From assembly GCA_025526915.1 (NCBI GenBank), contig JAHLKH010000040.1, positions 1-64,000 on the forward strand: 64,000 bases of DNA. Reading direction: 5' to 3'. This stretch comes from Entophlyctis helioformis. Taxonomy: Eukaryota; Chytridiomycota; Chytridiomycetes; Chytridiales; Chytriomycetaceae. The notes beneath the pieces were generated by a model that was not told where the DNA came from, ran no database searches, and saw only the letters and a program-made list of their open reading frames with translations. Both the position numbers and the translations under genes were made by a program. Positions 1 through 64,000 of the stretch are shown here, one piece after another; position 1 is the first letter of the stretch; each line of letters begins with the position of its first letter.

Positions 1-814
1 CTCGCCGACCGCAAACACGCCGTTTCACTCTACATCCTCGCTCTTCGCGCACTCAACTCTCAGCGCAAGACAGAAGCTGTGCGGCTCATGGCCATGTCAG
101 CCGACAACGGATTTGCGCAAGCACAGCTGCTGATCGGGCAGTGGCTCAACACGGGGCTCGCGGCAGAGAATGTGCCCGTGACGCGGGATCCGGTCCGCGC
201 GCTCAAGTACCTAGAGATGGCGCACAAGCAGGGCAATGCCGAGTCGGCGTTTCTGATGAGTGGCATGTGGGCCGAGGGGCGCGGGACGCCTCAGGGACGC
301 AAAGATCCCAAGAAAGCACACGAGTTGATGATGGATGCTGCTGTCAAGGGCAAGTGCGACCCATCTGACCTGTAGCACTGTTCCTCGGTGCTAACGGATG
401 CTTGGCGTGGCAGGTCTGGCTGTAGCGCAACACAATGCAGGCGCTGCGCTCCTTGAAGGCTCTCCGCACGTGCAGCGTGACTCGCGCACAGCATTCGAGT
501 TCTGGCTCATGGCTGCCGAGTCTGGGTTCCCCCTCTCCCAGATCAATGTGGCGCGTGCGTACATGACGGGCCTGCGCATTGACGGTCCTGGCGGCACTAC
601 CATCGACAAGGACTGGGCACTCGCTCGGTCGTTCCTGGACCGCGCGGCAGCAGAGGGAGACAAGCAGGTCCAGGGCACTCAGGACAGTGCCAAGGCGGTT
701 CTCAAGCAGCTGGATGAACTTGAAGCTGCGAATCCGGACGAGGCCAAGGAGTATCAGAAGCGTGCTGCTGGACGCGAAAAGAAGCTGGACATGCCCTCGT
801 GCAGCGTCATGTAA
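1..814 (+). CDS. Sel1-repeat chitin synthase regulator, Chs4/Skt5-like (5' partial)
   Basis: The frame is open from base 1, so the gene starts outside the window. The product is a series of Sel1/TPR-like helical repeats, seen as AxxxLG/A-x-G patterns (AQAQLLIGQWLNTG; AQHNAGAALLEG; SQINVARAYMTG). It ends in CSVM, a CaaX prenylation box, just before the TAA. Sel1 repeats plus a C-terminal CaaX box is the architecture of Chs4/Skt5, the prenylated activator that brings a class IV chitin synthase to the plasma membrane; the assignment rests on that architecture because the N-terminus is missing. One intron (350-413) interrupts the repeats. A generic prenylated Sel1 protein is the alternative. Confidence 0.65.
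350..413 (+). other. GC-AG intron in the Sel1/CaaX gene
   Basis: No GT donor joins the upstream Sel1 frame to the downstream frame in phase. The donor GCAAGT at 350 (exon ending in phase 1) joined to the CAG at 411-413 restores it exactly. GCAAGT is the consensus for GC-AG introns, and a branch-like GCTAAC lies near the acceptor. Confidence 0.65.
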
Positions 815-882
815 CAGCCTGGCTTTCACAGAGTAAACCCATGATGGATAAAGGACAACATCAACGTATTGGATTAATTACT

Positions 883-2595
883 TCAAGAGGACTCGATATC
901 AGAAGCATCGCCCTTGGTCGTGAGCAAGAAATGGTCCCATCCAGTTGCAAGAAGGTCGGGCTCTGGCACGACACCGCGTGTCTGGTACGTGCCCGAGACA
1001 AGTGCATCTAGAAGGGACATGGGCGGCAGCTGCGGCGGTGGATTCAGCTTAGCCTCCTTCTCGGCCGGCGTGTCCAGGAACCACGACCACATGGAGCTGG
1101 GCTTGATCTTGGTTGGATACACAGCCTTCCACTCGTAGATGGTGCCAGACTGTCCAACGGCGACGGCAACGAGCGGCGATGCGGTGATGGACACAATCGG
1201 CTCGTTGACGCTTAGCGACGTCTCCTTGTCCAGCCCACGCGCATTCACGTCGCTGAAGATGGGCTTGAAATCAACACGGCCATTGTCTCTGAGCACCACG
1301 ATCGCGTCTTGCACGACCAGCATGTCGCGCACACCACGCTCGTTTGGACCTTCGCTGAGCTGGGCGAGGAGCGTCAACGGAGAAGCGCCATTGACCGTCT
1401 CGACCTTTTCGAGGATAGGGTAGAGTGGGCACTCGGGGGCGTCTGTAATGTTGGTAGCACGCACCGACGGATGAGAGCCAAATGCCAAGAAGAGCGACTT
1501 GCCCTCGCGCGTGCCCTGCACAACCACCAGATGCGACGACACAGCGACATGCGAGATGGCGTCAAGCTTATCGCCCAGTGACAGCAACGACGGCCGTGTG
1601 GACTTGACGCGTCTCAGAGCAGTCTGCTCTGCACCGCCAGCGTCGTAATGGCCCCAGATGTACAGATCCGTCGGCGGCGTCTCGCTGCTCGGCGATGCTG
1701 TTGCGTACGACAGGCCGAGCTTGGCGCCGACTCGGTGGACGTGCACGGTTTGCGCATTGTCTTCAAAGAACTTGATGGGCAGCGGACGCGACTCAAAGTA
1801 CTCGTTTCCCTGTCCGATAAGGCCAGCACCCCTTCCACGATCCTACAGTCAGTCCAGGCATCCGTGCATGCAGGCTCCATATCTCGACGCACCAGGCAAG
1901 CACAACGCCCTTGTCAGAGAGGACGATCGAGTGAAAGTCGCCACAAGCCAGCTGCACCACGTTGTCGTCCTCGAGTCGCTCGCGCAGCCATTTGGGCTCT
2001 GCTACCACATCCTCGTCGTCTTCCATCAGGCCGCCCTTGAGCTCGGGCATGTACCCAACCTGTCCGTAAAAGTTGGATCCCCAGGTGTACACCTTGCCCT
2101 TGCCGGCCTCTTGGACGATCGCTGCCGAGTGGTTGACGCCGCCGGCAATGGCCGTCACTGTGTGCAAGACGGCGAGACGGTCAGTGCACGGGATCGGCTG
2201 GGCGGACAGGCGACGACAGCGAGCACGCATGCATCCATGCATGTGATCTGCGTGCCTTGCTTGCCGTCGAGCGATGCGATGCGCATGGGCTTCAGCTGCT
2301 CCTGCACACCGCCCAGACCGAGCTTGCCTTCGCTGCAGCACCAGCCGCACCCAAGCCGTCAGCACCCAAGCCGTCAGCATCCTTGCTGGCATGCAGACAG
2401 GCAGGCTTGTGCTGAACAGTCGATGCGGTCGCACCTGCCAGCACCCCAAGCGAGCGTCGACAGCCGCAGCGCATGGCCCGTGGACACCAACGGCAGCAGT
2501 GCACTGCCGCCCACGGCGCTCTGCACCGACCGCACTCTCGGCGAGCACACTCGAGCGGCGCGGGTTGCCCTTGCAAAGGCTGAGATTGCGTTCAT
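883..2595 (-). CDS. Mitochondrial RCC1-repeat protein (Fmp25/RCC1L-like)
   Basis: RCC1-type beta-propeller blades are visible: GKLGLGGVQEQLKPMRIASL, then GGVNHSAAIVQEAGKGKVYTWG, VVQLACGDFHSIVLSDKG, and a degenerate C-terminal half with TDLYIWGHYD. I chose the ATG at 2593-2595 because it opens an arginine/alanine/serine-rich, acid-poor stretch (MNAISAFARATRAARV) typical of a mitochondrial presequence. Yeast Fmp25 and animal RCC1L are mitochondrial RCC1 proteins linked to complex III assembly and mitoribosome function, so a mitochondrial role is inferred. At least three introns lie between 1800 and 2500; exact junctions are not all resolved. It is not nuclear RCC1, whose blades are more regular. 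Confidence 0.6.
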
Positions 2596-2771
2596 CGAGC
2601 AGATTGCTGAGGGGCAGGCAATTCTGTTTTTTCCCCGTAGAGAACCCTGTGCCGGCACCTGATTGGCCGGCTGGTTTGCCTCGAATTTTGTCCTGAATGC
2701 TGCCGAGCAGCGATTGGACGGCTTGGGCAATGGAGAACAGGATGTATTTCGACAGCATGAGTGCACAATTA

Positions 2772-4056
2772 CTATCTCTTGGAGACGGTGTTGTACTGGG
2801 GCAGCTGGGTGCCGCCAGCCTTGAGAACGTCGGCAGCGTGGTTGACGGCAGCAATGCGCGGGTCGTCGCCCTTTATGAGCCAGTGGTGCCACTCGACAAA
2901 GAGGTAGTCCATCACCGACGACACGTCCATGTCGGCCATGTGAGGCACAATCGCGTACTCGGCCAGCTCAATGTCCATCTTGACAACCACAAAGTCGTCG
3001 GGAAGGAAGTTCTTGAGCAGGAACTGCGAGATGGCGACGGTGGTGAGGTTGACCGTCTTGCCGCCGGTCTTGATGGGGTCGGGGTGCGTAGGGTCGAGCG
3101 ACGAGCCAGCGGCGTGGTGGTTCGAGGCGTCGATGAAGAACGGCATCGACACAGAGTCGATCCAGACCGGCGTCGACGGGTAGATGTTGACCTTGATGCC
3201 GTCGTTGGTGAGCGCCTGCTTGAGGTCGACGAGCTCCTTGTTGAAGTTGGGGTTGGCCTCGAACAGGAACAGCTCGGCGTCCCGGTACTCCATGCCCTCG
3301 GGCTTCGGGAAGACAAAGCTCTCGGTCGCGTTGGGGTGGCCGAGGAACATGAGGGCCGAGTCGCCGACGTTGGCGCCGAGATCGACAAAGACGTAGCGGG
3401 GCTTGTATGCGGGCTTGCCGAGGAGCTGGACCTGCAGGATGCAGCGAGCAGCAGTGTGAATGCGAGCACATGTGAGCACAAGAAGCAGGCCGGCCGCAGC
3501 AGTCGAAAGAAGGTTTAGCTGTGTAACCTTGAAAACGTTGCCATAAAAGGCGGAGCACGCATGGCGGAGCACGCATGCACAGTCGACCAACACAGCAGAG
3601 CAGACCAGCAGGGTATGCTGGCAGAGCACGCTGGCAGACCACAATGGTAGAGCATGCTGGCAGAGGCAGGCCAGGGCAATGTACATACCTTGAAGTTATC
3701 GTCATGGTGGGCCATGAACAGGACGATGGTTGTCACAGCCACAACAGCCAGGAGCACAAAGTTGACGAGCATCAAAAGCTGGGGGCGGCTGTGTGTGCAT
3801 GCGGCATGCGGCAGGCAATGACAGGCAATGACAGGCGTGCAGGCGACCAGGCAGAGGTGGACGAGCAGGCAAAGACGGACGAGCATGCACGAGCGGACGA
3901 GCATGCACGAGCGGGCGAGCAGGCAGAGGTGGACGAGCAGGCAGGGAAAGCAAAGAGGGCAGAGCAGAATGTCAGCGCGTCGCAAGCATGCATGCGATGG
4001 GGTTTGTACACGGTGCAGGCACGCAGCGGAACGATCTGGTACACGAACATCATCAT
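2772..4056 (-). CDS. FkbM-family methyltransferase-like type II membrane protein
   Basis: The main exon encodes a Rossmann-type SAM-binding motif (VFVDLGANVGDSALMFL), an acidic strand end (ELFLFEANPNF) and the FkbM-like segment LPDDFVVVKMDIELAEYAIV. Upstream exons give a 20-residue hydrophobic segment (residues like LVNFVLLAVVAVTTIVLFMA) after a short N-terminus, predicting a signal anchor with a lumenal catalytic domain. FkbM enzymes O-methylate sugars and small molecules; the substrate here is unknown. The start is placed at the MMM cluster (4050-4056). Introns at about 3435-3680 and 3780-4005 hold short tandem repeats of GAGCATGC/GGACGAGC type. The gene is divergent from the Fanzor remnant that begins about 100 bp away. 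Confidence 0.65.
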
Positions 4057-4159
4057 TGTGATATCTGTTGACGGAGTCTGGGAAGAACGAACGCAACCAA
4101 TAATGCAGGAATTTATAGTCGGCTGCGTTGCTGCGCCAAGACGGCACCTTGACGCCATT

Positions 4160-4620
4160 TCGCATCAACTTTACAGGCCAAGGTGGCCGGCATGCTGTGT
4201 TTGAGAAGTTTCTCATCAGGCATCTGCGGTCGTCTGGATATGCCTATGTGCGTCTGATGCCACGCTGTCCATCCATCCATCCATCCATCTGTGCACCAAC
4301 TGACACACGATCATGCACACACACACACACAGATCTACCGCTGCAACGAGAACCTGACCAGCCAGATGTGCCCGCAGTGCAAGCAGCGGATCCCATACGA
4401 GAACCGCACCAACCTGCGACGCTACGAGTGCACAGACTGCGAGACTGTCTACCACCGCGATGTGCTTGGAGCCACCAACATCGGAATGGTTGCACTGGAG
4501 CATCTGCTTTTTGGACAACGGCCGCTCTACTTGACGCACACGCCAGTCGATCCGCCTGTCGTCCAGCAGCCTCCAGCACCAGATCTGACGGTCAACCAGC
4601 AGCCATCAAGCGACGTCTAG
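4160..4620 (+). pseudogene. Fanzor C-terminal fragment (RuvC-III and zinc ribbon)
   Basis: Two exon pieces, about 4160-4246 and 4333-4620, joined by an intron with donor GTGCGT and an (AC)n run before the acceptor. They encode FEKFLIRHLRSSGYAY, then YRCNENLTSQMCPQCKQ, a Cys4 zinc ribbon (CPQC...CTDC), and DVLGATNIGM, which carries the RuvC-III aspartate. The Glu in NENLTS sits where Fanzors keep their relocated RuvC-II glutamate. The N-terminal half and RuvC-I are absent, so this cannot be an active nuclease. The C-terminal tail stops sooner than in copy 2. Confidence 0.85.
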
Positions 4621-4780
4621 AACCAGATCCGACGGTCGACCAGCAGCGCCCAAGACGTGCCATCAAGCGGCGTCCAGCACCGGATCCGCCTGTTGATCAG
4701 CAGCGTCCAACACGCAGACAGCGTGCCAGCAAGTCAAGTGCCACTCCACGTGCTCTGACTTCCAGCACAACCACCAACAC

Positions 4781-5050
4781 TTTGAATCGGGGCACCTCCC
4801 GATCGACCTAACGGGTCACTTTATCACATCATTTTCAAACAATGGTGCAAGGTGAGCATCTCGTTGGATGTGCCTCGCCCGCCTGTCGTCGCATGCTTGT
4901 TGCTGACTCGAACCTTCCATCGTGTGATGTGCTTGCTTGCATTCGACGCTTCTCGGGTCGAATCCAATTCCAAAACGCTTGGCAATTGTTTGAATGTCGG
5001 GCCATTTGCCGGCGGTTTGCCGGCATTCCCTCGCCCTATTGCCCACCCCT
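4781..5050 (+). ncRNA. Candidate omega-RNA region of Fanzor copy 1
   Basis: Noncoding DNA downstream of the Fanzor frame that stays highly similar to the same region of copy 2. Two hairpins are readable: ATCGGG/CCCGAT with loop GCACCT (4786-4803) and TGCCGGC/GCCGGCA with loop GGTTT (5007-5025). The second stem is kept in copy 2 while its loop is AACT. Fanzor and TnpB guide RNAs are transcribed from this 3' position, with the guide read from the flanking host DNA. Assignment as RNA is inferred. Confidence 0.5.
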
Positions 5051-5072
5051 TGAGATTGCGTGCATTGACGGA

Positions 5073-6011
5073 ATGGCAGACAAGCTGTGCGACGTTGGTC
5101 AGGACCGCATCCTGCTGTTTGGAGACTCGCTCACGCAGGTGGGTCGCTGCTCGCCGCTGGCTGTGGCCCAGTCCCGCCCGCACGCCCGCCTGCCCGCAGT
5201 GCACCTGCCGCCGCCACCACCGTGCAGCAGCCACTGACACGCAGCGCCTGCTCTGCAGCGCGGCTTCAAGCCCGCCACGGCAGGCTGGACATCGCATCTG
5301 GCCGACGCCTACCTCGGCAAGGCCGACATCGTCAATCGCGGCTACTCGGGCTACAACACCGACTGGTGCAGGCAGATCCTGCCCTCGGTGGTCCGATCCC
5401 TCGCTCCGCACCCGTCGCTCGCCCCGTCGATCCTGTTCGCCACGCTCTTCCTCGGTGCAAACGACGCTGCGTTGCCGGACGTCAATCCACACCAGCATGT
5501 CCCCGTCGACCGATATGCAGCGAACGTCGAGTCGATGATCCAGACGCTGCGTGCGAGTGCCACGGACCGCATTGTGCTCATCACGCCGCCTCCGCTGCAT
5601 GAGGCCGACTGGGCCGCCTACCGCAAGTCGCAGGGCGGCGTGTTGGATCGCCGCAACTCGTTTGCCAGGCAGTACCGCGATGCGAGTATCCGCGTGGCAA
5701 CTGCGCTCGGCGTCCCCTACATCGACACTTGGACCGTGTTTCTCGGCTCTGACCTTGCCGACCGCATTGCAGCCACTGCCGAGCTCAGTGCGGCTGACGA
5801 CGCCAAGATCGTCGCGCTGTTTGAGGACGGCCTGCACTTTAGTGCGCAGGGCAATGCTTTGTTGTATAAGGCGGTCAAGCAGCTGGTGAAGCGCGAGTGG
5901 CCGCATCTTGATGCAGACTCGCTGCCGTCCGTGATGCCGTACTGGGCAAACGTCGACACCGCCAACATTGCCGAGTCACTGCTGGGCGGCAGGAAGGTGC
6001 TTGACCAGTGA
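5073..6011 (+). CDS. IAH1: SGNH/GDSL esterase, isoamyl acetate-hydrolysing type
   Basis: Two exons, 5073-5138 and 5259-6011, join in phase 0 and encode about 272 residues, the usual IAH1 size. SGNH blocks are intact: FGDSLTQ (nucleophile Ser), GYSGYNTDW, FLGANDAA (GxND), and DGLHFS (DxxH dyad). IAH1 hydrolyses short acetate esters in the cytosol. The start was chosen as the first ATG giving the expected short N-terminus before the GDS block. The Fanzor remnant ends only about 22 bp before this ATG, so promoter and 5' UTR must lie largely inside transposon-derived sequence. Confidence 0.9.
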
Positions 6012-6348
6012 TGGCCCCGTGTACATCCATGTCCAATGAATCGATATGCTGGGGCGTGCTTGGTACACGGGTTGATGAGCGGCTACGAATGACGTCATAT
6101 GCGACTGGCAAGGTGTATGCGTGCCAGAGCGTCTCCATGCTGGGGCACTTTGGTCGCGTCTCGACGGTCGACTTGCTGACCATCCATTTCGAACGCGTCG
6201 AATCGTTGTCCGTTTGTTCCGCAACAATAGCAAGCGACGGGTCAGCATCCGGTTGAGCTCAGCGACGACAGCCCTCTGGCATCCTGCTTCATAGACGTCC
6301 ACGCCGCAGTGGCCAGACAACCAGCGACGCGCAGCATTAGAGGCAGGC
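6012..6348. other. Intergenic gap with no recognised gene
   Basis: About 340 bp between the esterase stop and the kinase start. I see no convincing reading frame or repeat; it probably holds the esterase 3' UTR and the kinase promoter. Confidence 0.4.
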
Positions 6349-9300
6349 ATGGAAGCAGACGAGCAACGCCAGCCGCTCGACAGGAGCATCTCGCGACACG
6401 CGCCAGCGTCACACCACTCGGCCACAGGAGCCCAACACCCAAACCAGCCGCTCCAGGCAGGGTCCTCTTTGCAGACACAGGCTCCAGGCCATGGCATACA
6501 GCACCATCACATAGTCGGCGCGCCGCTGTCAGACTCGCGGATATCCTCGACAGCAGGCTCATCACCAGGTCTCATCAGCGATAGCCCGTCGTCTTCCATG
6601 GCACAGGTCACGCCCCTCGCCCCGTCATTGTCTGCATCCTCGCATGCACAAGCGCAGGGCGGCGGTGCGAAAGGGATACACACGACGCCGTCACAAGGAT
6701 TCATTAAGCAGAGGCAGACGCTGCAGATGGGTGGCAGGACGCTCGGCGCGGTTTCGTCGTCGATATCTGGCTCGCGCGACCTGGACGGCGACCGCAAAGA
6801 AGCCATTCGGCATATTCGCAGCGAAGACATGGCCGAGCTCGACGAGAACTACATCATCAAAGACAGCATTGGGCAGTAAGTGTGGCTCTCCACCTTCCGC
6901 GTGTCTCGCTGTCGCTTTCTGCTGACCTTCGAGACTGGCGGTGCATGCAATGACAGAGGCGCTTTTGGTGTCGTCAAGCTCTGCGAGCACAAGTCGACAG
7001 GCAAGGTATACGCCTGCAAGATTGTCAAGAAGCGGATTGGCTCAACGTCGAGCTATGAGCAGCTGCAGCGCGAAGTCAATGTCATGAAAGCCGTGCATCA
7101 TCCCAACATTGTGCAGCTCAAAGAAGTGTTCGAGTCGCCCAAGAAAATGTCCATGATTATGGAATAGTGAGTTGGGCTTTTCAATGCGCCGTGCCGTGTA
7201 CATGCTGCTGATCGTGTGCTGATGCTGGTTGCGGCCGCCGCAGCTGCTCTGGCGGTGAGCTTGTGCAGACTGTCAAGAAACGCGGAAAGTGTACGGAAGA
7301 AGAGATTCGGTTCATTGTGATCCAGCTGATCGAGGCTGTCTGTAAGTTGGAAGGAGCCACCAGCTCTCGGTATCGCGGCTGACCTGTTCTGGACAGCCTA
7401 CTTGCATCGGCACGGGATCGTGCATCGGGATATCAAGGTACGATGATCGGAAATGAGGAGTGGCTGGCAGCGCGACTGACAGAACTTGCATCCACCAGCC
7501 AGAGAACATTCTGTTGAAATCCAGTCATCCGGCGGATCTGTACACGATCAAGGTGTCGGATTTCGGGCTGGCGTGCTTTGCCGACAGCATCAACCGCGTG
7601 GAGAATGTGGCAGGAACACCCATGTACATGGGTAAGCATTCCGGCTGTGTGCATGCTGCTCCGAGCGGCACTTACCCATTGCATCCACAGCGCCAGAGAT
7701 TGTGCACAATCTTGGATACAACCATTCGTGCGACATCTGGAGCATAGGTGTCATGTTCTACCTGCTGTATGTCAAACAACGCGCATGCATGCATGCGTGG
7801 CTGATGATGGATTGCATCGGCTGTGGGCTCATTTGCGCTGTTGGACAGGCTGTGTGATTACCAGAAAGACGTCGAGTTGCTCATGCAGGATATGATCAGA
7901 AACAGCAAGATTGAGTATCCGGACAAGTACTGGTCCAAAATCAATCCAACCGGTATGGCCTCGCTTTACGTTTGTGCATAAGGGATTGGATGCAAAATAC
8001 TTGCTGACACACGGTGCAGCCAAGAATCTGTGCGAGATGATTCTGAGGTTCGATCCGGCCAAGCGCATCAGTGCGGCAGAGATCCTGCGTCACCCGTGGA
8101 CACTTGTAAGCATCTGTCGACTCATCTACTGCCATAACGGTTCTAACCGCCGCGATACCTTGCAGGGCCAGTCCATGGAGTCCTCGCAACTCAATGCAAA
8201 CGTGCTCGATCTCATGAAATCATACAATGCTGAACGACGCCTACGCCGAGGCATAATCGCCGTCATTGCCTTCCTCCGATTCATGGCGCCACTCACGCGC
8301 TCATTGTCACAAGCACAACCCATCGCATCGGCCGCCAGCGCACCAGCCTCAACAACGCGACGCGCCTCATCGTCCACGGCACGGCCGCGCACCGCCAGCC
8401 AGCAGCACCAGCCATACAGCCAGCAGCCGTACACGAGTGGTGCACTGCAGTCGTCATCAGCGGCCGGTACACCAGGCACAGGCCGATCCGGACTGCCGAC
8501 GTCAGTGTCCATGCCGCCACGCACACTGTCGGCGCAGCAGTCCCTCGCATCGCTGCTGTCCGGCCCCTCGTCGTCCACGACGGTCACCGCCACCACGCCA
8601 ACAGGAATCTCGGCATCCATCTCCGACTCTATCTCGCTGACCTGCGATGTCGGCGCACCCGCATCCTCGCACCCGCGCGGCAGATCCTCGTCGCGGATCG
8701 ACGGCCACAGCGGCGGCGGCGGCGGCGGAAGTGGTATGGGAGGAGGCGGCATGGGCGGGCTGCTCGAGTCACACGCCGACGACCACGACGACAGGAGATC
8801 GCTGTCGGCGACGCACGGCAAACCCCATGCATCGCACGGGGGGAGCGGCGATATGGAGACGTCCGTGTCGACTCGCAGCACGTACTTGAAGACGGGCAAA
8901 CGCGAGACGGCGGCGGCGGCGGCGGCGGGTGCGCCGGTGACGAGCTCGACCACGGCGTTGCGCGTGACACCGTCGTATCCGTCGCGGATGTCAGAAGCCG
9001 TTGCTCAGCAGCAGGGTGCCCGTGATCTCGAGGCGTCGGGGCGGTTCAAAGGCGGTGGAAGCGGCGGCGGCGGCGGCGGCGGGGGAAGCGGTGTGGGGTT
9101 GTCAAAAAAGGAAAAGGACGCAGGGAAGGGAGACAAGACACGGAAATCCAATGCCAGTAGACCGGCCGGCGTTGGCGGGCATTCACGGTCGGATGACGAT
9201 GAGGTGATGACGGGTGGGGGGACGACGCGGCACGCGAAAACAGGGAGCGCGGCACCGAGCATGACTGGCGGCGGCGGCGGTGGGGCCAGCACAAACAGAC

Positions 9301-9572
9301 CGCAATCGCCCGGGAGCCAGACGCCAGTGCCGGGACAACCGTCACTGCCGGCCGACAGAAACCCACGCACAGGTCTCGGCCATATCGCAGCAGATCTGAC
9401 CACGATTGAGCGCGGGAGTAGCCCATCTGGCGTGACCGAGTTGCCGCAGCTGCCCAAGCTGCGGTTGCCTCAGGGGAGCGGGCTTGAAAACAATGACAAG
9501 GTGGGCGGCCTCAAGCCCAAGAAACGGTATGCCAGCAACACAACGGCGGCTGGCGTGTCAGACGACAGGTAG
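6349..9572 (+). CDS. CAMK-group protein kinase with CDPK-like autoinhibitory junction
   Basis: Nine exons (6349-6875, 6957-7166, 7244-7341, 7397-7437, 7499-7631, 7691-7766, 7849-7952, 8020-8105, 8166-9572) close in frame to 893 residues. A disordered N-terminus of about 165 residues precedes the kinase domain: DSIGQGAFG (glycine loop), VYACKIVKK (ATP lysine), HRDIKPENIL (catalytic loop), SDFGLA (DFG), GTPMYMAPE. All catalytic residues are present. After it comes LMKSYNAERRLRRGIIAVIA, resembling the CDPK/CaMK autoinhibitory and calmodulin-binding junction, but no EF-hands follow. The last 420 residues are Ser/Gly-rich. The closest described families are CaMK/CDPK or STK33; which one is not settled. 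Confidence 0.85.
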
Positions 9573-9716
9573 CATCCATTCGCAGACAGGCGTGTGCACA
9601 CCCCCCACAACACAATAAACTTGTATGAATAGACTGCATGCCGGCCATCGTATCATACCCATCAGTATATTGGAAGACGTGATCCAAGTCCAACGCTCTC
9701 GCAGACACATCAGACA

Positions 9717-12700
9717 TCAGACAAGCGCAATCGGCGGATTCCGGATCTCCGAGCAGAAGATGGAGACCGTGCTGGCAGTGTTGACGGCCAGGAACAGCTG
9801 CCGCGGGTGGAAGGCGAGCGACACGACCGGGACCGTCTGCCGCTGCAGGAACCCTTCGTTGTACCGCACATTGCCGATCGCCTCGCCCATGAGGTTGAGC
9901 ACCCGCACGTTCTGTGTGTTTGACCCGCTGTGCAGGCGAATCGAGTGCGCGTCAGTTACCCGCCAGCCATCCATTGTTGCATGCATGCCATCCACAGCAC
10001 TCACCACGCGACGAGGAGCCCCTGGTCGTGGATACCAAACCCACTCATCTCGTCCACAATGCCCGTGTTGATCCGCAGCGTGCGTGCCCGTTGCCGGATA
10101 TCCCACAGCAGCACATCGCCTGTGGTGGTGCCCATCAGAAACTCCTGCGACTGGTACCCGACATACGACACTTGCAGAACGCGTCCGGCCGATTCCGCAA
10201 AGTTGGCGATTAAACTGCCCATGTGCACAGAGACGTGCATGGTCAGTGCGCCGCGCACACACACCAAGCCAATGACAAACGCCACTCACGTTTCGTTTGG
10301 CGGGAGTCGGCGATCATACAACTTGACTGATCCGTCCACAAATCCAGCCAGCACCATGGATCCCGAAGGGTCCACTGCAAGATCAGACACCTGGCTGACA
10401 GACTTGGTCGGAATCTCTTGCACACAGAGCTCCTCGGCAGCGTCCCACACCTTGACGACGGACGAGTCGCCGCCCGTGAACAGGTACCCGTTGCCCTGCT
10501 GCCACTTGGACACGAGGCCGGCCCGCGATCCAGGCATGATGTCCGAGATTGCGCGCCAGGCCGAGACGAGCTCGACGCTGCCGGGCTGGTCAAACGACCG
10601 GTACAGCCGCACCAGCCCGTCGTCGGACCCCGTGAGCAGCAGGCTCGTGTCATCCTCGTTGATGATCTGCATCGACGTCAGCCGGCTGCCGCGCGAGTTG
10701 TCATTGGAGAACGAGTTGATCTTGGTCTGCGTCTCCCAGTTGTAGATCCTGCCGGAACGCGCACGTCAGTACGGCACCAGCCACAGCCGCCACAGTACAT
10801 GCGGCTCCGGCTCACATGACAGTCTGGTCGTCGGCCGTCACGAGCATGGGCTCAAACGTGTGGAACTGCACCAGATGCGCCGGCCGCTCGTGCCCAATGC
10901 TGCCCACAAACTCGTCAAACCGGCTCGTGGCTGTCCAATGCCGTTCCATCCAGTCCAACCACATGTCAGCCACCGCATCTCGTCACGCACGCAACAAACC
11001 CACACACGCGCGCGCAGTCCACTCACGAGCATACGGGTACAACGCCTCCGTGTCCGCCACAATCTTGCGGTTGCGGTCTTTGCGCCACTGCCGCTCAATG
11101 TGCTTGAGACTGCCCGGGTCGTCGATATCAGGCACGCGCATCTGCGGCTCGCCAAAGTATTCGCAGCTCCACGCGTAGAATGACGACTCGATGCCAATCT
11201 TTTCGGCATCTGCCCGTGTGAGAGCCAGTGCCGCTGCATCCATCGGTGCCTGTCGCGTCGGCTGGCCCTGCTGGCCCTGTTGTGCCTGCTGCTGACCAGC
11301 CACAGCCGCGTCGGACAGAAACTGGCCGTCCTCGATATGCCGCGCAAACGACGGCACAGACATGGGCCGCTGCAGTCGTCCGGGCACAGCGCCAGGAGGT
11401 CGGCGTCCGCCAGATCCGAGTGCAGGCGACGCCGGCGTCTGGTTGTTGCCGCCCGACGCGCCCAACACGCCGCTGCGGCCTCCCTTGCCGCTGGCAGCTC
11501 CCCGGCATCGCCGTCAACCTGGGTGTGCTGCGCTCCATAGCTGCCCACCATGAGCCCTGCAGGCTGCGGAGCGAGTTGACAAACGACACGGACCGCCGGA
11601 TCGTCTGGCCCTGACCGTCGCCCGCACCGCCGCCACCTCTGCTGCCAGCAGCGCCAGACGCAGCGCCACCAGGCCCCAGACCGCTGAGTCCGGATACGTT
11701 GCCTGCCATGGACGCGGGCCGGTGTCGGTTCGGATCAAGTCGCCGAGCGCCAAGCAGATCGCTGCCGCCAATTCCTGGCCCGCTGCCATTGCCTCCACCA
11801 GCCGATCCGCCGCCACTGCCCGCACTGGCCGCAGACGCAGATCCGCCGGCTGCAGTGCCGCGCGCCGTGCCAATGTACCCGCCAGCGACTTTGCTGCCGT
11901 CCAGTGCGTAGAACCCGGTGGTGCCAATCGCAGGTGGCTGCAGCGGCCCAAGCAGTGCTGGCGGCGGCAAAGACGCTCCTGAGCCGCCCAGTAGACTGCT
12001 GCCACCGCCGCCGCCGCCGCTGCCACTCGATCCGAGCGTGAGAGCCGTGACGCCGGCAGCGCCAGCCAGCCCACCACCGCCACTGCCGGAAAGCATGCCC
12101 GCGGGTCCGTCTCCAGCGCCGATGGTGCCAGCACCCAGCGGCATCATGGACACCGTGAGCATGGCAGCAGAATCCGTCGGCGGCGTTGTCAGCATACAGA
12201 AATGCACCTTGTCGACAACAAGGCTGGCGAGCGCCGCGACGTTTTTGGCGGGATCCACGCTCAGGCAGAGCAGCGTCTTCCACACCGTCGTGTGCAGCGA
12301 TCCTTGCGACGACAGGCTGCTTGCAGAGCTGCTCGGCACACGGTCGAGCCCGCCCTGGCCGCGACGGCCGTCGGCCACACTGCCCGCCCGCCGACGCTCA
12401 GAATCCATCAACTCGAGCGCAACGGTACAGAAGCGCGACGTGTACTCGCCGACGAAGCGCGAGAGGGCAACGACAAGCTCCTGCCGCACGAGCGGCGACG
12501 CGTCCGTGTGGGCCTTGAGCATGAGCATGACCATCTTCTGCTCAATCGCCGTCTGCTGCGGCGTCTTTTCCAGATGGCCAAACAGCGTGCCGAGCGCAGC
12601 AAGCGCCGCGGCTCGCACTTCTGCAACCGGGTCCGCGAGCATGATGGCGAGGTACTCGTGCACATTGCGCGACAGCGCCAGCCACTTGGCTTCCGGGTAC

Positions 12701-15410
12701 CCTTTGCACAGCTCCGTGAGGCACACGCACGCCCACTGGCGCAGCAGCGGATCCTTGTCCTCCAGGTGGGGCAGCAGGGCCTGCAAGAGATCCGTCTTGA
12801 GACACGCCTGCTGGCCAAAGCGGAAGTCGTGGCAGAACACGGACAGGATAAAGGCGCACATGGCGCGGTGCTCGGACGGATTGGACATGGGCGGCATGTT
12901 GTTGTGGTCGGCCGAGAGGATGTTGATGAAATACGTGTATCCGTTGTCCTTGACGAGGTCGTTCTGGCACGACGGGTCGACCGCAAGGATCTTGGCCCAG
13001 ATGAACACGAGCGTCGGCTTGAGCTCGGACGCGGGGCTCTGAAGCAGTCGCAGCACGTACGGGAAGATGCCGACCGAGAGCCCGAGGTTGACGGCCCACT
13101 GGCCGAGGTCAAGAAACTTGCTCAGCAACATCAACGCGCGCAGACGGTGCACCTGGCTGAGAAGCACTTGCAGCACAATCGGCAGCTGCTGTGGCGGCTT
13201 GCGCGAGATGGGGCCCTTGCGCAGCCATACCTCAAAGGCCGTCAGCTGCTCGGTAAAGAACGACGAGAACTTGTACTCGACTTTTTGGGCATGGGCAGCG
13301 TTGGATCGGCTGTTGCGGCCGCAATGGCAGCCTCGTTCTCGAGCAGCGCAGGAAGCTGGCGCAGACACTGATCGGCAGCCAGATCCCAGGCGTCCCACAT
13401 GGGGTGGCGATGCGTCTCGGGCAGCGCGGGCTGGTCATGGGGTGGCACTGGTAGTAGCGCATGATGCGGTCGGCAAGGAAAAAGTTGCGGAAGAGGGCGG
13501 CCACCATGAGATCTTGGCGGAACAGTTTCTGGAACATGGCAGACGGAAGCACGTTCCAGGCAATCGTGTCTGTGATGGCGGTGAAGATCCAGTTGAGCTC
13601 GCCGAGGGGCGTGCGACGATCGCCGAGCTTTCCCGGGATCTTCATGATCATGTTTGGCGTGACCTTGTGGCTCAAGTCGCTCTGGAGCACAAACCAGCGC
13701 AGCGCAATCTCGATGGGCGTGGTAAGGCAGCAGGTGAACAGATCAGCGGGCAGGTCGGGCGATGTGGGCAGCAGCTCGTTGGGCTGGCAGGCAGCCAGCT
13801 GGATGCACTCGCGCAGAGGGATATACGTCGCGCCAGGCACGCCCGAGGCAGATCCGGGACCCGCGCCACCAAGGCCGTCGCGCCGTTCGCTTTTCCATTG
13901 GCGCCTGCAGGGTCGGCAGGCTGCGACGGGTCAGAGGCTGCGGATGTTGCACTGTTGCGAGCATACTCTGGGTGCTGGCGCATCATCTCCCAGTCCGCTG
14001 CGTGGCCATCCTGTCGAACGCCACGAGGATGTTTCCGGCGTTGCTGCAGTCGTACACAAAGATGCAGGGCGAGCCCAGCCACGTCTGGATGTCGTAGATG
14101 GACACGGGGATGTACTGCGTGTAGTTTTTGTTAAAGACCCAGATCTCGCCGCCGGGCGTGGGCTTGGGGACGCCGTGGCCGTTGTAGTGGAACAGGATGC
14201 GCTCGTCCTTGGCATTGCGACGCAGCGAGCAGCACATTTTCTTGATCTCTTCGATGGAGGGGTCGAGGAAGAGGCGGTGGCGGGCACGCGGCTGCCACAC
14301 CTCGTACTGCTGCTGCAGGTTGCGTCCGATGGCTTCGAGCGAGCGCTGGGGAGGGAGGGCGGCGGGATCGATCCAGCACTCCATGCGTGCACAGGGGTTT
14401 GGCTTGATCACGTCGGGCGGGTCGACGCCGATGTTGAGGCAGACGACGAGCGCGACGGACACGGTCTTGAGCCGCTCGCGCATGCGCCACCCGAGGACCT
14501 GCGGCGTAGTGGCGGCCGGCGGGCCGGCCTCTGCGGTGGCCGGTGCGCTGGGATCCGAGGGCGGCGCAGCCAGCGCGACGGCCGTAGAAGCAGCGGTTGA
14601 AACGGCCGATGGAGCAGCCGCATCGGCCGATGCAGACGCGGCTTGGGCCTGGTGGCCGTGCGGACGCACGATCGGCATGGACTCGTGGCGGCGGTCGGCG
14701 TAGTAGGTGTACGAGTAGTCCTCGTCGGCAAACTCGGTGTCGTACTCAAAGTCGCTGCGGCTGGCCGAGTCGTGGCCCTGCTGCGGGATCAGAGGCACCT
14801 GCAGGAGGTTCGGCTGTGGTCTTGTTGGTTCTGCTGGTCTTGTTGCTGCTGCTGGATCTGGGCTTGGGCTGCTGTTGCTGGATCTGCTGCTGCTGGATGA
14901 GGGCGGCGTGGGCAGCGTGGCAGCGTGAGCAGCGTGGGCAGCGTGGGCAGCATTGGCAGCAGCCACCGAGGCCGTCACCGACGGGATCGCCGGCAGCGGC
15001 TGGTTCAGGAACTGCTGCATCTGCTGCTGGTGAATCTGCTGCTGGTGCATCTGCTGCTGTGTGAGGCCGTGGCCGTTGGCGATGGCACCGACGTGGCCGT
15101 TGGAAGGCGGGCCGTTGGACGGCACGGGAGCGAGCGCAGGCGCAGGCGCAGGCGTGGGGGCAGGCGCAGGGGCAGGCGCAGGGGCAGGGGCAGGGGCATT
15201 GACCACGGTGCCCAGCGAGGCCGCCGACACGGCCGACGTCGTGGACGACGACGACGACACAGCAGACGACGAGGCCGTGGCCTGCAGAGCAACAGGCGTG
15301 AGGCCGCGCGGAGGGTCTTGGCGGCCGGCGGGCGGGGCGGGTGCCGGCGGGGCGGCAGACGCAGCTGGCTCCCGGAGGGCGTCGTGGGCGTCGTGGGCCT
15401 GGTGCGCCAT
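9717..15410 (-). CDS. TORC1 subunit Raptor (Kog1/Mip1)
   Basis: The N-terminal part holds the Raptor N-conserved caspase-like domain: [47 protein letters not shown] and [14 protein letters not shown]. The middle is HEAT-type ([27 protein letters not shown] linkers) and the C-terminus is WD40 ([36 protein letters not shown]). This is the scaffold presenting substrates to TOR kinase. The start at 15408-15410 is the first ATG of the long exon; about 325 Gln/Ala/Pro/Ser-rich residues come before the conserved domain, longer than usual. A Gly-rich insert lies near 11.6-12.1 kb. Several introns split the gene (for example near 13.98, 13.4, 11.5, 11.0, 10.8 kb); junctions were not all fixed. Confidence 0.9.
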
Positions 15411-15647
15411 GTCGAAGTAGGAAGTGCTGCTTGTGGTTATCGAGCTTATGGTTGTGGCCGTGGTCGTGGTCGTGGTCGTGCGGCACCTGCACGCGGTTCG
15501 CTGCAAGATCGTGCGCAAGGCCGGCGCCGCGTGTCGTCGCTTCGTGTCGTCGGCCGCCTGATGGAAAGAGCCGCCTATAAGTGACGCCTGCAAGACGCGC
15601 CTGCACGAGCACGCCCGGCTGCCGCTGCCGGCCGCGGCCGCCTCACA

Positions 15648-18148
15648 TCACCAGGCAGCACGCGGTGCCTTGGCGCGGTGCACCGTCCGTGCCCTTGCCC
15701 GGAGCCCCCTGCCCTGCCACGCCCACGGCATTCGCGCCGCCCGCTGCACCACCGCGCGTCCGTCTGTTGGTCCGGCCGCCTGCCCATCCCAGCCGCGCCG
15801 CCACCGCTGCAAGCCATTCGCGGCCGCCGCTGCCGCCGTGTCTGCCACGCGCCCTCCCCAGCACGCTCTCAGCTGCCCGGGCGGCAGCTGCATGCACCGC
15901 GCCAGCAGCGGACACTGTGCCCACAGCCGCTCAAAGTCGCCGAGCGCGATCGTGTCGGGCACGGCCTCCTGCTGTCCCGTGGCCGGCTGCTCGCGACTCG
16001 ACGCCGGATCGGCCGTTGTCGCCGGAGCGTTCGTGTCATGGATCGATCCAGTCCCGCCGCCACTGCCTGTCCCTGACACCGATGCCGGCGACGACCCGAA
16101 CACGCCCGTGATGCTCATCAGGGGGCTCATGATCCGCCCGTCGGGCCGCGGCTGCTGCTGCGGCGGCGGCGTCGCCATGTCCGCCATCGACGAGCTGGTG
16201 GCATCCGTTTGCAGCACCGCGCTCCCCCGCGTGAGCTCGCCCACGCTCTTGGCTGTATCCAGCACCGTGTCGCCGCCAGCCGTGCCCTGCCCACCGTTCC
16301 CACTGTTCTCACCGTGCCCGCCTCCGCCATCGTTGCGCAGAGTGCTGACAGCTCCCGATCGTCTTGCATCAGCGTGGCTTGGAGGCGGCTTGGATGCGGC
16401 CGTGCGATCGACTGTGCCGCTGCCCAGCGTCGACCACGAGAGTTTGGCGAGTCCTTCCGGGTACACGACGCTGACGCTCTTGACTGCATCCTTGTGCGTG
16501 CCTTGGCCCATCTCGCCGCCACCGCCCGCAGCGAGTGCATTCACCGCCACAAACGTCTCGTCAATGATCGCGGCAACAATCTTGGGCGTGAACTCGGATG
16601 TTGCGACGGACGCCCGCGCTGCCTGCTGCGGTGACGAGGATGTGCTCGTGGGCGGCGACAGGTCTTCGGAGAGCGCCGTCATTCGCGTGACGGTTGCGGC
16701 GGCGTGGGAGACCCGACGTGACCGGTTGGACAGCAGCGTGGCGGCAGAGATGAGCTCTTCGAACGCGGCGTCGAGGAGGCTGTAGATGGACGCGTGGCGT
16801 ACAACGCTCTCGCCCGGCCCGGCCAGGACAGCGAACATGACTGCCACACCACAGGTGTACTGTGTGAGTGCATGTGAGGCAAGGATCGAGCAGATGCGCG
16901 ACTCACATTCGCGTTTCTCGGCGTCGCTTGCACGGCCGCTGTAGACGGACAGCACACGCACATAGTCGCTGAACCGTACACACTCGCCGACGGGACACAG
17001 ATACGCAAACAGTTTCTGTCGATCCGCAAGTCAGCCGGTTCGTCATGTGTCGGCCATTGCCGCCCATGCATGAGTCAACGCTTTGACGACCTCCCCACCT
17101 CGCCCATGCGCGGATTGGATGGAAACAGGCTGAGAAACTGCGGCTCCGTCAGCCACGTGCCGCCGTTCCCAGCAAAAAACGGCTCGAAGCGTGAGCAAAA
17201 GTGCAGGTACAGCCTCACAACCTCTGTGCAGAGACTGTTGGACAGCATCAGTTGGCATCCTCGACCGCTCGCACGAGACCACATGCATAGACATGCATGA
17301 ACATGGCTGGCTTACAATGAGACAACGACACCAGCTCGAAAATCTCTTTGCGTGGCAGCCGCTTGACAACCGTCTTGGGTTTACGCGTGTTTGACGAGCC
17401 AAATGTCGATTGGCCAGCAGGTCGAGACGCTTTCTTATCTCCAGTGCCAGTCCCAGTCCCTGTTGCAGCATCCGCAGCTGTCGCCAACGCCGTGCTATTG
17501 TTGTAATGCACGCCGCGTGCTGGCTTGTCCCGTCCTCTGCCGATGCTGCCCTGCAGTCCGCCGAGTCGTATGCCTGCATATCGCCGCCATGATGAGGGTT
17601 GGCGGAAGTGGCGTTTGAGATGCTGTCGGCATGCGTGCTGGACAAGACGGCATCGGCAAGCCGAGTATCAGTGAGGATGCGTGCTGAATGGTTGTTGTAG
17701 TGCTGCTGCTGTTGTTGTTGCTGTTGTGACTGGCTGTCAGTGTCGCCGCTGGTTGCGTGCGCTGCGGTAGAGTAAGGGTCGGCTGGCGGGGCTGGGTGCG
17801 GGCTTTCGTCGTCGTCTTCGACGAAGGAGCCTGTGACGACCGACAGACGCGTTGGGCCTGGGCTGGCAAAGGGTTTGGATGCGGATGGCGTGCCAGCCGG
17901 CGCGACACGGCCCATCTCTGATGGACGAGGCGGTCTGGGTGGCATGGATGTGGTGTCTGTGTCTGCTAGCGGGCTGCCTCTGTCGATAACTCCTGCTGGT
18001 CGACAGGCACTGGATATGGCCTGGCGCGTGTCTTTCTGCTGCTGCTGCCGTTGGTGTGATGGGTAACCAAACCAAAACGTCCAAAACAGTCACCAATAAT
18101 CGCGCTCTCGGAGCAGCTGGGTCCATCTGACGCGTCGCTGGACGTCAT
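15648..18148 (-). CDS. EF-hand-like (calcineurin B/CHP-type) protein, function unknown
   Basis: Begins with MTSSDASDGP at 18146-18148. After a phase-1 intron it continues as a disordered Ser/Gln-rich region with a Gln run near 17.7 kb. The folded part includes LPRKEIFELVSLSH, EVVRLYLHFCSRFEPFF, LTEPQFLSLFPSNPRMGE and FSDYVRVLSVYSGRASDAEK. The helix-loop-helix spacing, the NP motif and the 'FxDYVxxLSVYSGRAS' segment recall calcineurin-B/CHP or NCS proteins, but I see no clean calcium loop, so binding may be lost. A Gly/Ser/Thr-rich linker follows and the C-terminus has FERLWAQCPLLARCMQL, like the last helix of EF-hand proteins. At least five introns. Similarity is by pattern only. Confidence 0.4.
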
Positions 18149-18311
18149 GCAAATTCAGAACGAGCGTGATCTGGAATGGTGGGTCTGCAGCACAGACAAA
18201 GAGTGCAGGGAGTCGGAAGGTTTATACGCTGTATGTGGGCACGCATGACAGACCCGGCAGGGGTTGGGTGCCTCTACCAAATATGCCAAAGAGAGGGGTG
18301 TGGCTGCCCAC

Positions 18312-19742
18312 TTAGAGGAGGGCGTAGAATGCAGCGGCAGCAAAGGCGGCGAGCGACGCGGGCACGGCCATGGCCTGGGCAGAGATGCCGACGGCGGCAC
18401 TTCCAGCAGCGCGGGTGGGCGATGCGGTGGCAGACGCGGTAGTCGACGAGGAGCCAGTGGCCGTGGCCGTGGTGGTGGTAACCGTGGTGGAAACGGGCAG
18501 CAGGTCAGGGCCACCCTTTGCAGTGAAGCGCGACACAGGGCGGTCCTGGTCGTCGTAGCACTGGATGTCAATGTACTCGTAAAAGGCAGACGTCTTGGTG
18601 CGGTTGCCCCACGGGATTGGGCCGCCGGCCCAGCCACGGGTGCCGGGACCAGAGCCGTCCCAGACAGAGAACTGGACGCGGGACGGCGCGTCGGGGAACC
18701 AGGCCGCTCCAGGCGGCATGTTGGCACCGGACGTGCGGGCCTTGGAGTCGACCTTGTTGATGGATGCCGACACGCGACCGTTCAGGATCCAGTCGATGCG
18801 ATCGTGGCGCCAGTCGATGGTGAAGTCGTTGGAGACGGCGGGATTGATGGAGATTCTGCCCTCGCCTCCGTGGCTTCCCTGTGATGGCCAGCGCGAGCGT
18901 GCAAGCGGGATGTCAGCCAACAGCCGCAGCAAGTACCGCAACGAAGACGAAGGTGGCGTTTGCCGATCCGGAAATGGGCAAGGGGCGGCATCAAGCAAAT
19001 TTGCTTTCAGCACGGCATCTGCAAGCGCCTCATTTGGGCATTGGTGCACAAGCACACAGCGCAAGCACAGCACGGAGCCCGGGCCAAGCACAGCACCACA
19101 CAGCACCACACGGCACCACACAGCACCACACAGCAGGGAAAGAGACGCACCCGCTCGAGTGCGCTGGACTTGTAGGTGAACAAGTTGTACTGCGGGGTGG
19201 TGGCGCCGTCAAGGCCGACGGTTTCCCAGTCGATCTCGTCCTGGATCCACTCGCCGTTGGCACGGTTGCGCAGGTCGGACCAGGTGATGAGCGTTGTGAC
19301 GACGCCCGAGTCGGTGACGGGACGGAACCTCGCAGTGATCTTGCCGTAGCGCATGTAGCTGTGACGAGTGGGGGCAGCAAGCGTCAGCGGTGTGCACCAG
19401 CCGCGGTACGAGCACACGAGCACGCGAGCGCACTTACCGGGTTGTGGAGAAGCGTGCGCCGTCACCGATGTTGTCGGTGGTGTTCTTGCGCATGACGTTG
19501 AGGTAGACGCCGCCGTCGGCGTACTCGACATTGCCGTAGTCGTGGGTGAGCAGGTAGCGCTCGCGGTCGACGGCAAAACGCTCGTTGACGTTGCCGATGG
19601 AGCGGATGCGGCTCTGGTCAAAGTTGATGCGGCCGGACACGCAGTCGCCGACGTCCCAGCCGGCGGGCACGTCGTCCTGGATGACCTGGGCCGAGGCGGC
19701 GGCCGCCAGCGCAGCGAGCACGATCGAGACAGCAGCGAGCAT
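18312..19742 (-). CDS. GH16 CRH-type chitin-glucan transglycosylase, GPI-anchored
   Basis: Three exons (19438-19742, 19151-19358, 18312-18878) join in frame to 359 residues. A signal peptide (MLAAVSIVLAALAAAASA) is followed by a GH16 fold with the catalytic DEIDWE signature (nucleophile and acid/base glutamates), preceded by GKITARFRP and followed by WFPDAPSRVQFSVWDGSG. A Ser/Thr-rich stretch and a hydrophobic C-terminus (LAAFAAAAFYALL) predict a GPI anchor. Crh1/Crh2/Utr2 enzymes cross-link chitin to beta-glucan in the fungal wall, so this gene supports a fungal host. Intron 2 (18879-19150) carries a CACAGCACCA tandem repeat. Confidence 0.9.
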
Positions 19743-20169
19743 TGTGGCGGATCGAGTTGTGGGCAAAGCCGCTCGTAATTGTGACGGGCGAAATGTTGCA
19801 CGAAATGTTGGACGCAAATCCGCCAATCGGTCAATCGGGACGAACGTTGTAGTAGCAACAGCAGCAGCAGCAGACATGGTGCATCTGGGCGTGTGCAGAC
19901 GGGGCCTCGTGGGCAGCCGGCCTGCAGTCGCAGTGACAGTCGCAGTTGCAGGCACACTCGCAGCCAGGGCAACAAAGGCAGCACGGCCGCTGCATGTGCA
20001 CGCATGGCCGGCATGGCAGACATCGCAGGCATCGCAGGCAATCGGCCGTTCAAGGCGGCCAGCAGCAGCAACTCTGAGATTCCCGTTTTCCTCGCAAGTC
20101 GCAAGCCGCCCGCTTACAACCGCAGCAACCACAACGACCACAACCACTCCCACAGACACCGCAGACAAC
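19743..20169. promoter_or_regulatory. Shared divergent promoter region, GH16 and AspRS
   Basis: About 430 bp separate the two start codons, which point away from each other. The stretch has a CAGCAGCAG run near 19858 and a CAGTCGCAG repeat near 19925 but no gene I can support. Both promoters and both 5' UTRs must be here; no specific element is identified. Confidence 0.45.
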
Positions 20170-20349
20170 ATGGCCGACGCTACGCCCCCCGAGACGCCGC
20201 CGACGTCCGTCACCGAGCAGGTCGTGCTGGGCGAGGACGGCAAGCCGCTGTCCAAGGCCGCCATCAAGAAGCTCGAGAAGCAGCGCGAGAAGGACGCCAA
20301 GAAGGCCGAGGTCGCCGCCCGTCTGGCAAGTCGTCGTCGCCGTCTGATC

Positions 20350-20404
<55 letters not shown>

Positions 20405-22574
20405 TGTTGCTGTTGCTACTGCTGTTGCTGCTACTATGACTGCCGCCTGTGGTGCACCGGGCTGACCTCCTGCCTGGCCGCATCTACCACAACCACAACC
20501 ACAGGCCGCCGAGAAGGCTGCCCGCGATGCCGCTTCCCCTGTAAGTGCTCGCACGGGCCTGTGCGCCGCTGGCCGCCACGGCGAGCAGCCGACCTGACCT
20601 GACTGACCTGACCTGACGCCTGGACGCCTGGCTGGCTGCGTGCATCGTCGACGCTGCAGGACTACTCGGCCGACCGCTACGGCAAGCTGCCCATGAACCA
20701 GTCGGCCGACCGCTCCAACGACGTGCGCACCCGCATTGCCGACATCGGCCCCGACCACGTCGGCGAGACCGTCCTGCTCTGCGCCCGCGTGCAGACCACC
20801 CGTGCCGTCGGTGCGTCTGCCTGCATCTGCCTGCATCTGCATGCATCTACATCTGCCTGCATCTGCCTGCATCGATCGTCTGACTCGTGCTGACTCGGAC
20901 ACATGGACGTGCACGCATGCATCCACATGCCACGCCTTGCCAGGCAGCAAGACCTTCTTCCTGACGCTCCGCCAGCGCACCGTCACTCTGCAGTCGGTCC
21001 TCATCACCAACGCCGACACTATCAGCAAGCAGATGCTCAAGTTTGCTTCTGGGTGAGTGCATCGCCTCTTGTCCAACGATGCCCTGTCCTGCTGCGGCAT
21101 CGCCCTGGATGCCGGCTCACTGCCAGCCGTCTGACAACCACGCCATCTGCCCGTGCCAACGATCCATGCGATGGCCACCGATGGCTGCAACAGCATCTCG
21201 CCCGAGTCGCTCATTCTTGTGACTGGCAAGGTCGTCAAGGTGGACGTGCCCATCAAGTCGTGCACGGTCCAGGACTACGAGCTCCAGATCAGCAAGGTGC
21301 AGTCGCCATCGCTCTGCCAACGCAGCGCTCCTGTCCATCCGAATCTCATCGCCTCCTTGCACTCCTCTCTGCCCTGCAGCTGTTTGTGGTCAGCGAGGCT
21401 GCCCGTCTGCCCTTTACGCTCGAGGACGCCTCGCGCTCGGAGCTCGAGTTTGCCGATGCCGCCACGGCCTCGGCCGACGACTCGCGCTACAGCAGAGTCA
21501 ACCTCGACACGCGTCTCAACAACCGTGTCATTGACCTGCGCACCATCACCAACCACGCCATCTTCCGCATCCAGGCCGGCGTCTCGAAGCTGTTCCGCGA
21601 CTACCTCGACAACCTCGACTTTACCGAGATCCACACGCCCAAGCTCATTGGTGCTGCCTCGGAGGGTGGCGCCAACGTTTTCCGCGTGACGTACTTTAAG
21701 GGTGAGTCTTGCTGCCCTCTTTATGCTGCCGTGCACCATCCAGCCGGAACAGCCACTCACTGGTGCGTGGCAAACAACAACTTCGACTGCAGAAAACGCC
21801 TACCTTGCCCAGTCTCCGCAGCTGTACAAGCAGATGATGATCTGTGCCGACTTTGAGCGTGTGTACGAGATTGCACCCGTGTTCCGTGCCGAGAACTCTC
21901 AGACGCACCGTCACATGACCGAGTTCATGGGACTTGATCTCGAGATGGCGTTCCAGGAGCACTACCACGAGGTGCTCGAGGTCTTTGACGGCCTCTTTGT
22001 GTCGCTGTTTGACGGCCTCAAGACGCGCTATGCCAAGGAGATTGAGACGGTGCGCGCACAGTACCCGCACGACGAGTTCAAGTACCTGCCCAAGACGCTC
22101 ATTCTCGAGTTCCCCGAGGCCGTCCGCATGCTGCGCGAGGCCGGTGTCGAGATTGGCGACTTTGACGACCTGAGCACGGAGAGCGAGCGCGTGCTCGGCG
22201 GCCTCGTGCGCGCCAAGTACGACACGGACTTTTTCATTCTCGACAAGTTCCCGCTGGCCGTGCGTCCGTTCTACACGATGCCGGACCCCAACCGGCCGGG
22301 CTACTCGAACTCGTACGACTTTTTCATGCGCGGCGAGGAGATCATGTCGGGCGCGCAGCGTGTGCACGACGCGGCGTTCCTCCGCGAGCGCGCCGAGGAG
22401 CACGGCGTCGACCTTCGCTCCATCCAGCCGTACCTCGACGCCTTCAAGTACGGCGCTGCCCCCCACGCCGGCGGTGGTATTGGCCTTGAGCGTGTCATTA
22501 TGCTGTACCTCAACCTGGGCAACATCCGCAAGACCAGCCTGTTCCCCCGCGACCCCAAGCGTCTGGAGCCATAA
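20170..22574 (+). CDS. DPS1: Cytosolic aspartyl-tRNA synthetase
   Basis: Seven exons (20170-20325, 20505-20540, 20660-20810, 20944-21052, 21194-21296, 21380-21701, 21793-22574) close in frame to 552 residues. A Lys/Glu-rich N-terminal helix ([19 protein letters not shown]) typical of eukaryotic AspRS precedes the OB anticodon-binding domain ([18 protein letters not shown]...KTFFLTLRQ). Class II motifs follow: motif 1 ([10 protein letters not shown]), motif 2 ([16 protein letters not shown]) and motif 3 ([19 protein letters not shown]). It charges tRNA-Asp in the cytosol. Intron 1 uses a GC donor (GCAAGT at 20326), the only choice keeping frame into [12 protein letters not shown], and contains a 16-unit CTG run. 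Confidence 0.95.
20353..20438 (+). repeat. CTG trinucleotide repeat in AspRS intron 1
   Basis: An uninterrupted (CTG)16 run at 20353-20400 is followed by interrupted TTG/CTG/CTA units. It lies wholly inside the first intron on the coding strand. Confidence 0.9.
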
Positions 22575-22841
22575 GACGCGAGTGTGTCTGATGATCGGAT
22601 CTGGCCCCCACACGTCCACATCCACGTCCACGTCCACGTCTACGTCCATCCTCTCTTCCTGCCGCTTCCCTGCGATCTGGCCTTGATCCCTCTCAATGAA
22701 CGCTTGTTCTCTTGTGGATGTGTGTGTGTATGTGTGTTTGTGTATGTGCCATGCCCGCCAGCTCGCCTTGCTCAGCCTGTCCAGCCTGTCCAGCCCGCCT
22801 TGCTCAGCCCAACATCGAACACTTTGCTCCACAAACGCCAA

Positions 22842-23564
22842 ATGTCGCTTCTTCGCTCTGCTGCCCAGACGGCGCTGCGCACGCACACGCACACACGCAC
22901 GCTCACACGCACGCAGCTGCCCGTGCTCGCCGCCGCCACTGCCCGCCGCACGCTGTACTTGCCAGCACCCGTCGTGCTGCCCCGCCTCACCAAGTTCCAG
23001 GTCGACGAGCAGGTCCTCACGCTCCTGCACGACTATGCCAACGTCGACGAGAGCCAGGTGCGGCGGCCATCTTGTCGCAGTGTGTGTGTGTGTGTGTGTG
23101 TGGGGTTGTGCGACGACTGACACTTGCTGGGATGGCTGGCGGCTGGCCGGCGGTCTGTAGGTCAAGCTGCACTCGAACCTGGTGCTGGGCCTGCTGGTGG
23201 ACAGCCTCGACCGGTACGTTCCACACGCCGCCTACTTGAGTGCCTGCCTGCTTGCTTGCTGTCGTCGTCGTCGTTGGCGTGCTGACCCGACTTGCTCTTG
23301 TCGCTCCTGCCTTGGTGACAGCTACGGCCTGTACGTCGACCTGGTCGAGAAGTTTATGCTGATTGTCGACGACGAGAGGTGCGTCTGTCTATCTGTCTAT
23401 CTGTCTATCTGTCTATCTGTCGGTCGTGCTGACCTGGCCATTCCCCCACACGGCGCTCTGGCTGGCTGGCTGGCAGACGGTTCACGCGCGACTTCAAGTC
23501 AGGACGCGAGGCGGCCGACTGGGTCGCGGCGTTGATGGAAGAAGACGGCCGTCTGGTGTACTAA
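22842..23564 (+). CDS. Divergent mitochondrial acyl-carrier-like protein
   Basis: Four exons (22842-23057, 23161-23213, 23322-23378, 23477-23564) close in frame to 137 residues. The N-terminus is Arg/Thr/Ala-rich with no acids for about 40 residues, consistent with a mitochondrial presequence. The rest follows the ACP pattern: VLTLLHDYANVDESQVKLHS, then LLVDSLDRYGLYVDLVEKF with the DSL motif whose serine takes 4'-phosphopantetheine, and a terminal helix EAADWVAALMEE. The residues after DSLD and the acidic helix II differ from ordinary ACPs. A canonical mitochondrial ACP is also present at 31.1-32.0 kb, so this looks like a diverged paralogue. Intron 3 holds a CTATCTGT repeat. Confidence 0.7.
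23376..23422 (+). repeat. TATCTGTC tandem repeat in ACP-like intron 3
   Basis: Five or so copies of an 8-bp unit (CTGTCTAT) directly after the exon 3 donor. Confidence 0.8.
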
Positions 23565-23752
23565 ACGGGTCCCGTGGCACACATGCCCGTGCATATCCGC
23601 CCTGCTCAGACTCGAGTGAACATTCCCATCCACAGCCACACGCCTCTATCGCCTTTCTTGGAATATTGCACATACTGCCTGGTTTGTTTGGGAGTGCATG
23701 CGGGGAGTGAAGAGAAAGAGAGAGAGGCAGGTGGCCGGCCGAGACGTGTCTG

Positions 23753-26700
23753 TCAGTCGCCCATCACCCCCATCATGGTCGATGGTCGGTGACCCAATCC
23801 AATTCCACCACCACCACCGCCACCACCGCGAGTGCCCATGCGGCTCTCCCGTCGCGACGTATCTCGTGTCGCATACACCTCGAGAATCTGGTCCGCAACC
23901 GTCTTGACCTCCTGCGGCCGCGACAAGATCCTCAACGCACGCTTCTGCTCCTCAACCAGCAACGCACTCATCTCGCCCGCAACACGATTGCGTTCCCTCA
24001 TCGCCTCCTCCTGCGACGCCTTGTAGCTGCGAATCGCCCGCTTGCTCGCGCGCGTCGAGTCGGCCACAATCTGCCGGTACGTCTGCAGCCCGAGCTTGGC
24101 CGGGTCCACGCGGATCGCCTCGCGCCGGTGGATCGTCACCGTGCGCGCGTCCCGCGTTATACCGTGCGACGTCAGGTACCGCGAAACTATCGGCGACGTC
24201 TGGTAGATGTTGAAATTGACCCGCGTCGTCTTGGTTGACGCCCCCATGTAGCTCGATGGCGCGTGCTTTGGCGGCGGCTTGAGCATGTCGAGATCGCCTG
24301 GTTGTCGGCCGGCTGCGTCTGCATCTGCGGATCGCATGGGATTGTCAGTGTCAGTGTCAGCAACAGTGGGAGAGAGTGGAAAGCAGAGAGTGGCCACCAG
24401 TGACAGGGAGACGCACTGGTGCGGGCATGGCGTTGTGGCAGATCGGCGTCGTCGTCATCCGTCTTGCGTGTGATCTTGGACATGACAATTTCGGTCGGCC
24501 ATGTCATGCACGGCGGGTTAAACGGCGTGATGCCTACACAGCACACTGTCAGTCGTCACAAACACAGTCACAGTCACAGATATGCCAGCAGAGAGCACGT
24601 GGACGGACCGCTCAGCAGATGATACAGCTCGTCGCACAGCAGCGTCTGGAAATTCACATCAAAGTGCTTGTGCGACTGCGGGAAGCATTCCCTGAACGCC
24701 GTGTACAACGACTGCGCGTACATGTCCGGCAGTGCCTACGCATCCCACCAACCCCCCATCGTTGTTAGCAGCCATCCCAGCGAGTCTGCAAGGGCAACCG
24801 CCCTCACCTGGAAGAAATCGTCCTTGTCGTCACCACGGAACCGCAGAAACATTTGCACGTAGTTGTACGAGATCTTGTTGATGAGATCGTCCATGTCGTC
24901 CTGTCGTTCCGGCCGCCACAGCCGCAGGAAAAAGTACCAAAAGGACTCGACCATGATGTACATGGATCGGTCATGCGTCAAGTACTTGCGCCATTTCTTG
25001 ACAAGGTTGGGCTATCATGTCGTGCCGTGCCGTGTGAGCGTGTGAGCATGTGAGCGTGGGAGAGGCGATGCGCTCGGATGCAAAGCAGACACGTACCGTC
25101 ACATTCGGCCGTGCTTTGAGAGCAGTCATGAGATGTGTGGATGGCATCACACCGTTGGGCAGCATGGGAGGCAGCGCTTCACTGAACCGCGTGTACTCGG
25201 CATGCTGGCATCCACAGGAGAGTGCGTGTCAGTTTCCGGCATCACGGCAGCAGGCATGCGGCTTGCTTGCCTCGACCATCTGGCTTGCTTGCCGGCTCGA
25301 GATGCCTGCACGGGCCGCTGCAGTCATGTTCAGCGACTGCGACTCGCGTCGCATGCCGCCGTTGCTGAACGATCCGAGACCCGATCGCTGGGGATGGCTG
25401 CCGTTGCCAAACGGACTGCCGTTGCTCGTGGAGGTGGACCCGAGCGACTGCATGCCGCCGGCACCCAGCATGCCAGTCAACCCGAGGTTCTGAAGTCCGG
25501 CCGGGATGCCCAACCGTGCTGCGTTGGACGGCGGCATTCCGTACGCGCTGTGCAACCCACCCGGCTGCTGCTGGATCGAGATGGACGGTGCACGGCCACC
25601 ACCACCACCACGAGCATCCATTGCCGAATGCATCGCATTCAGATGGTTGATGGTGAAACCGCCACCGCCGCCACCACCACCACCATGGAGATCGTCCTGG
25701 CTCGCCATGCGGTCGTCCGCCTCGATCGTCACTGCATGGAGCCCGCCCATCTGCGATGGGTCGTCGGCCGCCAGACTCAGATGCGCAAGGTCGTGGCCGA
25801 TGCGCAGATTGGACGTGAGCAGGTTCACGTGCTCTCCCAGCATCTCGAGCTCGCGTTGGCCCATGGCTAACCACCAGCATTCATGTCAGTGCGTGTGGCA
25901 CATAGAGAGAGAGAGAAGAGGACACGAGACGCACGGATAATGCCTGTCAGCTTGGTTTTGAGGTCGTCGGGCTTGATGTACGCGTCGCGGATTGGCGGCA
26001 GCAGCATGCCCGCAGTGCCCGCAACCGTCACGGACGGCCTGTTTGAGAAACTCGAGTCGGCCATCAGCAGCGCCGACTCGCTCAGCTCTTCATATACACA
26101 CGGGGTTAGTCCAGCGGACCCTCGCACACCGCACGCGTGCGGCATGGCACTGACCATGTGCACTGGCATCGACCTTGGGCCACGTGTCCGTGGGCAGGTT
26201 ACCGCGCTCACTCACCAACCCGCTGGCAGGGAGCTCCACTCCACGCGCCGGCTCGACGGCCATGTCGACGCGCAGAATCCCGCCTTCAGCCGGCACCAGC
26301 GTCATGCGCCGACCGCCAGGCCCAACCGCGAGCACCTCCTCGATCGTCTCGACGTCTTTCTTGGCACCGCCACTGCCCCAGCGACCGCTGGTGCTAAACC
26401 CGCGCGCGCTGCGTCCGAACCCCAACCGGTCTGAATCCGTGCCCAGCGAGTCGTTGAGCCCATCGCCCGATCCGGACCCGGACCCCATGCCGGAGCGCCC
26501 CAGTGCCGCCGCCGCGCTCGCCGCCTCTTTATCGGCACGCTCCTTGTCCGCGGCGGCGGCGGCATTGCGCGCATGCGTGAGGAAATCCGCGAGGTTGCGG
26601 ATCGGCGGCGGCTCGACGGGGCGTTTGGGGATCGCCTGCGTCGGGTCGTCCGGGTCGGCCTGCGCGGGCGGCTGCGGTGCGAGCGCTGCGTTGGACGGGC

Positions 26701-26828
26701 TGGCGAGCGAGAGGAGGGCGGCGGACAGTCCCGGCGTGCTGCCGGGCGACATGCCGATGGGCGGCGCGGCGATGGACGATCGGCGGGATCGCGTGCTGCC
26801 TTGCGTGGTTGGCACTGCGAGGCTCATT
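23753..26828 (-). CDS. FAM227 (FWWh) family ciliary protein
   Basis: The middle exons carry the FAM227/FWWh signature: SFWYFFLRLWRPE, VQMFLRFRGDDKDDFFQ, LPDMYAQSLYTAFRECFPQS, NFQTLLCDELYHLLSGP, and a downstream FNPPCMTWPTEIVM. FAM227 proteins have no known reaction but occur in organisms with motile cilia. The N-terminus (start 26826-26828, MSLAVPTTQGS) is disordered and Ser/Pro/Ala-rich; the C-terminus is a basic helical region (RRESRMGTRGGGGG) ending at a TGA at 23753. At least seven introns. It starts 121 bp from the divergent OB-fold gene and supports a flagellated host. Confidence 0.75.
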
Positions 26829-26949
26829 GTGGTTGGCGGGGGAAGAGTCGACTGGTGGGATGGCTGATGGGATGGTCGGATGGCCGGAAGGTGTGCGATG
26901 ACGTGGAGTGCGCGGTTGGCGAGCGATCTGGAAAGTGATCTGGAGCGCG

Positions 26950-27573
26950 ATGGTGGCGGCGACACGGCTCGCCGACGTGAGGCCGGGCGACCTGCAGCTG
27001 CGGCTGACGGTCAAGGTGCTCGAGACGCTTGTGGTGGTGTCGTCGCATGTGCCGCTCAAGGGTGCGTGGCGCTTGTGCCTTGCTGGCTGGCTGGTTGGCG
27101 GGCTGACTGGCTTGCGCTGCACAGACGGGACCGAGTGTGCGGTCAGAGTCGCACAGGTGCTCGTTGGCGACGAGTCGGCGGTCGGCATTCTCGAGCTGGT
27201 GGATGGTCAGTGCGGGGCGGCGATCGTGTGTGGCTGGATGGATGGGCTGATGGATGGGCTGACGAGCACGGCAGACGACATTGACAGAGCCGCAGTGGGC
27301 CAGGTGTACGAGCTGCGCAACGTGTGGGCCAAGATGTCGCACGGCTTTGTGCGGCTGCGATCCGAGCCCATGTCTGCCTTGCCTGTCGCACATGTCCAGG
27401 CAGCGCAGGCAGCAGCAGGTGGAGCAGCAGCAGCAGATCCGGCCGTGCACCAAGAGCAGCAGGACCAGCAAGAGCAGCAAGAGCAGCAAGACGCCGCGTT
27501 TGCCATCAACTACGAGCACAACATCTCCAGCATCGAGTACGAGCGCACTCCGGGCATTGCACTGCATCCGTAG
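26950..27573 (+). CDS. OB-fold single-strand nucleic-acid-binding protein, SOSS-B-like
   Basis: Three exons (26950-27061, 27125-27205, 27275-27573) close in frame to 163 residues. The first part reads as an OB-fold: DVRPGDLQLRLTVKVLET, then DGTECAVRVAQVLVGDESAV, then QVYELRNVWAKMSHGFVRLR. Order and spacing match SOSS-B/NABP proteins, small relatives of RPA that bind single-stranded DNA in repair. A Gln/Glu-rich linker (CAG-rich, near 27.45 kb) leads to a short conserved-looking C-terminus. Other small OB-fold proteins of the RPA type are possible. Confidence 0.6.
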   Translation: MVAATRLADVRPGDLQLRLTVKVLETLVVVSSHVPLKGAWRLCLAGWLVGGLTGLRCTDGTECAVRVAQVLVGDESAVGILELVDGQCGAAIVCGWMDGLMDGLTSTADDIDRAAVGQVYELRNVWAKMSHGFVRLRSEPMSALPVAHVQAAQAAAGGAAAADPAVHQEQQDQQEQQEQQDAAFAINYEHNISSIEYERTPGIALHP

Positions 27574-27649
27574 CTGGTGCAATGAATGTAAAAGAGACCT
27601 CAAGGAGTTGCATTGCGTTTGTATTTGAACATGCGCTCAGGGAACAAGC

Positions 27650-28670
27650 TTAGAAGATGTTCTTGCCGCCAGCGTCGACGATCTGCTGGGCGATACGGTC
27701 GAGATCCTTCTGGCCGTCGGCGGTGATCTTGCGGCCACCCTGCTCGTCCTGCTCGAGCACCTTGACCTTCTCAAGGGCCTGGAACACCTTGCGGGCAATC
27801 GAGCCGGAGCCGGTGCCGCAGTGGTGGGGGCGGTTGCCGCGGTTCTTGGCACCACCGTAGTTCTTCTTCAGGCCACCGACACCGGTGCCCTTGCGGAGGT
27901 AGACGTGGCGGGCAACAGAGGCTGTGGGGGCAAATGGGTGAATGGGTCATGTCAGCAAACGGGCGGGCGGCTTGGGTGAGCAGGCTTTGACGGTTGGCTG
28001 GCTGGCTGGCTCGCTTGGGCCAGAATCAGGAAGCGGCAGAGGCAGCAAGAGGAGCAGCAGTTGGAGCAGTGGCAGTTGTGCGTAGCTGGGCAGAGTCGAG
28101 CGGCCAGGGCAGCCGTGTGTGTGCAGTGAAGCGAAGCGAGCACATTTTCTGTTCAAGTGTCGAGCGGCTGCAACGCCGTCGGGGACCAACAAGCGGCTGC
28201 TGCATGGTGTTGCGGGGCGGGCTGGTGGGCGGTTGGTTGGTTGGTTGGTTGGTGGGCTGGAAGGCGTCTGTGTGTGGTGTGTGTCCAGCGGGGCAGGGTG
28301 CCGCTGCTCTCTACATGTGCCAGGTGCAGCCAACTGCTAGCAACTGCTGCCAACTGCTGATCCTCAGAGGCCAAGCCAGGCCAGCCAAGCCAGGCCAGCC
28401 AAGCCAGGCAAGCCGTTTTCTTCTTTCGATTCTGGCGGCCAGTGAGCAGGTCCAAGGGGGCAAGGCAGGGCACGGCACAAAGACAAGCGACGCACCGGCG
28501 CGGACAAAGAACCAGTCGGGGTCGTAGGGAGCGAGCTCCTTGTGGGCGCCGGTCTTGACGAGGTCGACCCACTTGGGCACCTCGAGCTTGCCGGTGCGCT
28601 TGAGGTAGGCGGCGTAGGCCTTGACGAACGTGTGTGCAGACACATCCTTGACAGTCGTTCCGTGGCCCAT
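27650..28670 (-). CDS. RPS19: 40S ribosomal protein eS19
   Basis: Two exons, 28496-28670 and 27650-27921, join in phase 1 to 148 residues, the normal eS19 length. Clear family segments: [59 protein letters not shown] and [20 protein letters not shown]. It is part of the small-subunit head and needed for 18S rRNA maturation. The 574-bp intron is long for this window and contains TTGGTTGG and CCAGGCCAGCCAAG repeats. Confidence 0.97.
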
Positions 28671-29077
28671 GGTGTGTTTGAGAACCGTTTGAAAATGTGC
28701 GGGAAACGTGCGGGCGGGCGTTGGCGTCGGGCTGGGCTGTCGGTTTGGCGGTTGTTTTTCGTTGTTTTCGTCGTTGTCTGTCCCCGCGGCTCAAAAGAAA
28801 ACGTGTGCTGGTGCTGCGCCACACCCCTGTTGACACTCGCAGGGTTCAACGTGTCGTGTTTTGCTGTCGTGTCTGCTTGGACAGCTTGTTGTGTCGATGG
28901 TGTCTGGACAGCTTGCTGTCCAGTTTGTGTGTCTGTCGTGTCTGCCTGGACAGCTTGCTGTCCAGCTGGCTTTCAACTTGGCATCCACCGGGCTTTCAAC
29001 TGCACATCCATCTACATCCATCTACATCCATCTACATCCATCTACATCCACTCGCAGCTTTATTACTATCGTTACTA
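28671..29077. repeat. Intergenic gap rich in tandem repeats
   Basis: Between the RPS19 start and the TFIIE-beta stop. It holds a degenerate GGACAGCTTGCTGTCC unit, itself a palindrome, repeated about three times at 28880-28975, and a CATCTACATC array at 29005-29050. No gene seen. Confidence 0.7.
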
Positions 29078-29135
29078 CTACTGGGTCATCACGGGGTCCT
29101 TGGTCAGGTCTGTCCTTGTCCGTCAGTCTGCCTCG

Positions 29136-29173
<38 letters not shown>

Positions 29174-30772
29174 TCCATCCTGCACACTCACCGACTCCCT
29201 CCAAGTGCGTGTTGGTGAGCTTGAAGCGCGTCTTGCGCTTGGCCTTGCTCTTGGCCTTGATCTGCACACAGCCTCGTCGGTCAGTCATCCATCCATCCAT
29301 ATCCACATCCATGCATATCCACATCCATATCCATCCACATCCATATCCATCCATCCAATACCCACTTGGACGGGCTTGCTCATGGTAATCACATCCGCAG
29401 ACTTGAGTCCGGCTGGTGGTGTCCACAGCAATCCATGGTCAGCTCGTATGCCATCCAGCCATCCACCCCATCCCAGCCAGCCATACCCTTTTCGAGCTCC
29501 TTGCCAATGTCAGACTCTGGCGGCAGCTTGACATTGTGCCAGTGCTGCATAAACTCTGGTAGAGCATGCCCGTCAGCAGTCTATCCACCCCCAAGACGCA
29601 ATCAGGGCACCAGCCGTGATGCAGGAGCAGAGCGGGCAGCCACCTTTGGACATGGTCAGATTGAGCTCCTTGTCATTGTAGTACACAAGACGCGCCGGCC
29701 GGCCCTCCTTGCTCATGTTGCGAACGACAGTCACAGACCCGTCTTTTTCCAGCTCCTGGCAATCAAACAAAGTTCGTCGCGGTCAGCACGCCACTGCAGA
29801 CTAAAGACACCCTCGACACGCGCGACTCATGCACAGCCGCCATGCACCACGCACTTCGATAAGCGTGACAACGTTGGCATTCGACTCGAGCAGCTCCTTG
29901 ACCGTCATGACCGCTTTCCCGCGCAGTTCCTTGAGCAGCTCCAGCAGCGCTTCCTTGCTTCCAACCTTGTGCTCCGGCTACACACACATACGCACACGCG
30001 CAGGGCAGCCGTGTGAGCGCATCTGCCCACTGTCCACTGCCTCGACTCACTCGTGCCCTCTCACGTTGTAGGTGAACATCTCGGTGGCCTCGTCGTACTT
30101 GATGCGCTCATTGTATCGCACTCGGCTGATAAACTCGTCGCAGAGCTTGGCTTCCACAAACACCTTGCGCACAAGGTCGTTTCTGCTCAGCGGCCGATCT
30201 TCCTCCTGCCATGCGTCCATCCATCCATGTGTCCATCCATGCATGCATCTCGCGCTGGTCAGAACGGCAGCCGCTCACAGGTGGTGGCGTGGCCGGGTCA
30301 CCCACCTTGAGCAGCTCGATAACGTCATACAGCCGACGGCTCACAAACGAGCCGTCGGACAAGTACACCGGCATATCTGCAAGCGCCAGCAGTGCAGCAG
30401 CGCAGTCCAGACACAGCGTCAGCCATCTCTCTGCTCGGCCAGCCAGCCACTGCCAGCCAGTCTCTGGCACACGCAACCTTTTGGCAGCTCCGGCTTCTTG
30501 TCTTCGGCCTTGGCTGCGTTTGGGTCGACGCCCGTGACAATGTACTTTTCCTTGCGGATGGTGGGCATGGCCAGCATGCGGCGCCGCAGCTCCGCCTATG
30601 CATGTGCGTGTGCGTGTGCGTGTGCGTGTGCGTGTGCGTGTGTGCAGGCAAACGCAGCAAGCGGCTTGCATGTCAGCCTCTCTCTCTCTCTCTCTCCCTC
30701 TTGCTCGCTTCTCTCAATAGGCTTGCCAAGCCCGGCCACCCCCCGGTCACCACCCACTTGTGAATTCTCCAT
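29078..30772 (-). CDS. TFA2: Transcription factor IIE subunit beta
   Basis: Small exons give a tandem winged-helix protein: MPVYLSDGSFVSRRLYDVIE, EEDRPLSRNDLVRKVF, LCDEFISRVRYNERIKYDEA with TEMFTYNVR, then HKVGSKEALLELLKELRGKA, VTVVRNMSKEGRPARLVYYN, FMQHWHNVKLPPESDIGKEL and a basic tail (AKSKAKRKTRFKLTNTHLEG) ending DLTKDPVMTQ at a TAG at 29078. The R/K-rich tail with TNTHL is diagnostic of TFIIE-beta. It helps recruit and regulate TFIIH at RNA polymerase II promoters. The start at 30770-30772 (MENSQ) is tentative. Introns carry CT, AC, CATCCATATCCA and GTGTGC repeats. Confidence 0.85.
30600..30645 (+). repeat. GTGTGC microsatellite in TFIIE-beta intron
   Basis: About seven units of a 6-bp GTGTGC/GCGTGT motif, followed 30 bp later by a (TC)n run at 30678-30696. 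Confidence 0.85.
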
Positions 30773-31112
30773 GATTTCAACTTTGGCGGAAAGATCCGGC
30801 AATGAATGGCACAACGAGCAAGCACTTGGCTGACGCATCGGAAGAGCACCGGTGAGAGAGATATTGATTGAGGTGGGTCGGTGGGTTGATGGAAGCGAGG
30901 AGCAGGAGACGGGCGGGCAGATCCAACAATCAACATCATCAACATCATCCAAGAGAGATCAGGCAGTGGCGGTCGCGGGTGTCGATGCTGCTGCTGCTGC
31001 TTCTGCTGTTGCTGCTCCTGCTGGATGTGATGGCTGGCTGGCGGGTGTCTGCTCCTCCTTCTCCGTGTGCACGCTCCCATCCCACGGTTGGTCATATAGG
31101 GGAATGCACCAT
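30773..31112. other. Intergenic gap with CTG-rich run
   Basis: Between the TFIIE-beta start and the ACP1 stop. A CTGCTGCTGCTTCTGCTGTTG stretch lies at 30986-31025. No gene supported. Confidence 0.5.
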
Positions 31113-31987
31113 TTACAGGGCAGACTTGTTGGCAAACACCTGCAGACGCACCGGGCACGCGAGCCATCAAATGCAGTGAGTAGCTGGACTATTGCAGAAG
31201 GGGCGGCAGACAGGGCGGCAACGCACCTTCTCGATGGCCTGTCTGGGCGTCATGATCTCCTCGGCGTCGCGGTCGGGGATCTCAATGCTGAACTCGTCCT
31301 CCAGCGCCATGGTGATTTCCACCTGGTCCAGGCTGTCCAGAGAGAGGTCGTTGACAAAGTGTGCGTCGAGAGAGAGCTGCTTGGCCAGAGGGGGGCAAGG
31401 CGGGGGCAGTGGTAGCAGCAGCAAGGGTAGGAGCAACAGTGACAGGAGCAGTACCAGGCATGACATGGCATGGCATGGCATGGGCAGACGGACAAAGACG
31501 GCGCTGGTCAGCAATGCAGATGGACGCAGATGGACGAAGATGGACGAAGATGGACGGGCAGGCAGATACGACCGAGCAGGCAACCATGGCATGGCATGAA
31601 TGGCAACCATGGCATGCGCTGCGGTGCCCTATCTAGCCAGCAGCCAGCCAGGCAGCCAGCAGGGACGCACCTTGGCCGGGTCGACCTTGTCAAAGTCCTT
31701 GAGGAGGCCGAGCACTCTGTCCTCGATCGCCTGCAGCGTGAGCGGGCCTGGGCCAGCCGAGAAGAAGCGCACGGCCGACACAGACGATGAGCGAGCGGCG
31801 CGGCGGCCACGGCGGCGGCAGCATAGGCGACAGGGGCGGCAGAGGCAGCCGACGTGCGGGCGGTAGCGACGTAGAGGCTGCGCTGCTGCACGGCAGAGGC
31901 GGTCGCGCTGGCAGAGGCAGCGGCCAGGCGGGGGGCCGAGAGCGCGCGGGCGGCGGCAGCAGGCGTGCGGATCAGCGTTCTGAGCAT
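31113..31987 (-). CDS. ACP1: Mitochondrial acyl carrier protein
   Basis: Canonical [17 protein letters not shown], then [20 protein letters not shown] with the phosphopantetheine serine, then [20 protein letters not shown]. The last exons are 31227-31376 and a 27-bp exon (31113-31139) encoding VFANKSAL, in phase. The start at 31985-31987 opens an Arg/Ala/Ser-rich presequence. Frames of presequence and core differ near 31770-31790, so an intron must lie between them; its ends are not fixed. Mitochondrial ACP feeds lipoate synthesis, is a complex I subunit and supports Fe-S assembly. The Fanzor element's 3' boundary lies 44 bp upstream of the ATG on the same strand. Confidence 0.9.
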
Positions 31988-32030
31988 CGTTGGCAGTTTT
32001 TCGAACAAGCGTCAGAAATCGAATCTGACG

Positions 32031-32272
32031 AGGGGTGGGCAATAGGGCGAGGGAATGCCGGCAGTTGCCGGCAAAATGCCCGACATCCAAACAATTACCA
32101 AGAATCATTGGAATTAATTGGACCCGAGAGGCGTCGAATGTAAGGCAAGCATAACACACGATGGAAGGTTCGAGTCAGCAACGAGCATGCGACGACAGGC
32201 GGGCGAGGCACATCCAACGAGATGCTTACCTTCGTAAAGTGACCCTATTGGTCGATCGGGAGGTGCCCCGAT
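32031..32272 (-). ncRNA. Candidate omega-RNA gene of Fanzor copy 2
   Basis: Noncoding tail just after the Fanzor stop, highly similar to 4804-5050. Conserved hairpins: ATCGGG/CCCGAT spanning the CDS end (about 32254-32271) and TGCCGGC/GCCGGCA with loop AACT (32056-32073). The second stem is unchanged in copy 1 while its loop differs. The tail ends about 25 bp past that hairpin. In Fanzor/TnpB systems the guide is the flanking DNA directly after this edge; here that is the ACP1 5' UTR. Expression is untested. Confidence 0.5.
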
Positions 32273-34595
32273 TCAAAGTGTGCTGGAAGTCACAGCACGT
32301 GGAGTGGCATGTGTCTTGCTGGCTCGTGACCCGCGGACAGACCGTGTCCGTGGTGGAGGCGGCAGGACGATGGGCGGATCGGGTGGTCTTGGAGGCCGCT
32401 GGTTGACAGGCAGCTCAGGTACTGGAAGCTGCTGGACGACAGGCTGACTGGCCTTTGTGTGCGTCAAGTAGAGCGGCCGCTCTCCATCGAGCAAATGCCC
32501 CAGTGCGACCATTCCGATGTTGGTGGCTCCAAGCACGTCTCGGTGGTAGACGGCCTTGCATGCTGTGCACTCGTAGCGTCGCAGGTTGGTGCGGTTCTTG
32601 TATGGGATGCGCTGCTTGCACTGCGGGCACATCTGGCTGGTCAGGTTCTCGTTGCAGCGGTAGATCTGTGTGTGTGTGTGTGTGTGTGGTGTGTGTGCAG
32701 GATCGTGTGTCAGTTGGTGCACAGATGGATAGATGGATGGCATGGCATCAGACGCACATAGGCATATCCAGACGACCGCAGATGCCTGATGAGAAACTTC
32801 TCAAACACAGCGTGCCGGCCACCCTCGCCAGTAAAGTCGATGCCCAATGCCCAGACAACGGGAATGTCCTTCTCTGGGTTGCTGACAGGGAGGCCTTGAG
32901 ACGCATCGGATGCGCGATATCTAGTGGTCGATCCTGCCAGCTTCATGATGCCCTCAAGAGCCTGTCCGCGATCAGACATGCGCTTGCAGCGCATGGCAAA
33001 CCGCTTGTCCTTGACTTTCTGTGGAATGCCATGTCATGCCATGCCGTCCAGTGCAATCAGCAGGCGATCAAGCAGCATGGCGGCCATGTCAATGGACATC
33101 CAGAACCAGAGAAAATTACCCGTGCATTCAGGAATGGCGTGCAGTACGCATGGCAGCGCAGATCCCAAAAGGCTCGCTCACCTGCTGAGACGCTGGATCG
33201 GCATGCTTTGCCATCTTGAAGGCAATCGCCTCATGGATGTCGGCTGCCTTGGCATATCGATTTGAACCTGGCACAAGAGACATGCACTGTGAGTTGATCT
33301 GGTCAAGAGTGCACAGAGTCATTGCATACATACCATCGCAGAAGTTCGCGCTCAGCTTGAAATAAGCCAGAGGAGAGCACATAGTTGGACTCGTGTGTGT
33401 ATGTGCCGGTATTGACGTTGAGCAGCATGCTGGACGCGCCAAACAGGTACCGCTTGCCCCAGTCTAGACTGACAACCGAACAGTCTCATAGCCCTTGTCG
33501 GCGAGCAGCTTGTTGGCATCAGCAACATCAGGTAGTCGCTGGGATGCATTGAAGTTGCGCTTGGCCTGTCATGCCATGGCATGAGTGAGGGATGTGCAAT
33601 GCATGTGCACCAATGCGCGAGGTTAGCATGCAAGTGACATACAAGGTTTGGCACTTTTGGCTTGGCAGCTGTGGATGGCATGTCAGTTGGTGTGGACAGC
33701 AAGTACGCGTCTGGATTGGCACAGCAACTCACATTCGCCGTTGAGGTAATCAGGCACACAATCAGCCTCATTGGCAAGACTGGGAAGCTCGCATGAAGAC
33801 GCCGTGTCGGGACCTGCGAAGCAAGGCGGCGGTTAGAATTGATGTGTGCACCAAAGCATCCAAGCACGGCACATACTGCAAGGCGACTCTGGACGGTCTG
33901 TGCGATAATCGCGAACCAACTGGCCGACACTGTATCCGTTCGAGATGACACTACTCATCCGTGTCCGTTTGGTTGGTCTCGCTGGGGGTAGAGCATCAAC
34001 CGCAGCCTGGATGAAGTCCTTGCGCTCCTTGCCACGCAGACGCTGCTTCTTGGCCTCTTGCGTCGCCTTGGCTCTAGCCGCTTTCTTGGCCTTGGTGTTG
34101 GCTGCGTCCATTTCCGCTTCGGCTTCTGCCGGCGTTTGATACCGGCCTTTCTTGGGGCGGAGGCCGGGAAGCAGGACGTCCATGACGCAATTCTCGCGAC
34201 TCGAGCTGAATGCCTTCTTGATCTCGCTGTCGGTTGACTTGAGTGTCAACTTTTTCGAGCCAGGCTCTTTGAGAAAGGTGGATTGTTAGTATCAAATCAT
34301 AAAAAGATGGCACAAACAGGCAGTGCAACTTACTGATCGCAGCAAGTAGCTCCTTTCGCAGTGCTTGCAAAGCAGGATCCTGCCCCTTGCTGTCGCGCTC
34401 CTTCTTTGTCCCCATCACAGACCAAAAGAGTGTCCTCTCTGTGATGAGAACGAAAGGGTCGCAGCTTGCCGGCTGCGGGCAAAGCTTGATGCTCTGTCTC
34501 CCAGCGAGATTGCGCAGCGCATGGAACTTGCCGGGATGCGACAGCGACTCACTGAGCACAATCGCAGCGAGCTCGTCTAGCTCTGGAGGTAGCAT
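32273..34595 (-). CDS. Fanzor RNA-guided endonuclease (eukaryotic TnpB homologue)
   Basis: Exons joined by consensus introns (one with a TACTAAC branch near 34285) give an alpha/Lys-rich N-terminus (ALPPARPTKRTRMSSVISNG), a RuvC-I strand SLDWGKRYLFGAS (33453-33470 onwards), KVKDKRFAMRCKRMSDRG, VVWALGIDFTGEGGRHAVFE, YRCNENLTSQMCPQCKQ (relocated RuvC-II Glu, then a Cys4 zinc ribbon) and YHRDVLGATNIGM (RuvC-III Asp), followed by a Pro-rich tail. These are the TnpB/Fanzor signatures. RuvC-I is read in a different frame from its flanks: a switch near 33465-33480 and a return near 33360. They could be decay, assembly error or unseen splicing. The first ATG in frame is 34595, but the frame stays open about 50 codons further upstream. 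Confidence 0.8.
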
Positions 34596-34813
34596 GACAA
34601 CGGCCTTGCCCTCTGTGGCTGAGGAAGAGCTGGATGCTGCGGCCTTCTTGCTGCGTGGCTTCTTTGGTGCGTCCTTGCCCTCCGTGGCTGGCGATGGGCT
34701 CGGCGCCGCGCTCTCGGTGGTGGCAGCCTTCCCGACTGTTGTCGGTGCCCTTCCACATTTCCCTTTTCTCCATTTTGCATTTCTCTTTGGGTTGTCACCA
34801 CTTCAATACTAGC

Positions 34814-37800
34814 TCAATTTCCAGTCCTCGTCGTTCCTGTTCTATAGCTGTGCCCAACACCGACACATGGCTTCTTGGCGTCCTTGGCAGCGGCAGCCTT
34901 AGCAACGCGTGGCTTCTTGGCGGCTTTGGCAGCAGCACCGTTGGCAGCCGTGGCGTCCTTGGCAGTGGTGTCCTTGCCGACGCGTACCTTCTTGGCTACG
35001 CCGCCCTTGTCGGTGATTGAAGTGCTGGACGCGGTCCGCTTGTGGGTTGGCGCGGCGTCCTCAGTGGCAGCCTTCCCAACGCGTGGCTTCTTGGTGGCTA
35101 TGGCAGCAGCAAGCCTGGCGTCCCTGGCGGCTTTGGCAGCTGCATCCCTGACGGCTTTGGCAGCAGCAAGCCTGGCGTCCCTGGCGGCTTTGGCAGCTGC
35201 ACGCTCGGCGTCCCTGGCGGCTTTGGCAGCTGCACGCTCGGCGTCCCTGGCAGCTTTGGCAGCTGCACGCACGGCGTCCCTGGCGGCGTTGGCAGCTACA
35301 CGCTTGGGATCCTTGGCGTCTGCGGCGTCCTTGGCAGCTTTGGCAGCAGCGCGCTTGGCGGCCTTGGCAGCCTTGGCGGTCTTGAAAAGTGCCGCAATCC
35401 ACACTCTCACGTCCTCAATGGATGCACTGGGCATCAGCTTGAGGGCCGCAGTGACGGCCAGCTCAGACTGGCTAGAGATGTAGTGCCGCGCGAGCATGCC
35501 ACACACATCCCTGGCCAGATTGCTGTAAATGTCGTGCCTTGCATTCGCGCAAAGGCTGCTATCAAGCCTGTAGGGCAAGACAGCCTCCATAGTGCCCGCG
35601 TGCACAGCGTCTGCCGTCTGCGCACTTGTGTGCATCAAGGCCGACAGCTCTGCATCTGCCTGCACCACGGCTGACAGGATCGCATCGGCCTGGATTGTCA
35701 CCGTCTGCTGCGTCGCGTCCATCATGTCGGCATCCATCATGGCTGCTCGCATCGTGTCCATCTGTGCCATGTCCATCATGGCTGCTTGCCGCGCGTCTTT
35801 CTGGAACGTGTCGCTGTGTGCCGTGGCCGCCTGCTGCATTGCATCAATCAGTGACATGTCCATCAGCATTGTGCACGTCTGCATCATGTCCATCTGTACC
35901 GTGTCATCCTTCAGCTTGGCTGCGTTGGTTTGCAGCACCCTCCGCGTCCAGGTGCGATGGATCGTCATTTGCATGACTGTTACAATCCAGGAGTGGATGA
36001 CATGCTTGGGTGCATACGGCTGCACCATCATGCTGTCTGCCAGGACATAGCCAAGATGGCGCAGCAGCATGTCCACAGCACCGCCTCCACCTGATATACT
36101 GCTGGTGAGGGCTGTAAGCAGCTCATTTGCTGATGGAACTGCTGCTGCTGCTGGTGGTGGTGGCGGTTGGACGGCTGAAGATGAAGCGCCGGTGCTGCTG
36201 GCTGCTGTCGGCTGATTGTGCACATCATGCTCGTCCTGGATGCATGGGTCGTCAGGCTGCACAGGCAGCTCGTGCTCATCGTGCTCGTCCTGCTCGTCGT
36301 GTTCATCCTGATCATCGTGCTCGTCCTGCTCGTCCTGATTGTCGTGCTCGTCCTGCTCGTCCTGATCGTCGAGGTCGCCATGCATGTTGGGTTGCTTGGC
36401 AATCTTGGCAGTATCAAAGGCGCAGATCTTGAGAGCCGTGTCACTCTCGAGAGTCACCAAGCTGCCATAGCGAGGGATCTTTGTGTCGCTGCTGTGCGGG
36501 CCGGTGCCGTACATGTGCCAAACAATGATGCCCTGCTTGTGAATGCATCCACCTGACAAGAGCGTCGCGCTCTCGTCCTCGTCAAAGTCCTTGGGGTTGA
36601 CATAGTAATACTGCGTCAGCTTGCCTTGGCTTGCCTCCAGGACACAGTACTCCAGAGGCAGTGGCGCGTCTGCATCCAGCTTGACCAGATCCGCGACCAT
36701 GGCGCCGATCAAGGCAAGGGCAGCACGCCACAAGCCGGCCGTGAAATAGTAGACTGTGAGGGTGGTGTCATGGCTGATTGAACTGGGTGTCTGCTCGGCG
36801 AGTGGTGTCTTGGTTTGGGGCCCAAAAAACTTGGTGTTTGCGAGATCGCATGACTGCATCTTCTGCATACCACACAAGTCAGCATACACAAAGCCAAGCA
36901 AACAGAGCAGCATGCCGATCAAACCCCATACCGCCATTTTGACAATCTGCTCAGGGCGGCTGTGTGCATTGCCTTTAGGTCTTGGCTGTCCTTTCGGATG
37001 GGTGGCCGCGGCAAGTGTCATGACTGGCATCGCAATCATGCGGCCGAGCTTTGCAAGCTTCTGACGAGTTGCCCGTCGACTGCCAGCAACCCATCTGTGG
37101 CATGACACAAGTGTCAGCAAGCACATTCAAGGCGCATGGCATGCCATATGTCGCGTACGCCTTCTTCTTGCCAACAGTTCCAGCCTTGCGAGCACGCAGG
37201 CCTGACTTCTTCTTGTTCTCTCTGATGATCTCCTGTCGCGTGGCCTTCTCTTTTTTCTTGGCACGCTCCTTTGTGTGCGCAGCCCGCTTGGCTGCCGTGA
37301 ATTGGAATGGCGCCTGTGACGGTTGGATGCAGCATCAGGCGGCCATTCCAAGTGCACCAAACACAGCCACAATCGCCAAGGGTGCACCAAACTCACCGTC
37401 GTCTCAGTGTCGGCAAGATCGCCAACGGGAAAGGTCTTGGAGCATGCCAGTGCTGTGAAAATATTGTTGGACAACTGTGGTGGCTTGGGCGGCAGTGGAG
37501 GAGGACCAACCTGTGGAGTGGGATGGTGAGCAATCGCGCCAAATCATTCCATGCACATGCAGTCAGTGGAAGTCGAGACGCACTGCACTTTGCTCAATGA
37601 TGGACTGCAGCAGGGCGACGGCCTTTTGGCGCTGATTGATGAGTGTCGGCGGTTTGGCGTTTTCTGGATGTGGACCTATGGGGTGCTCCAGGAAATACAG
37701 CCAGGCTGACGCCTTGTCGTGGATAGCAGCGACAATGGATCGCGGTGCAACTCGCGTGGTCATCCTGCCGTGGTACTTGACTTTCTGCGTCTCTGTGTCC

Positions 37801-40016
37801 AGTACTATGCATTCAACACAAATGGATCTGTGAGTGGATGCTGTTGAATCATTTCAATGCAATCAACACCTACTGGGAGTGGATGTATGCCGGTGGGATG
37901 CGCATGGCGGATTGGCAATCTTGTCGAGCTGCATCTGCATTCTCATTGCTGCGTTCTGTCCAGAAGCAATGGATCAAGTCAGCCGCATTCAAAATCAGTA
38001 AATGCGCATGGTGCAAGAGCAACAGCATGCATTCAAGCCATGCAAACATACCAATGCGCGATAGATTGGCTCATCTGCTGGGAGGAGCTTAAAAATGCCA
38101 TCTGCTCCAAGAAACTGCTCGCTGGCAATCTGCAGCAGCTGGGCACTTGCTGCCTTGCAGATGGCTGCCAGGATGTCGCGACTCGTGACAGCATCGTAGC
38201 TGCTCGCAAGGCGGTTGACTGTGCACCTGATGATGGTGTCGAGTGCCACATGGCAACCCTTCACCTCACTGAAGGCAGCATCCAACCGCCTGCTGCCAAC
38301 AGTGCTGCTGACAAGCTGCTCGACCCTGCCACGTGTCAGGTGGACAAGCTGGACACCGTTCTCAGCCTGCTGCTGCTGCTGCTGCGCAGTATGGCTCAAA
38401 CAACATCCATCCATCAAGCACCTGCACAATAATGAGATCGCAGCATCAGAAACCGAAACTCAGTGTCAGTTTTGCCAGAAACGCCACAGATTCCATGCAT
38501 TCATACTTCATTCCAACAGATGGAGTCGTGTTGACATCCATGTGGTTGGTGTGGTCGGCTTGAGGCTCAGATCTGTGCAAGGCATTCAAACGCATCAATG
38601 CCATCATGTCCATGACATCCTTCAAGAATAAACATACCTCGCGACGATTGGCGCTGTGATTGCACCAGCAGAGGCCCCAACATCATTCCGGTTGACAAAG
38701 ACTTCAAATGCGTTCTTGAATGCCTGGACAAGGCTCTCATCACCATTCTTGACCAGCTCCTCGATGTACGCGTCCCTGACGCCGTCCATGAACGCCTTGG
38801 CCTCGTCAGGAGTCTCGAGGATCGCGCAGAGGTCAGCCGCCTTGATGTTGAGCTGTTTGGCCTTGGCATCAAACCGCGCATTGACAAACTTGACCGCGGC
38901 GGCGATTCCTGGCAGGGAATGCAAGCAGAATCGCGCATGTAGACAAAGAATGGCATGTGAGTGATGGCAGATACTACAAAACAGGCGCGGCAACTCACCG
39001 TGGCCAGGGCGGCCAAAATAGTCTGTCCTGGACAGTGCAGCGACCAGCTGGCATGCTCCAGCAAAGTCGCGCACGCCCAAGACAGATGCCATGGTGGCCA
39101 GCCCACCATGGTTGTAGGATCGCAGCTGTCCAACCCGTCCATGCTCCAGATTCAGCAAAACAACAGGACAGTGACCGGCGGCATGCGCGACCAGATCAGA
39201 GTCATTGGCAATGACAATGATTGGCTGGTCACTGTCACAGAATACAGACTGTGAGCCATCAACTACAGCAGAAGAATGCAAGGCGATCTAACCTGGACTC
39301 GCGAACACGGCAGGCAATGCACACGTCTGCCTCATAGTCACATGGGCAGACTGTGCACGCCTCCTTGGATCCAGCCAGCTCTGAGAGAGCCTCATAGATC
39401 GCCTTCTTATCGGCATTGGTAACAGAAGAAGCGGTGGAGGGCGTGCTTCTCTGTCCTTAATGGCCAACAGCAGACAATGGTCAGTAAGGCAACCAGACAG
39501 TACACAGCGGCGATCTTACTTTGAAAGTGAACCAGAGTGGCGACCTTCCTGACGCTGGAAGGTGTGCCGCAGAACCTTGGCTGCTGCATGCAGCATGTTG
39601 TTGGTGCGGCTGTTGTGGACCAGTTTGAGGCCCAGGTCGCCAAGCTGGCCATCCACATGGAAGCGGATGGTGTGGCCGCCGCCAAGGGATGCCATGAACT
39701 GCTCAAAGGCCGGCTGGATGATGGCTTTCCAGCCAGCCTTGGAGCCTGGCTGGCTGATGGCGGCTGTTGCAACCAAGGCTGGGTGAAAGATGCTAAGGAA
39801 GTCGACGTGCAGCATCCCGCTGATGAACTGGGTGGTTGCAGCTGTTGTTGTTGCAGCTGTTGCAGTCTGCTGTTGCGGCGGCGGCTGTTGCAGAGGCAGC
39901 TGTTGTGGCAGCATGCTGTGGAGCACACGCTGCACAGCATGGCCAAAAGTCTTGCCGGTGTGGTCGCAGACGGCACGGCGTACCTTGAAGGCTCTCAGCA
40001 GGCCTACCAAAGTCAT
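34814..40016 (-). CDS. XPG/FEN1-like PIN nuclease with low-complexity C-terminal region
   Basis: The ATG at 40014-40016 opens MTLVGLLRAFKVRRAV, like the FEN-family N-terminus, then MLHVDFLSIFHPALV and HTIRFHVDGQ (XPG-N). Later exons give CPCDYEADVCIACRV (the acidic EAD of the I domain, about 39330), SDQPIIVIANDSDLVAHA (second acidic pair, about 39200) and LSRTDYFGRPGHGIAAAVKF (helix-turn-helix position). Further exons include ILNAADLIHCFWTER and a Lys-rich block at 37140-37310. The last long exon (to 34814) has one hydrophobic segment, an Asp/Glu/Gln/His repeat, a Met-rich block and AAAKAARDA repeats. Some junctions (39.5, 38.45 kb) are unresolved. Whether all exons form one protein is inferred. 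Confidence 0.55.
35080..35400 (-). repeat. AAAKAARDA-encoding 33-bp tandem repeat
   Basis: About seven imperfect units (GGCGTCCCTGGCGGCTTTGG on the plus strand) coding for AAAKAARDAER/L. Related Lys/Ala/Thr/Pro-rich wording continues on both sides of the 34814 stop. Confidence 0.8.
36270..36375 (-). repeat. DEQDEHD-encoding acidic tandem repeat
   Basis: Imperfect units of GCTCGTCCTGCTCGTCCTGA on the plus strand encode an Asp/Glu/Gln/His stretch of about 35 residues inside the XPG-linked open frame. Confidence 0.8.
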
Positions 40017-41742
40017 GCTGGTGCTGCTGGTGCGTGGGGTGTCTGTATCTGTGTTTACGAGAAAAGAATCGGAGCGTCTGGCGGAGTTGAACTTTTCATT
40101 GCATGAAAACAGAGAGCGAGTGGATAGAGAGCGAGCAGTCTGGCACTCGCCGCCCACTGCCCAACAGCCATAGAGGGAGCAGCAAGCACAGCCAACAGCC
40201 AGGCGTTCAAGATGTGGTCGTGTGTTGCTGGCACAGTCATTGATGTGATGCCACCCAGTGCGCAGCTCGACATGCACTGTGCAGCATCACTCTGCGTGTC
40301 ATGAGCCGCATTGCAGCGAGCGTCTCTCCGAGTGTCGTCTTCTCAGTCAATGTCCCCACTGCATCCATCGATCGTCCTGATATGCGTCTTCATTGTGACC
40401 CAGTGCGATGCAGTTGGTGTTGCCTGACTGGCAGCTGGTCCATGGACTGGTTGGCCGTGACGCACTGCCTGCATCGCCGCTCTGCTCTGGATTGTCCTTG
40501 TCAACACGCACAGTGCATGCAAGACTGGGATAGTCAGGATCGTCGCCATCATCATCGTTGTTGTGGTTGTTGAATGAATGGAGAGTGCTTGGTCTGTCTG
40601 GCCACTCCATGTGCTGCTCAGTGGATCGCCATCACACCAAGTGCAATGTGGCCAGACACGCCTGCCAGAACTCGCGTCCTCCTCACCAACCTCGTCTGGA
40701 TCAGTGTCGTCGAGTGTGCTGCTCGCTGAGTGTGCTGCCACTGTCGAGTTTGGCATCCAAGTCGGCATGCCAATCCAGCTGTCCAGCAAGCAGTTCCTGC
40801 AGCCAACTCCAAGGATCAGTCCATCGAGCACGTCTCAGTGGCTGCTCATCGCTGCTGCTGCATCCCATGTCGCAGTCGGAAAGCACCAGGCAGCTCAGTC
40901 CTGCGATGCCAATGCTCTCGCTGTCCTCTTGAACAACAACCAGCTCGCCCTGTTCACGGCCGTCTTGCCAACGTCCCTTGCTGTTTGGACCCATCAGACA
41001 AGCACGCAGTCAGTGCCAAGACCACACAGACACGGCCGTCAGACTGCTGTACCATCGTCGTTGATGGGCAATGGAGCATGCCTGGACAGACAGCGAGTCA
41101 ACGCACCCGCTCGCCTGTCTGCAGCCTGCCGTCTGTTCGCCCGCCTTGTTGGGCACGCCTCTCAGACGGCCACGCTGCTCTGCTGGATGGCCTGCTGCAT
41201 GGCCTGCTGCATGCCACCTTGAGCAGTGGCCTCGCTGTCTCCCCTGAAGGACTTGTCCAGCAAGCGAGTGCTGCCCCATATCCGTGCTGTCGCCTGCGTT
41301 GCCGTCGTGTTGGTGGCTCGTTGTTGTTTGTGTGCAGTTGGGCGGCAAGTGCAGCAGCGTCTGGATCTGGCATGGCGCGTTGCTGCTGTGCTCGCATCGC
41401 GCAGTGTCAGCACCGCGCAAGGGCTCTCTAGATCGGCCAATCACAGCGATTCCACCAGGGGTAATGGTATGAGAACCGGGCCCGAATCTGACCGCCTGCA
41501 CCACCACCAACAACAACAGCCCTTTTACAGCGTCGCACATGTCGTCGGCCATTCTGCGTGGCACTGGATCTACGCCCCTGTGGGGGTTCTCCAAGGCACT
41601 CGACCTGCAGGATCCTGGTGCGTCTGCTGCCGCTGCTTGCCCTTGTCCATGGCACCGACCCAGTCCAGTCCAGTCCAGTTCAACTCAAGCGATGCATGTG
41701 TGACAACCAGATGCCGTCAAGTCTGAAAAGGACAAGGCGTCG
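40017..41742. other. Orphan region between the element genes and DNAAF3
   Basis: No gene can be firmly supported. On the minus strand, open frames at 40701-40994 (acidic, with LVVVQEDSESIGIAGLSCLV), 40343-40831 and 41010-41594 look partly protein-like but switch frame without clear introns. On the plus strand 40578-41222 is open for 214 codons and may be their shadow. The element's 5' end should lie here. A GTCCA repeat occurs at 41665-41685 just before DNAAF3. Confidence 0.4.
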
Positions 41743-43527
41743 ATGGACTTGAAAGCGCTGCTCACACAGGCACAGGCACAGCAGACCCAGCAGCCACTGG
41801 AAGTCCTGCTGGTCGGCTCGGGCGATATCCGCCACATTTTCAAGACCGCCGCTCGCTCTTGGCGGCACGGCTCGCGTCCCCTCCATGTAGGCAACCGCAC
41901 TGCCCTGCCCTGCCACGACACGGCGCGTCACGTCGTACCCAAGCCAGCCATCCTCCACGAAACCTTTCGATTCATGTGCAGCTCACACAGCACCATGCAT
42001 CCATCCAGTTCCACGTGATGGAGACCCAGTCGTCGGTGCTTGCTCGGCACATGCTGCTGCTCTCCGCCCTGCTCGAGCCTCTCGACGATATCAGCATCAC
42101 CGAACGCGCCGAGCTGTTCCTCGAGTGCTACGGCAACCTCCTCGTCCGCCAGAAAACAGCGCAATGGATAAAATCGCATGCGTCTGACCTCATTCGGTAC
42201 ATGGCTTCTCTCTCCCGCGCGGGGTGGTACGATTGGCTGACTGATCTGGCATGGCTGGCGCACAGTGCGATCACGGATGGCAAGGGCATCCTCGGCAAGC
42301 TCATTGACGTGTCGAGTCTCAAGTTCCGCGAGCGCGACGATATCGAGTTTGTGTTCAAGTACTGGCGCGACGACAAGCGCAGTTTTGATGCCAAGGCTCT
42401 ATGGTACGTCTGCCGTGTCGTTTGCCAAAGAGTGCCACTTATTCACACACGCACATACACACTCGTGTAGGGACAACCGTCTGCGTGCGCATTACGGCGT
42501 GCGCTACGATGCGCGCGACAACGCCATTGACTGGGACTACCATTTCAAGGTCCGCGAGACCGACGCGTCCACGTCCATCATCTTCAAGGCCGAGTTCCTG
42601 CGCTGGCGGCTGCACGGCACGGCGTTTGAGGTGCGCGAGTCGGCGTACGATGCCGCCAACCGGTCCATGGCGACGGTCGACATTCTCAAGCAGGACGGCG
42701 TCGGCGTGGCCAAGTGGGGGTACTTTAGCGATATCCTGTTTGGCCCGTATCTTGCGTTTGGGCTCGACACCGAGGCCAAGGAGATGCTCAAGACGGCCAA
42801 CGACCACCATAAACACGTGCGTGGCTGGCGGACGCGTTGGGCTAAGCGGCTGTGCAGGCTGACGGACTGACTGACTGACGGGACATGGTGGTGTGCACAG
42901 ACGTCGCAGGAGATCTCCGAGTACAATGTGCGATCGTTGATCCACGAGCTCACGACAGGCACGCCATACGACGAGTCACAGACATCCAAGCTCATTGCCA
43001 GCCCGGGTACGTCGCAGTCTGTTTTTGTATCACTAGCCCATCAACCAAGCTGCACCTGACGATGCCACGGCACGGCACAGCAGACGCAAGCGCCAGGCCG
43101 TACAGCGCCCTAGACCGTCTCAAGATCAGCTACCTCCCCTGCGATCCCGCACATACCTTTGACAAGAAACGCGCAAAGCTGGCCAACAAGTTCCACCGCA
43201 TTGTGCTGTCCAACGGCATGGCGCACAAGATCCCCGATGCGGCTCATCTGCTGCATCCAGACGGCCAGATGGTCGTCGAAACAGCAAAGTAAGTGCCGTG
43301 TGTCTGGTGGCGAGTCGCGTGTGCACCGTGTGTCTACGTGTGTGACGCTGACTGCTGCCGACTGCCGGCTGACGCGCAGGTACATGATCGAGCTCAACAA
43401 GGACCAGGCCGGTGCATACCGAGACAAGATCCACGAGATGGCCGTCGCTGCCGGCCTCCGTCTCGTCTTCCCTGCCAAAACAGCCCAAGACGTCGAGTTC
43501 TTTGTCTACCAGAAGCGCAACGCATGA
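41743..43527 (+). CDS. DNAAF3: Dynein axonemal assembly factor 3
   Basis: Exon 1 begins MDLKALLTQAQ and reaches PLEVLLVGSGDIRHIFKTAA, the family hallmark. Later exons read VLARHMLLLSALLEPLD, RLRAHYGVRYDARDNAIDWD, VAKWGYFSDILFGPYLAFGL, KISYLPCDPAHTFDKKRAKL and end DVEFFVYQKRNA. DNAAF3/PF22 acts in the cytoplasm to preassemble outer and inner dynein arms before import into the cilium. At least six introns. Its presence implies motile flagellated cells. It converges with TOP3A, the two stop codons being about 85 bp apart. Confidence 0.9.
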
Positions 43528-43612
43528 GCCGATCGGTGCGGCCATGGACGAGTCTCGCGGCAATAAACAGATGATCAACACTTGATATTCGTTATGCTGT
43601 CCACGCCTCTTG

Positions 43613-46600
43613 CTAAAAGTCAAACTCATAGTCGCCACCGCCGCCACCACCCATGTCATCAAACCCACCACCACCCATGTCATCAAACCCACCGCCGCCA
43701 CCCATGCCGTCAAACCCACCATCGCCAAAATCGTAACTGCCACCGTCGTGCCCTCCACGCCCGCGTCCTTTCCGACTCCCGCGTGTCTTGCCCGCCCCTC
43801 GCCCGCGTGTCGACTTTGCCCGTCCGCGTGTCGATCCAGCACCATCACCGCCACCGCCACCGGCGCGCGACCCTCTGCCACGGCCTCGGCCACGCCCCCG
43901 TCCACGACCACGTCCGCTCGACGACCCACTGCCGCCATTCGGACACGACGTCGCATAATGGCCAACCTGAACACAAACACAGACACATCATGAGCCAATG
44001 CCGCGTATGCAGCACCGGTCGGTGCACGACGACCCACGTACCTCGTTGCACTTGAAGCACGTGGACGTGCTGGCGCTGTTGCCGCCGCTGGGACCAGCCC
44101 CGCCACTCGGGCACGAACTCGCAAAATGGCCAACCTGAGATAGAAGCGTGTCAGTGCTACCCACTTACACGTCACCGCTCTGTGGCATGATCGGCCTTGC
44201 CTGGTTGCATTTATAGCATGTCGACGTCGCCGCCGCGCCGCCTCCACCGCCGTACCCACCACCACCACCACCACTGCCGCCAGCACCCGCGTCGTCCGCC
44301 CACAGGAAATAGTTGCACCGAGCCGTGAGCTTGGAGCAGCAGTAAAACTGCCGGCCCTTGTTCGGCCCGTCCTTGGTCGACGTGCGCATCGCAGCAACCA
44401 GATCGCACGGGCACCGCGGTTTGGCCGCCGACCCCGCCGACCCGCTGCCCGAGCCCAGCATGGCCGCATACGTCTGCCTGTCGGTGTCGGTTAACTGTGC
44501 CATGGCTGTCGAGCCCTGTGGCGGCGCGTCTGCCCACTGCAGCCACCAACGCGATCACAGTCAGCCACAGTCACATGTCGCGCGAGCCAGCCTGCGTTGA
44601 GAGTCGGAGGCGAGCAGCAAAAGACATGCACCGGCAACAGACGCACCTGGAAGAACGAGCATTTGGTGGCATCTGTGGGCGGTTTGGGACACCCGTAAAA
44701 CTGCCGCCCTTGGTTGGGTCCTTCTTTGCGCACGGTCAGGAGCGGTGCCGGTGTGCCGCACTGGCATGCCGGCGCGTCGTCCGTGATGATGGGCGGCTGT
44801 CTGATCGCCCCTCCACCACTACCGCCTCCTCCACCACCACCACCACCGCCTCCTCCACGGCCGCCTTGTCCGTCCAACCACTGCGCACCGCCCTGCCGTG
44901 TCAGCAACAACGCAAGCAGTGCCAGCCAACACGCCATCACACGACTTGCCTCGAAAAAGTCGCACTTGGTTGGATCGTCTGGTCCTTTGGAGCATCCATA
45001 AAACTGCCGTCCCTGGTTGGGGCCCTCTTTGCGCACCGTGCGGCACCCCGTCGGCATCCCGCAAAGACACTGCGGATTGTTTTCGGTGTTGTCTCCACCC
45101 GGTCCACCTGGTCCACTACCGGTACCTCCGTTGAACGGCGGCTGTCGTGCAGGCACTTGTCTCAGTGGCGGGCGATCAACAGGCGGTTGCGGCTGTTGTG
45201 GTTGTCGCGGTTGTTGTGGTTGTTGTGGTTGTTGTGGCCGTGCAGGCTGCTGGAGCGGCCGTCCATTGCCACCACCACCACCACCACCACCGCCACCTCC
45301 TCCACCGCGATTGTCAAACAGGTTTCGTAGTTCGTCGTCGCACCAGATACACGTCTCGTACTCGGGACCCATGGTCACGGGCACCGACCGAGGACGGAAC
45401 CTGAACACCAGCCTGTGCACATTGCCGGATGCCGGCGCCGTGCATCTGCCGCAGAGTGCCTCGGACACGGTGACGTCGGTCACAAAGTCTGGCATGAACA
45501 CGCGTTCGGTGCATGCCGGGTACCCGCTGCATCCTGTTACGAATGCGTGTGTTAGACAGATACACAGACAGATAGACATGACATGGCATGCCACGACATG
45601 ACTGCTCCAAGGACGCATGTACCGATCATCTTGCGTGCACCGTCGTTGATGGTCTTGAGCAGCATTGGTGCAGGACATTTGGTGCATTTCCTCACAAACA
45701 CCTCTTGCCGGCCGTTGAGTCGGTCCGCTTGGCCGGGCTGTCCTCGTCCGCCACCATGCACATCCACGCGTGTCAGACGTGTCAGAGCCACCTAGAAGCA
45801 TGCTGCCAGAAAGACGGCGGGGGCTTACAGGGAGATCGGCAGGTGCGTGGCCAAAGAACCGTGCAAGCGATTCTTCAAGCACATGCGACTGCTGGAACGC
45901 CGCCATAAACGCGTTGCGGTACATCTCGACGCTTTCTTGGACGACCTCGTCGCGCTGCCTTTGCCCGTCACAGATGCGTTTCATGTTGGCTTCCATCTGT
46001 CTGCGAGTCAGCACACACAAACACACAGTCGGTCGGTCGGTCGACTCACCATACTGCGCAAAAACGGCTTCGACAGCGACAAGTCAATGTCCATTTCGTC
46101 ATAGGCCGTGACAAGCGCCATGCCCAGCGTCGTTGGGAAAAAGTAGTTGTTTTCCTTGCGCGCATACTCGCGCTCGAGAATCTTCTTGATGTGTTCATGG
46201 ATCGTGGCGTCGGTGCCGATGCCGCACTTGTCCATGAGCGTGATGAGCTCGGCCTCGGTGAGCATGGCCGGGCGGCTCGTGGTGCCGTGGCGCATCTCGA
46301 GCACCGACGGATGCACGCGGTCGCCGACGTGGAACACGGGGATGTTGGTGTTGGACCACCGTTCAAAGGGTAGACGTCGAGGTAGTTGCGCTCGGTGATG
46401 GCCAGGCCGCGGGCGGTGAAGAGCTCGCCGGCAATGTCCATGTTGACCACGGTGGCGTTGCCCTTGGCGGCGCTGAGCAGCAGGCGAGAAAGCGACGCGT
46501 GACAAAGTCGTACACTTTCTTTTCGTCGCCTTGCAGGTTGGTCGCGCCGCGCACGGGATGGATCGGTGGATGGGCTTGGTCGTTGTTCTTGCCCTTGCGC

Positions 46601-48174
46601 GGTTTGGTGAACTTGCCGTTCAGCAGCCTGTCCAGTGGCAAGCAGGATTAGTCTCGGTTGGACAGCCGATCGCACCGCAGTGTCGAGGTTTGATGGCGAC
46701 GTACCCTTGGGCATATGCACCCCACTGCGGATCCTGCGTCTGCTTCTCGATGAGCGGCAGCAGCTGGAAGTTGTCATCAAAGCAGTCCGTCTCGGTTCTT
46801 GGATAGCTGATGATGCCCTGGTTGTACAGTGCCTCGGCAACCTGCCAACCAACAGCAGCCAAGCAGGGCTCTTGTGAGTCTAATGCCACAGCCGATCGGC
46901 CACGCAATCGCACTCTTACCGCCATGACGCGGTCAGAGCTCATCCTCAAGCTGCGCGACGCAATCTTTTGCAGCTCAATGGTGGTCAGAGGCAGCGGTGC
47001 CCACTTGGATGTGGGCTTCGCTTCCACCTTTGTGATTGTTCCAGTAGGACTGTCCATGCACAGCTCGTACAGCACTAACACCAGATGCTGGTCAAACAAG
47101 TGTCCACGCGACCACTTGAACGCCACTTTGCTGTCCTCCTGCTCGACCTCGACCTCAATGTACCAGAACGTCTCTTCTACAAAGCTCTGTGCTTTGCGGA
47201 ACCGGTCGACAACGAAGCCGAGGGTGGGGAACTGGCACGATCCATAGCTCAGGATCTGGTCTTGAACCTCTTGGAACCGCGATTGCAGCTTGAGGGTCTG
47301 GAACCGCGTGAAGACGGCACCATGCGCAGATCAAGCTCACTGCGTGCATCAACGGCCGCAGCAGCCCGCATGTCCAGCTCGACCAGGTTGTTCCATGCAA
47401 CACGGATCTCCTGTCATGCGATCGTCAGCACACGGCATGGGATCCAGCAGCCTAGCCAGCCACAACGCCAACGCCAACGCCAACCCACCTGCGTTGCACG
47501 ACCGAGAACCGCGCTCGCTTGACAATGATGCGCGGATTGACTTCGCGACACACCTGGACGACCTCTGAGCCAATGTTCTCGCCCTCGCGGTCGCAGTCTG
47601 TCCAGATCACCAGCATCTGGCAGCGGCGTGCCTCTGTGCGCAGATTGGCCGCGAGGCCGTTCATGTCCTAGTGAGTGCACCCAGCCACACGCCGCCGCAA
47701 TCGTCAGCTGCTGTTCCACTAGTACTGGCCGTGCCACTAGCAGGCCGCCCGCCATTCGACACAGGCATGCTCGAGCAGGTGCGTGGCAACTCACGGGCCT
47801 CACGCGCTTGACGATCACGGCCTCGAACAGCATCTGCAGCGTGGCCAGCTGCCACCGCTTCCACTGCGGCTCGAACTCGGTCTCCATGAGATGGCCCAGC
47901 AGCGCAGTCATGACGACGGTGCATGGCTGGCCCTGGATGCGTTCCTGGAACTCGTAGTTTTTGATGTACTGGTTGGCGGTGCCCGTCTGTGGTGGTTGTT
48001 GCGGTTGTGCATGGCATTCCAGGCATGCACGAGTGAGACGGCGTGAGGCGGCGTGAGACAGACGTCGATGGGCAGCAGGCAACGCACCACCGTCATCTGG
48101 TTGTCGCTGAGCATGCCCGCCACGGCCTTTGAGATCGACGGCTTCTCGGCCACACAGAGCACCTGCCGTGCCAT
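43613..48174 (-). CDS. TOP3A: DNA topoisomerase III alpha with GRF zinc fingers
   Basis: Start MARQVLCVAEKPSISKAVAG (48174), the Toprim strand. MLVIWTDCDREGENIGSEVV holds the DxD metal motif, and GIISYPRTETD the catalytic tyrosine of the type IA domain. The C-terminus has a topoisomerase-type C4 finger (CTKCPAPMLL...CSGYPACTERVF), three GRF fingers (GPNQGRQFYGC twice, GPNKGRQFYCC once), two CCHC knuckles (CYKCNQ; the other just before ATSCPNGG) and an RG/GGFDDMGGGG tail ending at 43613. Glycine-rich linkers separate the fingers. It resolves single-strand junctions with a RecQ helicase and RMI1. Many short introns; the number of GRF units is on the high side. Confidence 0.93.
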
Positions 48175-48369
48175 GCAGCGGGGTCAGTCGCCGTCAGTTG
48201 CAGCCGCAGTCGCAGCCGCAGTCGGTCGCAGCCAGCCCCGCACGCCAAGTCCAGCCGCACCCGCATCGTCCGTCTGTCTGCTCGTCTGCTCGTCCGTCTG
48301 TTCGTCTTTCGGACAACTAACGTAGCTCGGACATTCCGCCTTCATTTGGAACAGATTTCGACCCGCTTC

Positions 48370-50670
48370 TCACACGTTGATCCTGTTCTCCTTGGCATAC
48401 TGCACCCACGCCAAGCCAGTCAGTGGCACCAAGCCACAAGCACACCAGCACATACAACCACAAGCACACACCTTCTTCATCACGCGGATAATGTACTCGA
48501 CCTGCGGGTTGGACGTGTTGCGCAGCAGCGCGATAATGTCGCGGAACGACTCTTTGGACTCGTCGCCGGCAATGATCTGCTTGAACACGCCGATGCACGC
48601 GCCGCGCTTGCCTTCCCAGAACTCGGGGTTCGGATCCAGCCGCTCGAGCACGTCAAACGCCTTGGACGCAAAGTAATACTGGCCCATCTATCGTGTGTCG
48701 CGCGCTGCGTTAGTTGTGCATGGCGAGGGGCGGGGTGGAGTGAGGGGCGAGGGTGAGGTGGGAAGGAAGCCAACCTTGTAGCAGTCATTGGCAATAAGCT
48801 GGAGCAGACTGAACGATTCGCTTGATGTCTCCATCTTGAGGTACAGTTCCCAGGCAAGACGCGGCTTCTTATTCATAATGTCTGCCAACATCGAGCCATG
48901 CTTGTCAGTGTCTTGGCATCCGCTTATCCCAAAGTCCGGTGCAGGCCACACTTACAGCATCGCGCCAGGTGGCTCAGATACGCGTACTCGTTCTTGAACT
49001 TTTCATTCTGGATCATGAGCAGGATCTCCTCGCCTTCCTCGAACGCACCGGCCGCCACCTTGGCCTGGGCGTAGTTGTAATTAAAGACATCGTCGTTGTA
49101 AAAGTATCCCTATCGACGGCAGTGAGCACCACTGTCCAGTCCACCCAACACCACCTCGAAGCGAATCGATCCAACTCACCTTGATAGAGTTGAGGTAGAT
49201 GAGCACGTCCTCAAACTGCTTGAGCAGAAAGAAGCACGACGCCATACATTGGCGGCCGGGGATCGTGTCGCACTCGCTGGCTGACCCGCCGACGAGCTGA
49301 AAGTACTGCTGAGCGATCTTGAGGTGCTCGCGGGACTCTTGTTCCTGGCCCAGACACGCATTCACGATGCCCTTGAGAATGTACTCTTGCGGTGTGGACG
49401 GCTCGACGTCTTTCATGAGGTTAAAGGCCGACACAATGTCGTCGTTGCGCAGGTGGTAGATGACGAGGTTGAGCCGCGCTTCGGGGATCACGTCCAGCAG
49501 CGGCGGGAAGACTTGCAGCGCACCTTCGCCGTTGCGGAACACCACCTGGCCGTGTCCGTCGGTGCGCAGTTCCAGCATGCGTGAGTGGGCGACTGATCAT
49601 GCAGCAGACAGTCGGAATGCAGGGGTTACCAGGTTGTGGCGGATGAGGTCCTCGGCGAACCGGAACGTGTGCGACATGCGTTCCGAGAGCGTCTTGAGCT
49701 CGTTCTCGGCCGCCTTGCCGTTGTACAGACGGAAATGGTTGCACGCCTTGAGGTTGGTTGCGATCACGCTGTCGGGATAGTGCTGCAGGTACACGGACAG
49801 CACCTCCTGCGACACGTCGTAGTAGTCGAGCTTGTAGTAGCACATGGCGACATAGACGTTGATGGCGAGAAAGTCGCGGTTCTCGAGCAGGATGCGCTTG
49901 TAGATATCAATGGCCTCTTGGTAGTGGCTGCGCAGGTAGTGGATCGACGCCAGACTCAGCTGCAGGCGGAGCATCCGTCAGCAGGCGATCCCTCCGCAAC
50001 CGAACGCGAGCCGCACACACACACATGCACACCTGGTCTTCAATGACATCCTGAAGGTTCTGGTGGTATCCCATCAGCCGCTTCTCATCATTAAACTTGT
50101 GCGACAAATGGAACAGCAGCCGGTTCTGCAGCTTGCATGTCGGCCCTCGCTGCGCCTCCTCATCGGCCTCCTTGTACATGCCCAGAAAGAAGTAGCAGCA
50201 CGCGAGGTACAGATGCACGAGCGAGTCGCAGTTGGTGTCCAGCAGCATGACCTGGTACGTCTGCATACCATAAGCGGACGCGCGTTAGACCGTGTTCTGC
50301 TGGCCGTACATGCATGCAGCTGTGAGTCAGGGATGCCTGCCTCCATGGCCTTGCGATAGTCGCCCAAGTGGAAGAAGGAGTATGCGAGCCAGAGCATGTT
50401 GTCTACATCGTTCTTGCCAGACGCTTTGAGAAACTGGCCACAAGTCACGAGTGTCAGCCACAGCAGACAGGCAAGCACGGCACAGTCAGGCATGGCATGG
50501 CACGGCATGAATGGGCAATCTCATCGCACCTCGAGGAGCGTGACGGCTCCGACATAGTCGCGGTTCGTGATAAACGTCTCGAGCTTGGGCACCTTTTTCT
50601 TGGCTTCGGCTGCTTCGGCTGCAGGCACGGGATTGGAGGGGGCCACTGCAGGCTTGGCACGTGAGAGCAT
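48370..50670 (-). CDS. IFT56: Intraflagellar transport protein 56 (TTC26/DYF-13)
   Basis: Starts MLSRAKPAV, the TTC26 N-terminus, then [23 protein letters not shown] helices follow: [100 protein letters not shown], and [20 protein letters not shown]. The C-terminus ends in YAKENRINV (TGA at 48370). IFT56 is an IFT-B subunit that carries motility cargo into cilia. The TPRs and both ends match the family in order. About seven short introns. Together with DNAAF3 and FAM227 it marks a flagellated organism. Confidence 0.93.
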
Positions 50671-51112
50671 CTGCAAGCATGCCGGCCGTTTGAGTGGGCA
50701 GATACTGGTGAGTGTCTCGGCGTGACAACAACAGCAACGACAACAACAGGCAAGCACGCAAGCGCGTCTCGCGTTGGTTCGTTGACTCGAGCAGGATGGC
50801 GTGCCGTGTGTTGCTCTCGCCACAAGGTGGCATGGCATGCCTTGCGTCGCCAGATAAGGCACGTTCTCTGCCAGAAGAGGGTGCATGCAGCAAGCAACCC
50901 AGCCTTATCCTCACCATCTTGGGCAGTGGTTATCCCTGTGGTTTGGATGCCGCGATGTCTGATGTGTTGTTGGGTTACAAAGAAACCTTTATGGCGTGAC
51001 TGGGATATGTGGCTTTGCAGTCTGGCTGTCACGACCATTCCTTATGAATAAGCTATGTTTTACAGGCTGAATTTCTTCATCAGACTGCTGGAAACTCGCC
51101 CCGACCGATCTG
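50671..51112. promoter_or_regulatory. Divergent promoter region, IFT56 and unknown gene
   Basis: About 440 bp between two outward-facing starts. It contains AACAACAG-type short repeats near 50725 and a lower-GC stretch at 50940-51080. No gene or defined element is supported. Confidence 0.35.
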
Positions 51113-53376
51113 ATGGATGACAACGACACAGCAGTGCCTGGGCGATCATCGACTCCAGTGCGACTACCACCGATCCTGGCAGCGCTTGGCCTGCAGCCTA
51201 CTCGCGGGCTCATGATGGTTCGACAGACGCAGCCCAAGGCTGGCAAGGCGAGTGTCGGCACACGCATACGTGGCGATCCAGCAGCAACGAGTCGCAAGCC
51301 AGGTGCATTGCAAACAGCCCGCGACAAGAGCAAGGCGGGAGGCGGTGGCGGTGGCGACCGAGAGACTGCGGTTGGAGATCGTGTAAAGGGCCATGCAGGC
51401 GAGCACCTTCCGCATCTGCCACTGCCGCCGCCGGCACTCAAGCGACGCAACAGATCGAGTGACACACAGCGGCCCGATCGCACAGCCGGTCAACACGACG
51501 GAGAGACGAGTGACGGCAACGGCTCCAATGACAAGGAGAACGACGATCGGTCCTCGCGAGCGGGTCGCTCACACACGGTCACATTCAGCACCAAAGTGGT
51601 TGTTCTTGATCGCGAGGATGCCAGTGGTCCCGCGAGCGACGGCCAAGGCGACGAGGATCCCTATGGCGGCGGATCAGTGCTGCCCATCCCAGAGACCGAG
51701 GCCGAGTACTCGAGCTACGGAATGCCAGACCCATCTGCCCTTTCGTACGACCGCGACGACACGGCCCAGTATCTCCAATCAGACACGGACGACGGCCGTA
51801 CGCCACACGCCGCGCGTTCGCACAGACACGGCACCAAGTCCTTCCACGATCCGACCGAGACCGCGGCGTCTGTGGCAGGGCCAGCCTCCACGACCACGTC
51901 CTCCAAATCCCACAAGAAGCGACTGTGGCGCAAAAAGCGGCACGCCAAGATCATCACGGTGTTTGAGATGAACCCGCTGCCACACGCGCGGCAGCAGGTG
52001 ATTCCCCAGCTCGACCGCGACCTGGCGCTCATGCGCGAGCTGTCAAAGAAACGGAGGCAGCCGGACCCCGACCGCAGCAAGTTTTACATCCGACAGGGGC
52101 CGATACCGGATGTGCTGTCCAAGCACTTTGAGCCGCATGTGCAGCTGCAGCGCGTTGGGCGGAGCGGGCGGCTTGTGCTGCCTGCGCCGTCGCATTTGAA
52201 CAAGGGCGGCGGTGGACGGGGAGTCCGACGGGGCAAGTCGAGAGCTGCGTCGGCAAGTGGCGGTGGTGGGTCGTGCGCGGATGAGAGCCGTGCTGAGGAT
52301 GGCAAGGATGGCGACGAGGATGCGACCAAGAGCGGGAAGGACGCGAAACACGGTGCACAGGGCGGTGACGGTGGGGCTGGCTCTGCACTCGCCAATCCCG
52401 AGCATGAGAAGGCGGCAGTGGAGGCCAAGGACGGCGTCCATGCAGACGCGATTGACGCAACGCACGACGACCATGACGATGAAGAGGGGGACGAGGAGGA
52501 GGAAGGGGAGGAAGGGGACGATGCCGTGGTAGAAGACAGCAAGCACATGACGTTTGACGATCCCAAACCGCCGAGACGGTACGTGCAGCAACGACGGCTG
52601 CCGATCCATGCGCATACACACACACATACACATCACCAGTCCATAGCCGACAAAGAGCGCGAGCGCGACCGCGACCATCGGCAGTACCACAAACCGCCGT
52701 GGCATGCACAGCACGAGAAGCAAGCCGACGACAGCAGCGTCGGGTACGTTCACCGGCCATTCGACGACCACCTGCATGCCGACACAGCCAGCGTCAAGGG
52801 CGAGCGACATGGTCGCTGCTCGGCGGACACGGAGAGCATGGCCGATGACACGGCAGGCGGTGTCGGGGGCGGCGGGTGTGGCCGCAACAGCACGGCCAGC
52901 AAGTACGTGGTACCCTGCCGCCGATCAACCAGAACGACAGTCCCGGGCTGCGTCCACGGCGCTACGCAGAAGGGCCAGGTAACGTCTGCGTCTGTGTGTG
53001 TGGTGTGTGGTTTCCAAGTGCGACCGCGTAACTAACGCGGTGGCCGTGTGGAACAGATGACGGGCCGCTCATCTTCCAGCACATGCCGCAGCCCGAGTTC
53101 AACGACATTGATCTGATGCTGATCCAGCGGCCGGTGGTCATCTACTGCCGAGTGGCGCGGCAGCGGACCGGGCTCGGTCCAGGCGGCACGAGCCATCGCA
53201 AGAACGGGTCCGGCGCGGGGGGCAGCCAGTCGCCAGGGACGATGGGCGGGTTTCATGGGCCGCATGGTGCACGCGGGAAGCCGCTCACGGCGGTCAGCAC
53301 GAGCAGCAAACGCGTTGGCCAGGCCGGCGGCGGTGGCGGACGACCAAGCTGCCGAGCCTGCACCCGTCGCAGCTGA
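51113..53376 (+). CDS. Unknown basic, largely disordered protein
   Basis: A long first exon from MDDNDTAVPGRSS encodes a charged, low-complexity protein with one block that looks ordered: KKRHAKIITVFEMNPLPHA, VIPQLDRDLALMRELSKKRR, FYIRQGPIPDVLSKHFEPHV. An Asp/Glu run (EEGDEEEEGEEGDD) and a His/Thr-rich AC repeat follow. A second exon after an intron at about 52979-53055 gives DGPLIFQHMPQPEFNDIDLM and LIQRPVVIYCRVARQ. The frame before that intron fits better as LPPINQNDSPGLRPRR, so the junction near 52900 is unresolved. I do not recognise the family. It converges on the MYST gene. Confidence 0.45.
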
Positions 53377-53462
53377 CGCAGCAGCAGGCGTCGCCGAAGC
53401 AGCAGCACCGCAAGCAGGGACAGAGCGTGGAAAAGTAAAGGGATGACTTCTAGAGGGATTAT

Positions 53463-57695
<4,233 letters not shown>

Positions 57696-57965
57696 TCGCC
57701 GAAAGGCAAGACGGGCTCGGCTGGCAGATGCAGATGCAGGCAGATGTGGATGCAGGCAGCCAGATGGATGCAGATGGATGCAGGCAGAAGCAAGAGCGGA
57801 TCGGGGGCGAGGGCCACCTGGGCATCGCCCACCTGTCCATGGCAACGATCAGTGGCTGGACACACGGCTACACGCACGCACACGCAGACATACACGATCA
57901 CACACATACACGACCACACACATGCACAGCACAGCCAGCCAGCCCACAGCCAATGCCTCGTCGTC

Positions 57966-59152
57966 TCAGTTGTCTGCTTGCGCCGGGCTGCGTCCCCGGA
58001 GCCGCGCAATGCGGCGAGGCCCCTCGCTCCCTGCGCCGCGGGCTCCGTCGCGCTCGGCGTCCTCGTCGTCGTCGCTGTCGCGTCCGCGCTTTGCCTTGGT
58101 GCCGGACGGCCCCTCCGAGTCCGATGCCCCTGATGTGGCGCGCGCGTCTGTCCAGTCCATCGTCGGTTGGTTGTCCAGACAGTCAAGCGATCACGTCAGC
58201 CACCACGTCAGCCATCAGACCGCTCATACAGCCAGACAGACGCCAGACAGACGCCACGAGCACGAGCACGAGCAAACGAGGACGGCCTACCAATGTACGA
58301 CTTGGTGTAAAAGTCGGATGTTCCGTCGGGCACGTTGGCAAGACTGCTGCCTGCAGAGTCGTACACGTCGCGCATCTGCTCTTCCCGCATGCGGGCTCCC
58401 CAGCCACCGCGCGCCTCGTCGTAGTCGGCACGGTGCTCGTCGCGCACCTGGCCGCCACTCTGGCCGCGTCCGTACTGCCGCCCCGGCTTGAACCCAGGGT
58501 CGATGTCTGTGCGAATGAACCGCTCGTCCAGCTTGGTGCCGTTCAGAAACTGCATGCAGTCGAGCGCATCGTTGCGACGGTAAAACCTGCTCATGCGTGC
58601 AGACAGGTCGGTCTCAGTCACGGGCTGCACGGCTGCGATCCAGTCCAGTCCAACGCAGTCCAGCCACATCCAGCCCAGTCCAACGCAGTCCAGTCCAGCC
58701 CAGTCCAATCCCACAACAGTCGGCAAACCACCATCCGCAGACGCACTCGACAAAGCAGAAACCGCAAGGCGTCTTCTTGTTCCGGTCCAGGCCCATGATG
58801 ATGCGCTTGATCTCGCCGCACTTGGAGAACAGCTCGTAGATCTGCTCCTCCGTGGTGTAGAACGACAGGTTGCCGACATACAGCGTCGATGAGACGCCGA
58901 GGTCAATCTCGAGCTGCTCCAGCCCACCCTGCACTCGCCGAGGCACGCAACGGAGCACATGGGCGTCAGTCAAGACTCGAGAGCCGGCTCGAGCCCAGAT
59001 AGCGGCCAGATGCACTCGATACTGCCATGGAGCGGCGCGGTATGACACGGCACAGCCCGGCATTCCACGCAGGCACGCACGCAGGCACACACCTCGTACT
59101 TGCGGTCTCGGTACGACGACGGGGCACCGAGCGTCGGGACGATTCCAGCCAT
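57966..59152 (-). CDS. NCBP2: Nuclear cap-binding protein subunit 2 (CBP20)
   Basis: [20 protein letters not shown] leads into an [23 protein letters not shown] (RNP2), [19 protein letters not shown] (RNP1) and [20 protein letters not shown]. The following [18 protein letters not shown] is the CBP20 cap-binding signature, with GGQVRDEHR after it. Residues after about 150 are charged and disordered ([15 protein letters not shown]). It binds the m7G cap with NCBP1 in the nucleus. Four exons are visible; the RRM intron carries a GTCCA repeat. It is divergent from the NDUFB4 gene, starts 60 bp apart. Confidence 0.95.
58639..58713 (+). repeat. CAGTC/GTCCA tandem repeat in NCBP2 intron
   Basis: About fourteen imperfect 5-bp units with CCACATCCAGCC interruptions, wholly intronic. 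A similar short run sits at 41665-41685 upstream of DNAAF3. Confidence 0.8.
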
Positions 59153-59212
59153 GGCAGCGGTTTCGATTTTGTGGGTTTCACGCCAAGTCAGCGACAACGA
59201 CCCGCAGCAACC
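59153..59212. promoter_or_regulatory. Short bidirectional promoter, NCBP2 and NDUFB4
   Basis: Only 60 bp separate the two outward-facing ATGs, so 5' UTRs and promoters must overlap. No TATA-like element is seen. Confidence 0.5.
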
Positions 59213-60282
59213 ATGGGCGGTCACGGACATGGCAAATACCCTCCGGTTCTGGTAAGCACAGCCTGGCTGGCTGCCTGTGCGGCTGCCTGTGCGGCTGCCC
59301 TCCAGGTTGCCCTCCAGGTTGCCCGTCTGGCTGCACTCGGCGAGGCAGAGCAGCAGAGCAGCAACAGAGCAGCAGAACAGCAGCAGAGCAGAGCGGCAGC
59401 CACGGTGATCTTGTCCTGTGGGGCTGCCCTTGGCCTGGACGGCTGTGTGGGGCAAGCCTGCCAGCGTCCCTGCAGCACACACACACACACATACACACAG
59501 TGCGTGTGCCGTCCAGCCGCCAGCCAGCCGCCACGTCGCCTCGCCTCGCGCTCCACGCTGCTGCCGCAGCCTATTTGCTGGCTGCCGGCCAGCTCATCTC
59601 GTCCGCTGAGAGAGCCGGCCTGCTCGTTGGCTGGCTGCCTGCAAGCACTGCACTTGCATGAATGCCGGCTGTGCCGATGCTTGGGCACGCAATGACGGGC
59701 ACTAACGGATGCATGCACACCGCATACCCAATGCCGGCCGCTTGCTGCGCACAACGCATCGCTTCAATGCGGCCTTTGGCTGCAGACCGATCCTGCCGTT
59801 GGTACGTTGGCTGCTCTTGCATGCGATGGATCTGTGCCGTGTTGATGCACAAGGATGCCCGGATGCACGGGATGCACGGGATGCACGGGATGCACATGGC
59901 CGGGACAGGTGGAGTGGATGGGCGTGCTGACCAGACGCACCGATCCTCGGCCTTGCAGAGAAATGGTACTTCATGCGTGAGAACACGCACACGCACTTCA
60001 AGTTCACGCCGCGCACCATCAAGTACTCGGTCGTGCTCACTCTGCTGATTCCTGGCTTCGTCTGGTACTACGCCGACAAGTACCACGTACGTGCATGCTC
60101 CTCATTGGTCCAGGCTGGCACGAATGCGTTCGTCTGACTGACCAACCGTGCGTGGCTTGTGTGGATTGCATTCGGCCCGTTGCCGCCCACAGAACACATG
60201 GAAGGTCACGGGCGCTCGCCGTGGCGAGAGCTTCTACTTCCCCATCAAGGGCGGCGATGCCACCGAGACCAAGGCCCAGTAG
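59213..60282 (+). CDS. Complex I subunit NDUFB4/B15
   Basis: A short first exon encodes MGGHGHGKYPPVL. The next exon, near 59930-60087, gives LAEKWYFMRENTHTHFKFTP, then RTIKYSVVLTLLIPGFVWYY (one membrane span); the last exon gives ARRGESFYFPIKGGD ending at 60282. Fungal B15 subunits share the order HGHG...RW..MR...HFRFTPRT...GKRRGD. It sits in the inner-membrane arm of NADH dehydrogenase. The first exon ends in phase 0 but the second needs phase 1, so a small extra exon probably lies in the 680-bp gap. That gap also holds a GGGATGCAC repeat near 59870. Confidence 0.7.
59866..59898 (+). repeat. GGGATGCAC tandem repeat
   Basis: Four near-perfect 9-10 bp units in the NDUFB4 intron. Confidence 0.8.
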
Positions 60283-60395
60283 ATCCATTCCCACCAGGGC
60301 CGGACCTGTTGCCCGCTTGCTGCTCTGCCAATGAACCTGGTTGAATGGCGATAGCGTGCGCGCCGTTTTGTTGCCGTTGACAAAACAACGCAACG

Positions 60396-61409
60396 ATGCT
60401 GGCTCGGTTCGGTCTGCTGGCTCGCAGCAACGTTGCACCTGCTGCGGCTCCACTGGCGGCGGCTGCTTCTCGCCCGGGCTCGAGCGCCAATGCGCATGCT
60501 GCTGCATGTGCCCTGCTGCTCTCCCGCACCCGCTCTGCACAACAGGCCGCCTCGCTGTCGTCGCTGGCTGCTGCCTCGTCGTCGCTGTTCCGCCAGCCGC
60601 AACAGATCCACCTGCACCGTCACAACCAACAGCTGCTCCAGCCCTCGGTGTGCTCGCCGGCCGCAGGTGCGCTGTCGCCCGCACGGCTCTCGGCCGCCAC
60701 CGCCATGCCGGCTGCCGCTCCTCTTGCTCACACCCAGCGCCGCTTCGCCATTGCCAACTTCCGGCCCAAGAAGACCCGGTTCCGCAAAGCCTTCAAGGGC
60801 TTCTTCAAGACCAAGCTGGGCGGCAGTCTGCGCGGCACGGCCGTGCGCACGGGCGAGTACGGCCTGCAGGCATTCGAGGGCGGCCGTCTCAAGGACAAGC
60901 AGCTGGACGCCATCCGCACGCTGATCCGCCGCATCCTCAAGAAGGAAAAGGGCGCCAAGCTCATTCTGCGATGCTTCCCGCACCGGCCCGTGTCGGCCAA
61001 GCCGCTCGAGACGCGTATGGGCAAGGGCAAGGGCATGGTCGACTACTTTGCCACCTGGGTCTCCGAGGGCCGTGTGATTATGGAGATCAGCGGCGCGCGC
61101 AAGGAGCTCGCGCTCAAGGCGCTGAATGTCGCGGCAGAGGCGCTGCCGATCCGCACACGTATCGTTGAGCGCGACGACGAGACGCTGGTGGCGCCGCGTG
61201 TCGTGCCCCACTTTGTGCTCAAGCGTCTGCAGGACAAGGAGTTTGACAGTTACGACGCGGTTCGCGCGGCTGCGGCTGCGGCTGCCGGCAAGACGGCTGG
61301 CAAGACGGCTGGCTCGAACCGAAAGACTGCGGCGGCCAGATCGGTTGCTGCCAAGGCTGCTGCCGCTGCTGCTGCCAAGACGGTCGCTGAACAGACTGTC
61401 AAGGCATAG
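60396..61409 (+). CDS. MRPL16: Mitochondrial ribosomal protein uL16m
   Basis: Single exon, 337 residues. An Ala/Ser/Arg-rich presequence of about 110 residues precedes the uL16 core: RPKKTRFRKAFKGFFKTKLG, FEGGRLKDKQLDAIRTLIRR, LRCFPHRPVSAKPLETRMGK and GKGMVDYFATWVSEGRVIME. uL16 lies near the tRNA path and peptidyl transferase centre of the large mitoribosomal subunit. The Lys/Ala-rich C-terminal tail (SVAAKAAAAAAAKTVAEQTV) is an extension beyond the bacterial protein. It starts 113 bp after NDUFB4 on the same strand. Confidence 0.95.
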   Translation: MLARFGLLARSNVAPAAAPLAAAASRPGSSANAHAAACALLLSRTRSAQQAASLSSLAAASSSLFRQPQQIHLHRHNQQLLQPSVCSPAAGALSPARLSAATAMPAAAPLAHTQRRFAIANFRPKKTRFRKAFKGFFKTKLGGSLRGTAVRTGEYGLQAFEGGRLKDKQLDAIRTLIRRILKKEKGAKLILRCFPHRPVSAKPLETRMGKGKGMVDYFATWVSEGRVIMEISGARKELALKALNVAAEALPIRTRIVERDDETLVAPRVVPHFVLKRLQDKEFDSYDAVRAAAAAAAGKTAGKTAGSNRKTAAARSVAAKAAAAAAAKTVAEQTVKA

Positions 61410-61520
61410 ACTGTTTCCGTGTCTCTGAAAATGAATGCAATCCTACAACAACCGAGTGTGTGTCGACTCTGCCCGTCGATGCTGCCATGCCCTCTCCAAA
61501 GAAATACTCTGGCTCAAGGA

Positions 61521-62531
61521 CTATAATTCAATGATGCTTCCAGATCGCTGCCGCGGTCTGCCGCGCGGTATATCGTCAAACGGTGGGACAGTCGCCGCAG
61601 TGGATGCCAGGCCAGAGCCTGCACCGGGACGCGGACTCGACATGGAATACGCAGTGTACGGAATCTCGGGATGGGTGGCAGCGTGGCGGGCCGAGTTCGC
61701 CGACGACATGTTGCCAGATGCCTCGTCTTCCTCGGGGATGCCGTCCGACACCAGCTCGCCCGCGCGAGCCAGCCGCGGTCTCCTGCTCGGTCTGGGCGAC
61801 AGCATGGGCGGCGTCATGGGCGGCGTGGTGGGCGATTCCGTGTCCCCCCAGGCACCGCGGGGCAGATCGTGCGACAGACACTTGTTGACGAGCGTGATGG
61901 GCACGTCCTCGAGGTCCGGAATGAGGTCGCGGTCAAGGATGCGCTCAATGTTGGTCGTTGTGAGGTTCAGGAGCCGCGCGTGCTCGTCGGTGAGCGTGAG
62001 GAACGAGTCGAACGGTGGCGTGTTGAGGAGGTTGATGGCGGTGAACATGGCGATGGTGAAGGGGATCAGGCCCAGGATCCAGATGGGGATCACTAGTGCC
62101 CACTGTCTGTCAGCCTCGTCCGTGTCAGTCAGTGCGTGGCGATCGGTGATGATGTGCAGACGGTCAGTGGCGGGACGGATGGATGGACGGATGGACGCAT
62201 GGATGGATGGCTATGTACCGGGATGGGTAGTATGTGATGCCGATGCTTCGGAGGCCCTTGTCCGGAAACACGGCCCAGATGATGTACACGACTGGCAGCA
62301 GACACACACGCACGATGCGAGCGGGCGTGCATACATGCGTGTCGCGTGAGTGTGCCGTCGCCCACATTCGGCTGTCAAGGCGGCCAGCTTACTGAAAGCC
62401 ACGATGGACGACAGATACAGAACGAAGCCGTAGTACTCGCGCGTGGTGGACGGCGTGCGGCTGTTGGACAGGTCGGCGTTGCTGCCGCCCATGGAGCCTT
62501 TGGACAGCGTGCGCTCCAATGTCGTGGCCAT
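61521..62531 (-). CDS. GPI-GlcNAc transferase subunit P (PIG-P/Gpi19)
   Basis: Three exons. REYYGFVLYLSSIVAF starts the first membrane span; VYIIWAVFPDKGLRSIGITY and YPSRY follow; the last exon gives IPIWILGLIPFTIAMFTAIN and LLNTPPFDSF. The two-span layout with the YYPxRYW-like turn is the PIG-P signature. It works at the ER membrane in the first step of GPI-anchor synthesis, which fits the GPI-anchored GH16 enzyme in this window. The C-terminus (about 110 residues of Ser/Pro-rich sequence) is longer than in typical PIG-P. Start at 62529-62531. Confidence 0.85.
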
Positions 62532-62590
62532 GGCTGTTGGCAAGCTGTTGGCAAGCTGTTGCCGGTTGCCCTCAGTTGCGCCAAGATTCG
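62532..62590. promoter_or_regulatory. Short bidirectional promoter, PIG-P and AP-1 sigma
   Basis: 59 bp lie between outward-facing ATGs. It contains two copies of GGCAAGCTGTTG in tandem (62540-62562) and no visible TATA box. Confidence 0.5.
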
Positions 62591-63836
62591 ATGGGCGTGC
62601 GATTCCTCCTTCTGGTGTCACGGCAGGGTACGTTGGGCGGGGACGGCCTGGGCTGCGCAGACGGAGAGTGGAGTGGAGTCGGCTGGCGTGGAGCGCAGTG
62701 GCATGGGCTGTGCGGCTGCTGCGTGCTCTGGCAACACGCCGCCCGCCCGCTTCAGCGCCGAGTGCTTCAGCAGCGCCAGGGACAGCGACCGTCAAGCGGA
62801 TGTCTGAGTTGCGTCGCGCGCATCCAAGCAGCGGTGGTGGCATCGGCAGGCCAGCGGGCGGGCTGCTTCGGCCAGGGTTGCTCCAGACGGACAGGCGGAC
62901 AGACAGGCGGACAGATGGACAGATGGACAGATGGACAGATGGACAGACGCACACGGATGCAGACGGATAGATGCACAGGCTGGAGGCAGTCGAGACTGAC
63001 GCTCGCTGGCGCGTGTGATGGGCAGGCAAGATCCGTCTGACCAAGTGGTTCACGGCCGACTGGGGCGGCAAGGAAAAGGCCAAGATTGTCAAGGATGTGA
63101 GCCAGATGGTGCTTGCCCGCAAGACCAAGATGTGCAACGTGCTCGAGTTCAAAGGTCTGTCACTGTGTGTGCGTGTGTGCGTGTCTCCATCGGCGTGTGT
63201 TTTTGCTCATCTCGCATGCATGGCCCGGCCTCAGAATTCAAGGTTGTCTACAGAAGGTGCGTCAAGAAGAGCCTGGTGCTCGTGGTTGTTTGTGCGCTGA
63301 CCCGCGTATATCGCATGCTGTGTGGCCTTGATAGATACGCGAGTTTGTTCTTTGTCGTCGGCACAGACATTGACGAGAACGAGCTGCTGTCGCTCGAGAT
63401 CATCCATCGCTACGTGGAGATTCTGGACAAGTGGTTCATGAACGTCTGCGAGCTGGACATTATCTTCAACTACCAGCAAGCATACACCATTCTCGGTAAG
63501 GCGGGCTGGTGCAGTCGGATGCCGCTTGATGGATTGCATCCTGCCATCTGGATCCACCTGGATGGATGGATGAATGATCTGACACCTGGATGCAGACGAG
63601 CTGCTGATTGCGGGCGAGTTGGAAGAGACGAGCAAACGCGCGGTGCTCAACACGCTCAAACGGATTGACGAGGTCTGTGTTGGATCTCTCGCTTGCATGC
63701 AAACCAACCAACTGACTGACTAACTGACCGACTGACTGACTGGCAAACACCAACTGTGCATCTCGTGCTGTGTGTGTACATGCAGACCGAGAAGCAGGAG
63801 ATTGCCGCTCAGCCTTCGGCACTAGGCCTTTTTTGA
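62591..63836 (+). CDS. APS1: AP-1 clathrin adaptor sigma subunit
   Basis: Six exons (62591-62627, 63026-63154, 63235-63256, 63335-63495, 63596-63672, 63786-63836) close in frame to 158 residues, the family length. [80 protein letters not shown] and [12 protein letters not shown] match sigma-1 adaptins. It stabilises the AP-1 core that sorts cargo at trans-Golgi and endosomes. Exon 3 is a 22-bp microexon. Intron 1 (398 bp) includes a GGACAGATGGACAGATG minisatellite at 62885-62945. Confidence 0.95.
62885..62947 (+). repeat. GGACAGAT(G/GG) minisatellite in AP-1 sigma intron 1
   Basis: About seven units alternating GGCGGACAGACA and GATGGACAGAT; noncoding. Confidence 0.85.
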
Positions 63837-63896
63837 ATGAACCGACCCCGTTTTTCTTTTTGATCCAATCGTTGCCATTCAAACGCTCGCTCACGA

Positions 63897-64000
63897 TGGT
63901 GGTGTCGTCCAAGAAGCAAGGTCGGTCAGCAGCGGCCGCGGCTTGCCGAGAGCATCGGCACGACAGACAGACAGACATCCAGCCGGCAGTGCCGCAGTCG
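63897..64000 (+). other. Possible 5' end of another plus-strand gene
   Basis: An ATG at about 63897 opens MVVSSKKQGRSAAAAACREH and the frame stays open to the window edge, with a possible donor after SSKKQ. Too short to identify, and it may be chance. Confidence 0.2.

Follow-up and report, generated by a model that had tools for sequence, protein, structure and literature searches.

The window analysed here, 64,000 nucleotides of the genome of Entophlyctis helioformis, contains one copy of a DNA transposon. The copy lies on the minus strand at positions 41482-32030 (9,453 nt), with boundaries set by comparison with other copies and their flanks; members of the family are approximately 9-9.5 kb long, with one recognisable gene per element. 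The original prediction, which placed a Fanzor element at 32031-40016, was right about the nature of the element but not about its upstream limit, as the true element reaches 41482. Copy and flank comparison defined the left end, GGCCCGGTTCTCATACCATTACC (41482-41460), and the right end, ...CCCTCGCCCTATTGCCCACCCCTC (at 32030), which form imperfect terminal inverted repeats agreeing at 18 of 22 repeat positions. A target-site duplication, GTCAGATTCG, was read from flank comparison at 41483-41492 (left copy) and 32020-32029 (right copy). Terminal inverted repeats together with a 9-bp target duplication, as in Mutator-like elements, were present in all five complete copies. The duplication is exact in the window copy and C24, has one mismatch in C35 and C395 (read by eye in C395) and one or two in C67 depending on the choice of register. 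The inverted-repeat ends and 9-nt duplications are MULE-like. Genome-wide, the left-end pattern occurred 68 times with at most one mismatch (reversed control, 0), and the nuclease sequence described below was found 0.5-4.5 kb inside 53 of these 68 ends and never on the wrong side.

The transposon appears to carry a spliced fusion gene of about 1,970 codons, with an N-terminal XPG/FEN1-like nuclease, an uncharacterised middle, a basic linker and a C-terminal Fanzor, all read here on the minus strand. Splice sites compared over copies gave exon 1 (39520-40016), which has the start codon, MTLVGLLRAFK, HVDF and FHVDG, the latter two being the first acidic residues expected for a PIN-like fold, and exon 2 (39293-39455), which has the E and D of YEADVC. 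Copy comparison also gave exon 3 (38999-39231), with the two Asp residues of ANDSDLV and that of TDYF; exon 4 (38638-38908), with GIAAAVKFVN and the end of the nuclease-like domain; and exons 5-11 (36932-38572), which encode the middle region. The motifs YEADVC, ANDSDLV and TDYFGRPGH, originally noticed as XPG/FEN1-type, are indeed present in exons 2-4; the turn motif TDYFGRPGHGIAAA is present as well, but only once intron 3 (38998-38909) has been spliced out. The first part of exon 12 (34862-36862) continues the middle region with an acidic DEHDEQ repeat and a Lys/Ala-rich linker, and in other copies it runs on into the Fanzor part; no Pfam match at E<=0.1 was found in the middle region of copy C395. 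In the window, copy comparison places a 123-nt insert at 34737-34859, followed by the remainder of exon 12 (numbered 13; 34334-34735), where the Fanzor part starts. Exons 14-17 (33334-34266, also from copy comparison) encode Fanzor sequence with the RuvC-I motif SLDWGK in exon 17, and exons 18-20 (32273-33267) the rearranged glutamate, the Cys4 zinc ribbon, the RuvC-III Asp and the stop codon. This splicing model agrees with two predicted NCBI proteins (P0001 and P0002). The window copy looks inactive, since relative to other copies it has a two-base gap in exon 2 and a one-base gap that causes a frameshift immediately ahead of RuvC-I (SLDWGK).

The nuclease and the Fanzor had been taken for two separate genes, and this most likely does not hold. 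The break in the window, at 34814, is a stop codon within the 123-nt insert, which is missing at the same place in all six other copies compared, and the locus reads as one gene. The insert matches 14 other places, 10 of them at 97-98%, with four pairs spaced 5.7-5.9 kb apart, and is read as a solo LTR; the GT..AG stretch at 34861-34737 was also considered as an introner, an idea dropped in favour of the LTR because of these paired copies. The frame is unbroken across the junction in five of the six other copies, the remaining one (C121) having a frameshift in the linker, and ahead of the Fanzor LFW motif it stays open for 219-626 residues in 5/5 copies examined. No complete copy is free of frame defects, all five having one or more. 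The dN/dS ratio was 0.33-0.41 in the junction region (five comparisons) and, with exons containing internal stops skipped, 0.22-0.32 in the nuclease (four divergent comparisons), with 0.50 in the close pair C395/C67. Purifying selection acts on both regions, and from their sequences the nuclease and the Fanzor are most likely parts of a single polypeptide.

The same-strand linkage noted originally is real and recurs through the genome. A Fanzor lies 3-9 kb downstream on the same strand at 82 of the 146 nuclease places listed, compared with none upstream and one on the opposite strand among the same 146, and the spacing is 5.0-7.0 kb in 77 of the 82 linked places. Unlinked places among those listed number 64 of 146 for the nuclease and 99 of 181 for the Fanzor. 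Gene order is identical in copies C395, C24, C67, C35 and C37, the last of which has a missing or rearranged 5' end. Because it recurs at so many of the places listed, the arrangement is not a chance one: this is a Fanzor element that carries a second nuclease-like protein. A host family residing without Fanzor, which would have spoken against the prediction, was not seen as far as tested; the gene is multi-copy and its copies have the same ends.

Assignment of the N-terminal domain to the XPG families gave a divided result. The Pfam profile XPG_I_2 (PF12813) matched all nine diverse copies at E<=1, the best at 24.0 bits (E 3.3e-5), just under the gathering cut-off of 24.2, and 5_3_exonuc_N matched in four of the nine. 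On the other side, canonical XPG_I and XPG_N had no match in the copies scanned; a genome search with XPG_I (PF00867) gave four matches, none in element copies. An hhalign comparison with a small XPG/RAD2/EXO1 alignment was not significant (probability 0.4%, P 0.15), and 2 of 30 column shuffles outscored the real XPG/EXO1 comparison. Sequence searches of the PDB up to E 10 returned no nuclease. The acidic residues of the I-region (E95, D97, D118, D120 and D178) are invariant in 9/9 copies. We regard the domain as a putative XPG/FEN1/EXO1-like metal-dependent nuclease.

The Fanzor gene stands as predicted, with its named motifs in place: the exon at 32665-32273 bears CNENLTS...CPQC...CTAC...RDVLGATNI, and the TnpB/Cas12f zinc domain (PF07282) scored 40.7 bits in the window and 39.9 in copy C395, compared with a cut-off of 26.3. 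The published Fanzor pattern is D{P}G ... ExxxxxxCxxC x(12,18) CxxC x(4,8) D with a rearranged glutamate (PMC10711439). Copy C395 fits it at DWG and E-x6-CPQC-x16-CIPC-x6-D, and its first gap of 161 is one over the permitted length, if the printed "x(120160)" is taken as 120-160. No PDB sequence matched the C395 Fanzor part at E<=0.1. The C-terminal part is predicted to be a Fanzor1-like RNA-guided nuclease.

Comparison of right-end stretches defined a conserved 3' end (32031-32229, minus strand), found in 27 of the 28 stretches examined (all but L042). By its position it presumably holds the guide-RNA scaffold. Covariation was seen in none of 25 predicted pairs and there was no Rfam match; a TTCG..CGAA hairpin, promising by eye, was rejected after its inner positions were found to match and mismatch without pattern. 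The same segment has a splice-donor-like GTAAG at 32229 and a branch-point-like TGCTGAC (A at 32175), downstream of which the element contains no further AG; in 24 of 27 right ends an AG is first met 1-12 nt outside it. The element's 3' end resembles an intron whose acceptor is supplied by host DNA; in the window the candidate acceptor AG is at 32026-32025, from where splicing might lead on into the ACP gene. A guide RNA made of this spliced 3' intron is unlikely, since 1-12 nt of flank is short for a guide.

How might the two activities serve the transposon? The reading we tentatively put first, at somewhat less than an even chance, is that guided cutting and end trimming by the fusion favour copying of the element. 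An RNA from the 3' end, with a guide copied from flanking host DNA, would target the Fanzor part to the empty allele for cutting. The exposed ends would be trimmed by the 5'-nuclease joined to it, so that repair uses the chromosome carrying the element as template and restores the element by copying. There is an engineered precedent, as a Cas9 tool based on EXO1 is described in the available text as increasing HDR (PMC11107001), and TnpB, by the accessible part of another report, likely preserves its transposon in genomes (PMC10278001). Movement to new sites would probably depend on a transposase not recognised here.

Many RNases occur among PIN-like folds, and the N-terminal domain could instead be an RNase of the PIN type, producing guide RNA by trimming the long transcript of its own element, and not a DNA flap nuclease. 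A weak NYN_YacP match (1/9 copies) is consistent with this, as is the processing by TnpB of its own mRNA into guide RNA, reported in the part of PMC10278001 at hand. We consider it unlikely, however: the steadiest matches, XPG_I_2 and 5_3_exonuc_N, are both DNA 5'-nuclease families, and SpuFz1 and its guide RNA occur without such a domain, as far as the available text goes (PMC10432273). Equally improbable in our estimate is a direct role of the nuclease in transposition, either mobilising the element or repairing the 9-nt gaps and flaps at new insertions. The element pieces scanned with Pfam contained no MULE transposase and no other transposase family above cut-off, and a genome search for MULE transposase (PF10551) gave no match although the ends and duplications are MULE-like. 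This search, however, was run exon by exon, so that split genes could escape, and covered the MULE superfamily only; moreover, Fanzor elements free of transposase are known from the portion of PMC3627910 available. More doubtful still is a broader form, in which the fusion would be the element's own mobility and maintenance enzyme with no classical transposase, spreading by RNA-guided cutting and 5'-end processing and inserting a short way upstream of host genes that read in its own direction. Its transcript would be joined to that of the host gene by splicing of an intron with its acceptor in host DNA.

Production of two separate proteins, through an internal start or an alternative promoter, is quite improbable. 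In two of five copies a Met does occur among the 150 residues that precede the Fanzor core, and the S. punctatus Fanzor is described in the accessible text as a stand-alone protein of 638 residues (PMC10432273), but the other three copies lack such a Met and the junction frame is open and constrained. It is a little less probable again that the domain keeps the fold and is not a working nuclease, as its sub-threshold profile score and a VNG in place of VDG in one of two nuclease fragments of L024 might suggest; the five I-region acids are retained even in four copies at 40-51% identity, and the domain is under purifying selection. A host gene that merely neighbours a Fanzor by chance is ruled out by the many copies with common ends, shared duplication and fixed spacing.

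Among the candidates compared, relatives came from E. helioformis only: a protein search with query A1 (8,000 candidates) returned six proteins, all from this species, and a long N-part query gave none outside it at E<=0.1 among 7,999 candidates. A search with the Fanzor part found nothing among 7,999 candidates, which is not evidence of absence, as low-complexity words perhaps filled the list. In the DNA collections searched, viral and prokaryotic, no relative was confirmed in viral or prokaryote contigs, nor in phages with a piece of one copy as query. Consistent with the original claim of novelty, we did not find a Fanzor joined to a FEN1/EXO1-like domain in one gene described; among the papers searched none contained both Fanzor and XPG, and for Fanzor with PIN/FEN1 there were passing mentions in one paper.

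Spizellomyces punctatus is a chytrid. Its Fanzor1 element Spu-1 (SpuFz1) resembles the present one in being fungal, with inverted repeats and no transposase found, and in a guide RNA that spans the right-end repeat with its guide in the flank; it differs in being approximately 2.1 kb long with a single ORF (638 residues), and the available text, which leaves open how a Fanzor benefits its transposon, mentions no second nuclease (PMC10432273). The MuDR-like Fanzor1 elements ROr-4, PBl-3 and MCi-4 of Mucoromycota are likewise fungal, with inverted repeats, 9-bp duplications and no MuDR transposase, but no XPG-like domain is described in the part of the source at hand (PMC3627910). Accessory nucleases also occur in viral mariner elements with Fanzor or endonuclease/methyltransferase genes, for example a GIY-YIG nuclease gene beside the Fanzor gene of PGv-1; in the same partial source these are separate genes with other nuclease folds, and a transposase is present (PMC3627910). 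The XPG/FEN1/EXO1 family has the same order of acidic motifs, and YEAD matches YEADAQLA of human EXO1, whereas the transposon domain falls below profile cut-offs, is fused to a Fanzor and is transposon-borne. If our reading is true, selection has maintained a natural fusion of a Fanzor with an end-processing nuclease, which would speak for repair-directed copying and allow it to be tested. The EXO1-based editor, in the available description, likewise joins an RNA-guided cutter to a FEN1-superfamily nuclease and differs in being synthetic (PMC11107001). By this analogy the fusion may be nature's equivalent of the genome editors that combine a cutter with an exonuclease, and, if so, one whose many diverged copies could be instructive.

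In the chytrid Entophlyctis helioformis, whose 29.57-Mb genome (482 contigs) holds the window as positions 1-64000 of contig C40, at least 44 matches to the nuclease segment (40 of 56 candidates scored) and at least 69 to the Fanzor segment (40 of 297 scored) were found. Comparison among copies, which we name by contig, set the ends of an element at 41482-32030 (minus strand). Its left end starts with GGCCCGGTTCTCATACCATTACC and its right end reads GGTAATTGTATGAATATCGGGC or an extended version of it; the two pair as an imperfect inverted repeat agreeing at 18 of 22 nt. The window copy has GTCAGATTCG on each flank, and the other four complete copies carry 9-nt target duplications that are perfect in C24, while C35, C395 (read by eye) and C67 show 1-2 mismatches. 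The ends, the inverted repeat and the flanking duplications therefore place nuclease and Fanzor within one inserted unit. Tandem repeats of about 28 nt including ATTGG (inverse CCAAT) lie behind the left end in many copies, from 41482 inward in the window and, with varying repeat number, at the 5' end of several of the compared stretches L009-L028; they are perhaps the element promoter. The C67 and C297 copies have their left flanking sequence in common, so either one copy was duplicated or both lie within the same repeat.

Among the matches listed, we counted at least 146 nuclease and at least 181 Fanzor places. The original prediction, a separate spliced XPG/FEN1-type nuclease gene linked to a Fanzor gene as a two-nuclease system, was borne out as to same-strand linkage: at 82 or more of the 146 listed nuclease places a Fanzor lies 3-9 kb downstream on the same strand, with a spacing of 5.0-7.0 kb in 77 of these 82. 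A same-strand Fanzor upstream was seen at none of the 146 and an opposite-strand one at a single place. C24 was scored as unlinked although its Fanzor is present in stretch L032, and of the unlinked places listed, 6 of the nuclease and 22 of the Fanzor lie near a contig start; the remaining ones may be fragments or separate elements. The nuclease is on the inner side of 53 of 68 left ends and never on the wrong side.

One gene is more likely than two, as the frame runs unbroken from the last exon of the supposed nuclease gene straight into Fanzor in five stretches (L032, L015, L029, L030 and L031). L029 has a separate insertion farther upstream of the junction, and L033 a frameshift within the linker repeat. 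The window junction is interrupted by a 123-nt insert (34859-34737), probably a solo LTR, as suggested by copies that occur in pairs, 5.7-5.9 kb from each other, on C299, C413, C177 and C9. A 20-exon model derived from the window was tested against six other copies (C121 spans exons 7-20 only, and C37 is without exon 1); its intron 12 is the insert, so the gene proper has 19 exons. GT..AG is conserved at most splice sites; all six other copies have GC at intron 18, sites of introns 1, 4, 7, 13 and 14 vary in some, and the ends of exons 1 and 7 were adjusted by copy comparison. Splicing at the nuclease end agrees with that of two predicted NCBI proteins, P0001 and P0002. The exons of C395 sum to 5,907 nt, or about 1,970 codons. 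Ahead of the Fanzor LFW motif the frame is open for 219-626 residues in five copies, and dN/dS over the last 230 codons before LFW is 0.33-0.41 (five comparisons). The simplest reading of these sequences is a single fused protein.

The N-terminal domain has the motifs HVDF, FHVDG, EADxCIA, (N/G)D(S/T)DL and (T/N/S)D(Y/F)F, which place acidic residues in the FEN1/XPG/EXO1 order, and the acids E, D, D, D and D are unchanged across nine sequences of 40-80% identity to the first. The profile assignment is borderline: all nine match Pfam XPG_I_2 at E<=1, and it is the top family for the five whose own Pfam tables were examined, but the best score, 24.0 bits, falls below the cut-off of 24.2. 5_3_exonuc_N matches four of the nine; SlyX turns up for one member (E 0.0089), and there are weak matches to a few more families. 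PDB sequence searches to E 10 brought up no nuclease, and hhalign against a small XPG/EXO1 alignment gave no significant similarity. For these reasons we call the domain XPG/FEN1-like, a likeness short of proven family membership. By exon, leaving out those with internal stops, dN/dS was 0.22-0.32 for the nuclease in four divergent comparisons and 0.50 between the closely related C395 and C67, 0.44-0.45 for the middle region, and 0.38-0.58 for Fanzor in five comparisons, one from 77 codons only.

The Fanzor part matches the published signature (PMC10711439) save for one residue of spacing, and its zinc domain scores above the Pfam cut-off. A second Fanzor 3' part lies in the window at 4156-5050 (plus strand), with a GDSL lipase gene directly downstream. 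At C23:81462-81698 a Fanzor zinc exon sits within an open frame of unusual length (598 aa), and its flank (L042) is without the element right end; this Fanzor is possibly stand-alone or domesticated. At the left ends C35:165458 and C436:7860 the zinc exon is only about 300-450 nt away, a spacing that fits derivatives with internal deletions.

The copy in the window is a chimera, its 5' part 92-95% identical to one subfamily and its 3' part about 95% to another. It is also defective: besides the insert, gaps disrupt the frame in exon 2 and ahead of RuvC-I. Each of the five complete copies has at least one frame defect, so that none was recognised as active; the defects may reflect sequencing errors in the assembly.

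Right ends were compared in a set of 27 (A3), including the window (32229-32025, minus strand). The donor position reads GTRAG in 26, 25 of them as AAGGTRAG, and a branch-point-like TGCTGAC is present in all 27. From this motif to the end, about 96 nt, 24 are AG-free (AG observed/expected 0.02). In 22 of 27 the first AG is reached within 8 nt of the host flank (window background 43%, p 4e-5; relatedness among the copies means that these 27 are not independent observations), in several cases just ahead of a probable same-orientation host start codon. Scanning one forward ORF per flank in 20 of the 27, we found a same-orientation, Pfam-supported host gene in six: acyl carrier protein, GDSL lipase, semialdehyde dehydrogenase, a PALP enzyme (30.1 bits, below its cut-off of 35), Sec66 and peptidase M76. 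Two weak, sub-threshold matches in further flanks were left out of this count, and 1 of 19 opposite-strand ORFs matched (PTH2). Probable host start codons lie 22-60 nt beyond the element; the matched reading starts there in two of the six, and in the other four it is a later exon that matches. These features suggest an intron opened by the element and completed by the host gene. The window element occupies the 5' region of the acyl carrier protein gene (minus strand; PF00550 within 31170-31628), whose probable start, 31987, is 43 nt beyond the right end. Mutator-like elements are described as inserting in or near genes (PMC6446971).

Scans of pieces of the element detected no transposase, and a search of the genome for a MULE transposase gave no match. 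Fanzor together with XPG was not found in open-licence full-text literature; among the papers listed there, Fanzor combined with a PIN, FEN1 or flap-endonuclease term came up in a single one, in passing mentions, and the best matches listed from further searches of that literature held nothing comparable. For TnpB and Fanzor, cutting of the empty site followed by copying through recombination has been considered (PMC10432273). An attached 5'-nuclease would presumably shift such a break toward homology-directed repair, the direction in which an EXO1-based Cas9 tool is described as having moved it (PMC11107001). Human EXO1 itself has YEADAQLA and ITEDSDLL, compared with EADxCIA and (N/G)D(S/T)DL in the element.
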